Assembly (NCBI GenBank): GCA_005804965.1
Contig: SYOC01000095.1
Span: forward strand, 1-36,086
DNA length: 36,086 nt
Source of the DNA: Pseudomonadota bacterium
Lineage (GTDB): Bacteria; Desulfobacterota; Binatia; Bin18
Direction: 5' to 3'
In this document: positions 1 to 36,086 of the stretch, piece after piece
Layout of the letters: each line of letters starts with the position of its first letter
Position numbering within the stretch: the stretch's first letter is position 1
The notes under the pieces: model-generated
The model's input: the letters and a program-made list of their open reading frames with translations, nothing else
Database searches by the model: none
Told to the model about the DNA's origin: nothing
Made by a program: the position numbers and the translations under genes

Positions 1-20
1 GCCTGCGCGGGAATGACGAC
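1..20. repeat. REP-like repeat fragment at window edge
   Basis: The window opens with GCCTGCGCGGGAATGACGAC. It resembles one arm of the common dispersed extragenic palindrome with a CATTCCCGCG...CGCGGGAATG core. The other arm would lie outside the window. It sits just downstream of the tadA stop. Only one arm is visible, so this rests on pattern similarity. Confidence 0.4.
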
Positions 21-27
21 TCGTTTT

Positions 28-498
28 CTATCGTTTCTTCCGAAAAAACTCTTGCAGCAACTGGCGGCTCGCGGCTTCAGCCACACCGGGCGTCACTTGT
101 ATGCGATGAGTCAAGCGCACGTCTTGCGACAAGTCGTACAGCGACCCGGCGGCTCCGAACTTGGCATCGTAACATCCAAAAACCACCCGCTGCACGCGCG
201 CATGCAACAGCGCCCCCATACACATAAGGCAGGGCTCGACCGTTACGTACACGGTAGCGTTAACAAGACGGTAATTGCCAAGATGTTGGGCGGCGGCACG
301 GAGGGCCTGTATTTCCGCATGCGCAGTGGGGTCGTGTAAACTGATTGGCTGGTTGCGTCCTCGTCCGATGACGATGCCATCGACGACCACCACCGCCCCC
401 ACCGGCACTTCTCCGGCGGCCTCAGCGTGAGCCGCTTGCAGTAGCGCCTCAGCCATCCACACGGCATCGTCGTGGTCTGTAGACGGAAGGGTGTTCAC
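28..498 (-). CDS. tadA: tRNA-specific adenosine-34 deaminase TadA
   Basis: The protein deaminates adenosine to inosine at the wobble position of tRNA-Arg(ACG) in the cytoplasm. It has 156 aa, a normal length for TadA. The zinc-dependent deaminase signature is complete: H60-A-E62 supplies a zinc ligand and the catalytic Glu, and P89-C90-x2-C93 supplies the other two ligands. The GTG start overlaps the TGA of the upstream metallo-beta-lactamase gene (GTGA), implying translational coupling. A generic cytidine/guanine deaminase is the alternative, but the VGAVVV...GRGRN N-terminal pattern and PCLMCMGA fit TadA well. Confidence 0.93.
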   Translation of the reverse strand: MNTLPSTDHDDAVWMAEALLQAAHAEAAGEVPVGAVVVVDGIVIGRGRNQPISLHDPTAHAEIQALRAAAQHLGNYRLVNATVYVTVEPCLMCMGALLHARVQRVVFGCYDAKFGAAGSLYDLSQDVRLTHRIQVTPGVAEAASRQLLQEFFRKKR

Positions 499-2060
499 TG
501 CGCAGAAGCCGCCACTGTCTGGCGTAGCTCAGCCAAGGTGGCGACCTTGTTGCCATGTCCACCAGCAATACGTTCAACCTGAAGGCCAAATTGCTGAATG
601 GTGTCGAGTAGATCACGGGGCCATCCTGGAGGTTGACGAGGTGCGCCGGGTGAAAACAGGTCGGTGACAAACAACAATTTTTCTGCCGGAAGATAGACAA
701 TCAGCATCCCGTCTGCGTGCCCGTTGCGCACGGGATAGACTTCAACCACGCGGCTGCCGTCGGAAAGCACTTTCTGCTGTTGTTCGACGGTTTCTAACTG
801 CAAAGGCTGAGGCGTTTTTTGCAAGCTGTCAGGCACCCGCGTATGCGGAGCCGCTGCCATTTTCTGAAAAAACTCCTCATCACTTTTCGGGACAACCAGC
901 ATCGCCCCAGCGGCGATATAGGCACGCACTCCGCCGCTATGATCGTTATGAAAATGCGTATTGACGAGGAAGCGTACCGGCTTACCGGGAAACTTTTGCG
1001 CCAACGCTGCTAAGACAGCTTGCGAGCGCTCTTCGTACAGAGGTGCATCCACGACAACGATATGGTCTGCCATTTCAATCGCTAAGCTGTGGTGGGTTCC
1101 ACCAACGACATGCACGACGCCTTTGCCGAGCTCGGTGAGCGTGACGCGGGTCTGCTCCTCATCCAGAGGGCTCGCCAAAGCAATGCGCCGCCACAGCCAA
1201 TGAGAACTGTAGCGTCCGCGCCGATCATCACTGTCGTCTACCTGCGCCAAATCTTCAGGCACGGTGAAATCGACGCCGCTGAGATCAACATCGTTCTCAA
1301 TCGTATCAATCTGCTCGGTCATCACCACACGGCCATTCACACGATAGGTCAGTTTAAATGGCAACTTGAGGGCACCGACTTGCCGCCAGTCCTCAAAGAA
1401 GAGTTCATTTTGCACGTCGCCAGAGATGGGATCGTCTTCGAGAAACTCGACCTTGGTGAGCAGCCGAGTCTGGTCATCAATCAAGAGAATCACCAAGAGT
1501 CCGCCATCGTCAAAAGAAATCGCATAATTGAGCTGACCACGGATCGATTGATCGGCGAGGCGGAACAGCGAACTCGACCGCACTAACGCATTCAGAAGTA
1601 TCGACACCGGCGAGCGGCTCAGCTCTTTGCGCCGCATGGCCATACGCGCTGCCGAGGCTGGGCGTTTCGCCGGACTGCGTGCCCCGTCAGTACCAATGAT
1701 CGCGCCAAAATCTCCATTGAGCAGCTCGGTGTATTTCCAGGTTAAGGCGAACGGATAGAGCGTCTCACGCTGCCATTCGTAGCGTAGTCGTCCACTAGAC
1801 ACGTCGCGCATCAGAGTACAAGAGAACGTCGATACCTTGCGCGGCTCAGCCCCTGGGCGAACGGTCTGTTCAGGTTCAAAGTTTTCTCCATGGGAAATAA
1901 TACGCTGGCTTTTCAGGGCTAAGAGCGCCTCACGCCCGCCTATCGCCATCAAAGCAGAATCAATATAGTGCCGCGCGGTCTGTGCGCGAGCCACAGAAGA
2001 CACGCTTAACAACAGAGCACAACTCAGAACGGGCGCAAGCAAAAATAAGGATCGTCTCAC
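495..2060 (-). CDS. Exported metallo-beta-lactamase-fold hydrolase with N-terminal LolA-like domain
   Basis: This 521-aa protein begins with a clear signal peptide (MRRSLFLLAPVLSCALLL...VARAQ), so it should act in the periplasm or outside the cell. Residues about 27-270 look like a beta-rich lipoprotein-carrier (LolA/LppX-like) domain, inferred from pattern only. Residues about 300-521 form a metallo-beta-lactamase domain with the zinc motif HFHNDHSGG, a later TDLFSPG segment and a terminal GGHG. The substrate cannot be told from sequence. The GTG start overlaps the TGA of the upstream peroxiredoxin-like gene and its own stop overlaps the tadA start, so the three are probably co-translated. 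Substrates of this type range from beta-lactams and lactones to thioesters. Confidence 0.8.
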   Translation of the reverse strand: MRRSLFLLAPVLSCALLLSVSSVARAQTARHYIDSALMAIGGREALLALKSQRIISHGENFEPEQTVRPGAEPRKVSTFSCTLMRDVSSGRLRYEWQRETLYPFALTWKYTELLNGDFGAIIGTDGARSPAKRPASAARMAMRRKELSRSPVSILLNALVRSSSLFRLADQSIRGQLNYAISFDDGGLLVILLIDDQTRLLTKVEFLEDDPISGDVQNELFFEDWRQVGALKLPFKLTYRVNGRVVMTEQIDTIENDVDLSGVDFTVPEDLAQVDDSDDRRGRYSSHWLWRRIALASPLDEEQTRVTLTELGKGVVHVVGGTHHSLAIEMADHIVVVDAPLYEERSQAVLAALAQKFPGKPVRFLVNTHFHNDHSGGVRAYIAAGAMLVVPKSDEEFFQKMAAAPHTRVPDSLQKTPQPLQLETVEQQQKVLSDGSRVVEVYPVRNGHADGMLIVYLPAEKLLFVTDLFSPGAPRQPPGWPRDLLDTIQQFGLQVERIAGGHGNKVATLAELRQTVAASAQ

Positions 2061-2653
2061 GGTAACCCCTTTAACGCTTCGAGAATGGCAGCATTGGTGG
2101 GTCGGATCTTAAAGTCCACCTCGACAAATTTCCAGCGCACGACACCTTGCTTGTCGATCACATACGTTGCGGGATGGGGCCATCCTTTGCTTTTGGGGTT
2201 TAACAGTCCGTAGCGGTTAATGACTTTGTGGTCCGGATCTTCAAGCAGCGGAAAATCGACCTTGCCGCCCCCCTCCTTTTCCAGCAGTGTAATCAAGCGG
2301 CGAGAATCCTCGTGTGGGTCGACGCTGACCGCCATGAGGTGGGTATTCTGGTGAGATTGTTCAGACAACAGCGATTTCAGCTCGACGAGCTGACTCACGC
2401 AAAAGGGTCACCAATGGCCACGATAGAAAACCAGGACGACATTCTTCTTGCCACGAAACTGGGAAAGCGAGACAACTTTTCCAGTTTCGTCTTCCAGCGA
2501 AAAATCTGGAGCAGTGGCACCAGCGTGAACACGTTCTAGATCTGTCGCTGCCAGCTCGTGGCCGTCCACTGGTCCAAGAGCCGACACGCTCGTGACAGAT
2601 AAGAGCGCTAGCAGAAAAACCATTGAAAAGAGCGTGCAATGTTGTCGAATCAT
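2057..2653 (-). CDS. Exported peroxiredoxin-like selenoprotein (UxxC), TGA-encoded Sec82
   Basis: Two open frames in the same phase are separated only by a TGA at 2408-2410, and joined they give one thioredoxin-fold AhpC/TSA-type protein of 198 aa. The context reads FYRGHW-TGA-PFCVSQL. Relatives have W-C-P-(F/Y)-C there, so the TGA replaces the catalytic Cys (residue 82) and C85 is its partner. Homology continues across the TGA (VDFPLLEDPDHKVINRYGLL then PATYVIDKQGVVRWKFV), which argues against a pseudogene. I chose the ATG at 2653 because GAGGGG lies 8 nt upstream and a signal peptide follows (MIRQHCTLFSMVFLLALL...SVSA). A periplasmic thiol peroxidase or disulfide reductase is likely. A hairpin typical of bacterial SECIS elements follows the TGA. 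The 3' end overlaps the next gene as GTGA. Confidence 0.85.
2371..2400 (-). promoter_or_regulatory. Bacterial SECIS element of the peroxiredoxin-like gene
   Basis: Starting 8 nt after the TGA, the mRNA can fold into a lower stem GCG/CGC, an internal loop, and an upper 7-bp stem TCAGCTC/GAGCTGA closed by the loop GTC. The loop begins 22 nt after the TGA with a G. Published bacterial SECIS rules (short stem, small loop with an early G, about 16-37 nt from the UGA) are met. SelB would be the binding partner. No folding energy was computed. Confidence 0.75.
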
Positions 2654-2758
2654 GTGTTTCCCCTCGACCTGTAGTTGGCTAAAGGAACCCACACGCACGC
2701 GCGAAAATTCCCTCATTAGGTTCTCAACCAAACGCCACGAGATTGGCACACCAGAGTT

Positions 2759-2841
2759 GTCATCCTGAACCCTTCGGTTGCGCTCAGGCTAACCTCCGTG
2801 AAGGGTCTTGCCGTGAGATTCTTCGCTCCGCTCAGAACGAC
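2759..2841. repeat. Dispersed intergenic repeat with imperfect terminal inverted repeats
   Basis: The 306-base gap at 2654-2959 contains no gene. This part begins GTCATCCTGAA and ends CTCAGAACGAC, whose reverse complement GTCGTTCTGAG matches the beginning at 8 of 11 bases. The inner text (TTCTTCGCTCCGCTCAG, AAGGGTCTTGCCG) resembles the GTCATTCTGAGCGAAGCGAAG family of dispersed repeats found between genes in many environmental bacteria. It separates the GST and peroxiredoxin genes, which may therefore be transcribed separately. Confidence 0.5.
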
Positions 2842-2906
2842 ATACCTGAAGGGTTACATCGTAAAGTAGACGAATGTCATGCTCTCGGGTTTAGACCCAG
2901 GTCCCA

Positions 2907-2957
2907 AGTGCTGAATAGCCCCCTGCGATGCGATCTTTTCACTTGTGATTCAGCACT
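2907..2957 (-). terminator. Inverted repeat just after the GST stop codon
   Basis: AGTGCTGAAT at 2907-2916 is perfectly complementary to ATTCAGCACT at 2948-2957, giving a 10-bp stem with a 31-nt loop directly after the GST stop. No T-tract follows on the minus strand, so it is not a classical intrinsic terminator. It may stabilise the mRNA 3' end or be a remnant of a mobile element. Confidence 0.4.
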
Positions 2958-2959
2958 CA

Positions 2960-3574
2960 CTATGCCCCAAGCCCGATCTTCACTTCCTCGAAACTCTCAC
3001 GGTTTTTCAACCGTTCTGCCCATCGCCTCACACGCGGAAAATCTTCCAAGTTGAGGCCGATACGGTCGCATAAGGCAAGAAACGGCGTAAAGGCAATATC
3101 CGCCATACTATACTGCCCCATGAGATACTCCTGGGAGTGCAACTGCTGCTCCAAGCGTGGCAGTAGCGCATGCAGCTTCGCTTGATTGTGCGTGATCTTT
3201 TCCTGCACCCGCTCAGCAGCAGGTTTACGCTGCTCATAGAGGACGCCAATGATCGGAGGCACGAATTGGCTATTGCACCATTCCACCCACAAGCGCATCT
3301 GTGCTTTCGCTCCAGCCTCGGGCGGTACCAACGCGGTCTCTGGATATTTGTCTTCCAGGTATTCGTTGCACAATGCAGACTCGTACACCCATGCGCCCTC
3401 CTCCACCAACACAGGCACTTTGCCGTAGGGGTTGAGCGCGAGGTACCACTCTTGTTTCTGTTCTTTGTTGGGCAGATCGAGGACAATACGATCAAAAGGC
3501 AGGTTTTTCTCTTTGAGAACGATCCTCGTTCTCATGGCGAACGGTCATGGCAAATAGTCAAATAGCTTTCGCAT
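2960..3574 (-). CDS. Omega-like glutathione S-transferase selenoprotein, TGA-encoded Sec10
   Basis: The frame opens at ATG 3574, read as MRKLFDYLP-TGA-PFAMRTRIVLKEKNLPF, and continues to 2960 (204 aa with one TGA at 3545-3547, codon 10). AGGAGG (3580-3585) sits 5 nt before this ATG, whereas the internal ATG at 3535 has no such site and would remove the first strand of the thioredoxin fold. In omega-class and related GSTs the motif is CPFAxRxRLVL with a catalytic Cys, so the TGA replaces that Cys. The remaining protein is a normal GST: NPYGKVPVLVE (cis-Pro), ESALCNEYLEDKYP (glutathione gamma-Glu contact), then an all-helical C-terminal domain. Expected activity is thiol transfer, deglutathionylation or peroxidase in the cytoplasm. 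A 9-bp SECIS-like hairpin follows the TGA. Confidence 0.87.
3514..3534 (-). promoter_or_regulatory. Bacterial SECIS element of the GST gene
   Basis: Downstream of the TGA the mRNA has perfect 9-bp arms, TGAGAACGA and TCGTTCTCA, closed by the loop GGA. The loop starts 20 nt after the TGA with G, matching the bacterial SECIS consensus. A perfect 9-bp hairpin at the required distance inside coding sequence is unlikely by chance and independently supports recoding. Confidence 0.8.
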
Positions 3575-3579
3575 AACAG

Positions 3580-3585
3580 CCTCCT
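3580..3585 (-). promoter_or_regulatory. Shine-Dalgarno site that fixes the GST start
   Basis: AGGAGG lies 5 nt upstream of ATG 3574. It shows that translation begins before the in-frame TGA, so ribosomes must read through or decode that codon to make the GST. Confidence 0.8.
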
Positions 3586-3644
3586 TAGGGAATTTTTGCA
3601 GTGCCGCCACATTAGGAGAGCCGTCTCCGAGGGTCAAGGCTGCT

Positions 3645-4112
3645 CTAGATTTCGTACATCAACGCTGGCGCACGACGACGCTGACGCATCGGCTCCGCAC
3701 GACGGCACATCTCCACGAGCGTCATATGGTCGAGTGCCGCATCAAAAGCAGTGCCTACTTCAACCATCACTGAACGCAACCAACATTGCTCTAAGCTGAG
3801 ACAGTCAGCACACTTCACCGGCGCATCGCGGTTCGTACATGGCAGCGGATCAAGCGGACCATCAACAGCACGGACGATGTCACCGAGCGTCACCGCCGCT
3901 GGCGCACCGCGCAATGCATATCCCCCGGCTTTCCCGCGAACGCTCTGCACCAGCCCAGCCTTGTTGAGTGCGAGTAAGACTTGCTCCAAGAATTTCTTCG
4001 GAATGTTCTCCTGCTTGGCAATTTCCTGAATGGGCAGCATGGGCGGCGCATCAGGTGCCGCCAAACAGACCAAGGCCCGCACTGCGTACTCGCTCTTCTT
4101 TGACAATCGCAT
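3645..4112 (-). CDS. Rrf2-family transcriptional regulator
   Basis: This 155-aa winged-helix protein has the Rrf2 N-terminus (MRLSKKSEYAVRALVCLA), the recognition region PKKFLEQVLLALNKAGLVQSVRG and the wing GKAGGYAL. Four cysteines (C92, C101, C104, C110) lie in the loop where IscR, NsrR and RsrR hold an Fe-S cluster, so it could sense iron-sulfur status, oxidation or NO. CymR-type members instead control cysteine synthesis. It is divergent from the sulfite reductase/APS reductase operon and sits 70 nt upstream of the Sec-GST gene on the same strand, which suggests control of sulfur assimilation and thiol redox genes. The ligand is unknown. Confidence 0.88.
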   Translation of the reverse strand: MRLSKKSEYAVRALVCLAAPDAPPMLPIQEIAKQENIPKKFLEQVLLALNKAGLVQSVRGKAGGYALRGAPAAVTLGDIVRAVDGPLDPLPCTNRDAPVKCADCLSLEQCWLRSVMVEVGTAFDAALDHMTLVEMCRRAEPMRQRRRAPALMYEI

Positions 4113-4164
4113 GAATGACTATTTATCTAGTAGCGATTAAGAAAGCAATAGTACATAAATCCGC

Positions 4165-4192
4165 TTGACAAACCACTGTCCAAGAGGATAAT
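4165..4192 (+). promoter_or_regulatory. Sigma70-type promoter of the sulfur assimilation operon
   Basis: A perfect -35 box TTGACA (4165-4170) is separated by 16 nt from GATAAT (4187-4192), a 5/6 match to the -10 consensus. Transcription would start near 4199-4201, immediately before the inverted repeat at 4203. Confidence 0.7.
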
Positions 4193-4202
4193 GGCCCTGC
4201 GT

Positions 4203-4238
4203 CTCATAAAATCTATGGGATTAGTAGATATTTATGAG
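4203..4238 (+). promoter_or_regulatory. Inverted repeat overlapping transcription start: probable operator or 5' UTR hairpin
   Basis: The left arm CTCATAAA-ATCTA (4203-4215) is the reverse complement of the right arm TAGATATTTATGAG (4225-4238), apart from one bulged base. The right arm runs into GAGGT, the Shine-Dalgarno sequence of the sulfite reductase start at 4247. It could be the operator of the divergent Rrf2 regulator, or an RNA hairpin that hides the ribosome-binding site, or both. Related half-sites (ATTTAT at 4120-4125, ATAAAT at 4155-4160) occur upstream. Confidence 0.55.
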
Positions 4239-4246
4239 GTCCTATC

Positions 4247-6124
4247 ATGCAGGAAAACAAAGAGGGACAGGGAACTGTGCATCATCCAGTCTCGGTGCCA
4301 GGAGAGTCACAGCTTGCCAATGGCGACGAAGAGGCGACCGGCAAGCTCGGTTCGCTCGACAATCCGGAAGTCTATGTGAATCTGCCCGGGCAAGTGATTC
4401 CGATTCTGACGCGAGAGTTCGACGATTTCGACAACGAATCGCAAAAATTCTTGCGTGGCGAGAAGGACCCGATCTCATTCACGGGCTTTCGTCTCAAACA
4501 AGGCGTCTACGGCCAACGACAAGCGGACGTGCAGATGATTCGCGTCAAGCTGCCATTTGGTGGCGTCACGCCCAATCAATTCGACGCGCTTGCCGAGGTC
4601 GCAGAACACTATGCGCCGTTGGGCAAGGGGCATATCACGACACGACAGAACGTCCAGTTTCATCATATTCCGCTGCCAGATGCAGCTCAGGCCATTCGTC
4701 TCATCGGCGAGTCTGGACTTTCCTCGCGCGAGGCTTGCGGCAACACCGTTCGCAACGTTGTCAGCGATCCGTTTGCTGGTGTGTGCGAAGGCGAACCCTT
4801 CGACCCGACTCCCTACGTTGGCGCGTTCGTGCGTTATTTCGTGCGTAACGACCTGACCCAGCTCCTCCCCCGCAAATTCAAAGTCGCGTTCACTAGCACA
4901 GAGCAAGACGTCGCCGTCACTGGTATTCACGATCTGGGCCTTTTCCCTTGCCTCAAAGACGGCCAGAAAGGGTTTCGCATTACCACTGGCGGCGGTACCG
5001 CTATCCTCCCGCGTATCAGTTATCTCCTGTACGACTTCGTGCCCTTGAACGAATACCTCAAAGTTACAGAAGCCGTACTGCGCATCTTCAATCGCGCTGC
5101 CGAGCTACGAGTCAATCGCGCCCGAGCACGCATCAAGTTTCTTATTGATCGCATCGGCATCGACGCCTTTCGCCAGAGAGTGGACGAGGAAATGCGCGGC
5201 GAATGGGTCAACGAACGTAATTTCGATCCTGAACCCCTGAAGTTCATTGATAACGAAGAAGAACGCGCACCAGCCCAGCCCACCAATCCAGGAAGCCCCA
5301 ACGGCGACCAACGGGAATTTAGTGCTTGGGTCGCAGCCAACGTCCATCCGCAACGCCAACCCGGATTTTCCACCGCCGAGGTCAAAGTGACTCGTGGAGA
5401 TTTAAGCCCTGACCAATTCCGTGGGCTTGCGCAAATCATGCGCGACTTCAGTGGTGGTAACGCCCGCACCACGGATGAACAGAATCTCTTGCTGCGCTGG
5501 GTGCGGCAAGAAAGTCTGTACGACGTATGGCGACGCCTGAAGGAGCTGGGCCTTGGCGATGCTGGCGCACGCCAAATCACCGACGTCGTGAGTTGCCCGG
5601 GGACCGATAGCTGCAAGCTTGCCATCACCAACTCCATGGGCTTAGCTCGTGCCGTACAAGAGCGCGTGGAACAACTTCAGATCGAAGATCCACTCACAAA
5701 GAAAATCCACATCAAAATGAGTGGATGTCCGAATGGTTGCAGCCGTCACCACATCGCCAACATTGGTTTCTACGGCGCAGCCATGAAATTCGACGGCCAC
5801 CAAGTGCCAGGCTACATCGTCATGTTGGGCGGTAACTACGACGATGGCCAGCCACGCATTGCCGAACGCTTAGATGTCCGGGTCCCGGCCAAGCGTATTC
5901 CCGATGCCGTCGAGCGGTTTATCCGTCTGTATCAGGAGCGCCGTCAGGAGGGAGAAGACTTTAACGCCTGTCTCGACCGTGTTGGCGTTGAAGCCTTCGA
6001 GGCCGCCATCAAAGATCTTTCGGTTCCTGTCAAATTCGACGACGAGCATAAGCACGAGTTCATTGATTGGAATCGCCCAGGTCTCTATAAACTTGAGCGC
6101 GGAGAAGGTGAGTGCGCCGTCTAA
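4247..6124 (+). CDS. Siroheme-dependent sulfite (or nitrite) reductase
   Basis: This 625-aa enzyme belongs to the assimilatory nitrite/sulfite reductase family, which performs a six-electron reduction at a coupled siroheme/4Fe-4S centre. The cluster signature is complete: C450-x5-C456 (SCPGTDSCKLA) and C494-x3-C498 (SGCPNGCSRHH). Two duplicated ferredoxin-like halves are visible (first around GHITTRQNVQFHHIPL, second around RGLAQIMRDFSGGNARTTDEQN). The next gene is an APS reductase, so sulfite to sulfide is the more likely reaction; nitrite cannot be excluded from sequence. There is no fused flavoprotein domain, so electrons probably come from ferredoxin. The start is supported by GAGGT 6 nt upstream. 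Confidence 0.9.
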   Translation: MQENKEGQGTVHHPVSVPGESQLANGDEEATGKLGSLDNPEVYVNLPGQVIPILTREFDDFDNESQKFLRGEKDPISFTGFRLKQGVYGQRQADVQMIRVKLPFGGVTPNQFDALAEVAEHYAPLGKGHITTRQNVQFHHIPLPDAAQAIRLIGESGLSSREACGNTVRNVVSDPFAGVCEGEPFDPTPYVGAFVRYFVRNDLTQLLPRKFKVAFTSTEQDVAVTGIHDLGLFPCLKDGQKGFRITTGGGTAILPRISYLLYDFVPLNEYLKVTEAVLRIFNRAAELRVNRARARIKFLIDRIGIDAFRQRVDEEMRGEWVNERNFDPEPLKFIDNEEERAPAQPTNPGSPNGDQREFSAWVAANVHPQRQPGFSTAEVKVTRGDLSPDQFRGLAQIMRDFSGGNARTTDEQNLLLRWVRQESLYDVWRRLKELGLGDAGARQITDVVSCPGTDSCKLAITNSMGLARAVQERVEQLQIEDPLTKKIHIKMSGCPNGCSRHHIANIGFYGAAMKFDGHQVPGYIVMLGGNYDDGQPRIAERLDVRVPAKRIPDAVERFIRLYQERRQEGEDFNACLDRVGVEAFEAAIKDLSVPVKFDDEHKHEFIDWNRPGLYKLERGEGECAV

Positions 6125-6169
6125 ACCGACCCGGGAACGCTGACTAGCCTATAGAATGGAAAGGCCCTT

Positions 6170-6958
6170 ATGAGAGCACATATCGACGTGAACGAACGCG
6201 ACATTGGGAAACTTGCTCTGGAATACGAAGATCGCCCGCCCCAGGATGTCCTACGTTGGATGGTGGAACGGTTCGGCTCGCAGGCCGCCATTTGCACGAG
6301 CTTTCAAGCCGATGGCATGGCAATTCTCGACATGGCATGGCGCATAGACCCTTCGATACGGGTTTTCACCATCGACACCGGGCGTCTGCCACAGGAAACC
6401 TACGCGTTGCTCGATCAAGTACGCGAGAAGTACGACATCGCCATCGAAACCTACTTCCCTGAAACAATGCAAGTAGAAAACCTCGTGCGTCAGCATGGCG
6501 TGAATCTTTTCTATCGCGATTCGCAACTCCGCTTGCTGTGCTGCCAAGCTCGGAAAGTCCAGCCGCTCAAGCGCGTCTTATCAACCCTTGATGCCTGGGT
6601 CACAGGCTTACGACGCGAGCAATCCTCCACGCGCGCCACTGTCCAGAAGATCGAGATTGATCAAGAGCATGGTGGATTGATTAAGGTCAACCCTCTGGCC
6701 AACTGGACCGAGCAGCAAGTGTGGGATTACATTCGCGAACACGACGTGCCGTATCACTCGTACTACGATCAAGGCTACACCAGCATCGGCTGTGCCCCCT
6801 GCACGCGCCCGACAGCACCGGGAGAAGATCCACGTGCTGGGCGCTGGTGGTGGGAAATTGGCGTCGATAAAGAATGCGGCATGCACTGCACGATTGAAAG
6901 CGGGCGCTTCGTGCGCGAATTTGAAGCTGAACTCAATCGCAACGGCGGCGGCATTTAG
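6170..6958 (+). CDS. cysH: Adenylyl-sulfate (APS) reductase CysH, 4Fe-4S type
   Basis: This 262-aa cytosolic enzyme reduces activated sulfate to sulfite using thioredoxin or glutathione. The PP-loop fold is seen in TSFQADGMAILDMAW and the following FTIDTGRLPQETY. The cluster ligands C124-C125 and C208-x2-C211 are present, so this is the Fe-S-containing APS type rather than the cluster-free PAPS enzyme. The catalytic Cys is C236 in ECGMHC, where relatives usually have ECGLH. It follows the sulfite reductase gene by 45 nt, forming a two-step sulfate-to-sulfide operon; the cysteine synthase gene is at 16578. Confidence 0.93.
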   Translation: MRAHIDVNERDIGKLALEYEDRPPQDVLRWMVERFGSQAAICTSFQADGMAILDMAWRIDPSIRVFTIDTGRLPQETYALLDQVREKYDIAIETYFPETMQVENLVRQHGVNLFYRDSQLRLLCCQARKVQPLKRVLSTLDAWVTGLRREQSSTRATVQKIEIDQEHGGLIKVNPLANWTEQQVWDYIREHDVPYHSYYDQGYTSIGCAPCTRPTAPGEDPRAGRWWWEIGVDKECGMHCTIESGRFVREFEAELNRNGGGI

Positions 6959-6977
6959 CTGCTCTAACGGCGCCCTC

Positions 6978-7017
6978 GGCGGACGTTGCGACTTGCGACG
7001 CCCGCCGGCAGTCTTTT
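6978..7017 (+). terminator. Intrinsic terminator after cysH
   Basis: GGCGGACGTTGC (6978-6989) pairs with GCGACGCCCGCC (6995-7006), with one mismatch and one wobble, and is followed by the T-rich TCTTTT. It lies 20 nt after the cysH stop and closes the operon. Confidence 0.6.
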
Positions 7018-7123
7018 CCCTCACTAGGCTAGCCCCGCACTAAACCCCTGCTATAATTCCTGCACCTTGTCGCCACTATGGCTGCAAGGAAATTTTTGCA
7101 GTTGCAAAGGGAACCTCACGTCA

Positions 7124-8098
7124 ATGTCTCGCCATTTGCGCCTTTTCGCGCTGAGTCTGTTCAGTCTCTGTTGCTTCTCCTCCCAGTCCGCTCTTGCCAA
7201 AACCATCACGGTCGATGCCGACAACGCAATCAATCTGAGTTCTCCGTTTACTCGTGAGGATTGCGATGGCACTGCCGCCAAGCCGACGGCCACAACCTTG
7301 AGCGCTGCCCTCGCTATGGCGCAGGAGCGCGACACGATTCTCATCTGCCCTGGAACCTACGCAGAGGAGGTGCTTGTCACCACCAGCCATCTCTTGATCT
7401 CAGGTCTCCGTGGACAGGGAAACACCATTGATGCCATTCTCGACGGCGAAAGCACCCGTCACGTTGGCATCTCCATTGCCAGCGATGTGGAAACCGTCAC
7501 CATCCAAAACATTGCTATCGAGAACTATCTCGACGCTGCCATCAAAGCCGTCCAAGGCCCGACCTATCACGTGCTTATTCAAGATGCCGCTTTCCACAAT
7601 AATGCCAACGGTGTCATTGCTGGAGATGAAACCAGCCCAGTCGGGACATTTACGCACACCTATTTCCGCGTCCGCCGCAGCCTTTTCACTACCAATAGCG
7701 CGGCCGGAACTGCCATTGCGTTTACCAACTGTCGCAACTGTCGGATTCAACGAAATGACATTGACGGCGGCGATATTGGCATCATTCTTCGTGCCCAGAA
7801 CAGCAGCGATCCCTCGTTAACGAACAACCGTCTTTTGCTCAACACGGTGACACATGCGGCGTCTGTGGGCATTCTCTTAGAATCTCTTCAGAACACCACG
7901 CTCAAAAGCCCGACGTTGCAACGCAACACTGTCACTGACACTCCGTCCGGTGTCGGCATCCGTCTCTTTGCCCACGACAACGCTGCCATCCGCGGAGGGA
8001 AGGTTGTGCAAAGCACGATTACACCAGCCAATCCCGGCATCGAAGTCCTGACAGCCACCGGTGGCGTCGTCGAAAAAGTCAAGTTTGCGGATAATTGA
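7124..8098 (+). CDS. Exported right-handed beta-helix repeat protein
   Basis: The preferred ATG at 7124 gives a 324-aa protein with a signal peptide (MSRHLRLFALSLFSLCCFSSQSALA). An earlier in-frame ATG would bury the signal peptide. After it come NosD/pectate-lyase-like turns: a PGTYAEEVLV opening rung typical of parallel beta-helix proteins, then repeated Asn-rich rungs (IQNIAIENYLDAAIKAV, NNANGVIAGDET, RIQRNDIDGGDIGIIL, NRLLLNTVTHAASVGILLES). Such folds bind or cleave polysaccharide or act as surface adhesins. No lyase catalytic residues can be assigned. The next gene (OmpA-like) starts 14 nt later, so they probably share a transcript and both act in the envelope. Confidence 0.75.
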   Translation: MSRHLRLFALSLFSLCCFSSQSALAKTITVDADNAINLSSPFTREDCDGTAAKPTATTLSAALAMAQERDTILICPGTYAEEVLVTTSHLLISGLRGQGNTIDAILDGESTRHVGISIASDVETVTIQNIAIENYLDAAIKAVQGPTYHVLIQDAAFHNNANGVIAGDETSPVGTFTHTYFRVRRSLFTTNSAAGTAIAFTNCRNCRIQRNDIDGGDIGIILRAQNSSDPSLTNNRLLLNTVTHAASVGILLESLQNTTLKSPTLQRNTVTDTPSGVGIRLFAHDNAAIRGGKVVQSTITPANPGIEVLTATGGVVEKVKFADN

Positions 8099-8112
8099 GC
8101 CACGGGATCGCC

Positions 8113-8655
8113 ATGAAGAAAATTATCCGTTTCGCCGTGGGCGTTCTTCTCTTGGCAGGCTTCCAGCCCGGTCTGCTCATTACCCAAGCCGCCGAAGGTG
8201 ATACTCAGGACACCACCCGCTCGTTTCAGCTCGACGGGAATGAACTCAAGCTTCCAACTGCCGTTGTCTTCCAGACTGGCTCCGACCAGCTTGACGAAAC
8301 CGACACTGCGGCGTTGGAACACGCCCAAGCCTACCTACAGGCCAAACGCTACATCACTCGCATGCGGATTGAAGTGCATAGCGACGCAAGTGGGAATCCA
8401 GCCACGGCGCAGGATCTCACAGAAAAACGGGCACTGTCAGTCGGACGTTGGTTAGTGAAGCAAGGTATCGACTGCAAACGCCTTTTGCCCACAGGCTTTG
8501 GCAGCAGCAAGCCGATTGCAGACGAGGCCACGCCGGTCGGAAAAGCGCAGAATCGGCGAGTTGCCTTTGTGAATGCGCAGCTCGCCGGGAAAGCCATTGG
8601 CGGAATGCCGGAGGATGGCGGCGGAAAGGTCGCTGGCGATTTGTGTAGCCAGTAA
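8113..8655 (+). CDS. OmpA-family peptidoglycan-associated protein
   Basis: The 180-aa protein begins at ATG 8113 (MKKIIRFAVGVLLLAGFQ...TQAAEG signal peptide). Residues about 50-160 form an OmpA C-terminal-like domain: VVFQTGSDQLDETD, then IEVHSDASGNPATAQDLTEKRALSVGRWLVKQGI, then LLPTGFGSSKPIADE and the closing NRRVAFV. The Asp and Arg that clamp diaminopimelate map to HSD and NRRV. There is no beta-barrel, so this is a soluble periplasmic or lipid-independent peptidoglycan-binding protein. It ends with a Gly-rich tail and a Cys near the C-terminus. Confidence 0.82.
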   Translation: MKKIIRFAVGVLLLAGFQPGLLITQAAEGDTQDTTRSFQLDGNELKLPTAVVFQTGSDQLDETDTAALEHAQAYLQAKRYITRMRIEVHSDASGNPATAQDLTEKRALSVGRWLVKQGIDCKRLLPTGFGSSKPIADEATPVGKAQNRRVAFVNAQLAGKAIGGMPEDGGGKVAGDLCSQ

Positions 8656-8659
8656 GCGG

Positions 8660-8680
8660 AAAAATGCGTTCCAAAACGCA
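8660..8680 (-). terminator. Intrinsic terminator, minus strand
   Basis: On the minus strand, TGCGTT and AACGCA form a 6-bp stem around the loop TTGG, followed directly by TTTTT. It ends the secreted-protein gene at 8716-9865 and lies between two convergent genes. Confidence 0.6.
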
Positions 8681-8715
8681 GGCACCGCTCCCTCTGGAAC
8701 GCGAGGTCGCGGTCA

Positions 8716-9865
8716 CTACGGCTTAAACTTTGCCTTGACGCTCTTATCCGGGTTCGCGGCAGCAGGGTCGAGCGTCGCTTGGCAGGTTGCTTGGTTTCCC
8801 GTGCAGTCTCCGGTCCAGCCACTGAACTGCCCTAACGTTGGGGCCTCAGTCAGTGTCACAGTAGTCATGGCATCGTAAATCTCAATGCACTGAACGGTGG
8901 TGCGCGTCGCATCTAGCGGATCAGGACAAGTGCACGTCGTCATGCCGCCACTGCCGTTGGGATTGATCGTGACCGTCCCACCCGCACCTTTGCACTTCAC
9001 AGTCACGTTCAAGATGGCGCTGCCCCCCTTCATGATCGGAGTCTTGTTTTTCACCTTGTCGTCGAACACATCGCCACCGTTCTCAGCAAGGACCTGAAAC
9101 TGCGTGAGCAAATTCCCCTTCTTGAGCGGAATCACATCGAAGTACACCATGGCATCTTCGTCCGCAGGAATATCACCAAGGTCACAATCTCCGTCATTCG
9201 AGCACGTTCCCTGGGTCGATTTTATAGCCTGGAGGAATGCCGTACGTGGCAACCTCGCTTTGAGCCGAACACCAGCAGCAGCACCAACACCGTGGTTACG
9301 GACCTGTACAGCGATTGGGAAAAGTTCACCGGTCGCGCCTTCTCCTGGCGCATCAACAGAGAGCTGAAGGTTGGCCTCGGTCGGATCGCCGCTGCACTTC
9401 AGATTCTTCAGGCGCGGGGCGTTCCCTGGCGCACCATTCACTACTGCGCTCATCGTCCCAGTCCCCAGACCGGCAGCTCCGCAATCCGAGCCTAGATGCG
9501 CATGAATATCGAGCACGCCAAAAAAGTCGACGGTTCCGATGCCGGTGGGAAGCGGCAGAGACAACAGACTAGGGCTGTCAGGAAAGATGTCGCATCCGGC
9601 TTGCGTACCGGCGGCGGCAGAATTGCTGCTCCCATTGGCAAGCGTAACGGTAAGAAAGCCTTCACCCATAAGAAGGCGCGAGCGTCACATCAAGAGCGTT
9701 GCCTAACTGTGGATTCGCCACACTGCCTTCGAAGCTACACACCGCATGTCCATCAGGAGCCGACGTTGGGGTGCTGTAGGCCAAATCCGTCGCCTGCACT
9801 GCCCACGGTACGGCTACACTCGAAACGATTGCCGCCAACAGCAAACCGATAGTTGCTCTTCTCAT
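8716..9865 (-). CDS. Secreted Cys-rich protein with apparent one-base frameshift
   Basis: The gene starts at ATG 9865 (AAGGAGGG about 7 nt upstream) with a signal peptide, MRRATIGLLLAAIVSSVAVPWAVQA. This frame stops at 9662, and the rest of the protein (to 8716) is in another frame. Dropping one G from the GGG at 9665-9667 gives a smooth join, APSYGEGFLTVTLANG, and a product of about 382 aa. The downstream part alone lacks an export signal although it is clearly extracytoplasmic in style. It contains a DUF11/CARDB-like beta-sandwich (LQLSVDAPGEGATGELFPIAVQVRNHGVGAAAGV split across the region) and a C-terminal FSGWTGDCTG repeat. Frameshift, sequencing error and programmed shift cannot be separated here. 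Function unknown. Confidence 0.6.
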
Positions 9866-10016
9866 CGCGATTCCCTCCTTGCATGACAGTCTCTGGGAGA
9901 AATGAGCATAAAGGTGAGACAGGCGCAACAGCAGTAGGCGAGGCCGATTCCTTGAGAGGAAGTCTGACCTCCGCACAGTTGCGTCAGGAAGTGAATCAAC
10001 GTAGAGAGGGAGAGCA

Positions 10017-10094
10017 ATGCGTAGGAATCAAGACCGTGGTCTTAACCAACGAAGCTCAACCATCATTCGGCAGGGCACAGGGCTGACAATATGA
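10017..10094 (+). CDS. Possible 25-codon leader peptide
   Basis: ATG 10017 follows a purine-rich GAGGGAGAGCA, a good ribosome-binding site. The frame encodes MRRNQDRGLNQRSSTIIRQG plus five residues and stops at TGA 10092-10094, overlapping the ATG of the next gene as ATGA. The next gene has no clear site of its own, so translational coupling is possible. Its composition is not protein-like enough to be certain. Confidence 0.3.
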   Translation: MRRNQDRGLNQRSSTIIRQGTGLTI

Positions 10095-10645
10095 GCAAGT
10101 GGAAAAAGCAAACTCTCAGGCTGAAAGACGATCATGGCTGGCGGGCAAAACCTGGGTATCGCATTTTTGTCGCGAATCGCGGAGCCGTGCGCTTTGATAT
10201 CCCGCAGGACTGGATTCTCGATCCTCAGCCAAGCTCCTTCCAATTCCATGATCGTCCACCGCCCGACGATGATTGCCGGTTGGAGATGTCCTATCTCCGC
10301 CTTCCCCCTGGGATTGATTGGAGTCAGCTCCCGCTGTCCGCCCTGCTCCATCATCTGGTGAAGGAAGATCCACGCAACCCCGTTCATGTCGGAGAGGTCC
10401 ACAACGTGCAGCGCCCCAATCTCGAACTCGCATGGCTGGAAATGATGTTCATGGACCCGGCAGAAAAAAGAGAGGCGCGTTCGCGGCTTTGTTTGGCTAG
10501 AGGCGCGAATCTCCAGCCTTGTATCACCATGGATTTCTGGCCAGAAGACGCCGACCGCGTGGGTCCCGTCTGGGAGGAAGTGCTGCGCTCTTTACAACTG
10601 GGCATGTTCATCAAAGACCCAACTCGCGGGCAGACGCTGCATTAG
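10091..10645 (+). CDS. Conserved-looking cytosolic protein of unknown function
   Basis: This 184-aa protein has no signal peptide or membrane segment. It starts with a basic stretch (MSKWKKQTLRLKDDHGWRAK) and continues YRIFVANRGAVRFDIPQDW, a beta-rich pattern, then PPPDDDCRLEMSYLRLPPGIDW and a helical SALLHHLVKEDP. It ends with FWPEDADRVGPVWEEVLRSLQLG, typical of small proteins that describe their substrate as a 'response' domain (DUF1795-like in style). I do not recognise a family. Its neighbours are convergent or divergent envelope genes and give no functional hint. Confidence 0.6.
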   Translation: MSKWKKQTLRLKDDHGWRAKPGYRIFVANRGAVRFDIPQDWILDPQPSSFQFHDRPPPDDDCRLEMSYLRLPPGIDWSQLPLSALLHHLVKEDPRNPVHVGEVHNVQRPNLELAWLEMMFMDPAEKREARSRLCLARGANLQPCITMDFWPEDADRVGPVWEEVLRSLQLGMFIKDPTRGQTLH

Positions 10646-10685
10646 AACAGATTTCAAATGAGCTTGACCCAAAGGCATCATTTAA

Positions 10686-10758
10686 CTCCCCTCACCCGCA
10701 GCCGCTACGCGTCTGCTGCCCTCTCCCCGCTGGGGAGAGGGCAAGGGTGAGGGGGGAG
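10686..10758. repeat. Palindromic CCCTCACCC/CCCTCTCCCC repeat between convergent genes
   Basis: The element contains CCCTCTCCCC-GCT-GGGGAGAGGG (10719-10741) nested inside CCCCTCACCC (10688-10697) and GGGTGAGGGG (10745-10754). It matches the common dispersed extragenic palindrome rich in CCCTCACCC. Lying between two convergent genes, it may also terminate transcription from both sides. Confidence 0.6.
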
Positions 10759-10760
10759 GG

Positions 10761-12404
10761 TTACTCTTCTCCGCCAACAGAGGCCACAGGCAACGTCTTG
10801 GTCGAGGGCAAACAGAGTTCGTACTCTTTGAGGGTATCGACTTGGCTTGCTCCGAATTGGTTGTTCACGAACAATTCCAAGACTTTCTGATGCTTGGCTT
10901 GTCCCCGTGCCGCTTTGGCTTGGTAACACATCAAGTGGTCGGTATGCATCTCTGCTCCCGGGTCTTCTCCGTTTTTATCCACAGGGGCACACAACCGCGT
11001 TGGTTTCTTAATGTCGTACAGTGTCGGTTGGTTGAACTGATCGACCACCTGCATCTGTAAACCTCGGGGAAATCTTCCGGCCTCTTCACTCATTTTCACC
11101 GCGTGGCAATTGTAGTGATCCACGTTGTGTTGTGCAGAATCCGGTGCAGGGACCGGACCGGCTTCGCTCTTGGCTGTCGGCACCAGGAGTTGGTAGAGAT
11201 CTGGCCGCACGGTATCGACGACCAATTCGCCTCCCGGGTGAAGTTGGTTGGTGATGCTCAAGTTCTTCGCCACTGGTTTTACCTGACTGGGTTCGGTCCT
11301 CGTCAATTTGGTTTGATAGGCTTCCAGATGCGTGTCGCCGTCGAGGTTCACCTCAGCCCCAGCGGTGGCTGGGTTGCAGAGCGCGACCGGCTTTTTCACA
11401 TCCACGAGGAGGCTGCTCGCGGCCAGATCGGTTCGATCCGTCAGCGTTGCTTGCAAGCCCTTGGGGAACTTATTGGGCACGCAGAAGTCCGTGACCTCAG
11501 GCGTTCCGCCGCAGTCGTCCTCATCGTCACAACTCGCCCCAGGATTAGGCGACCCTTCTGAGCAGAGATTTCCTTTGGTCGCTTTGGTTTGATAGCACAT
11601 GAACGGTCCAAGCGGGGTGCCAGGGTCAGTAATGGTGACGGTATCGGTGCTGGGTGAGCCAATCGTGTAGGCGGCATTGGTGTCCAGCGTCAACTCCACC
11701 GTCTCGTCACCCTCCGTCAGGTTGTCCACCATAGGTGTGATCGTCAGAGTCGTGCTACTCATGTTGGCCGGAATCGTCACAAAGGTGCTGATCCCCTGAT
11801 AGTCGCCACTGTTGCTCGCACTCCCCCCGATCGTGAAGTACACGAACAGGTCTGCCGTTTGATCGCCCCCGCTACGGGTGAACGTGAACGTGCCGGTATC
11901 TACCCCTGCCTCTGACGCCGCCCCATCCGTCGCTTCTAAGGTCACAATCGCGGGGTCGTCAGTAATGGTGACGGTATCGGTGCTGGGCGAGCCAATCGTG
12001 TAGGCGGCATTGGTGTCCAGCGTCAACTCCACCGTCTCGTCGCCCTCCGTCAGGTTGTCCATAATCGGCGTGATCGTCAGAGTCGTGCTGCTCATGGTGG
12101 CCGGAATCGTCACAAAGGTGCTGATCCCCTGATAGTCGCCACTGTTGCTCGCACTCCCCCCGATCGTGAAGTACACGAACAGGTCCGCCGTTTGATCGCC
12201 CCCGCTACGGGTGAAGGTGAACGTCCCGGTATTGCCCCCCGCCTCTGACGCCGCCCCATCCGTCGCTTCTAAGGTCACGGTAGACAATCCCCCACCCCCA
12301 CCCACGGCGAGAGTCGGCAGTGCAAGCAGCGCCGTCAGCGTGAAAAGAGACGCGAATTTGCGGGCAAGGACACCAGTTCTCCACGGTTTGCGGGAAACGT
12401 TCAT
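10761..12404 (-). CDS. Exported two-Calx-beta protein with Cys-rich C-terminal module
   Basis: This 547-aa protein has an N-terminal signal peptide (FASLFTLTALLALPTLAVG). Two Calx-beta domains follow (about residues 40-148 and 151-259), each with EATDGAASEAG, NTGTFTFTRSGGD, SGDYQGISTFVTIP, EGDETVELTLDTN and VTITD. They are nearly identical because the DNA is a tandem 333-bp repeat. Calx-beta domains bind Ca2+ and are common in adhesins. The rest (about 265-547) consists of CY(Q/H)xK...VxDQF...KKPxxLCxP units with a Cys insert CDDEDDCGG, the same module that ends the 3042-aa protein at 18156. A cell-surface Ca2+-dependent structural or adhesive role is inferred. The start has AAGGA about 8 nt upstream. 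Confidence 0.78.
   Translation of the reverse strand: MNVSRKPWRTGVLARKFASLFTLTALLALPTLAVGGGGGLSTVTLEATDGAASEAGGNTGTFTFTRSGGDQTADLFVYFTIGGSASNSGDYQGISTFVTIPATMSSTTLTITPIMDNLTEGDETVELTLDTNAAYTIGSPSTDTVTITDDPAIVTLEATDGAASEAGVDTGTFTFTRSGGDQTADLFVYFTIGGSASNSGDYQGISTFVTIPANMSSTTLTITPMVDNLTEGDETVELTLDTNAAYTIGSPSTDTVTITDPGTPLGPFMCYQTKATKGNLCSEGSPNPGASCDDEDDCGGTPEVTDFCVPNKFPKGLQATLTDRTDLAASSLLVDVKKPVALCNPATAGAEVNLDGDTHLEAYQTKLTRTEPSQVKPVAKNLSITNQLHPGGELVVDTVRPDLYQLLVPTAKSEAGPVPAPDSAQHNVDHYNCHAVKMSEEAGRFPRGLQMQVVDQFNQPTLYDIKKPTRLCAPVDKNGEDPGAEMHTDHLMCYQAKAARGQAKHQKVLELFVNNQFGASQVDTLKEYELCLPSTKTLPVASVGGEE
11625..12290. repeat. Two tandem 333-bp repeats (Calx-beta units)
   Basis: Units 11625-11957 and 11958-12290 are aligned without gaps and differ at only a handful of bases (for example GGGTGAGCC/GGGCGAGCC, CCACCATAGG/CCATAATCGG). 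The low divergence suggests recent duplication or ongoing gene conversion, and copy number could vary between strains. Confidence 0.85.
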
Positions 12405-12530
12405 AAGTTTTCCTTTTCCTTTCTGAAATGAGAAGAGGATAAGGAACTCGGGATTTGCGTACCATAGAAAAGTTGTGAAATTTTCGTGTAAGGTGGGTGC
12501 AATCTTGCTCGCGATGACCCCGAGGTAGCG

Positions 12531-15281
12531 ATGATGGCAGCGCAGGTGTTTTTCCCTCCCTTCCGCCTAGACCCGAGTAATCAGCGTTTGTGGCGTGACT
12601 CGGACGCTATCCCACTCAGACCCAAAACCTTCGCCATGCTCTGCTACTTGATCGAACGGTCAGGCAAACTCGTCTCCCATCACGAACTCCTCACCGCACT
12701 CTGGCCGGACGTTCAGGTCGATGAAGGGGCACCACGTGCGTGCATCCGTGAATTACGACGGGCACTTGGCGATGACGCGAAGCGACCGCAATTTATCGAG
12801 ACGCAACCAGTCCGAGGGTATCGGTTCATCGGAAAAATAGTCAGTCATCAAGAAGCAGCCAGTAAAAACAATGAGGAGCGCAACACTCAGCAGTTCGCAG
12901 CGAGAAGATCGCGCTTGCCCACGCAACACGCAGCACTCACCACTCACCACGCTGTCGTCGTGGGGCGCACAGCGGCGATGGCTCAACTCCATGAGTGGTT
13001 CACCAACGCACAGAATGGCCAACGCCAGATGGTCTTCGTCACCGGAGAGCCAGGCATTGGCAAGACCACATTGGTGGAAACCTTCCTCGCTGAAACCAAG
13101 GGAGCAGAGGTCGCGTGGGGACAATGTGTGGAACAGTACGGCACGGGTGAAGCCTATCTTCCCATCTTGGAAGCGCTTGAACGCTTGGGACGCGAGCTGG
13201 ACAACGACGCCCTGCGCCCGCTGCTCTCGCGCTACGCACCGACCTGGCTGGTACATCTCTCTTCTCTCATCACTCCGGCTGAGCGCGAAGATCTTCTCCA
13301 ACAACTCGCGGGAGTAAAACCGGACCGCATGTTGCGCGAGTTGGCGCAGGCTCTGGAAATACTGACCAGCGAACAGCCCCTCATCCTGTGGCTGGAAGAC
13401 TTGCATTGGAGCGACCAAGCGACTCTGACCCTGCTCACCGCGCTGGCACGCCGGCCAGAACTGGCGCGGCTCATGATTATTGGCACGTATCACCCTAACG
13501 ATGTCCTCTCTCATGACCATCGACTGCGTGAAGTACACCAAGAATTGCAACTGCACGGGCACTGTCACGAACTCGCCGTTGAGTCTCTGAATGAAGAACA
13601 TATCGTGGAGTATCTCACCAAGCGGTTTCCTGCCGAGACAACCAACCAGTCGCCCCGGCAACAGCTTGCGCGGCTGCTCCACCAGCGTACCGAAGGCAAT
13701 CCACTGTTCATCAGCACGGTGATAGATGGTCTGCTTGCACAAGGCGCAATGATACGGCGCAACGGGGGTTGGGATCTGAAGAGAGCCACAGAAGCCGTCT
13801 CCTCAACACTGCCGTCGTTGCTCCGACAGTTTCTCGAACTCCAGATTGACCGACTTACCCCTGCGGACCAACGCCTGCTCGAAGCGGCCAGTGTCGCCGG
13901 AGTGGAGTTCCCAGTCGCACTGGTCGCGGCTGGCGTTGCTGGGTCAAACACGGAGATTGAAGAACACTGTGCCACCTTGGTGCGGCAAGGACAATTCTTG
14001 CAACCCCGAGGGAGCGAAGCCTGGCCCGACGGGACGGTCGCGACTCGGTACGGCTTCCCGCACAGCCTGTATCAAGAGGTCTTGTACGAACGGACACCAG
14101 CAGGACGACGAGTGGAGATACATCGCCGTATGGGCGAACGGCACGAAGCCGCCTACGGTGATCGGGCGCATGAGATTGCCACCGCACTGGCAATGCACTT
14201 CGAGCGGGGGCACGAGTACTCCCGCGCTGTGTACCATCTTGAAGAGGCCGGCAAGAATGCCTTGCGACGGAACGCCCATCACGAGGCGATCCTCCATCTC
14301 AGCAAAGGCAACGAGCTGCTCGCCTCACTCCCAGCCACGCCCGAACACATGCGGCGCGAACTGTCTTTGCAACTGACGCTGGGCACGGCCCTGATGGCCA
14401 CCAAAGGGTTTGCTGCTCCGGAGGTGGAACACGCCTATCTTCGGGCACGAGAACTCTGCCAGCAGGTGGACGAACCCAGGCATCTGTGTTCCGTCTTGTG
14501 GGGACTACGCACGCATTACAATGGGCGAGCACAGTTCCACACGGCGCGCGACATTGCCGAACAATTGTTGGCGGTAGCCCAACAGCTCAACGATCCAGCG
14601 CTGCTCGTAGAGGCCCATCGCGCACTGGGAAATACGCTCTACTTCCAAGGCGAAGTCGCTGCCGCCCACGAACACTTCGCCCAAGGCAGCGCCTTGTATG
14701 ACATCGAGCAACACCGTTCCCTCGCCCTCCTGTACGAGAACGATCCCGGCGTAGGCTGCTTGAGCTTTGCAGCAGTAGCACTCTGGAATCTCGGCTATCC
14801 AGACCGTGCCCGGCAAAGAATACAGGAGGCGCTGCAGCTTGCGCAGGAGGTGAAACATCCCGGCAGCCAAGCCGTGAGTTTGTCACTCTCGGCGGCTCTC
14901 CAGCAAAATCTTCGCGAGGTACAGACGGTTCGTGAACAAGCCGAAGCATTAATCGCCCTTGCACGTCAGCATGGATTTTCCGGATGGTTAGCGCCGGGGA
15001 CCATTAATCGCGGCTGGGCCTTGGCGCAGCAAGGAGAGGTCGCAGAAGGCATCGAAAGCATCCACCGTGGCCTGATGACGATGCGCACGGTAGGGGTGGA
15101 ACTCAATCGTCCGCGTTTGCTGATGATGCTTTCCGAAGCCTGCGCACAGGCAGGGAAACCCGACGAGGGACTCACCGCTCTCAGTGAAGCCTTAGAGGTG
15201 ATGGAAAGAACCGGTGGGCGACTCTATGAAGCAGAACTGTATCGGCTGAAGGGAGAACTGCTGCTGCAATTGAGCGGTTGA
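12531..15281 (+). CDS. Winged-helix/AAA ATPase/TPR transcriptional regulator, probably C-terminally short
   Basis: This 916-aa protein starts with an OmpR/PhoB-type (CadC-like) winged helix at about 5-102 (RLWRDSDAIPLRPKTFAMLCYLIE...GYRFIGKI). A STAND-type ATPase follows with Walker A GEPGIGKTT at 172-180 and Walker B LILWLEDLHWSD at 284-295. The C-terminal half is a TPR array (AEQLLAVAQQ, ALRRNAHHEAILHLS, ELYRLKGELLLQL). The family (AAA regulators related to adenylate cyclase/MalT-like proteins) usually has about 80-100 more residues after the YRLKGELLL motif. Here a stop comes three residues later, and 10 nt on the antisense neighbour ends, so a 3' truncation is likely. GAGGT precedes the double ATG. 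Ligand and target genes are unknown. Confidence 0.82.
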   Translation: MMAAQVFFPPFRLDPSNQRLWRDSDAIPLRPKTFAMLCYLIERSGKLVSHHELLTALWPDVQVDEGAPRACIRELRRALGDDAKRPQFIETQPVRGYRFIGKIVSHQEAASKNNEERNTQQFAARRSRLPTQHAALTTHHAVVVGRTAAMAQLHEWFTNAQNGQRQMVFVTGEPGIGKTTLVETFLAETKGAEVAWGQCVEQYGTGEAYLPILEALERLGRELDNDALRPLLSRYAPTWLVHLSSLITPAEREDLLQQLAGVKPDRMLRELAQALEILTSEQPLILWLEDLHWSDQATLTLLTALARRPELARLMIIGTYHPNDVLSHDHRLREVHQELQLHGHCHELAVESLNEEHIVEYLTKRFPAETTNQSPRQQLARLLHQRTEGNPLFISTVIDGLLAQGAMIRRNGGWDLKRATEAVSSTLPSLLRQFLELQIDRLTPADQRLLEAASVAGVEFPVALVAAGVAGSNTEIEEHCATLVRQGQFLQPRGSEAWPDGTVATRYGFPHSLYQEVLYERTPAGRRVEIHRRMGERHEAAYGDRAHEIATALAMHFERGHEYSRAVYHLEEAGKNALRRNAHHEAILHLSKGNELLASLPATPEHMRRELSLQLTLGTALMATKGFAAPEVEHAYLRARELCQQVDEPRHLCSVLWGLRTHYNGRAQFHTARDIAEQLLAVAQQLNDPALLVEAHRALGNTLYFQGEVAAAHEHFAQGSALYDIEQHRSLALLYENDPGVGCLSFAAVALWNLGYPDRARQRIQEALQLAQEVKHPGSQAVSLSLSAALQQNLREVQTVREQAEALIALARQHGFSGWLAPGTINRGWALAQQGEVAEGIESIHRGLMTMRTVGVELNRPRLLMMLSEACAQAGKPDEGLTALSEALEVMERTGGRLYEAELYRLKGELLLQLSG

Positions 15282-15291
15282 GGGATGGCGG

Positions 15292-15797
15292 CTACCGTTG
15301 GTTCAACGCTTCGTTCAGCTCCCGTAGTTTCCCTTTCACGAATCCGACCTCTTGTTCCAGGTGCAGCACCTGATCTTTGACGAATTGATCTATCCCAATC
15401 TTCGTTTGCACAGCGGCATCAACGGTGAGAATCTTCCGCCACATCACCAAGCCGGCCCCGGCAATGGCTAACACCAGCGCGACCAAAGTGCTGATAATAA
15501 TATGCAACAGGGCCGTGAGATCACTCAGGCGACTGTTCATATCACTCAGGCGACTGTTCATATCTGATCGCAGATCGGCGATCTGCGTACTGAGGTTGGC
15601 GTTCACGTCCTCAATGCGCTTGCTGAGGTTGGCGTTCACATCTTCGATACGCTGCGACAGAGCCTTCTGACCTTCTTCCAAACGGATCAGCCGTTCTCTT
15701 ACCTCCCGTTCATTTGCCGAAGACGGAGCGGATTGCGGTTGCGCCCCGGCATCGCCCAGCACAACAGGATCACGACAATAGAGAAGATTCTTCGCAT
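15292..15797 (-). CDS. Coiled-coil single-TM envelope protein with apparent frameshift at signal peptide
   Basis: From ATG 15797 (GAGGGG upstream) the frame encodes a signal peptide, MRRIFSIVVILLCWAMPG, and then runs out of phase. The main frame picks up at AQPQSAPSSANEREV, and one extra G in the GGGG run at 15744-15747 would join them, giving about 168 aa. The body is a coiled coil of 11-residue units (RIEDVNANLSK) and 7-residue units (SDMNSRL), followed by one membrane span (HIIISTLVALVLAIAGAGLVMW) and a second helix (VKDQVLHLEQEVGFVKGKLRELNEAL). An alternative start at 15831 lacks a ribosome-binding site and an export signal. The function is unknown, perhaps structural. The 3' end faces the truncated AAA regulator. 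Confidence 0.6.
15520..15639. repeat. In-gene tandem repeats encoding the coiled coil
   Basis: Two exact 21-bp copies of ATCACTCAGGCGACTGTTCAT (15520-15540, 15541-15561) encode the heptad unit, and TGAGGTTGGCGTTCAC recurs at 15591 and 15624 with a 33-bp period. Slippage at these sites could change coiled-coil length without breaking the frame. Confidence 0.75.
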
Positions 15798-15872
15798 GGG
15801 TGCTGACCCCTCGGTTCTTCGTTCTACACATTCTGCTCTGGGAGCGGAAGATGTGGTGCCCAGGAGGCGTTG

Positions 15873-16346
15873 CTAATACCCCGTCGTCACTTCGACGAGA
15901 ATATCGTCTGGGTCGCGCACATACACAGAGCCTTTCTCTTCCGTCCCGTGCAGGGAGTGCTGCACCTGCTTCTCCTTGAGTGTAGCGATAACCGTGCGAA
16001 ATTTTTCGGGTGTGGCTTTGAGAGCGACGTGGTGCATGCTACCAACGCCACGCACCGTGCGATCCGGGCCTTTCAAGGGAAAATCGAAGAAGGCAAGCTG
16101 ATTGCCGCCACCCATATCGAGAAAGATATGCGTCGAAGTTGGCTCATCACGATTGGTCATCACCTTGGTCAACCGCATGCCCAGCACTTCGGTATAAAAG
16201 CGGATAGTCGCTTCCAAATCGGAACAGATCAGCGCGAGATGATCAACGCCACCCGTGACAACGGGCTGAGCTTCAGATCGTTCTTCCGAGACGTAGCGTC
16301 GCTTGAGATCGTCTCGCCGAGCTTGATATTTTTCGAGATCGGCCAT
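15873..16346 (-). CDS. VOC-family (glyoxalase/dioxygenase-like) protein
   Basis: The start at 16346 has AGGAGG 6 nt upstream and gives 157 aa; earlier in-frame codons lack a site. The vicinal-oxygen-chelate fold is clear: GGVDHLALICSDLEATIRFYTEVLGMRLTKV and SMHHVALKATPEKFRTVIATLKEK, ending FVYVRDPDDILVEVTT in style. Metal ligands would be H in VDHLAL, H in MHHVAL and E in VEVTT. A charged N-terminal extension (MADLEKYQARRDDLKRRYV) precedes it. Members include glyoxalase I, methylmalonyl-CoA epimerase and extradiol dioxygenases; none can be chosen here. Confidence 0.8.
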   Translation of the reverse strand: MADLEKYQARRDDLKRRYVSEERSEAQPVVTGGVDHLALICSDLEATIRFYTEVLGMRLTKVMTNRDEPTSTHIFLDMGGGNQLAFFDFPLKGPDRTVRGVGSMHHVALKATPEKFRTVIATLKEKQVQHSLHGTEEKGSVYVRDPDDILVEVTTGY

Positions 16347-16444
16347 AACCATCCTCCTTTGGCTGCTTACCATTGGCCTCCCCTGCTCTCTTGTCAACAT
16401 GGACGGCGACCACGTATAACAGAGGACAATCGAGGGAGTAACCT

Positions 16445-16537
16445 ATGACTTGGCTCTCCATCACCGGCTTAGTACTCGTCGTCCTTGCGTCAGTAGCAGT
16501 GGTCCTCGTCAAGTATCAGGAGCGCCATCAGAAATAA
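16445..16537 (+). CDS. 30-residue single-TM small protein
   Basis: ATG 16445 is preceded by GAGGGAG at good spacing. The frame encodes a 30-aa peptide with a continuous hydrophobic helix ([17 protein letters not shown]) followed by a basic tail (KYQERHQK) and a TAA stop. This is the topology of a small inner-membrane protein with a cytosolic C-terminus. It lies 40 nt upstream of cysK, on the same strand, and may be on the same transcript. It resembles small transport-associated membrane peptides in form only, and no family is recognised. Confidence 0.5.
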
Positions 16538-16577
16538 CGAATTCCTGAAGCTTCAACTTCTCCACACAAGGATTATC

Positions 16578-17507
16578 ATGTCACGTCTATTCAAAGACAT
16601 CACCGAAACGATTGGCCACACGCCATTGGTCCGTCTCAACCGTCTCACCCAGGGCTTGCACGCCGAGGTCTATGCGAAACTGGAGTTCTTCAACCCGCTC
16701 GGCAGTGTCAAAGACCGTATCGGCAACAACATGATTACCGCCGCAGAGCGGGCGGGAAAATTGACCCCGGACACGGTCATCATCGAACCTACGAGCGGCA
16801 ACACCGGAATTGCCCTTGCCTTCGTCGCAGCGGCGCGCGGCTATCGCATCATTCTGACCATGCCGGATTCAATGAGCATCGAGCGACGTAACCTGCTCCT
16901 GCTCTTGGGCGCGGAACTGGTGCTGACGCCAGCCCAGGAAGGCATGCCCGGCGCTATTCGCAAAGCAGAGGAACTAGCAAAGAGCTTTCCGCGCGCCTTT
17001 ATCCCGCAGCAGTTCGAGAACCCAGCTAACCCCGACGTACACAGGCGCACGACTGCCCTCGAAATTTGGGACGACACCGACGGCGCGGTCGATATCTTTG
17101 TCACCGGTATCGGCACCGGCGGCACCATCACCGGTGTGGCGGAAGTCATCAAACAGCGCAAGCCGAGCTTTCGCGCGATCGCGGTTGAACCTGAGCGCTC
17201 GCCGGTGCTCTCTGGCGGTACTCCCGGGGCTCATCAAATCCAGGGGATCGGCGCAGGATTCGTCCCGCAAATCTTAAACACCAAGATGATCGACGAAATC
17301 ATGCGGGTCCGAGACGAAGATGCCTTAACGACCGCACGCCGCCTCGCCCGTGAAGAAGGGATTCCCGCTGGCATCAGCAGCGGTGCCACGACGTGGGCAG
17401 CACTGCAAGTCGCCGCCCGGCCCGAGAATAAAGGCAAAATGATTGTCGTGATTATGGCCAGCTCAGCCGAGCGCTACCTGAGCACGGCGTTGGTGGAGGA
17501 TTTGTAG
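16578..17507 (+). CDS. cysK: Cysteine synthase A (O-acetylserine sulfhydrylase)
   Basis: This 309-aa PLP enzyme makes cysteine from O-acetylserine and sulfide in the cytoplasm, the last step after sulfite reductase. The PLP Lys is K45 in GSVKDRIG, the substrate loop is [17 protein letters not shown], and the phosphate-binding GTGGTITG is intact. It has the usual length and the usual C-terminal [14 protein letters not shown] lies just upstream of ATG 16578. The gene begins 40 nt after a small membrane ORF and ends 1 nt before the next gene, implying an operon of at least three genes. Confidence 0.93.
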
Positions 17508-17508
17508 C

Positions 17509-17700
17509 ATGCAAAAAATCGTGCGCAAGTTTCGCTCTTTTGCAGAAGCGGAAGAGGCTGAATACGAAGCCTATCGCAATCTTTCTGGCAACGAGAAGCT
17601 GCAAATGCTTCTCGAATTAATCACTCCAGAGCACCCAGATGAAGCAGTTATCGAACGATCTGCGCGAATTCATCCACTTGCTGAGCACGAAGAATGTTGA
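17509..17700 (+). CDS. Small acidic protein paired with a nucleotidyltransferase
   Basis: This 63-aa protein (MQKIVRKFRSFAEAEEAEYE, then NLSGNEKLQMLLELITP) is largely helical and charged, and starts 1 nt after cysK. Similar small proteins with a VRKFxSFEEAE start often precede nucleotidyltransferase genes, so it is probably the partner of the overlapping downstream gene (62-nt overlap). Whether the pair is a toxin-antitoxin module is inference. Confidence 0.6.
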   Translation: MQKIVRKFRSFAEAEEAEYEAYRNLSGNEKLQMLLELITPEHPDEAVIERSARIHPLAEHEEC

Positions 17701-18103
17701 ATTTCTCATCGTCGGAGCCTGGGCGCTCGCCTTTCATGGACGCCCGCGCTACACGGGAGACCTCGACATTTTTGTGGCGCGTGATCCGCAAAATGCTGAC
17801 CGGCTCATGGCGGTCATTGCGGCCTTCGGATTCGGAGGCATTGGCATTGAGCGAACCGACTTCCTCCAAGCAGACTATGTGATCCAACTTGGACAGGCCC
17901 CGAACCGTATCGATTTGCTCACTGGAATCAGTGGAGTGACATTCGAAGAAGCGTGGCAGAGTCGCGAGTACGGCAATCTCTCAGGAGTGGATGTCGCTTT
18001 TCTTAGCCGAGAGCATTTGATCAAAAACAAACGCGCTGCGAATCGCCCTAAAGATCAAGGCGACGTCGAACTCTTGGAGCAAACGAAACCTTCACGACAA
18101 TAG
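17639..18103 (+). CDS. Minimal nucleotidyltransferase (AbiEii/DUF6036-like)
   Basis: The 154-aa protein has the nucleotidyltransferase core GAWALAFHGRPRYTGDLDIF, with catalytic acidic residues D41 and D43 in the GDLDIFV strand. The N-terminus (MKQLSNDLREFIHLLSTKNVEFLIVG) matches the start expected of this family. There is no HEPN domain nearby; the small gene upstream is the only partner. Members of the wider superfamily include MNT antitoxins and AbiEii toxins, which modify tRNA or proteins with nucleotides. The overlap with the preceding gene indicates coupled translation. Toxic activity is not shown by the sequence. Confidence 0.8.
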   Translation: MKQLSNDLREFIHLLSTKNVEFLIVGAWALAFHGRPRYTGDLDIFVARDPQNADRLMAVIAAFGFGGIGIERTDFLQADYVIQLGQAPNRIDLLTGISGVTFEEAWQSREYGNLSGVDVAFLSREHLIKNKRAANRPKDQGDVELLEQTKPSRQ

Positions 18104-18113
18104 CCTAACGCAC

Positions 18114-18139
18114 GGCGGATGGGCGACTGCTCATCCGCC
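18114..18139. terminator. Bidirectional hairpin between convergent genes
   Basis: GGCGGATG (18114-18121) pairs with CATCCGCC (18132-18139), and the 10-nt loop has a further GC/GC pair. It lies between the nucleotidyltransferase stop and the stop of the 3042-aa gene, so it can end transcripts from both sides. No long T-tract is present. Confidence 0.55.
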
Positions 18140-18155
18140 ATATATCCAAGAATCA

Positions 18156-21100
18156 CTACCGCACCGCCGTTGTCTGCGATGGTAAGCAAAGATCCTCGTT
18201 CCTCGTCGTATCCACCAATTCAGGCAGGAACTCAGTGTTCACATGAATCTCTTTCACTTGCTGATGCTTGGGTTGGAGGGCACAGAAGTTCGTTTCTCTC
18301 CGACGCCCGCCACAGTCTGACTCTTTCTTACAGACCCCGCCAGCATTCGCCGGAGCCTCGGCTGTGCATAGCCCCCTTACCTGACGTACTTGGTAGCACA
18401 TGAGGTCCTGAGTTGAGTTTTTCACACCCTGCTCGTTGAGATCAACTGGCGTACACAGGCGTGTGGGTCGTTTAACTTCATACACGCGAGGCTGCTCGAA
18501 CTGATCCACCACCGACACGAAGAGGTTCTTGGGGAACTTCCGTGTCTTCGGCGTCACGCGCACTCGTGCGCATTCGTAGCGATCCACGTTGTTCGCACCC
18601 GGCTGCCCTATCGGCTCGGTCAGGTCTTTTGCTGTGGGCACCAGGACACGATCAATCTTGATTGCATCCACTGTGAGCGGTTGCTGGTCATCCTGCAACA
18701 CATTGGTGATCTTGAGCCGAGACTGCTTAGGCGGCTTCGGCTGCGTCGCGCAAAGATTGGTCACTTTGCGTATCCCGCCGCAGTCCTCTTCCTTTCGACA
18801 CCCTTGCCCGGCGTTCTGTGGTGCATCTACGGCACACTTACCTTTGGTCAGGCGAATCTGGAAAGCCCGCAGATGCGTATCAGGGTCGTTTATCGTATCG
18901 TCATCGACTTCCGCCGGATTACACACATTCACCGGCTTACGCAGATCGAAAATGCGTTCCTCGGTCGGCGAGAAACGATCCACGACAGAGATCCGCAACC
19001 CGCGCGGGAACCGTTGCGGTACGCAGTAATCGGTCTCTTCGCTGTCGTCATCGCCTTCATCAATCCCACCACAATCAGCCTCCAACTCACATGTCCCGCC
19101 AGCATTCATAGGAGCGTCTTCAGCGCAGATGTCCCCGCGACTAGAGCGCGTGCGATAACACATAAAATTGTCCAACGCCGCTGTGCCATCAGATGTTTGC
19201 GCGACGGCAATGGAAATGTCAGTAATCGCACCATTGGTCAGCGAGGTCACTTTCACCTGCACGTCTCCGCGCCCATCTGCCGTGAGCACGGTCTTCAATA
19301 CCAGTGCTCCAGTCGCAACTCCCGGCAGCCGGAAGGTATCAATCTTTTGCGTCGGTTGGCCATTGAGACCGTCTAGCGCCGCAGTGATCGGACCAGTTGT
19401 CCCTGTGATTTCAGCTGTGTAGGCATCTTCTTGGTTGCCTAGGTTATGGACCAGCAAGAGGAACGTGCTTGCGCCAGGGGTCGGTAACATCGCGGTCTCG
19501 GGGTTAAACTCGGCGACCATGTTCTGCGTACTGACAATCACGACCTGAGCGGTGTCGCTATCCTGAACACTCGAGTTCGCCTGCGAGGTTGCTGTCCCGA
19601 TCAGGAGCAAATTGCCGGGGAAAGCAACGTTGATCGCGCCCACTGTGATATTAACCGTTTGCGAGGCTCCTGGGGCCAAAGTCACGGAGCTTGCCTCAAG
19701 CGTAGACACCACGCCGACCGGACCAGCCAGCGCCAAATCGAACGTATCTTGGCTCTGACCAGTATTGGTCACAGTCATCTGGAACAGGTTGCCGGGACCA
19801 CCGGACGAAGGCGTCAGATCAACCTGGACTCCCTGGCTCACAACATTGACCATGCCAGCGGCATCGTCCTGCACGTTGTCGCCTTGCGTAGACACAAGAT
19901 CGACCGAGAAAGGATAACTCCCGGGAGTTGTCCCTGGCGGTGGGGTGATACGCAACTCAACATCGCGAAAGTTGCCTAACCCAGGCGGCACAGTCACGGT
20001 TTGGCTCGCGAATGCCCCCGCGAAGCCAGCCGGGAATGTCCCCGACAACGCATAGGTGTCGGTAGCATCGCCGACGTTCGTGATCCGGACAGCGTACACA
20101 GCTGGCGTGCCCTGCCCTGCGGTATTTTGTGGCGGCACCAACGTAACATCAACGGCTAACGCTCCCAGCGTCACAGGATCGCCGCTGCCGGCTGGAATGC
20201 TGGCAATGTCGAGCACCCCACCGACGGCATCTGCGACACCCGAGAGTGATTGCGCCCTGACAGTGAAGCCCACTTCTCCAGTAAGGCTGTCGAGTGGCGT
20301 GTCAATCACCAAGGTGAGCATGCGTATCTCCCCAGCACCCAACGTCACCGTGCTTGGGAAGACCACATCGCCTGCCGGGACACCGTCCACGGTCAGCGTA
20401 AACGTCTCGGTCGCACCGAGAAGGTTTTCCAGCGTGACAGTGAAGGTTGCACTCTCTCCGGCTTGCAGAGTGCGTTTCGCTGGATCGATAGCCAAAATAT
20501 GCCGAGCACTGACAAACAGCTCCGGCAACTCGACCATACCATTCCCAGCCACGCTCGAAAAATTGACCGTCGTGCCGTTACTGATCCGCCGCACTTCACC
20601 GGGCTGCATCCCTTGGAGTTGCGCCGCGAAGCTAAACGTCTGGCCCGCACTGCCTACGAGAGCATCCCAGTGGAACGTGGTCTGCCCGCCACTATTTTGT
20701 TGCGAACTCAGCGCGGGAGAAAAAGAGTTATTGACCGGGAGCACCTGTGTGCCAGTAGGTACGCGGTGGTCAATGCCAACAGTCAATGAAGAGAGGTTCT
20801 CGAAGATCGTGGGCAGGGCAATCTCAACCCACGTCGTCGAGGCCAAGCGCCGTGCAAGCCCCGGCGGCTGTTGCCACGAGCCTTCGCTTAATTGTGTGAC
20901 CAACAAAAATTCCGCCCCGGCGATCACCGCTGGATCGACGCTGTTTTGCGCCGTCAGCAGCAACGCCTCCAGCGCCTGTGCAGTCGGCAATGCGCGTGAT
21001 CGATTCCCGTCCGCTGGGACATCGTTCCAACTGCCGTCAGCATTTTGCGCGACCCGGAGAAACGCCTCAGCCTCTGCGATGCGGCTCTGCGCCGCCGTTG

Positions 21101-24100
21101 CCGCAGAGCCAGTCAAGAATGGCAAGGCAGCATGCAGACCGATGATGGTCTGTGCTGCCGTCCTGATATTGCGGGTGTAAGCCCACGATGCAGCGGAGAG
21201 CGCGCCAGCGGCGTTCTGCAACGCCGCGCGATACAAAGGCATGCGATCCGCAGTGAAAAGGACGACCTGAAGTTCATCAACAGGAGTAAAATTGCTGGTC
21301 AGGCTTGGCGTCGCATCGGTAGTAAACTCCACTTTCAATTTCTTGATTTGATGATTCGGATACGTCTGCGTGAGACGAAGATGGTCAAGCGTCGTCGGAC
21401 TCGCGAACGTCCACACCGCTTGCGCAGGAATAGTGCGTGAATCCCGAGGAAAATATGCCCAGCCGTCGGCATTATTATTCTTGATTCCATTGAAGGACTC
21501 CACCACTGGATAGCCATCCTGCTCAAAGTTTGCCACCGCGCTCGCGATCATCTGCTGGGTTGTCCCGTCAAAGGCTTCGAGTTCGCTCAGGACAAAGTTA
21601 CCGTTGCCGGCAAAGGTATCGCTGATCGAAATACGTACGCCGGTAACATTCGCGACCGGGGTAAAGGTGAAGTCGAATGCGTCGCCGAAGTTCCGTGGGA
21701 AGGTGAGTTCATTGCCAATCACTGCTACGGAAGGGGAAGAATAGGGGACAAAGGTCTTTCCCTCAATGAAGGACAGGGTCTTGGCCAACGCCTCGATATT
21801 GCCGGCCGTATGCGTCGCACTCGGCGTCCCATCGAAGTACAACCGATCCTCGCCATGGTCTGCGTTCCACCCACCATCCACCTGTTGCCTCGTCAACAGA
21901 AAGTCTAACGCCCTCAGTAGAGTCGCACCCAGACGGTCCAACTGCGCCCCGGTGAAGCGGGACATGGCCCAAGCGGCCAGAGAGGTCTGCGTCGTCCAGA
22001 ACCCGTTGAACGACGAGGTTGATCCATCCGTATTCTGCCAACTATTGTACGCGTCAACGAACCGATCCATGAGTTTCTGATCGACGGGTAACTCGGGCAG
22101 TTTCTGGCGCGACACCTCTAGTCCATACGATCCTTGCGTCTGCACGTGACAGCCGAAGCAATTGTAGTCCGCCGTCGAGAGCCATTGTTGCCAACCCGCC
22201 ACTTCGGACTGTTCCCACAGCACGCTGCGGATCATCGCGTCGCGCACCCGTACCGGCAAGGAATCATTCGGCCCAGACAGTTGGCGGATCTCGACCACCT
22301 CCGTGCCGCGATTGTCGCTTGGCGCAACATCATGAATCCAGAAAGACACCTTCGTATGAAACGGGAGATACAGCTTGAACGACTTCCCAAAGGCTGCCGT
22401 CTCGGCTTCACTCGACGTCGCATAGAGACTGAGCGTGTCGTGGACGTAACCTAGTTGATACGCCTTGGGCACCAGCGGCAGGGTCACATTCACCTTAAAG
22501 CCCCAAGTCTTACCGTTATTGTCGCTGTCGTTAGGATGGAACGACACCGCCCCACTCACATGCTTGATCTCATAGATGCCAGCATTGAGTTCAACGATTG
22601 GTCCCACGGCGGGGTTATTGTTCGCCGAGTGGGTGGCTCCATCCAATGTTACGGTCTGGGTCGGCACCGGACTCGCTCCACCCTCGTCGCCAATCGCCAG
22701 AATTTCGTCGGTCAAATAAAAGAAGCTACCATCGAAACTATCGAAGGTGCCGGTAATTTTGATGTAGCGCATGGAGGTGGGCGGAAAGATCAAACGCTGA
22801 ATGCCGCTATACTCGCCAGTCGTGCGGTCGACCAACGTACTAAACAGGCTCCCATCCAGCGACGACTCCACGCGGTAGCGTGTGACTCGCGCATCGCCAT
22901 CCCAGATATGCAATTCCAGCGCATCAATGGATCGGACATTGCCAAGATCGAGGAGGAAAAAGCCGTTATTATTGCGTCCGGTCCCGACGTAGTGTTCCGT
23001 ACCGCTTCGCACTTCATTGATGAGATTACTCACCGGAACGTTCGCGTTGAGTAGGCCGCTGGTCGAGATGCTCGCTCCACGGCTGGCCGCTGCCCAGTTG
23101 ATCCGATCCTGACTCGGATCGGTTGGCTCTAAGCCGACGGAACCACCACTGCCGGCAGCAAACCGAGGCTCAACGGTGATCGCGCTTGTGACAGTGCTGG
23201 TGCCAGGTGGCACCAGCATCGGATCGGCGGAGGCACTCGCCTTGATCGGCGTCGCCACCGGCAAGGACCCAGTGCCTTGCCCACCGGGAATCAGATTATC
23301 GTTGAGGTTGAGCAATTGCACTTCGACGGAGTAAAAATCTTCCGGCCAACCAGAGGCAATGATTTGATCCAAGTCAAAGGTGATCGTCGAGCTATTGACT
23401 GGAATACTAATGAGCGTGGGAGCCGGGCTTTCATATTGCACCTCTCCGGTCGAGCGTTTGATCGTGACCAGCGCCTTCGCGGCGAGCGGAATGTTGACGG
23501 TGTTTGCCACCGTCGCCCGGATGCGCGTGGTACCGTTTTGCAAGATGAACGGCGGACTGCCCACAACCGACATGACGTTCACTGCCGCTGTAATCGCGGT
23601 CAGCACCCCCGAGGCTTCAGGCGACGAGGCCGCGCCGGTCACGGAAGCAATGGCACGGAAGGGGAAATGCCCAGCGTCCGCTGGCGTCAGGCTGATGGGC
23701 ACGATTTGCATGTCCCCGGCACCCACCACAAACGACCCACCAGGAACCGCGCTTTGCACGCTCCCTGGGAGACCTGCGAGCGAGAGTGAGACCGTTGCCG
23801 GAGTGCTGCCATGGTTTTTCACCAGGATGTCCGCACCAACAGTCACGCCGGGCTCGGTCACTGGTGCATTCGGTGCCAAGGCAATGACCACACCTTGCAG
23901 CGTCGTTCCCGAGGCCTGCGCAAGATCAGAAGCAAGCGCGGCCATCAGCGGGGCCATTCCCGCAACGTTGCAACTTGCGGCGAGCGCTTGCAGGTCCTGC
24001 AACTGCGTCTGAAAGATCGCCAGCAATGGATCGGCTTGGACGACTAACGCGAGATTATCCAACCGGAACTGGACTTGTTGGCAGAGCATCGCATTACCCG

Positions 24101-27100
24101 GGTCGGATTGCAGTTGCGCAAAAACATCGCCCAGAGCAGCAAGCGCTTCGGTGAGCGAAACGTTACCTTTATCGGCAGCCACCTGGGTCGCAGCATCGAC
24201 CGCAGCCGCTTCCTGCGAACGGATGTCGAGGAGAATGTTGGTTGTACGCTCGTTGGGTTCAGGCGCACCGATGATCTCGCCAGAGATGACAAGATCGAGC
24301 GTCTGATTCAATGCCACATTGCCAGCAACAATCAGCGACAGCAAAATCTCCCGTGTTTCGCCTGGAGCCAAAGACACGCTCGCAGGAAGACCATGTACGG
24401 TCACACCGCTGGGAGTCACAGCTTGCAGCGCCACCGTCATGGGCATGTTACCGCCAGCTGCTAACGTGAGTGTCGTTTCCACTGTGTCACCGGGGCTTGC
24501 ACTCAGTTGCTGCGGAGCACTCGCGAGGACCACGTCCTGAATCGTTGGCGTCGTCACTTGATCGTTGTCGGTGGCTTGTACGGTACTGTTCGACGTACTC
24601 TCGACGGCGAGGGCAAAGGGCACAACAGTGTCAGGCGGGTCGAGCACACCACCCGTGGGTTGCAAGCAAATGCCGACCTCTGCCATATGACCGGCAGGAA
24701 TCGTGACACTGCTCAGACTGCTACGCGCCGTGAACCCAGGAGGAATGCCGGTGAAATTAAGGGCAAAAGTATCAGTCGCCGGACCGGTGTTGCGGATTTG
24801 GGCGAGAAAAACGGAAGGTAACTGGGCATTGCCAACAGTAACAGTAAACAGCGCGTCGGGAATCAGTTGGACGGACACGCCGGGTTGTGTTCCCGGCGCA
24901 ATCGGTGCCGGCCCTGGAGCCAAATCTGTGGACAAGAAAGGATAGACCGGCGGGTCGCCGGGGAAATTCCGCGCGATCCAGATGAGACCAATCCCCATGC
25001 CGACCACGACCCCGCCTTTATACGCAGTTTCAAGTTCCGAGGTTACGCCCGAACCTATCGCTCCGAGTCCAAGGACGGTCTTGGCGATGTCTTTCAGGCA
25101 TTTCGCGATACCAACAAACTCCCCGCTTTGCGCATCCAGCGTGCCCTGGAAACAACCCCAGGCTTTTTTACCAGCATCCATAAGCTGCAACGGCCCAACT
25201 TTGATACCCATTGCCGCATCAAGCGCCTTGGGAAGGATATCTGCGGCAATTTTCTCTTTGGCTTTCTTAATGATCTCTTCGAGCGTACCGCCGGTAACAA
25301 TGTTGGCAATAAATTCACCGGTGAAGCTAATCATCGTGCTCGTCCAGCCGTGCATCGTACCGATGAACGCCGCCATGCTGGCATTGAGCGGACTATTTAG
25401 CGTGAGGCTCAGGATATTGGCGTATTCCGTGATGGCACCATGAGCACCGTCTTCCATCACACTGGTCGTGCGCCCGGTTCGCCAGTCGGTTTCCAACCAG
25501 CCAATCGTCGGGGATCCATTGATGGGCACCATCTGGGTCGGAGTCACGACCGATTTCCCAGCGTTCAGCGCGAGAGCGATCCTTGCCTTGGCCTCGGCAG
25601 AGAGCGGCAGGGTAGCGAGATCGTGTACGGTGTCTGGGGCGAGCACGGTGACTGGAAACTCTCCGGCAGCTTCCTTGAAGATGTCGGTAACGGCTATTGT
25701 CGGTTGGCCAGTGACCGCGTTGACAATCTCGCCCTCTAGCGCACCTTCCATCAGGCCGCGCATGACCTCGAAAAACAACGCGACGCTTGCAGCCTGCCCG
25801 GGAAACGGCAAGGTGCGCATATCGCTTTTGCGCAAATCGAGTAGGGATCGCAAGGAAGAACCGTTGCGCTTCATCTGTGAAAGCACAAGCCGAGGAGAAG
25901 CATAATAGGCTTTGGTGAGATACCCCTTTTGTAGTTGACCGAGCAGACGATCCGAGGCGAGGGCAAACATCGACCCGTTGGTTTCGTTGAGGGTGAGGGC
26001 TAATTCCTTCTCTAAGGCCACGGCTTGCGCCAACACCGTGCGCTGCGCATCGGTTTGCGGACCGGACGGGGGAATGTTCGCGACGAGGGGCTGCAAGACG
26101 GTGAGTGCGTCGCGCTTAGCTGTAGCGCGATCAAGCTGCGGCTGGACAGCAAACGGTGAGAACGCGCCCGGCAGCACTGTAATCGTGACGAGATCCAATT
26201 CGCTAAGGCTAGATTCTCCTGGCGTCACGACACTGCCACTCCCGGCTCCGCTATTTTGCCGTGCAGCGAATCCAACACGGTCCATCAACGCGCGCTCGAA
26301 AGTTTGGCTCTGCCCGTCTGGACTGACCACGTCGATATAGAGAAATACACCAGTGACAATTTGACTGAATCCGCCGAAGTTCGAGAAGAACTCCTGGTAG
26401 TCCGTGCCCCGGATCAGCGGATCGTCACTCAGATCGGTGTCGCCCTGCCCAAGGAGGAGATAAGGAGAGTATGTATGCGTGGTGCTGCTAAACACCACAG
26501 CTCCGACCACACTCGAATTGACAAAATGTCCAACGGACAGCGGCTTGCCGACTAACTCGACGGCATTCAACGTCTGATGGAGCGGTGTCTGCACATCAGG
26601 AGGCAGACCAAGCTGACTGGTGAAACTTCCGGCCAACTCGGCTTGCAGGCGCACAACGACCTTGTGCCGTAAATTGTCGGCGACTTCTGAGAACGTGTCT
26701 TGTAAAGAAGCGAAGGTCTGCCCCAGCGTCGCCCCCGGAAAACTGGAGTCGGCATTAGTATTCCCGGCTCCGAATTGCACCCAGTAATGTTCTTTCGTTT
26801 CCGCGAGCAAGGCGGAGTCGCCGACCGGATCGGCAAGCAGCGTTCCCGGTTCCAAACAGCCCACAGCTCGCAACGGCGCGGGAAACATCGACTGGATCAA
26901 CGTTTGCGCGTCAGCGTCGGCCAAGGTGCCGTGGACATAGTGGGCTGGGATATTGGACGCCCGTAGTAAGGCGATCATTAAGCTGGCTTTATCCAACGCG
27001 TTCCCAGCTTTACTCCACAAGGTCCCGCGCGCACCGCGCAGCGAGCCTTTATAAGACTCGTAGGCTATCTGGTCACGCACGAAAGCGAAAATCTGCGCGG

Positions 27101-27284
27101 GATCGTGGTTCAACGCAGCGGCCTGCTGCATGACATACGGGTCAGCGCTATTGGCGTCAGGTGTTGGAGCCAAGTCGGCAACTTGGCCATACGCGAGTCG
27201 CAGGCTCCCGAAAAGCGCCATATGGCAAAGGAGAAGGAAGGTAACAAAGCAACGGAACCGTGCCGTGGATGCAGAGTGGTCCAT
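18156..27284 (-). CDS. 3042-aa exported mosaic surface protein
   Basis: A signal peptide (CFVTFLLLCHMALFGSLRLAYGQ) leads into these regions. About 40-330: transglutaminase-like fold (QIAYESYKGSLRGARGTLWSKAGNALDKAS, ALLRASNIPAHYV) in which the catalytic Cys position is Ala. About 810-1330: NEW3/CARDB-like beta-sandwiches (FTGIPPGF, SLAPGETREI). About 1395-1530: discoidin-like domain (FLLDLGNVRSIDALELHIWDG). 1709-1713: CFGCH, a possible haem c site. About 1780-2150: helical DGGWN/DGSWN repeats of prenyltransferase/squalene-cyclase type, interrupted at about 1868-1990 by a second discoidin-like segment. About 2265-2690: more NEW3-like sandwiches. About 2705-3042: four Cys-rich modules with three CxxDAPxNAGGxC inserts. 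A surface or cell-envelope role is inferred; the response-regulator gene ends 39 nt upstream. Confidence 0.8.
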   Translation of the reverse strand: MDHSASTARFRCFVTFLLLCHMALFGSLRLAYGQVADLAPTPDANSADPYVMQQAAALNHDPAQIFAFVRDQIAYESYKGSLRGARGTLWSKAGNALDKASLMIALLRASNIPAHYVHGTLADADAQTLIQSMFPAPLRAVGCLEPGTLLADPVGDSALLAETKEHYWVQFGAGNTNADSSFPGATLGQTFASLQDTFSEVADNLRHKVVVRLQAELAGSFTSQLGLPPDVQTPLHQTLNAVELVGKPLSVGHFVNSSVVGAVVFSSTTHTYSPYLLLGQGDTDLSDDPLIRGTDYQEFFSNFGGFSQIVTGVFLYIDVVSPDGQSQTFERALMDRVGFAARQNSGAGSGSVVTPGESSLSELDLVTITVLPGAFSPFAVQPQLDRATAKRDALTVLQPLVANIPPSGPQTDAQRTVLAQAVALEKELALTLNETNGSMFALASDRLLGQLQKGYLTKAYYASPRLVLSQMKRNGSSLRSLLDLRKSDMRTLPFPGQAASVALFFEVMRGLMEGALEGEIVNAVTGQPTIAVTDIFKEAAGEFPVTVLAPDTVHDLATLPLSAEAKARIALALNAGKSVVTPTQMVPINGSPTIGWLETDWRTGRTTSVMEDGAHGAITEYANILSLTLNSPLNASMAAFIGTMHGWTSTMISFTGEFIANIVTGGTLEEIIKKAKEKIAADILPKALDAAMGIKVGPLQLMDAGKKAWGCFQGTLDAQSGEFVGIAKCLKDIAKTVLGLGAIGSGVTSELETAYKGGVVVGMGIGLIWIARNFPGDPPVYPFLSTDLAPGPAPIAPGTQPGVSVQLIPDALFTVTVGNAQLPSVFLAQIRNTGPATDTFALNFTGIPPGFTARSSLSSVTIPAGHMAEVGICLQPTGGVLDPPDTVVPFALAVESTSNSTVQATDNDQVTTPTIQDVVLASAPQQLSASPGDTVETTLTLAAGGNMPMTVALQAVTPSGVTVHGLPASVSLAPGETREILLSLIVAGNVALNQTLDLVISGEIIGAPEPNERTTNILLDIRSQEAAAVDAATQVAADKGNVSLTEALAALGDVFAQLQSDPGNAMLCQQVQFRLDNLALVVQADPLLAIFQTQLQDLQALAASCNVAGMAPLMAALASDLAQASGTTLQGVVIALAPNAPVTEPGVTVGADILVKNHGSTPATVSLSLAGLPGSVQSAVPGGSFVVGAGDMQIVPISLTPADAGHFPFRAIASVTGAASSPEASGVLTAITAAVNVMSVVGSPPFILQNGTTRIRATVANTVNIPLAAKALVTIKRSTGEVQYESPAPTLISIPVNSSTITFDLDQIIASGWPEDFYSVEVQLLNLNDNLIPGGQGTGSLPVATPIKASASADPMLVPPGTSTVTSAITVEPRFAAGSGGSVGLEPTDPSQDRINWAAASRGASISTSGLLNANVPVSNLINEVRSGTEHYVGTGRNNNGFFLLDLGNVRSIDALELHIWDGDARVTRYRVESSLDGSLFSTLVDRTTGEYSGIQRLIFPPTSMRYIKITGTFDSFDGSFFYLTDEILAIGDEGGASPVPTQTVTLDGATHSANNNPAVGPIVELNAGIYEIKHVSGAVSFHPNDSDNNGKTWGFKVNVTLPLVPKAYQLGYVHDTLSLYATSSEAETAAFGKSFKLYLPFHTKVSFWIHDVAPSDNRGTEVVEIRQLSGPNDSLPVRVRDAMIRSVLWEQSEVAGWQQWLSTADYNCFGCHVQTQGSYGLEVSRQKLPELPVDQKLMDRFVDAYNSWQNTDGSTSSFNGFWTTQTSLAAWAMSRFTGAQLDRLGATLLRALDFLLTRQQVDGGWNADHGEDRLYFDGTPSATHTAGNIEALAKTLSFIEGKTFVPYSSPSVAVIGNELTFPRNFGDAFDFTFTPVANVTGVRISISDTFAGNGNFVLSELEAFDGTTQQMIASAVANFEQDGYPVVESFNGIKNNNADGWAYFPRDSRTIPAQAVWTFASPTTLDHLRLTQTYPNHQIKKLKVEFTTDATPSLTSNFTPVDELQVVLFTADRMPLYRAALQNAAGALSAASWAYTRNIRTAAQTIIGLHAALPFLTGSAATAAQSRIAEAEAFLRVAQNADGSWNDVPADGNRSRALPTAQALEALLLTAQNSVDPAVIAGAEFLLVTQLSEGSWQQPPGLARRLASTTWVEIALPTIFENLSSLTVGIDHRVPTGTQVLPVNNSFSPALSSQQNSGGQTTFHWDALVGSAGQTFSFAAQLQGMQPGEVRRISNGTTVNFSSVAGNGMVELPELFVSARHILAIDPAKRTLQAGESATFTVTLENLLGATETFTLTVDGVPAGDVVFPSTVTLGAGEIRMLTLVIDTPLDSLTGEVGFTVRAQSLSGVADAVGGVLDIASIPAGSGDPVTLGALAVDVTLVPPQNTAGQGTPAVYAVRITNVGDATDTYALSGTFPAGFAGAFASQTVTVPPGLGNFRDVELRITPPPGTTPGSYPFSVDLVSTQGDNVQDDAAGMVNVVSQGVQVDLTPSSGGPGNLFQMTVTNTGQSQDTFDLALAGPVGVVSTLEASSVTLAPGASQTVNITVGAINVAFPGNLLLIGTATSQANSSVQDSDTAQVVIVSTQNMVAEFNPETAMLPTPGASTFLLLVHNLGNQEDAYTAEITGTTGPITAALDGLNGQPTQKIDTFRLPGVATGALVLKTVLTADGRGDVQVKVTSLTNGAITDISIAVAQTSDGTAALDNFMCYRTRSSRGDICAEDAPMNAGGTCELEADCGGIDEGDDDSEETDYCVPQRFPRGLRISVVDRFSPTEERIFDLRKPVNVCNPAEVDDDTINDPDTHLRAFQIRLTKGKCAVDAPQNAGQGCRKEEDCGGIRKVTNLCATQPKPPKQSRLKITNVLQDDQQPLTVDAIKIDRVLVPTAKDLTEPIGQPGANNVDRYECARVRVTPKTRKFPKNLFVSVVDQFEQPRVYEVKRPTRLCTPVDLNEQGVKNSTQDLMCYQVRQVRGLCTAEAPANAGGVCKKESDCGGRRRETNFCALQPKHQQVKEIHVNTEFLPELVDTTRNEDLCLPSQTTAVR

Positions 27285-27323
27285 ACGAGTCTCTCCAAAA
27301 TCGGACTTCGGGAAGCAATGCGC

Positions 27324-27986
27324 TTACCTCGCCAAAGGCGGCAGCTCAGGCGCAATCTTCACGGTAGCAATGGCCTCAATCATCGAATGCACATGCAGCT
27401 TTTCATAAATAGTTTTCTGATGACGGCGCACAGTTTCATAGCTAATGTGCAGGGCCTCGGCGACTTTCTTGGTCGAGAAGCCTTGGACACGATACTCTAA
27501 AATCTCACGCTCGCGGGCGGTGAGTTCTGCAAGCCGCGTCTCCTGCATGCGTGGAGAGCGCCTATGGAAAGAATCGAGCACACGACGGGCAATCCCCAAC
27601 GACATAGGTGCGCCACCATCCCGCACGTCCATCAGCGCCCGCACGAGTCCCGGCAAAGACGCTTCGTCTTTGAGCAAATAGCCAACCGCCCCAGCTTGCA
27701 GAGCAGCGAACAGATGCGCGTCATCATCGTAAGCGGTCAGGACAATACACCGAGTCGGACAGCCACACTCAGCCAGACCACGCACCACCTCCGTCCCCGA
27801 CAATCCCGGCAAGCCGAGATCGACGAGTGCGATATCCGGGCACGTATGAACAATGCCAGTAAGCGCAGCCTCGCCCGAGGTGTAGCTCTCGCCCACTTCG
27901 ACCAGCGGTGTTTCGTCAAGCAAGGCACGAACTTCTTCGAGAAACTGACGATTATCTTCGACCAGAGCGATACGGAGACGATTCAT
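27324..27986 (-). CDS. NarL/FixJ-family response regulator
   Basis: This 220-aa protein (ATG at 27986; an upstream TTG is less likely) has a receiver domain with phospho-acceptor D56 in DIALVDLGLPG, acidic pocket ED at 10-11 and K in LLKDEA. The C-terminal LuxR-type helix-turn-helix is LTAREREILEYRVQGFSTKKVAEALHIS (in two segments), YETVRRHQKTIYEKLHV. It is partnered with the histidine kinase immediately upstream. Its stop is 39 nt before the start of the giant surface-protein gene, the most likely target. Confidence 0.9.
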   Translation of the reverse strand: MNRLRIALVEDNRQFLEEVRALLDETPLVEVGESYTSGEAALTGIVHTCPDIALVDLGLPGLSGTEVVRGLAECGCPTRCIVLTAYDDDAHLFAALQAGAVGYLLKDEASLPGLVRALMDVRDGGAPMSLGIARRVLDSFHRRSPRMQETRLAELTAREREILEYRVQGFSTKKVAEALHISYETVRRHQKTIYEKLHVHSMIEAIATVKIAPELPPLAR

Positions 27987-28041
27987 AGGCAATCCCGTAC
28001 TTCCTTCCTAAGGGACCTACCGCATCGCAACGGCAACAGGC

Positions 28042-28061
28042 AATACTCCAATTGGAGTATT
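28042..28061. promoter_or_regulatory. Perfect 20-bp palindrome between kinase and regulator genes
   Basis: AATACTCCAATTGGAGTATT is a perfect palindrome one base beyond the stop of the histidine kinase gene (stop at 28063). It could be a response-regulator operator for the downstream regulator and giant genes, or fold as an 8-bp hairpin with AATT loop. No second copy was noticed in the window. Confidence 0.5.
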
Positions 28062-28062
28062 T

Positions 28063-29733
28063 TCAGGCCACAGGAATCTCAACGGTCAGCAGCGTCCCGC
28101 CGCCGGCCCGACTTTCCACCACCGCGCTCCCGGCCATTTCTTCCACCCGCCGGCGGATATTGCCAAGCCCGTAGTGTCCATCAAGCGTTGCATTCATGTC
28201 AAAGCCGACACCGTTATCGCGGATGCAACAGATCACCGTGTGGCCTCGACATGAGAACGACACAGAGACGCGGTCAGCGCGGGCGTGCTTGAGCACGTTA
28301 TGTAGTGCCTCTTTGTAGATGCGGTCGAGGCAAATGCGCAAATGGAATGAAGGAGGAGGTAAAGCGAACACCGCAGGGACGACATTGAGGTCAAAGTCGC
28401 ACTCGCTATCTTCCAGCAGCTCGCCTCCCCAAGCACGCAGGGAATTGCATAACGTCTCCCAACTCCCTTGCTGGTCTTCCAAAACACGGAGGAATTCACG
28501 CACTTGACGAGCCGTCGTCGTCGCGAGTCCCTGGATAGCGTGCAGCCTTTTCTCAAGGGACTCCTGAGTGCCGCCAAGGTGCGACCGCGCCACTTCTGAC
28601 GAACGAGAAATGACCGCAAGATTGTTGAGAATCAAATCATGCAGATCGGCACGGAGCTGTTCCTTTTCTTGTAGCGCCACGCGTTCCACTTCAAGCCGTG
28701 CGTCGTACAGCGCAAGGTTATCCATAGCCAGAGGCAAGGCGAAGGGCAGAATGAGAAAGCAAAGTGCAACATAACGAAAATCAATCGGTGCCAGCCGCAG
28801 GACGCCGGGCACGACGTAGCAACAGATAAAAAAGAGGCTCACGAGCACCGGAGCCGTCAGGCTCAGGCGAATCTGTCGTCGCAAGAAAGGATCGCGTTCT
28901 TGCAGCAGCGAATGGAGAAAAGCAGCGAGAACGACAAATACCCCAGCGATTAACACCGGAAACGTCGCCCCAAAGGCCATCGCGCCGGACAGGTAAAGTG
29001 TCACGACCGTCACCGTAATGACGTAGGGCACATAGACAACCCATCGGTGGCGGAATGCAAGCTGTTTCGGGGCCGGGAAAACAAGGGCGAAGTGTACGAG
29101 CGTTGTCAGACTCGCTGCTGCTGCATAAAGGACTCCGATAAAGAACTGAAACAACAACGGAGGCAAGACGGGCGCACGCGCTACTACTGGTGCTGCGCTG
29201 ACGAAATACAGTGCGCACGCACACAAGAAGAAAGTCAGAATCGCGCCGGCGGGCGAACGATGACGGCGAAACACGGAAAGGGCGGAGCCAAGATAGACCG
29301 CGACGGTAAAGTAAATGAGCCACGTCCTTCTCACGATGTCAAAAAACGGCAGCGCACCGACACGTGCCGACTCGGTGTGGAGACGACCACTGGCATCGAT
29401 AACAGTCACATGGACCAAGGACCGAGTATTGAGATGAACAAAGAGCTGTTCCTGAGCACGCCACCAGCGTGATTCCTCCTCAACATGCGCGAATTCCGGG
29501 AGAGAGAGCGCGAGTATCGGATTGAGTTCGAGATCATCCACGCGGCGGATTTCCGGGTCCGACAGCGCAAACCACGATCCAGACGGAAAGCCTAGCGCAG
29601 GAGCAGTATGCAGGGCATGGATGCCCAAGGCACCGAGACCGATGATCAGTAGAGAGAGGAGCGCCAGCGCCCGGCCTTGCCAAGCGCGGGGAAAGCTCCA
29701 GGTTCCAGGCGTCACACGCAACCTCGTTGTCAC
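28063..29733 (-). CDS. Membrane sensor histidine kinase (NarX/DesK-like)
   Basis: I prefer GTG 29733 as start, just after the upstream gene's stop (556 aa). An upstream ATG would overlap that gene and add no domain. The N-terminus has one hydrophobic helix (ALALLSLLIIGLGALGIHAL), a periplasmic loop of about 100 residues, then seven or eight membrane helices (about 125-330). The dimerisation helix carries phospho-acceptor H365 in LRADLHDLILNNLA, and the ATPase domain has KHARADRVSVSF, DNGVGFD and GHYGLGNIRRRVEEM. The signal is unknown. The order sensor, regulator, giant surface protein suggests the system controls that protein. Confidence 0.88.
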   Translation of the reverse strand: MTTRLRVTPGTWSFPRAWQGRALALLSLLIIGLGALGIHALHTAPALGFPSGSWFALSDPEIRRVDDLELNPILALSLPEFAHVEEESRWWRAQEQLFVHLNTRSLVHVTVIDASGRLHTESARVGALPFFDIVRRTWLIYFTVAVYLGSALSVFRRHRSPAGAILTFFLCACALYFVSAAPVVARAPVLPPLLFQFFIGVLYAAAASLTTLVHFALVFPAPKQLAFRHRWVVYVPYVITVTVVTLYLSGAMAFGATFPVLIAGVFVVLAAFLHSLLQERDPFLRRQIRLSLTAPVLVSLFFICCYVVPGVLRLAPIDFRYVALCFLILPFALPLAMDNLALYDARLEVERVALQEKEQLRADLHDLILNNLAVISRSSEVARSHLGGTQESLEKRLHAIQGLATTTARQVREFLRVLEDQQGSWETLCNSLRAWGGELLEDSECDFDLNVVPAVFALPPPSFHLRICLDRIYKEALHNVLKHARADRVSVSFSCRGHTVICCIRDNGVGFDMNATLDGHYGLGNIRRRVEEMAGSAVVESRAGGGTLLTVEIPVA

Positions 29734-29740
29734 ATCTTCA

Positions 29741-30700
29741 TTACGTACAGCACATATCCGGTTCACCAGCGTCGTGGCCGTGCCATTCGGCGCGGAGCTG
29801 GCGCATGCCTTCAAACATCGCGATGGCGTCAAGCGGCTGGTCGAGTTCGTTTCTGAACTCTTGGTAGAGACGCATGACGTTGGGAAGAATCCGCTCCGGT
29901 TCGCGCCAGCGAGCGTATATGCCGAGCTTCATATCACGCGAGGCTTGGTCAGGCGTCATGCCTAAATCAAAACGCTTCTTGGCCTCGCGGCGGATCATCG
30001 CTAAATACGTGCGCATCTCGCGCAGTTCTTTCTTACCGCCAAGCGGACCATGCCCTGGCACGATGAGTTCGACATCCATCTTGAGAATGCGGTCTGCCAC
30101 TTTGATCCAGTTGCCTACGTGTCCCTGGAAGGCCAGCGGCGTCACATAATAAAAGGCGATATCCCCGGCGAAGAGGATTTTCTCTTTCGGCAAGTACACG
30201 AAAGCATCGCCGAAGGTGTGCGCCGGACCCAGGTGGCGTAACTCGACGTCGCGCCCCGCGTGATGAAAGGTCATCTGCTCTTCGAATGTCACCTTGGGCG
30301 CAGCCAGCTTGAGCTTGGAAAACTCGCCAGCAAAACGCGGAATGCGCTTCTGATAGAACTCAGCTGGCATGCCAGTGCGCACGATTTCGTCCCGGCAATA
30401 GGCGTGACTGACGATCTCGGCTTCTTTGAAGAGGAAATTGCCGCCACTGTGGTCGATGTGATGATGCGTGTTCACCAGCTTATTGACCGGCTTCTTCGTC
30501 ACTTTCTTGATGGCTTCGAGGAAACGCTTGGTCATGGACGGCACCATCAGCGCATCTACCGCCATCGCGCCGTCTTTATCGACCAGCAAACCAGCATTGC
30601 TCACGCCCAGCTCGCCGAAGGCTTGGACGTAGGCATAAACTTTCGGAGCAATTTCTTCGATGCCAGTTTTGAATCCTGCCGGAGTAATCCAGTTGTTCAT
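29741..30700 (-). CDS. Metallo-beta-lactamase-fold hydrolase
   Basis: This 319-aa cytosolic protein has no signal peptide. The binuclear zinc motif is H79-x-H81-x-D83-H84 (NTHHHIDHSGG), with later ligands in FAGDIAF and VPGHGPLGG. The GLLVDKDGAMAVDAL start and C-terminal helical region are typical of the flavin-independent MBL subfamily whose substrates include quorum lactones, thioesters and aromatic degradation products. It starts 44 nt after the NHLRC2-like gene and ends 8 nt before the kinase start, so it is part of the same run. No substrate can be named. Confidence 0.87.
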   Translation of the reverse strand: MNNWITPAGFKTGIEEIAPKVYAYVQAFGELGVSNAGLLVDKDGAMAVDALMVPSMTKRFLEAIKKVTKKPVNKLVNTHHHIDHSGGNFLFKEAEIVSHAYCRDEIVRTGMPAEFYQKRIPRFAGEFSKLKLAAPKVTFEEQMTFHHAGRDVELRHLGPAHTFGDAFVYLPKEKILFAGDIAFYYVTPLAFQGHVGNWIKVADRILKMDVELIVPGHGPLGGKKELREMRTYLAMIRREAKKRFDLGMTPDQASRDMKLGIYARWREPERILPNVMRLYQEFRNELDQPLDAIAMFEGMRQLRAEWHGHDAGEPDMCCT

Positions 30701-30744
30701 TGCTCGCTCCCGCTCGTTAGCTGTTAGAAATGAAAGAACCGTGC

Positions 30745-32823
30745 CTACAAACTACTCACCGCTTCAGGAATGCGCGGTATCAAGACCTGATCGATCAACA
30801 GGTCAGCTTCTCCTTTGGCGTCAATCTTCACCTGTCCCGTCCAGCGGAACGATTGGATCACGCACACACCTTCATTCCCATCCCGACAATACACGAAACT
30901 TACCGTAGCCTGCACTTCCGCAGTGTCACCCTCGAATGTCAGCGGAATGTGGAGCGGAAACTTGCCGTCTTTCAGCATCGTGCGTTTGCCATGATGAGGA
31001 GCGCTGCCACGGATATCGACGCGATACTCAATGGGCGAGCCGGGATTTAGCTTGAAGGGAGCCGGGATTTGCACGTTCACCACAAGCTGTCCCTGTCGGG
31101 ATTTGAGCGAACGCGGGGCCAGTGGGATTTCTTCGAGATTTGGCCAGATGTCAGCCATAGCGGTGGTCACAACATCGGAAAGACCAGTAATGGGCAACGT
31201 CGAAACTTCCTTGGTGTGCAGGTCGGCCACGCGAATCGCATGATTGTTAGTGTCGGCAATGTAGAGCTTGCCGTCGGCGACGCTGACAGCACTGGGTTCG
31301 TAAAACTGTGGCGCCTGGCCGTCTCGGAAACCAGGCTGACCAGAGCCGAACATCGTGGTCGCTGTGCGCAACATCGGTCCGATAGCTTTGATTTTGTGAT
31401 TATAGGTATCGGCAACATACAGCACGCCGTTGTGATGCGTCACACCCAAAGGATGTTGCAGCCGCACCTGATCGCCTATGCCATCCACATCACCAAACTC
31501 GAAGAGCGCAAGGCCAACGATGGTGGACACGCGACCATGCGGATTGAGACTCACGGAGCGAATGGAGCTAATTTCCGAGTCGGCGATGTACAGGTTGGTT
31601 CCGTCGGAGGTGATGCCGCTCGGCTGAGCGAGCGCTGCCTCCATCAGCGGACCATCAATGCGGTCCTCTTGGCTCGATCCCGCGTAGGGGCCAACTTCTC
31701 CATGTTGCAGGTTCATCGCCCAGATTTGGTGTGGTCCCGCCATAGCGATGTAGAGAATGCCGTTTTCCACGACGAGATCCCAGGGCGAGGCCAAGGCAAC
31801 TGCACGCGCCGGTCCGCGTCGATACTGCCCGAGTGCTTGGACGCCGGTCCCGGCGATCGTCGTCACCGTGCGTGCTCGTAGGTCCAAGCAACGGAGCAAA
31901 TGGTTTTCGGTATCCGCGACATAGAGCACCTCACCATCGAGCGCCATACCTTGGGGGTGGTGGAACGTGGCCGTGGCGAACGAACCATCAGCCGCACCGA
32001 TCTCGCCACAGCCAGCAACGTCAAGGACACGTCCAGCCTTAGTCGTGACGAGAATGCGGTTGTGGTTGGAATCCGCGATAAACAGCCGGTCTGCCACTCG
32101 ATCCGCCAGGATCTTCCCCGGGAACGAAAGCACGGGCGTAGAAGACCGGGCTTTCTCTAAAGCGAAATGGAGCGGCTCTTCGTTGAGGCGGCCACGAGCG
32201 CGAAAATCAAGTACGAGTTGACTGATTACATGGTCGAGCTGGTCATAGTGGCCTTCGCCAGAAATACCTCCGAGGACATAGCCATCCGGGTCGATGAGGA
32301 CTAAGGTCGGCCACGAGCGCGGGCCATATTGCCGCCAGATGCGAAACTCATGGTCATTCACCACCGGATGTTCGATCTCGTAACGAAGAATCGCTTGGCG
32401 GATATTGTCGGAGTCCCGCTCGTTGGGAAACTTGGCGGAGTGTACGCCGATGACGACCAGTTGATTGGCGTACTTCGCTTCCAGCTTTTTCAGGTCCGGA
32501 ATCACCTGCATACAATTGATGCAGCAGTACGTCCAAAAATCGAGAAGAACGATTTTCCCCCGGAGACGTACCAACGAAATCGGCGCATCGGTATTCAGCC
32601 AACCAGCGCCACCTTCAAGTTCAGGGGCATGTATGCGTTCACGCGCCATGTCATCTCCTTTTGGGTTGCCCGTCAGCGGCTCTGCGGCAAGAGCCGTGAG
32701 AGCAAAAAGCTGAATAAACACAACCGCCAACACGAGACTGCTGCTGACCCAGCGCAGACCGGCACTCGCCCGGTTGTGCATCATCCGTTTCAGCTTCAAC
32801 GAGAGCTTCACTCGCGCCATCAT
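30745..32823 (-). CDS. Membrane-anchored thioredoxin-like/NHL-repeat protein (NHLRC2-like)
   Basis: ATG 32823 overlaps the hydrolase stop (ATGA) and gives 692 aa. A hydrophobic segment at 30-47 (LVLAVVFIQLFALTALAAE) is a signal peptide or anchor. Residues about 65-200 are thioredoxin-like with C100-C101-I-N-C104 (FWTYCCINCM), the motif of NHLRC2. Residues about 230-560 are NHL beta-propeller repeats (HPQGMALDGEVLYVADTENH and similar), followed by a beta-sandwich domain to the end. This order matches NHLRC2, a human protein of unclear function. A periplasmic redox or scaffold role is inferred. Confidence 0.85.
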   Translation of the reverse strand: MMARVKLSLKLKRMMHNRASAGLRWVSSSLVLAVVFIQLFALTALAAEPLTGNPKGDDMARERIHAPELEGGAGWLNTDAPISLVRLRGKIVLLDFWTYCCINCMQVIPDLKKLEAKYANQLVVIGVHSAKFPNERDSDNIRQAILRYEIEHPVVNDHEFRIWRQYGPRSWPTLVLIDPDGYVLGGISGEGHYDQLDHVISQLVLDFRARGRLNEEPLHFALEKARSSTPVLSFPGKILADRVADRLFIADSNHNRILVTTKAGRVLDVAGCGEIGAADGSFATATFHHPQGMALDGEVLYVADTENHLLRCLDLRARTVTTIAGTGVQALGQYRRGPARAVALASPWDLVVENGILYIAMAGPHQIWAMNLQHGEVGPYAGSSQEDRIDGPLMEAALAQPSGITSDGTNLYIADSEISSIRSVSLNPHGRVSTIVGLALFEFGDVDGIGDQVRLQHPLGVTHHNGVLYVADTYNHKIKAIGPMLRTATTMFGSGQPGFRDGQAPQFYEPSAVSVADGKLYIADTNNHAIRVADLHTKEVSTLPITGLSDVVTTAMADIWPNLEEIPLAPRSLKSRQGQLVVNVQIPAPFKLNPGSPIEYRVDIRGSAPHHGKRTMLKDGKFPLHIPLTFEGDTAEVQATVSFVYCRDGNEGVCVIQSFRWTGQVKIDAKGEADLLIDQVLIPRIPEAVSSL

Positions 32824-33626
32824 ACTGTGGCCGACGCCCGGCAAAAATCGACCCCAGCGAGAAAAGCCAGCGTGGTGCTGACAAACACGTCCGGCTTTTC
32901 CTGGGTCAGGGCATGACCACAGTCTGGAACCATCAGGAGGCGTGCGTGCGGAAGCACACGACTCATTTTGATTGATCCACCAGGAGGTGTCAGCGCATCC
33001 TCGCGCCCTTGGAGAATAAGCGTAGGGGCCTGCAAGCGGCGGAGATCCTCGGTCCAGTTGTAGTTGCCGATGGCACGCGCGGCCGCCGCATAGGCGTGCG
33101 GGTCGTTGCGTGCCGTGCGTTCCGTCATCTCTTGGAGCAGATCTGGGCGAGATTGCACAAACCCGGGAGAAAACGCTCGCTGGGCAGCGGCAGTGGAGAT
33201 AGAGAAGCCGCGTTCCTCAATGATCGTTGCGGTCTTTTCCCAGGCGGCGTGCGCCTGGGCACCAACTTCGCTTGAGGTACTCACGAGCACAAGTCCCTCA
33301 ACCAAATCAGGGAAATCGAGGGCGAAGCGCTGGGCAATCACTCCCCCCATAGAAATCCCCGCTACATGCGCACGAGTGAGGCCGCACGCACGGAACACAC
33401 CGGCAAGGTCGCGGGCAAACAATTGCGGGGAATACGGCCCCGCTGGTTTCTCCGACTGACCAAATCCGCGTGCATCCCAGCGGGTCACGCGATGATGACG
33501 CGCCAGCTCAGGCACGCAAGCATCCCAATCGTGGAGGGTGCCTCCTAAGCCATGCACGAGAAAAAGATCGGAGCCTTGCCCTTCTTGTGTGTAGTGCAAA
33601 CGCACTCCATCGACGATAGCATCCAT
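32820..33626 (-). CDS. Alpha/beta hydrolase
   Basis: ATG 33626 has GGGAGGA 4-6 nt upstream and gives 268 aa; a longer frame reaching 33671 lacks a site. The catalytic triad is S92 in GISMGG, D210 in GREDALTPP and H238 in CGHALTQ, with oxyanion-hole VHGLGG. It resembles haloperoxidase/3-oxoadipate enol-lactonase type hydrolases, but the substrate is not determined. The stop overlaps the start of the next gene as ATGA, so the two are coupled. It leads the six-gene minus-strand run. Confidence 0.88.
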   Translation of the reverse strand: MDAIVDGVRLHYTQEGQGSDLFLVHGLGGTLHDWDACVPELARHHRVTRWDARGFGQSEKPAGPYSPQLFARDLAGVFRACGLTRAHVAGISMGGVIAQRFALDFPDLVEGLVLVSTSSEVGAQAHAAWEKTATIIEERGFSISTAAAQRAFSPGFVQSRPDLLQEMTERTARNDPHAYAAAARAIGNYNWTEDLRRLQAPTLILQGREDALTPPGGSIKMSRVLPHARLLMVPDCGHALTQEKPDVFVSTTLAFLAGVDFCRASATV

Positions 33627-33777
33627 AGAGTCCTCCCTGTCTTTCATCGGAGCAACTATAAGCTTCGCCACCTCAGGATCAAAGCCCCGGCAGTATCGGA
33701 ATCGCCCCGAACCAAGGGGTTGCTTTCGGACGAACTAGCTAATAGTCTTGGGAAAATTTTTCGTCCTGGGGGGAGCG

Positions 33778-34680
33778 GTGAACGCCTCGGTCAAGCTGAT
33801 TGAACAGGTGGTTCCGTCAACAGTAGGAATCCATGCCCTCGTGCCGCCACATCATGCTTCGGCAATGGTACTCGGCACGGAGCGAATGGGGTCGGGTGTC
33901 GTGGTTGACCCGGCTGGATATATCCTCACCGTCAACTACATCGTCATCGGTGCCAGCAAAGTGCAAGTTGGCATGTTAGACAACAATCAATATGAAGCCG
34001 AAGTGGTGGCACAGGATTTTGTGAGCGGCATCGCTGTGCTCAAGGTCTCGCCGAACGGCTTCCCAGCAGTCCCGCTGCGTTCGAGTGTTGACCTTGAGCC
34101 GGGGACGGAAGTTTTCATGGTCGCCAGTAGCGACGATGCCGCTGGCCGACGCGTCGGCGGAGGGTTTCTCTCGTCGCTCGGTGCCTATGAAGCCTATTGG
34201 GAGTACCGTCTGGATCGTGCGTTGATGTGCTCAGCCATGAATCCCGGCCTCGGCGGTGGCCCGATGTTCGATATGCAGGGACGCATGATCGGTGTGGTGT
34301 CGCTGAATCTCGCTGAGGTGGCCAAGTTCTCGCTAGCGATTCCCGTCGAGCACTATCTTGAGCATCGAGACGAACTCGTGCGCTATGGCCGCCGCGTCAG
34401 TCGCCCGTCTCGTTCGTGGATTGGCATGTATTCCTATCCTCTGCGCGATCATATGGTGTTAGCCGGAGTCTTGCCGAAAGGCCCAGGCGACAAAGCTGGA
34501 TTGAAAGCCGGCGATGTATTGTTGGCTATTGACGGCCAAGAAGTCACCGACCGCAACTCGCTCTATACCTATCTCTGGAGCAAACCGGCAGGAGAGACCT
34601 TGTTGTTTCGCGTCTTTCGCAATAACGGCTTTCGGGAGATTGCTGTTCTTTCCGGCAATATCGAAGAATTTTTCGGCTAG
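33778..34680 (+). CDS. Catalytically dead HtrA/S1C pseudoprotease with PDZ domain
   Basis: GTG 33778 is preceded by GGGGGGAGC; an upstream TTG (33748) adds only ten residues. The 300-aa product has an HtrA-like trypsin fold then a PDZ domain (about 205-290, VLPKGPGDKAGLKAGDVLLAIDGQEV split). All three catalytic residues are lost: His is Y54 in TVNYIV (canonical TNNHVV), Asp is G84 in SGIAVLKV (canonical TDIAVLKI), and Ser is G159 in NPGLGGGP (canonical NPGNSGGP). There is no signal peptide or anchor, so it acts in the cytoplasm. Conservation of the fold and PDZ without catalysis suggests a binding or scaffold role. Confidence 0.82.
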   Translation: MNASVKLIEQVVPSTVGIHALVPPHHASAMVLGTERMGSGVVVDPAGYILTVNYIVIGASKVQVGMLDNNQYEAEVVAQDFVSGIAVLKVSPNGFPAVPLRSSVDLEPGTEVFMVASSDDAAGRRVGGGFLSSLGAYEAYWEYRLDRALMCSAMNPGLGGGPMFDMQGRMIGVVSLNLAEVAKFSLAIPVEHYLEHRDELVRYGRRVSRPSRSWIGMYSYPLRDHMVLAGVLPKGPGDKAGLKAGDVLLAIDGQEVTDRNSLYTYLWSKPAGETLLFRVFRNNGFREIAVLSGNIEEFFG

Positions 34681-34731
34681 CATGCGGCACGTCGATGTTG
34701 CCGCTCAATGCGCAATCAAGGAGGCATAAGA

Positions 34732-35391
34732 GTGAAGATCGCGATTCTAGGTGGCACGGGCGAACAAGGTCCGGGTTTAGCGTTACGTTGGGCCAAGGCT
34801 GGCGAAGAGGTCATTGTCGGTTCACGCCAGAAAGAGAAAGGCGAAAAGGTCGCTATCGAATTGAACCAAGAACTCGGGCAAGAACTGATCCGTGGAACCG
34901 ATAACGTTACGGCGGCCGCAGCGGCAGACATCATCGTGCTGACCGTTCCCTACTCTGCGCACATCGGTACACTCGAATCCGTCAAAGAGCAGTGCAAAGG
35001 CAAAATCTTTGTCGATGTCTCAGTGCCGCTCGACCCCGATAATGCCCGGCGTACGATTATGCCAGAGGTAGGCTCGGCCAGTGAAGAGGCGCAACAGGTG
35101 TTAGGCCCCGACGTGAAGGTCGTCTGCGCGTTACAGAACATCTCCGCGCATCTGTTGCGCGATATCAACGCGACCATCGACTGTGACGTGTTGGTGTGCG
35201 GCGATAAAGATGCCCGCCCCACCGTTATGCAGCTCATCAACAAAATTGGTGGTGGCATCAAAGCTGTCAGCGCTGGGCCGCTCGAAGCCGCACGGCAAAT
35301 CGAGCCCATTACCGCCCTGCTGATTCGTCTGAATATCCTTAATAAAGTCCACTCGGCGGGGATTCGGATTACCGGGTTGCCTGAGAAATAG
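34732..35391 (+). CDS. npdG: F420-dependent NADP oxidoreductase
   Basis: GTG 34732 follows AAGGAGG with 7-nt spacing and gives 219 aa. The Rossmann motif KIAILGGTGEQGPGLALRW, the NADP-binding SRQKEKGE and the VPLDPDNARR region match the NADPH:F420 reductase family, which exchanges hydride between NADPH and coenzyme F420. It implies the organism makes or uses F420, which is consistent with soil or groundwater relatives. A generic NADP-binding reductase of the same fold is the alternative. It lies 51 nt after the pseudo-HtrA gene and may be co-transcribed. Confidence 0.82.
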   Translation: MKIAILGGTGEQGPGLALRWAKAGEEVIVGSRQKEKGEKVAIELNQELGQELIRGTDNVTAAAAADIIVLTVPYSAHIGTLESVKEQCKGKIFVDVSVPLDPDNARRTIMPEVGSASEEAQQVLGPDVKVVCALQNISAHLLRDINATIDCDVLVCGDKDARPTVMQLINKIGGGIKAVSAGPLEAARQIEPITALLIRLNILNKVHSAGIRITGLPEK

Positions 35392-35402
35392 CTTTAGCTC
35401 AG

Positions 35403-35433
35403 GGAGAGCGAACGGCAAGGCGGTACGCTCTCC
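35403..35433. terminator. Bidirectional hairpin between convergent genes
   Basis: GGAGAGCG (35403-35410) pairs with CGCTCTCC (35426-35433), followed by TTCTCTCC on the plus strand. It lies between the stops of the F420 reductase gene and the carboxymuconolactone decarboxylase-like gene. Confidence 0.55.
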
Positions 35434-35449
35434 TTCTCTCCAGAATGGT

Positions 35450-35863
35450 TCAGCTTTCCTTGGCGGTAGAAGCCAGAAATTGCGGGTCCACCGGAATCTT
35501 CATGCCGGTGGAAAGCGCATTCGTCTGATGTGCCATCCCCACCACCGCTAACAATTCCTGGTATTGCGCTTGGGTCATCCCTTTGGCGAACGCTGCGGCA
35601 GTATGCGAATGGATGCAGTAGTCGCACGAGTTCGTAATCGAGACGGCGAGATACAGGAGTTCCTTGGTCAGAGCGTCGAGTGCGCCGGGGCGCATGACTT
35701 CTTGCAGCGTCGACCAGGTGCGTTGCAGAATATCAGGATGGTTCGCCAGCGCCTTCCAGAAGTTGTTGACATCTGGGATATTGCGGACATGTTTGATGTC
35801 ATCGAAAACAGCTTTAACCTCGGGTGATGCGACTTCATAATCAATGAGGGGAACAGTGGCCAT
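35450..35863 (-). CDS. Carboxymuconolactone decarboxylase/AhpD-like protein
   Basis: ATG 35863 has GGAGGT upstream and yields 137 aa. The AhpD signature C80-x2-C83-x3-H87 (NSCDYCIHSH) is intact, with the preceding helix ALTKELLYLAVSIT. Such small helical proteins act as thiol peroxidases/alkylhydroperoxidases or decarboxylases. An antioxidant role fits the redox genes elsewhere in the window but is not proven. Cys, not Sec, is encoded here. Confidence 0.83.
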   Translation of the reverse strand: MATVPLIDYEVASPEVKAVFDDIKHVRNIPDVNNFWKALANHPDILQRTWSTLQEVMRPGALDALTKELLYLAVSITNSCDYCIHSHTAAAFAKGMTQAQYQELLAVVGMAHQTNALSTGMKIPVDPQFLASTAKES

Positions 35864-35971
35864 GGGACCTCCAAGTTCAGGATTTGCTCCAATCATGCCA
35901 GACTGCTACCCGTTGCCTAGGGCAGGCTCTTTTCTCAGGCGCATTAAGGCATCATTCCTCCCCAAACGCAG

Positions 35972-36006
35972 CACGGCCCTGCTAGGAATACCCCAGCAGG
36001 GCCGTG
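35972..36006 (-). terminator. Strong 12-bp hairpin downstream of groEL
   Basis: CACGGCCCTGCT (35972-35983) is perfectly complementary to AGCAGGGCCGTG (35995-36006) around an 11-nt loop. It lies 59 nt beyond the groEL stop on the minus strand. The following TGCGTTTGG has only a short T-tract, so termination efficiency is uncertain. Confidence 0.6.
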
Positions 36007-36020
36007 TCGTGGACAAGCGA

Positions 36021-36053
36021 GTGAAGCGTTAGACTTTACGTCTCGCGCTTCAC
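36021..36053 (-). terminator. Second hairpin in groEL 3' region
   Basis: GTGAAGCG (36021-36028) pairs with CGCTTCAC (36046-36053), and inside it AGAC pairs with GTCT, making a long interrupted stem 12 nt after the groEL stop. It may protect the transcript end or assist termination with the next hairpin. Confidence 0.45.
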
Positions 36054-36064
36054 ATTTCGCATTC

Positions 36065-36086
36065 TTACATCATGCCGCCCATACCA
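36065..36086 (-). CDS. groL: Chaperonin GroEL, last codons only
   Basis: Read on the minus strand, the window edge encodes G-M-G-G-M-M followed by TAA at 36065-36067. The GMGGMM tail is the hallmark C-terminus of GroEL, the cytosolic folding chaperonin. Only six codons are present, and the rest of the gene lies beyond 36086. The identification rests on this tail and on the strong hairpins downstream. Confidence 0.75.

What the first reader, a model, noticed from the sequence alone, without database searches (positions are those of the whole stretch)
2960..3574. Omega-like GST with selenocysteine in place of the catalytic Cys
An AGGAGG-led ATG at 3574 opens a frame reading MRKLFDYLP-TGA-PFAMRTRIVL. 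Omega-class GSTs have FCPFAxRTRLVL with the catalytic Cys exactly where the TGA is. A perfect 9-bp hairpin with loop GGA starts in the right place after the TGA (loop 20 nt downstream). Start site, homology across the TGA and SECIS-like structure agree. Standard gene callers will start at M14 and remove the active site. Sec-containing GSTs are, as I recall, reported only in a few metagenomic selenoproteome surveys.
Basis: partly seen in the sequence, partly recalled or inferred. Interest (0 to 1): 0.9.

Follow-up and report, generated by a model that had tools for sequence, protein, structure and literature searches.

The report
Selenocysteine-containing glutathione S-transferase in uncultured bacteria
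A glutathione-handling enzyme gene carries an in-frame UGA "stop" codon exactly at its active site, and relatives in 54 of 148 genomes of the same bacterial class keep that UGA and an RNA hairpin behind it, so the enzyme almost certainly uses the rare amino acid selenocysteine instead of cysteine; selenocysteine GSTs were already known from ocean surveys, but this shows a conserved lineage of them in assembled genomes.

Summary
Window 3574-2960 (-) encodes a 204-aa glutathione S-transferase with in-frame TGA at codon 10, an AGGAGG start signal, and a 9-bp hairpin (loop GGA) 20 nt after the TGA. The genome has tRNA-Sec(UCA) beside SelA, and SelB beside a SelD that itself carries an in-frame TGA. 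Fifteen of 16 genomes of the family keep the gene (65-91% identity), all with TGA at that codon. A DNA pattern for U-P-[FY]-A-x-x-T-R-x-x-L matches 54 of 148 genomes of the class; the same pattern with a Cys codon matches none. The hairpin covaries (29 double changes, shuffled mean 9.9), and codon choice in it departs sharply from the rest of the gene. AlphaFold gives a GST fold (pLDDT 94.8) with Sec10 capping helix 1. "Omega-like" is only partly supported. Sec-GSTs are not new as a kind: they were predicted in 2005 (4 Sargasso Sea sequences) and 2008 (12 GOS sequences). What is added is a genome-resolved, apparently Sec-only lineage of three clades, plus a second selenoprotein (peroxiredoxin-like, FYRGHWUPFC) just downstream. 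Enzyme activity is inferred, not shown.

The parts
2960..3574 (-). Sec-GST coding sequence, 204 aa with Sec at codon 10
   Evidence: Pfam GST_N_2 2.9e-21, GST_C 2.2e-9, both above the curated cut-off; orthologues with TGA in 15 of 16 family genomes
3545..3547 (-). TGA read as selenocysteine, at the catalytic Cys position of Cys-type GSTs
   Evidence: Aligned with the Cys of CPF in SspA and thiol-dependent reductase 1 and with Cys in non-Sec paralogues of the class; N-cap of helix 1 in the model
3514..3534 (-). bacterial SECIS hairpin, 9 bp, loop GGA, loop 20 nt after the TGA
3580..3585 (-). Shine-Dalgarno AGGAGG, 5 nt before ATG 3574
   Evidence: GGAGG/AGGAG conserved before the long start in all clade-1 genes
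3645..4112 (-). Rrf2-family transcription regulator (closest named equivalogs CymR and IscR, below cut-off), upstream neighbour
   Evidence: found next to the Sec-GST in 6 of 8 family loci examined
495..2060 (-). metallo-beta-lactamase-fold protein, conserved downstream neighbour
4247..6124 (+). sulfite/nitrite reductase, divergent neighbour
6170..6958 (+). adenylylsulfate reductase (CysH type)
   Evidence: TIGR02055 above cut-off
2057..2653 (-). second selenoprotein gene: AhpC/TSA peroxiredoxin-like protein with a hydrophobic N-terminus, Sec at TGA 2410-2408 (FYRGHWUPFC)

Best explanation
The gene encodes a selenoprotein GST. SelB carrying Sec-tRNA(Sec) binds the hairpin just behind UGA-10 and inserts selenocysteine where Cys-type GSTs hold their catalytic Cys, at the N-terminus of helix 1 of the thioredoxin-like domain (inferred from conserved sequence, RNA structure and machinery; not measured). 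The selenolate most likely attacks oxidised or glutathionylated substrates and is resolved by glutathione through a selenenyl-sulfide, making the protein a glutathione-dependent reductase or peroxidase (glutaredoxin, dehydroascorbate reductase or GPx type) rather than a conjugating transferase. In this family it probably belongs to a sulfur/oxidative-stress region under an Rrf2 regulator (inferred from synteny). My confidence is 0.95 that it is a Sec-GST and about 0.55 in the reductase/peroxidase role; the number below is for the Sec-GST identity.
For: tRNA-Sec(UCA) 67.9 bits next to SelA; SelB 389 bits on the same contig as SelD, 387 bits, with its own in-frame TGA. tRNA-Sec, SelB and SelD are each found in most of the 28 genomes tested. 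TGA orthologues in 15 of 16 family genomes. Class scan: TGA motif in 54 of 148 genomes, Cys motif in 0 of 148. SECIS on 34 distinct sequences: 98.2% of cells paired, 29 double-change cells vs shuffled 9.9 +/- 2.1, slid controls 0-4. Codon-preserving shuffles: mean hairpin energy -10.1 vs -3.5 kcal/mol in clade 1. Arg codons within 8 codons of the TGA are AGR in 27 of 28 cases vs 4 of 146 in the rest of the gene in clade 1, and 78 of 78 vs 78 of 488 in clade 2. AlphaFold pLDDT 94.8, Foldseek GST matches at TM 0.8-0.9. Glutathione synthesis genes present. Semisynthetic seleno-GSTs have high GPx activity (PMC9944854).
Against: No protein evidence; the genomes are assemblies of uncultured or unnamed organisms. 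One family genome (G005, 100% complete) has the Sec machinery but no Sec-GST. Coding sequence for TRIVL predisposes to this hairpin: one Cys paralogue (L038) also folds at -8.4 kcal/mol. In clade 2 a few sequences lose one pair, and codon-preserving support is weaker (median p 0.018, maximum 0.20). Substrate unknown; the sulfur-gene neighbourhood is seen only in this family, not around clades 2 and 3.
Confidence: 0.94

Rival explanations
1. The real gene starts at M14 and the TGA is an ordinary upstream stop; the N-terminus is not translated.
For: This is what a standard ORF caller gives.
Against: The frame before the TGA is under protein selection (RKLFDYL invariant in 15 genomes with many synonymous changes); the AGGAGG lies before ATG 3574 and none before M14; a start at M14 would drop strand 1 and the first turn of helix 1 including the active-site residue.
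Confidence: 0.03
2. The TGA marks a pseudogene or a sequencing/assembly error.
For: The window genome is a fragmented assembly (440 contigs, 84.7% complete).
Against: The same TGA is in independent assemblies of 15 family genomes, two of them single-contig, and 54 genomes of the class; purifying selection on both sides.
Confidence: 0.01
3. UGA is read through as another amino acid (for instance Trp) without the Sec machinery.
For: None specific.
Against: Other genes in the window use TGA as terminator, for example the Prx gene ends in TGA; aligned homologues have Cys here, and Sec is the known Cys partner; the covarying hairpin matches the bSECIS model.
Confidence: 0.02
4. It is a Sec-GST, but acts as a conjugating transferase, lyase or ligand-binding/regulatory GST (SspA-like) instead of a reductase. 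(This rival concerns the role only and is compatible with Sec insertion.)
For: SspA is the best solved-structure sequence match; GSTs vary widely in function.
Against: Cys-type GSTs mostly do thiol-exchange chemistry (established knowledge), and Sec is normally kept for redox or nucleophilic catalysis; a non-catalytic role would not explain strict Sec retention.
Confidence: 0.35

Closest known systems
Sec-containing glutathione S-transferase (GST)-like selenoproteins of the Sargasso Sea and GOS surveys (PMC1088965; PMC2398784; listed in PMC9312934 and PMC13188914)
   Same: GST family (COG0625 / PF13409) with a predicted Sec; bacterial SECIS downstream.
   Different: Those were 4 and 12 sequences from marine metagenomes with Cys homologues widespread. 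Here the gene is in assembled genomes of one bacterial class, no Cys version of the motif is seen in 148 genomes of the class, and synteny can be read. I could not compare sequences with their representatives (PPR62222.1, MEK9676863.1).
Omega-class GST (human GSTO1) and related Cys-GSTs (DHAR, thiol-dependent reductase 1, SspA)
   Same: CPFAxRTRxVL-type motif, catalytic residue at the start of helix 1, GST N and C domains.
   Different: Sec instead of Cys; no omega N-terminal extension (query residue 5 aligns with chain residue 27 of GSTO1); closest solved sequence is SspA, not GSTO1; Foldseek favours phi, nu and SspA entries.
Semisynthetic seleno-GSTs (PMC9944854)
   Same: Selenium placed in a GST active site; gives glutathione peroxidase activity.
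   Different: Chemical conversion of active-site Ser, not genetically encoded Sec at the Cys position.

Membership tests
Bacterial selenoprotein | In-frame UGA aligned with Cys in homologues | tested here: met
[quoted passage not shown]
   Loop GGA, 9 bp, 19 nt between the UGA and the loop, -12.8 kcal/mol; covariation
Bacterial selenoprotein | SelA, SelB, SelD and tRNA-Sec in the genome | tested here: met
   (SelA recognised from its sequence next to tRNA-Sec, not by a family model)
Bacterial selenoprotein | Selenium in the protein (75Se or mass spectrometry) | not testable with these tools
   No experiment possible
Glutathione S-transferase superfamily | GST N- and C-domain models above curated cut-off, GST fold | tested here: met
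Omega-class GST | Catalytic Cys (here Sec) in a [CU]PFAxRTR motif | tested here: met
Omega-class GST | N-terminal extension and best match to omega members | tested here: not met
   No extension; SspA and TDR1 score above GSTO1; Foldseek top entries are phi/nu/SspA
GST-like selenoprotein of marine surveys | Direct sequence similarity to the deposited Sec-GST sequences | not tested
Maleylacetoacetate isomerase (zeta GST) | TIGR01262 above cut-off | tested here: not met
   80.7 bits against a cut-off of 171

The most novel reading that the evidence does not exclude
A Sec-obligate GST family: three clades in one bacterial class that exist only as selenoproteins, with Sec gained at least twice (clades 1+2 with the hairpin loop at +20, clade 3 at +33), working as genetically encoded glutathione peroxidases/reductases; in the window's family they form a selenium-dependent branch of a sulfur-assimilation regulon with a neighbouring Sec-peroxiredoxin.
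Probability: 0.3. Interest if true: 0.62.

Novelty: new member of a known kind. Interest (0 to 1): 0.45.

Why it matters
Sec-GSTs were known only as a handful of metagenomic sequences with no function assigned. A conserved lineage in assembled genomes, apparently without close Cys counterparts in its class, gives genes, synteny and clean Sec/Cys comparisons, so the question of what selenium buys a GST becomes directly testable. Standard ORF calling starts these genes at M14, removing the active site, so such genes are probably often misannotated. The codon and covariation pattern is also a clear case of an RNA signal overriding codon choice inside a coding region.

Tried and rejected
First AlphaFold job on the 15 clade-1 sequences alone was poor (pLDDT 59); repeated with 46 homologues. 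An early tblastn for the neighbouring peroxiredoxin used an out-of-frame query; redone in frame, showing it only in the sister genome among the 14 loci. Two translations of that sister gene were likewise out of frame and are not used. Rfam scan of the window: nothing. A scan of all TGA-joined frames in the window gave no further convincing selenoprotein besides the GST and the peroxiredoxin. Considered and rejected: pseudogene, assembly error, start at M14, UGA as Trp. The Cys-motif scan uses an exact pattern, so 0 of 148 means no close Cys version, not that no Cys relative exists; more distant Cys and Ser paralogues do. Other phyla were not searched for Cys versions. The organism's class could not be named; relatives carry the NCBI label 'Deltaproteobacteria bacterium', and none of my reasoning depends on it.

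Full report
WHAT IS THERE. On the minus strand, AGGAGG (3585-3580) precedes ATG 3574 by 5 nt; the frame runs MRKLFDYLP-TGA-PFAMRTRIVL... to a TAG at 2962-2960, 204 residues if the TGA at 3547-3545 is read. A standard ORF starts at M14, 2960-3535. The read-through protein passes Pfam's cut-offs for GST N- and C-terminal domains. In sequence searches of solved structures it matches SspA, thiol-dependent reductase 1, LigF and GSTO1, with position 10 on the Cys of CPF in SspA and the reductase.

MACHINERY. The genome (4.66 Mb, 440 contigs, 84.7% complete) has one tRNA-Sec above Rfam's cut-off, anticodon UCA, directly beside a 493-aa SelA. SelB (389 bits) and SelD (387 bits) lie together on another contig, and the SelD gene carries an in-frame TGA, as known for Sec-SelD. 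Of 28 genomes tested, tRNA-Sec is above cut-off in 25, SelB in 25 and SelD in 24; a few of the weaker tRNA-Sec matches could be other class II tRNAs.

CONSERVATION OF THE TGA. Searching 58 related genomes with the protein, the best hit in 15 of the 16 genomes of the family is an orthologue (65-91% identical to the window's copy), every one with exactly one TGA, at the same codon. Two of these genomes are single contigs. The residues before the TGA are invariant in protein (RKLFDYL) while their codons vary: 369 synonymous against 24 non-synonymous pairwise codon differences over codons -8 to -1. So the frame upstream of the TGA is translated.

CLASS-WIDE SCAN. A degenerate DNA pattern for U-P-[FY]-A-x-x-T-R-x-x-L found 62 sites in 54 of 148 genomes of the class, with 0 hits for the reversed pattern. 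The same pattern with a Cys codon in place of TGA found 0 of 148. A phylum-wide sample of 395 genomes accepting TGA, TGC or TGT found only four class members already known. The sites fall in three clades: clade 1 (UPFAMRTR, this family), clade 2 (UPYAHRTR, three other families, often two and once three copies per genome) and clade 3 (UP[FY]ARKTR, one further family). In a maximum-likelihood tree with non-Sec paralogues each clade is well supported; clades 1 and 2 are sisters (97/91) and clade 3 is placed apart, though the program warns that long branches meet at the clade 1+2 join.

THE SECIS. Nearly all members fold with a 3-nt loop, GGA (GGC where the Ile codon is Leu), behind the TGA; a few clade-2 members lose the pairs next to the loop. 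In clades 1 and 2 the loop starts 20 nt after the TGA; in clade 3 it starts 33 nt after it. Both satisfy the published bacterial SECIS model (quoted in PMC13188914). On an ungapped alignment of 34 distinct clade 1+2 sequences, 98.2% of cells are paired, 29 cells change on both sides (shuffled 9.9 +/- 2.1; slid partners 0-4) and the covariation score is 0.315 (shuffled 0.137). Synonymous-codon shuffles that keep the protein fold far worse: -3.5 vs -10.1 kcal/mol in clade 1, -4.7 vs -10.4 in clade 2, -5.0 vs -10.0 in clade 3. Arg codons within 8 codons of the TGA are AGR in 27 of 28 cases in clade 1 against 4 of 146 elsewhere in the genes, and 78 of 78 against 78 of 488 in clade 2. A caution: the coding of TRIVL leans towards this hairpin, and one Cys paralogue (L038) folds similarly by chance.

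STRUCTURE. AlphaFold with 46 homologues gives pLDDT 94.8 and pTM 0.90: beta-strand 3-6, then residue 10 immediately before helix 11-22, the standard catalytic position. Foldseek returns phi, nu, SspA and Ure2-type GSTs at TM 0.8-0.9. The protein is a Cys-type GST with an omega-like motif, not a clear omega GST: it lacks the omega N-terminal extension and other classes match as well or better.

NEIGHBOURHOOD. In the window's family the order sulfite/nitrite reductase (often with APS reductase) / Rrf2 regulator / Sec-GST / metallo-beta-lactamase-fold protein / tadA-type deaminase is largely kept. It is not kept around clades 2 and 3. Glutathione synthetase is present in 9 of 10 genomes checked, this one included, and a GCS2-type glutamate-cysteine ligase in all 10, so glutathione should be available.

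MECHANISM. Shown: conserved UGA, conserved and covarying SECIS, complete machinery, GST fold with the Sec at the catalytic site. Inferred: Sec insertion in vivo; selenolate attack and glutathione resolution; a reductase or peroxidase role, by analogy with Cys-GSTs (omega, DHAR; established knowledge) and with semisynthetic seleno-GSTs that gain high GPx activity (PMC9944854); link to sulfur or oxidative stress from synteny.

WHAT IS KNOWN. Sec-containing GST was one of the new families of the Sargasso Sea survey (4 sequences, PMC1088965) and was found 12 times in GOS with 1,036 Cys homologues (PMC2398784). Reviews of 2022 and 2026 still list one representative, and the later one says such families remain largely uncharacterised. 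I could not align with those representatives. So the kind is known; the additions are the genome-resolved, apparently Sec-only conservation, the three clades with two SECIS placements, and the context.

VERDICT.

Noticed in passing
window 2057-2653 (-), TGA at 2410-2408: A second selenoprotein gene: AhpC/TSA peroxiredoxin-like protein with FYRGHWUPFC and an N-terminal hydrophobic segment, SECIS-like hairpin UCAGCUC-GUC-GAGCUGA with 21 nt between TGA and loop. The gene is 83% identical with the same TGA in the sister genome. The motif FYRGxWUP[FY]C occurs in 47 of 143 genomes of the class.
   Followed up: partly
L045, L046, L078, L079, L081, L082, L084 (clade 3): Sec-GSTs whose SECIS hairpin sits 13 nt further downstream than in clades 1 and 2 but keeps a GGA loop; suggests an independent gain of Sec or relocation of the SECIS.
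   Followed up: partly
G029, G050, G132, G133, G135, G138, G146 (clade 2): Two, in G138 three, Sec-GST paralogues per genome, an unusual multiplication of a selenoprotein gene.
   Followed up: no
G000:C439:342-1268 (L061): SelD with an in-frame TGA next to SelB; the g3 genomes of the same family instead have a SelD match without stop inside a longer frame of about 760 residues, possibly the NADH-dehydrogenase fusion described in PMC2398784.
   Followed up: no
L057, L060: The nearest non-Sec paralogue in this family has Ser at the Sec position and Cys three residues later (SPYCQKVR).
   Followed up: no
window 18156-27284 (-): A 3042-aa open frame with transglutaminase-like, F5/8 type C and FixG-C-like domains, probably a giant surface or secreted protein.
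   Followed up: no

Follow-up and report, generated by a model that had tools for sequence, protein, structure and literature searches.

A leaderless HtrA-type pseudoprotease without the catalytic triad is a core gene of Candidatus Binatia

The HtrA/DegP/DegQ/DegS (Do) proteases, in which a trypsin-like domain is followed by a PDZ domain, are the closest described relatives of the protein considered here. HhoA of Synechocystis, deposited as a protease (5b6l, 5t69), is an active, exported enzyme of this type. As described in excerpts of a published study (PMC11642142), loop L3 of DegS (residues 176-189) contacts Glu317, Met319 and Asp320 of the PDZ domain and carries the ligand signal, and the activation cluster of DegP is formed by Thr176, Ser183, Arg187 and Gln200. 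HtrA-type pseudoproteases are also already known: the available part of another report (PMC4794232) presents MamO and the inactive copies of MamE from magnetotactic bacteria as proteins that lost catalysis in three independent events and were kept for another role, with MamO combining a TauE-type domain with a di-His motif that binds metal. The protein described here shares the two-domain arrangement of the Do family and matches it along the whole chain (structural Z scores of 26-28), but differs from it in lacking the catalytic triad and the export leader and in having changed activation-cluster residues. It resembles MamO and MamE as an HtrA-type protein maintained after loss of catalysis; however, it lacks the TauE-type domain and the di-His motif, is leaderless and, unlike MamO and MamE, which belong to one gene island, is a core gene of a class. 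This clade fits neither the definition of an HtrA protease nor that of MamO, and no description of it was found in the literature on HtrA pseudoproteases, Binatota, Rokubacteria and Azospirillum, as covered by titles and abstract openings.

The gene lies in contig SYOC01000095.1 (assembly GCA_005804965.1), within a stretch of 36,086 nucleotides that was analysed as a whole and is called here the window. Its features are as follows.

33778..34680, + strand: coding sequence of the leaderless HtrA-type pseudoprotease, with a GTG start, 300 amino acids plus stop
33778..34392, + strand: trypsin-like (pseudoprotease) domain, approximately residues 1-205
33853..33855, + strand: His26, present in 137/137 class genes and invariant in the leaderless clade only
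33871..33885, + strand: LGxxR signature, residues 32-36, invariant in the inactive clades and in the members with His/Gly/Ser at the catalytic sites, absent in active HtrAs
33937..33939, + strand: Tyr54, in the place of the catalytic His (His105 of DegP), Tyr in 137/137 class genes
34027..34029, + strand: Gly84, in the place of the catalytic Asp (Asp135 of DegP), with Gly in 118, Ser in 13 and Asn in 6 class genes (n=137)
34198..34206, + strand: WE[YF] signature within regulatory loop L3 (residues 141-143), with WEY in 94 and WEF in 43 class genes (n=137)
34252..34254, + strand: Gly159, in the place of the catalytic Ser (Ser210 of DegP), with Gly in 103, Ser in 20, Asn in 10, Thr in 2, Ala in 1 and Pro in 1 class genes (n=137)
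34438..34647, + strand: PDZ domain, residues 221-290 (Pfam PDZ_2, E 8e-11)
34564..34578, + strand: Y263...W267 face of the PDZ helix, from a comparison of residues across groups

The initial annotation, made from the letters alone, had described this frame as an HtrA-PDZ homologue with a preserved PDZ domain and all three catalytic residues replaced. Coordinates, strand and GTG start were confirmed, and the PDZ domain proved to be present, with a PDZ_2 score of 42.5 bits against a Pfam gathering score of 27. Together with the match to Trypsin_2 (residues 38-173, E 1.1e-19), the predicted model and the structural matches, this gives the architecture of a trypsin-like domain with a C-terminal PDZ domain that is typical of the HtrA (S1C) family. 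The curated Do-family model yielded 120.5 bits, below its cut-off of 416.2, and the protein also remained under the cut-off of each of the curated DegP, DegS and HhoA models. The fold, previously supposed to be intact, was checked by structure prediction, and the single-chain AlphaFold model reached a mean pLDDT of 94.2 and a pTM of 0.91. The best Foldseek matches to this model were DegQ, DegP and DegS (E about 1e-24), and VIA-align matched it to DegQ, DegS, DegP and HhoA over the whole chain. The alignment with DegQ 3pv2 had a Z score of 27.8 over 268 residues with an rmsd of 9.3, that with HhoA 5b6l, among the best fits spanning both domains, 26.3 over 258 residues with an rmsd of 4.1, and that with the HtrA1 protease domain 3tjo, which covers residues 1-203, 26.3 over 180 residues with an rmsd of 2.2. 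For some pairs the rmsd is large, perhaps because the PDZ domain is placed differently.

The replacement of the triad was borne out by alignment with mature E. coli DegP, Tyr54, Gly84 and Gly159 standing where an HtrA (S1C) protease has His, Asp and Ser; L001, L002 and L003, which are active HtrAs encoded in the same genome, retain all three residues. Among the 137 orthologues from Candidatus Binatia the His site is never His and the Asp site never Asp, and an intact triad was found in none. These counts take one gene per matching genome, leaving out a second copy in G015, and were built on profile and protein searches, not on peptide patterns; a separate scan of named genomes used patterns that included TVNY and WEY, so its 80 loci are not evidence for either Tyr or WEY. 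Two further trypsin-like matches in the own genome (L005 and L006) did not match the profile. Conservation of Tyr/Gly/Gly among homologues, which had been set out as a check, was upheld with one refinement: Tyr is universal and the full pattern is held by the majority (100/137), but Ser is retained in 20/137, all in one lineage. Because it is conserved across the whole class, the pattern is far beyond chance. As a separate observation, in a lineage of family f9 (many of L055-L060 and L194-L225) WEF replaces WEY, a short insert precedes the Ser site, many members have Ser, Asn, Thr or Pro at that site, the Asp site is often Ser or Asn, and the His site is always Tyr.

The retained Ser, and the fact that Tyr54, Asp80, Glu142 and His26 are each invariant in 137/137 class genes, might suggest that the protein is still an enzyme, either through a new hydrolytic site formed by residues such as these or through a working Ser in some members. 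We regard this as improbable, since the members that bear Ser have Tyr in place of His, Asp80 is just as invariant in active HtrAs and is thus probably structural, and Glu142 falls in loop L3 by alignment. Absence of all three catalytic residues could also be the mark of a decaying pseudogene or of a sequencing artefact, a reading that the conservation of the gene refutes and to which we attach practically no weight: no internal stops occurred in the matches of any class genome carrying the gene, length and start are conserved, and dN/dS against the sister species G001, whose protein is 93% identical, was 0.048 (0.054 for the protease part and 0.033 for the PDZ part). The corresponding dS was approximately 0.8, more distant pairs being saturated and not used, and two active HtrAs of the same genome pair gave dN/dS values of 0.042 and 0.096. 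The gene was present in 137/148 genomes of Candidatus Binatia, the class to which the window belongs (matches at E 1e-80 or better), and in 93/95 of those of good quality (completeness of 90% or higher, contamination of 5% or lower), while a full-length orthologue (E < 1e-55) was found in 55/58 related genomes, the own genome included, and not in G004, G007 and G017. Close homologues keeping the triad beside a copy under relaxed selection, the outcome that the initial annotation had named as contrary to its proposal, were not encountered, given that 0/137 have His or Asp at the respective sites and dN/dS is as low as stated. The loss of the triad is fixed, ancient and under purifying selection, and therefore supports the selected non-proteolytic role that had been proposed. 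With HtrA ancestry in the tree, catalytic residues lost in the triad counts and maintenance under selection in dN/dS, the protein has the attributes of an HtrA-type pseudoprotease.

The protein starts at the first helix of the fold, in agreement with the earlier claim that it has no export signal. The start codon lies at most two codons from model position 1 in all 137 class orthologues, an upstream hydrophobic stretch being possible in one of them. A TTG exists in the window at 33748, ten codons upstream of the GTG; the copy of the sister species (L008, 93% identical) offers no start codon ahead of the GTG that aligns with it. The same start was found in 35/35 other leaderless members, mostly Rokubacteria/Methylomirabilota by record title, again with one possible hydrophobic stretch. 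In the sister clade a leader-like stretch was detected in 42/43 proteins, the exception (L300) being cut by the contig end, and the four alphaproteobacterial members showed none by the cut-off, L308 coming close (1.77 vs 1.8). The leader test was a crude hydrophobicity scan, which found a leader in only 7/18 active HtrAs, a canonical set without L003, and the leaders of the remaining ones may fall outside the scanned stretch. A cytosolic location, also put forward at the outset, is strongly indicated by the leaderless start conserved in 137/137 genes, and the envelope or secreted location of Gram-negative HtrAs is not predicted on the same grounds.

A tree of 63 proteins, rooted with active HtrAs and omitting L003, which formed a long branch in another tree, separated all WEY proteins from the active HtrAs by one branch (100/100). 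The first branch inside the WEY side (100/93) unites two exported proteins, L158 (from G091) and L287 (from G534), that retain His and Ser and have Gly at the Asp site; the rest consists of the leaderless clade (100/98) and a sister clade (99/93) made up of exported proteins with Tyr/Gly/Gly or Tyr/Gly/Ala and leaderless alphaproteobacterial members. Because L158 and L287 keep His and Ser without Asp, the simplest reading by parsimony on this tree is that Asp would have been lost first, then His and Ser, with the leader lost at least twice. The exported members with His/Gly/Ser appear to be likely intermediates in a path from protease to binding protein, in which an HtrA lineage would have given up proteolysis and export and then become a core gene of a bacterial class.

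The distribution of the gene was surveyed in several samples. Among 395 genomes sampled from the phylum, scores of about 397 bits or more were obtained for each of the 16 class members; outside the class this tier was reached only by G091, and a lower tier of about 193-222 bits comprised 13 other genomes. In the phylum of the Rokubacteria genome G528, 74/95 genomes matched at E 1e-55, about 60 of them with the leaderless type (at least 339 bits) and many with a second gene at 209-280 bits. Among 22 second-tier loci of this phylum (L276, L277 and L282-L301), 21 have Tyr/Gly followed by Gly or Ala, and L287 is the lone exception with His/Gly/Ser. A group titled Tectomicrobia/Nitrospinota had matches in 2/5 genomes. 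Plasmid records of Azospirillum brasilense Sp7 (L307), Neorhizobium galegae (L308), N. petrolearium (L310) and Rhizobium sp. 007 (L311) encode Tyr/Gly/Gly together with WEY, and these members bring the question within ordinary genetics. The N. petrolearium protein WP_227705700.1 belongs to the same inactive clade, with Tyr/Gly/Gly, WEY and no leader, but it falls in the sister clade, is approximately 30% identical to the window protein and is annotated as 'S1C family serine protease'. The public record thus annotates at least one member as a protease, and similar genes may be miscounted in the same way. Two records deserve separate mention: the copy on p1 of Azospirillum brasilense MTCC4038 (L309) appears interrupted, with a frame of 239 residues and a match in two pieces, the Sp7 copy being whole, and a record titled Klebsiella pneumoniae MAG (L081, CAMBFS010000001.1) corresponds in length and match position to contig C1 of G009, a member of the window's family in Candidatus Binatia, and is probably mislabelled.

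The residues that set this lineage apart are found in both domains. Leu32, Gly33, Arg36, Trp141, Glu142, Tyr143 (Phe in some) and Tyr263 are common to all WEY groups, including the members with His/Gly/Ser, and are absent or rare in 19 active HtrAs. Tyr263 occurs in 97% of the class and in 100% of the other inactive groups, active HtrAs being different at this position, and Trp267 is likewise held by the WEY groups, except in part of the class (70%); neither the sister clade nor the active HtrAs conserve His26. The WEY motif aligns to DegP residues 191-193 in loop L3. The signatures in L3 and the PDZ helix predate the loss of His and Ser, and we infer a contact between these two elements. In the alignment the window protein has Arg125 at the position of DegP Thr176 and Met150 at that of Gln200, with no Arg at that of Arg187, and because these positions read otherwise, the relay from the PDZ domain to the active site is dismantled as well. 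Given this loss of relay residues, the domains may no longer signal to each other.

Our preferred explanation, which we hold to be moderately probable, is that the protein is a cytosolic, non-proteolytic binding protein descended from an exported HtrA. Its PDZ domain would recognise the C-termini or internal peptides of cytosolic partners, the dead trypsin-like domain would serve as a body, probably trimeric, that holds or presents them, and WE[YF] in L3 together with Tyr263 of the PDZ helix would create an interdomain contact, either fixed or responsive to ligand, that replaces the relay by which the protease is normally activated. In favour of a binding role, the signature residues lie in L3 and the PDZ helix, through which the ligand signal passes in DegS and DegP, as far as the excerpted account goes (PMC11642142). 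Ligand binding, a trimeric state and this function are what we infer for the window protein, and the more specific role of a PDZ scaffold, suggested in the initial annotation, is a putative one as well. The carboxylate loop of the PDZ domain is not unusual enough for a ligand to be predicted. It is also possible, if doubtful, that the protein is a catalysis-free cytosolic HtrA sensor that reports or gates the state of a partner, in which binding of a C-terminus would move the remodelled L3 against Tyr263 and Trp267 of the PDZ helix and alter the shape of the trimer. Should this be true, Binatia and Rokubacteria would possess a core regulator whose relatives in Azospirillum and Rhizobium, which can be cultivated, are prone to annotation as proteases.

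A metal-binding scaffold, which would hold a transition metal by a pair of surface His residues, has a precedent in MamO, an HtrA-type pseudoprotease according to the available part of PMC4794232, and could find further ground in the invariant His26 that marks the leaderless clade. It seems a poor candidate, as 55 class genes share a single invariant His, so that a conserved di-His pair is not present, and the MamO family model gave 27 bits against a cut-off of 800.

The gene neighbourhood was considered as a clue to function and rejected, as the 113 loci compared support no pathway; no neighbour gene is universal among them, which fits a stand-alone core function. HtrAs can act as chaperones without cleavage, and a stand-alone gene with no fixed neighbour, near-universal in its class and retaining both fold and PDZ domain, would also suit a trimeric pseudoprotease that holds unfolded cytosolic proteins, its PDZ domain only recruiting exposed hydrophobic ends. 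We consider such a chaperone rather unlikely, since signatures as specific as WE[YF] and Tyr263 suit a defined partner, as in the binding protein that we favour, better than a general holdase. A defence role was likewise rejected, as neither the protein nor its two neighbours matched any PADLOC family at E 0.001.

Several neighbours are specific to particular lineages, namely pabB/pabC, a TPP decarboxylase with npdG, pyruvate phosphate dikinase, and a dienelactone hydrolase with a B-type DNA polymerase. Some clusters consisted of antisense frames from high-GC genomes (cluster 3, no family); these are probably spurious and were disregarded. A divergent pabB adjoins the gene in 25/113 loci, a TPP-dependent decarboxylase is encoded close by and on the same strand in 21/113 (in 19 of these at a centre-to-centre distance within 1.6 kb), and 11/113 have npdG in the vicinity. 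The sister species and other relatives carry a gene for a TPP-dependent decarboxylase of the indolepyruvate/phenylpyruvate type immediately downstream of the pseudoprotease gene; in the window this gene is missing from the corresponding place (34680-34723), and npdG (F420 reductase) comes next. On the other side, a pcaD-like alpha/beta hydrolase gene (32820-33671, - strand) is divergent to it, and in the Neorhizobium petrolearium relative pcaD is found nearby with pcaQ (L310, 6731-6879). The recurrence of neighbours of the pcaD/dienelactone-hydrolase type is possibly due to chance. Many Rokubacteria copies lie about 15 bases or less after a dienelactone-hydrolase-like gene.
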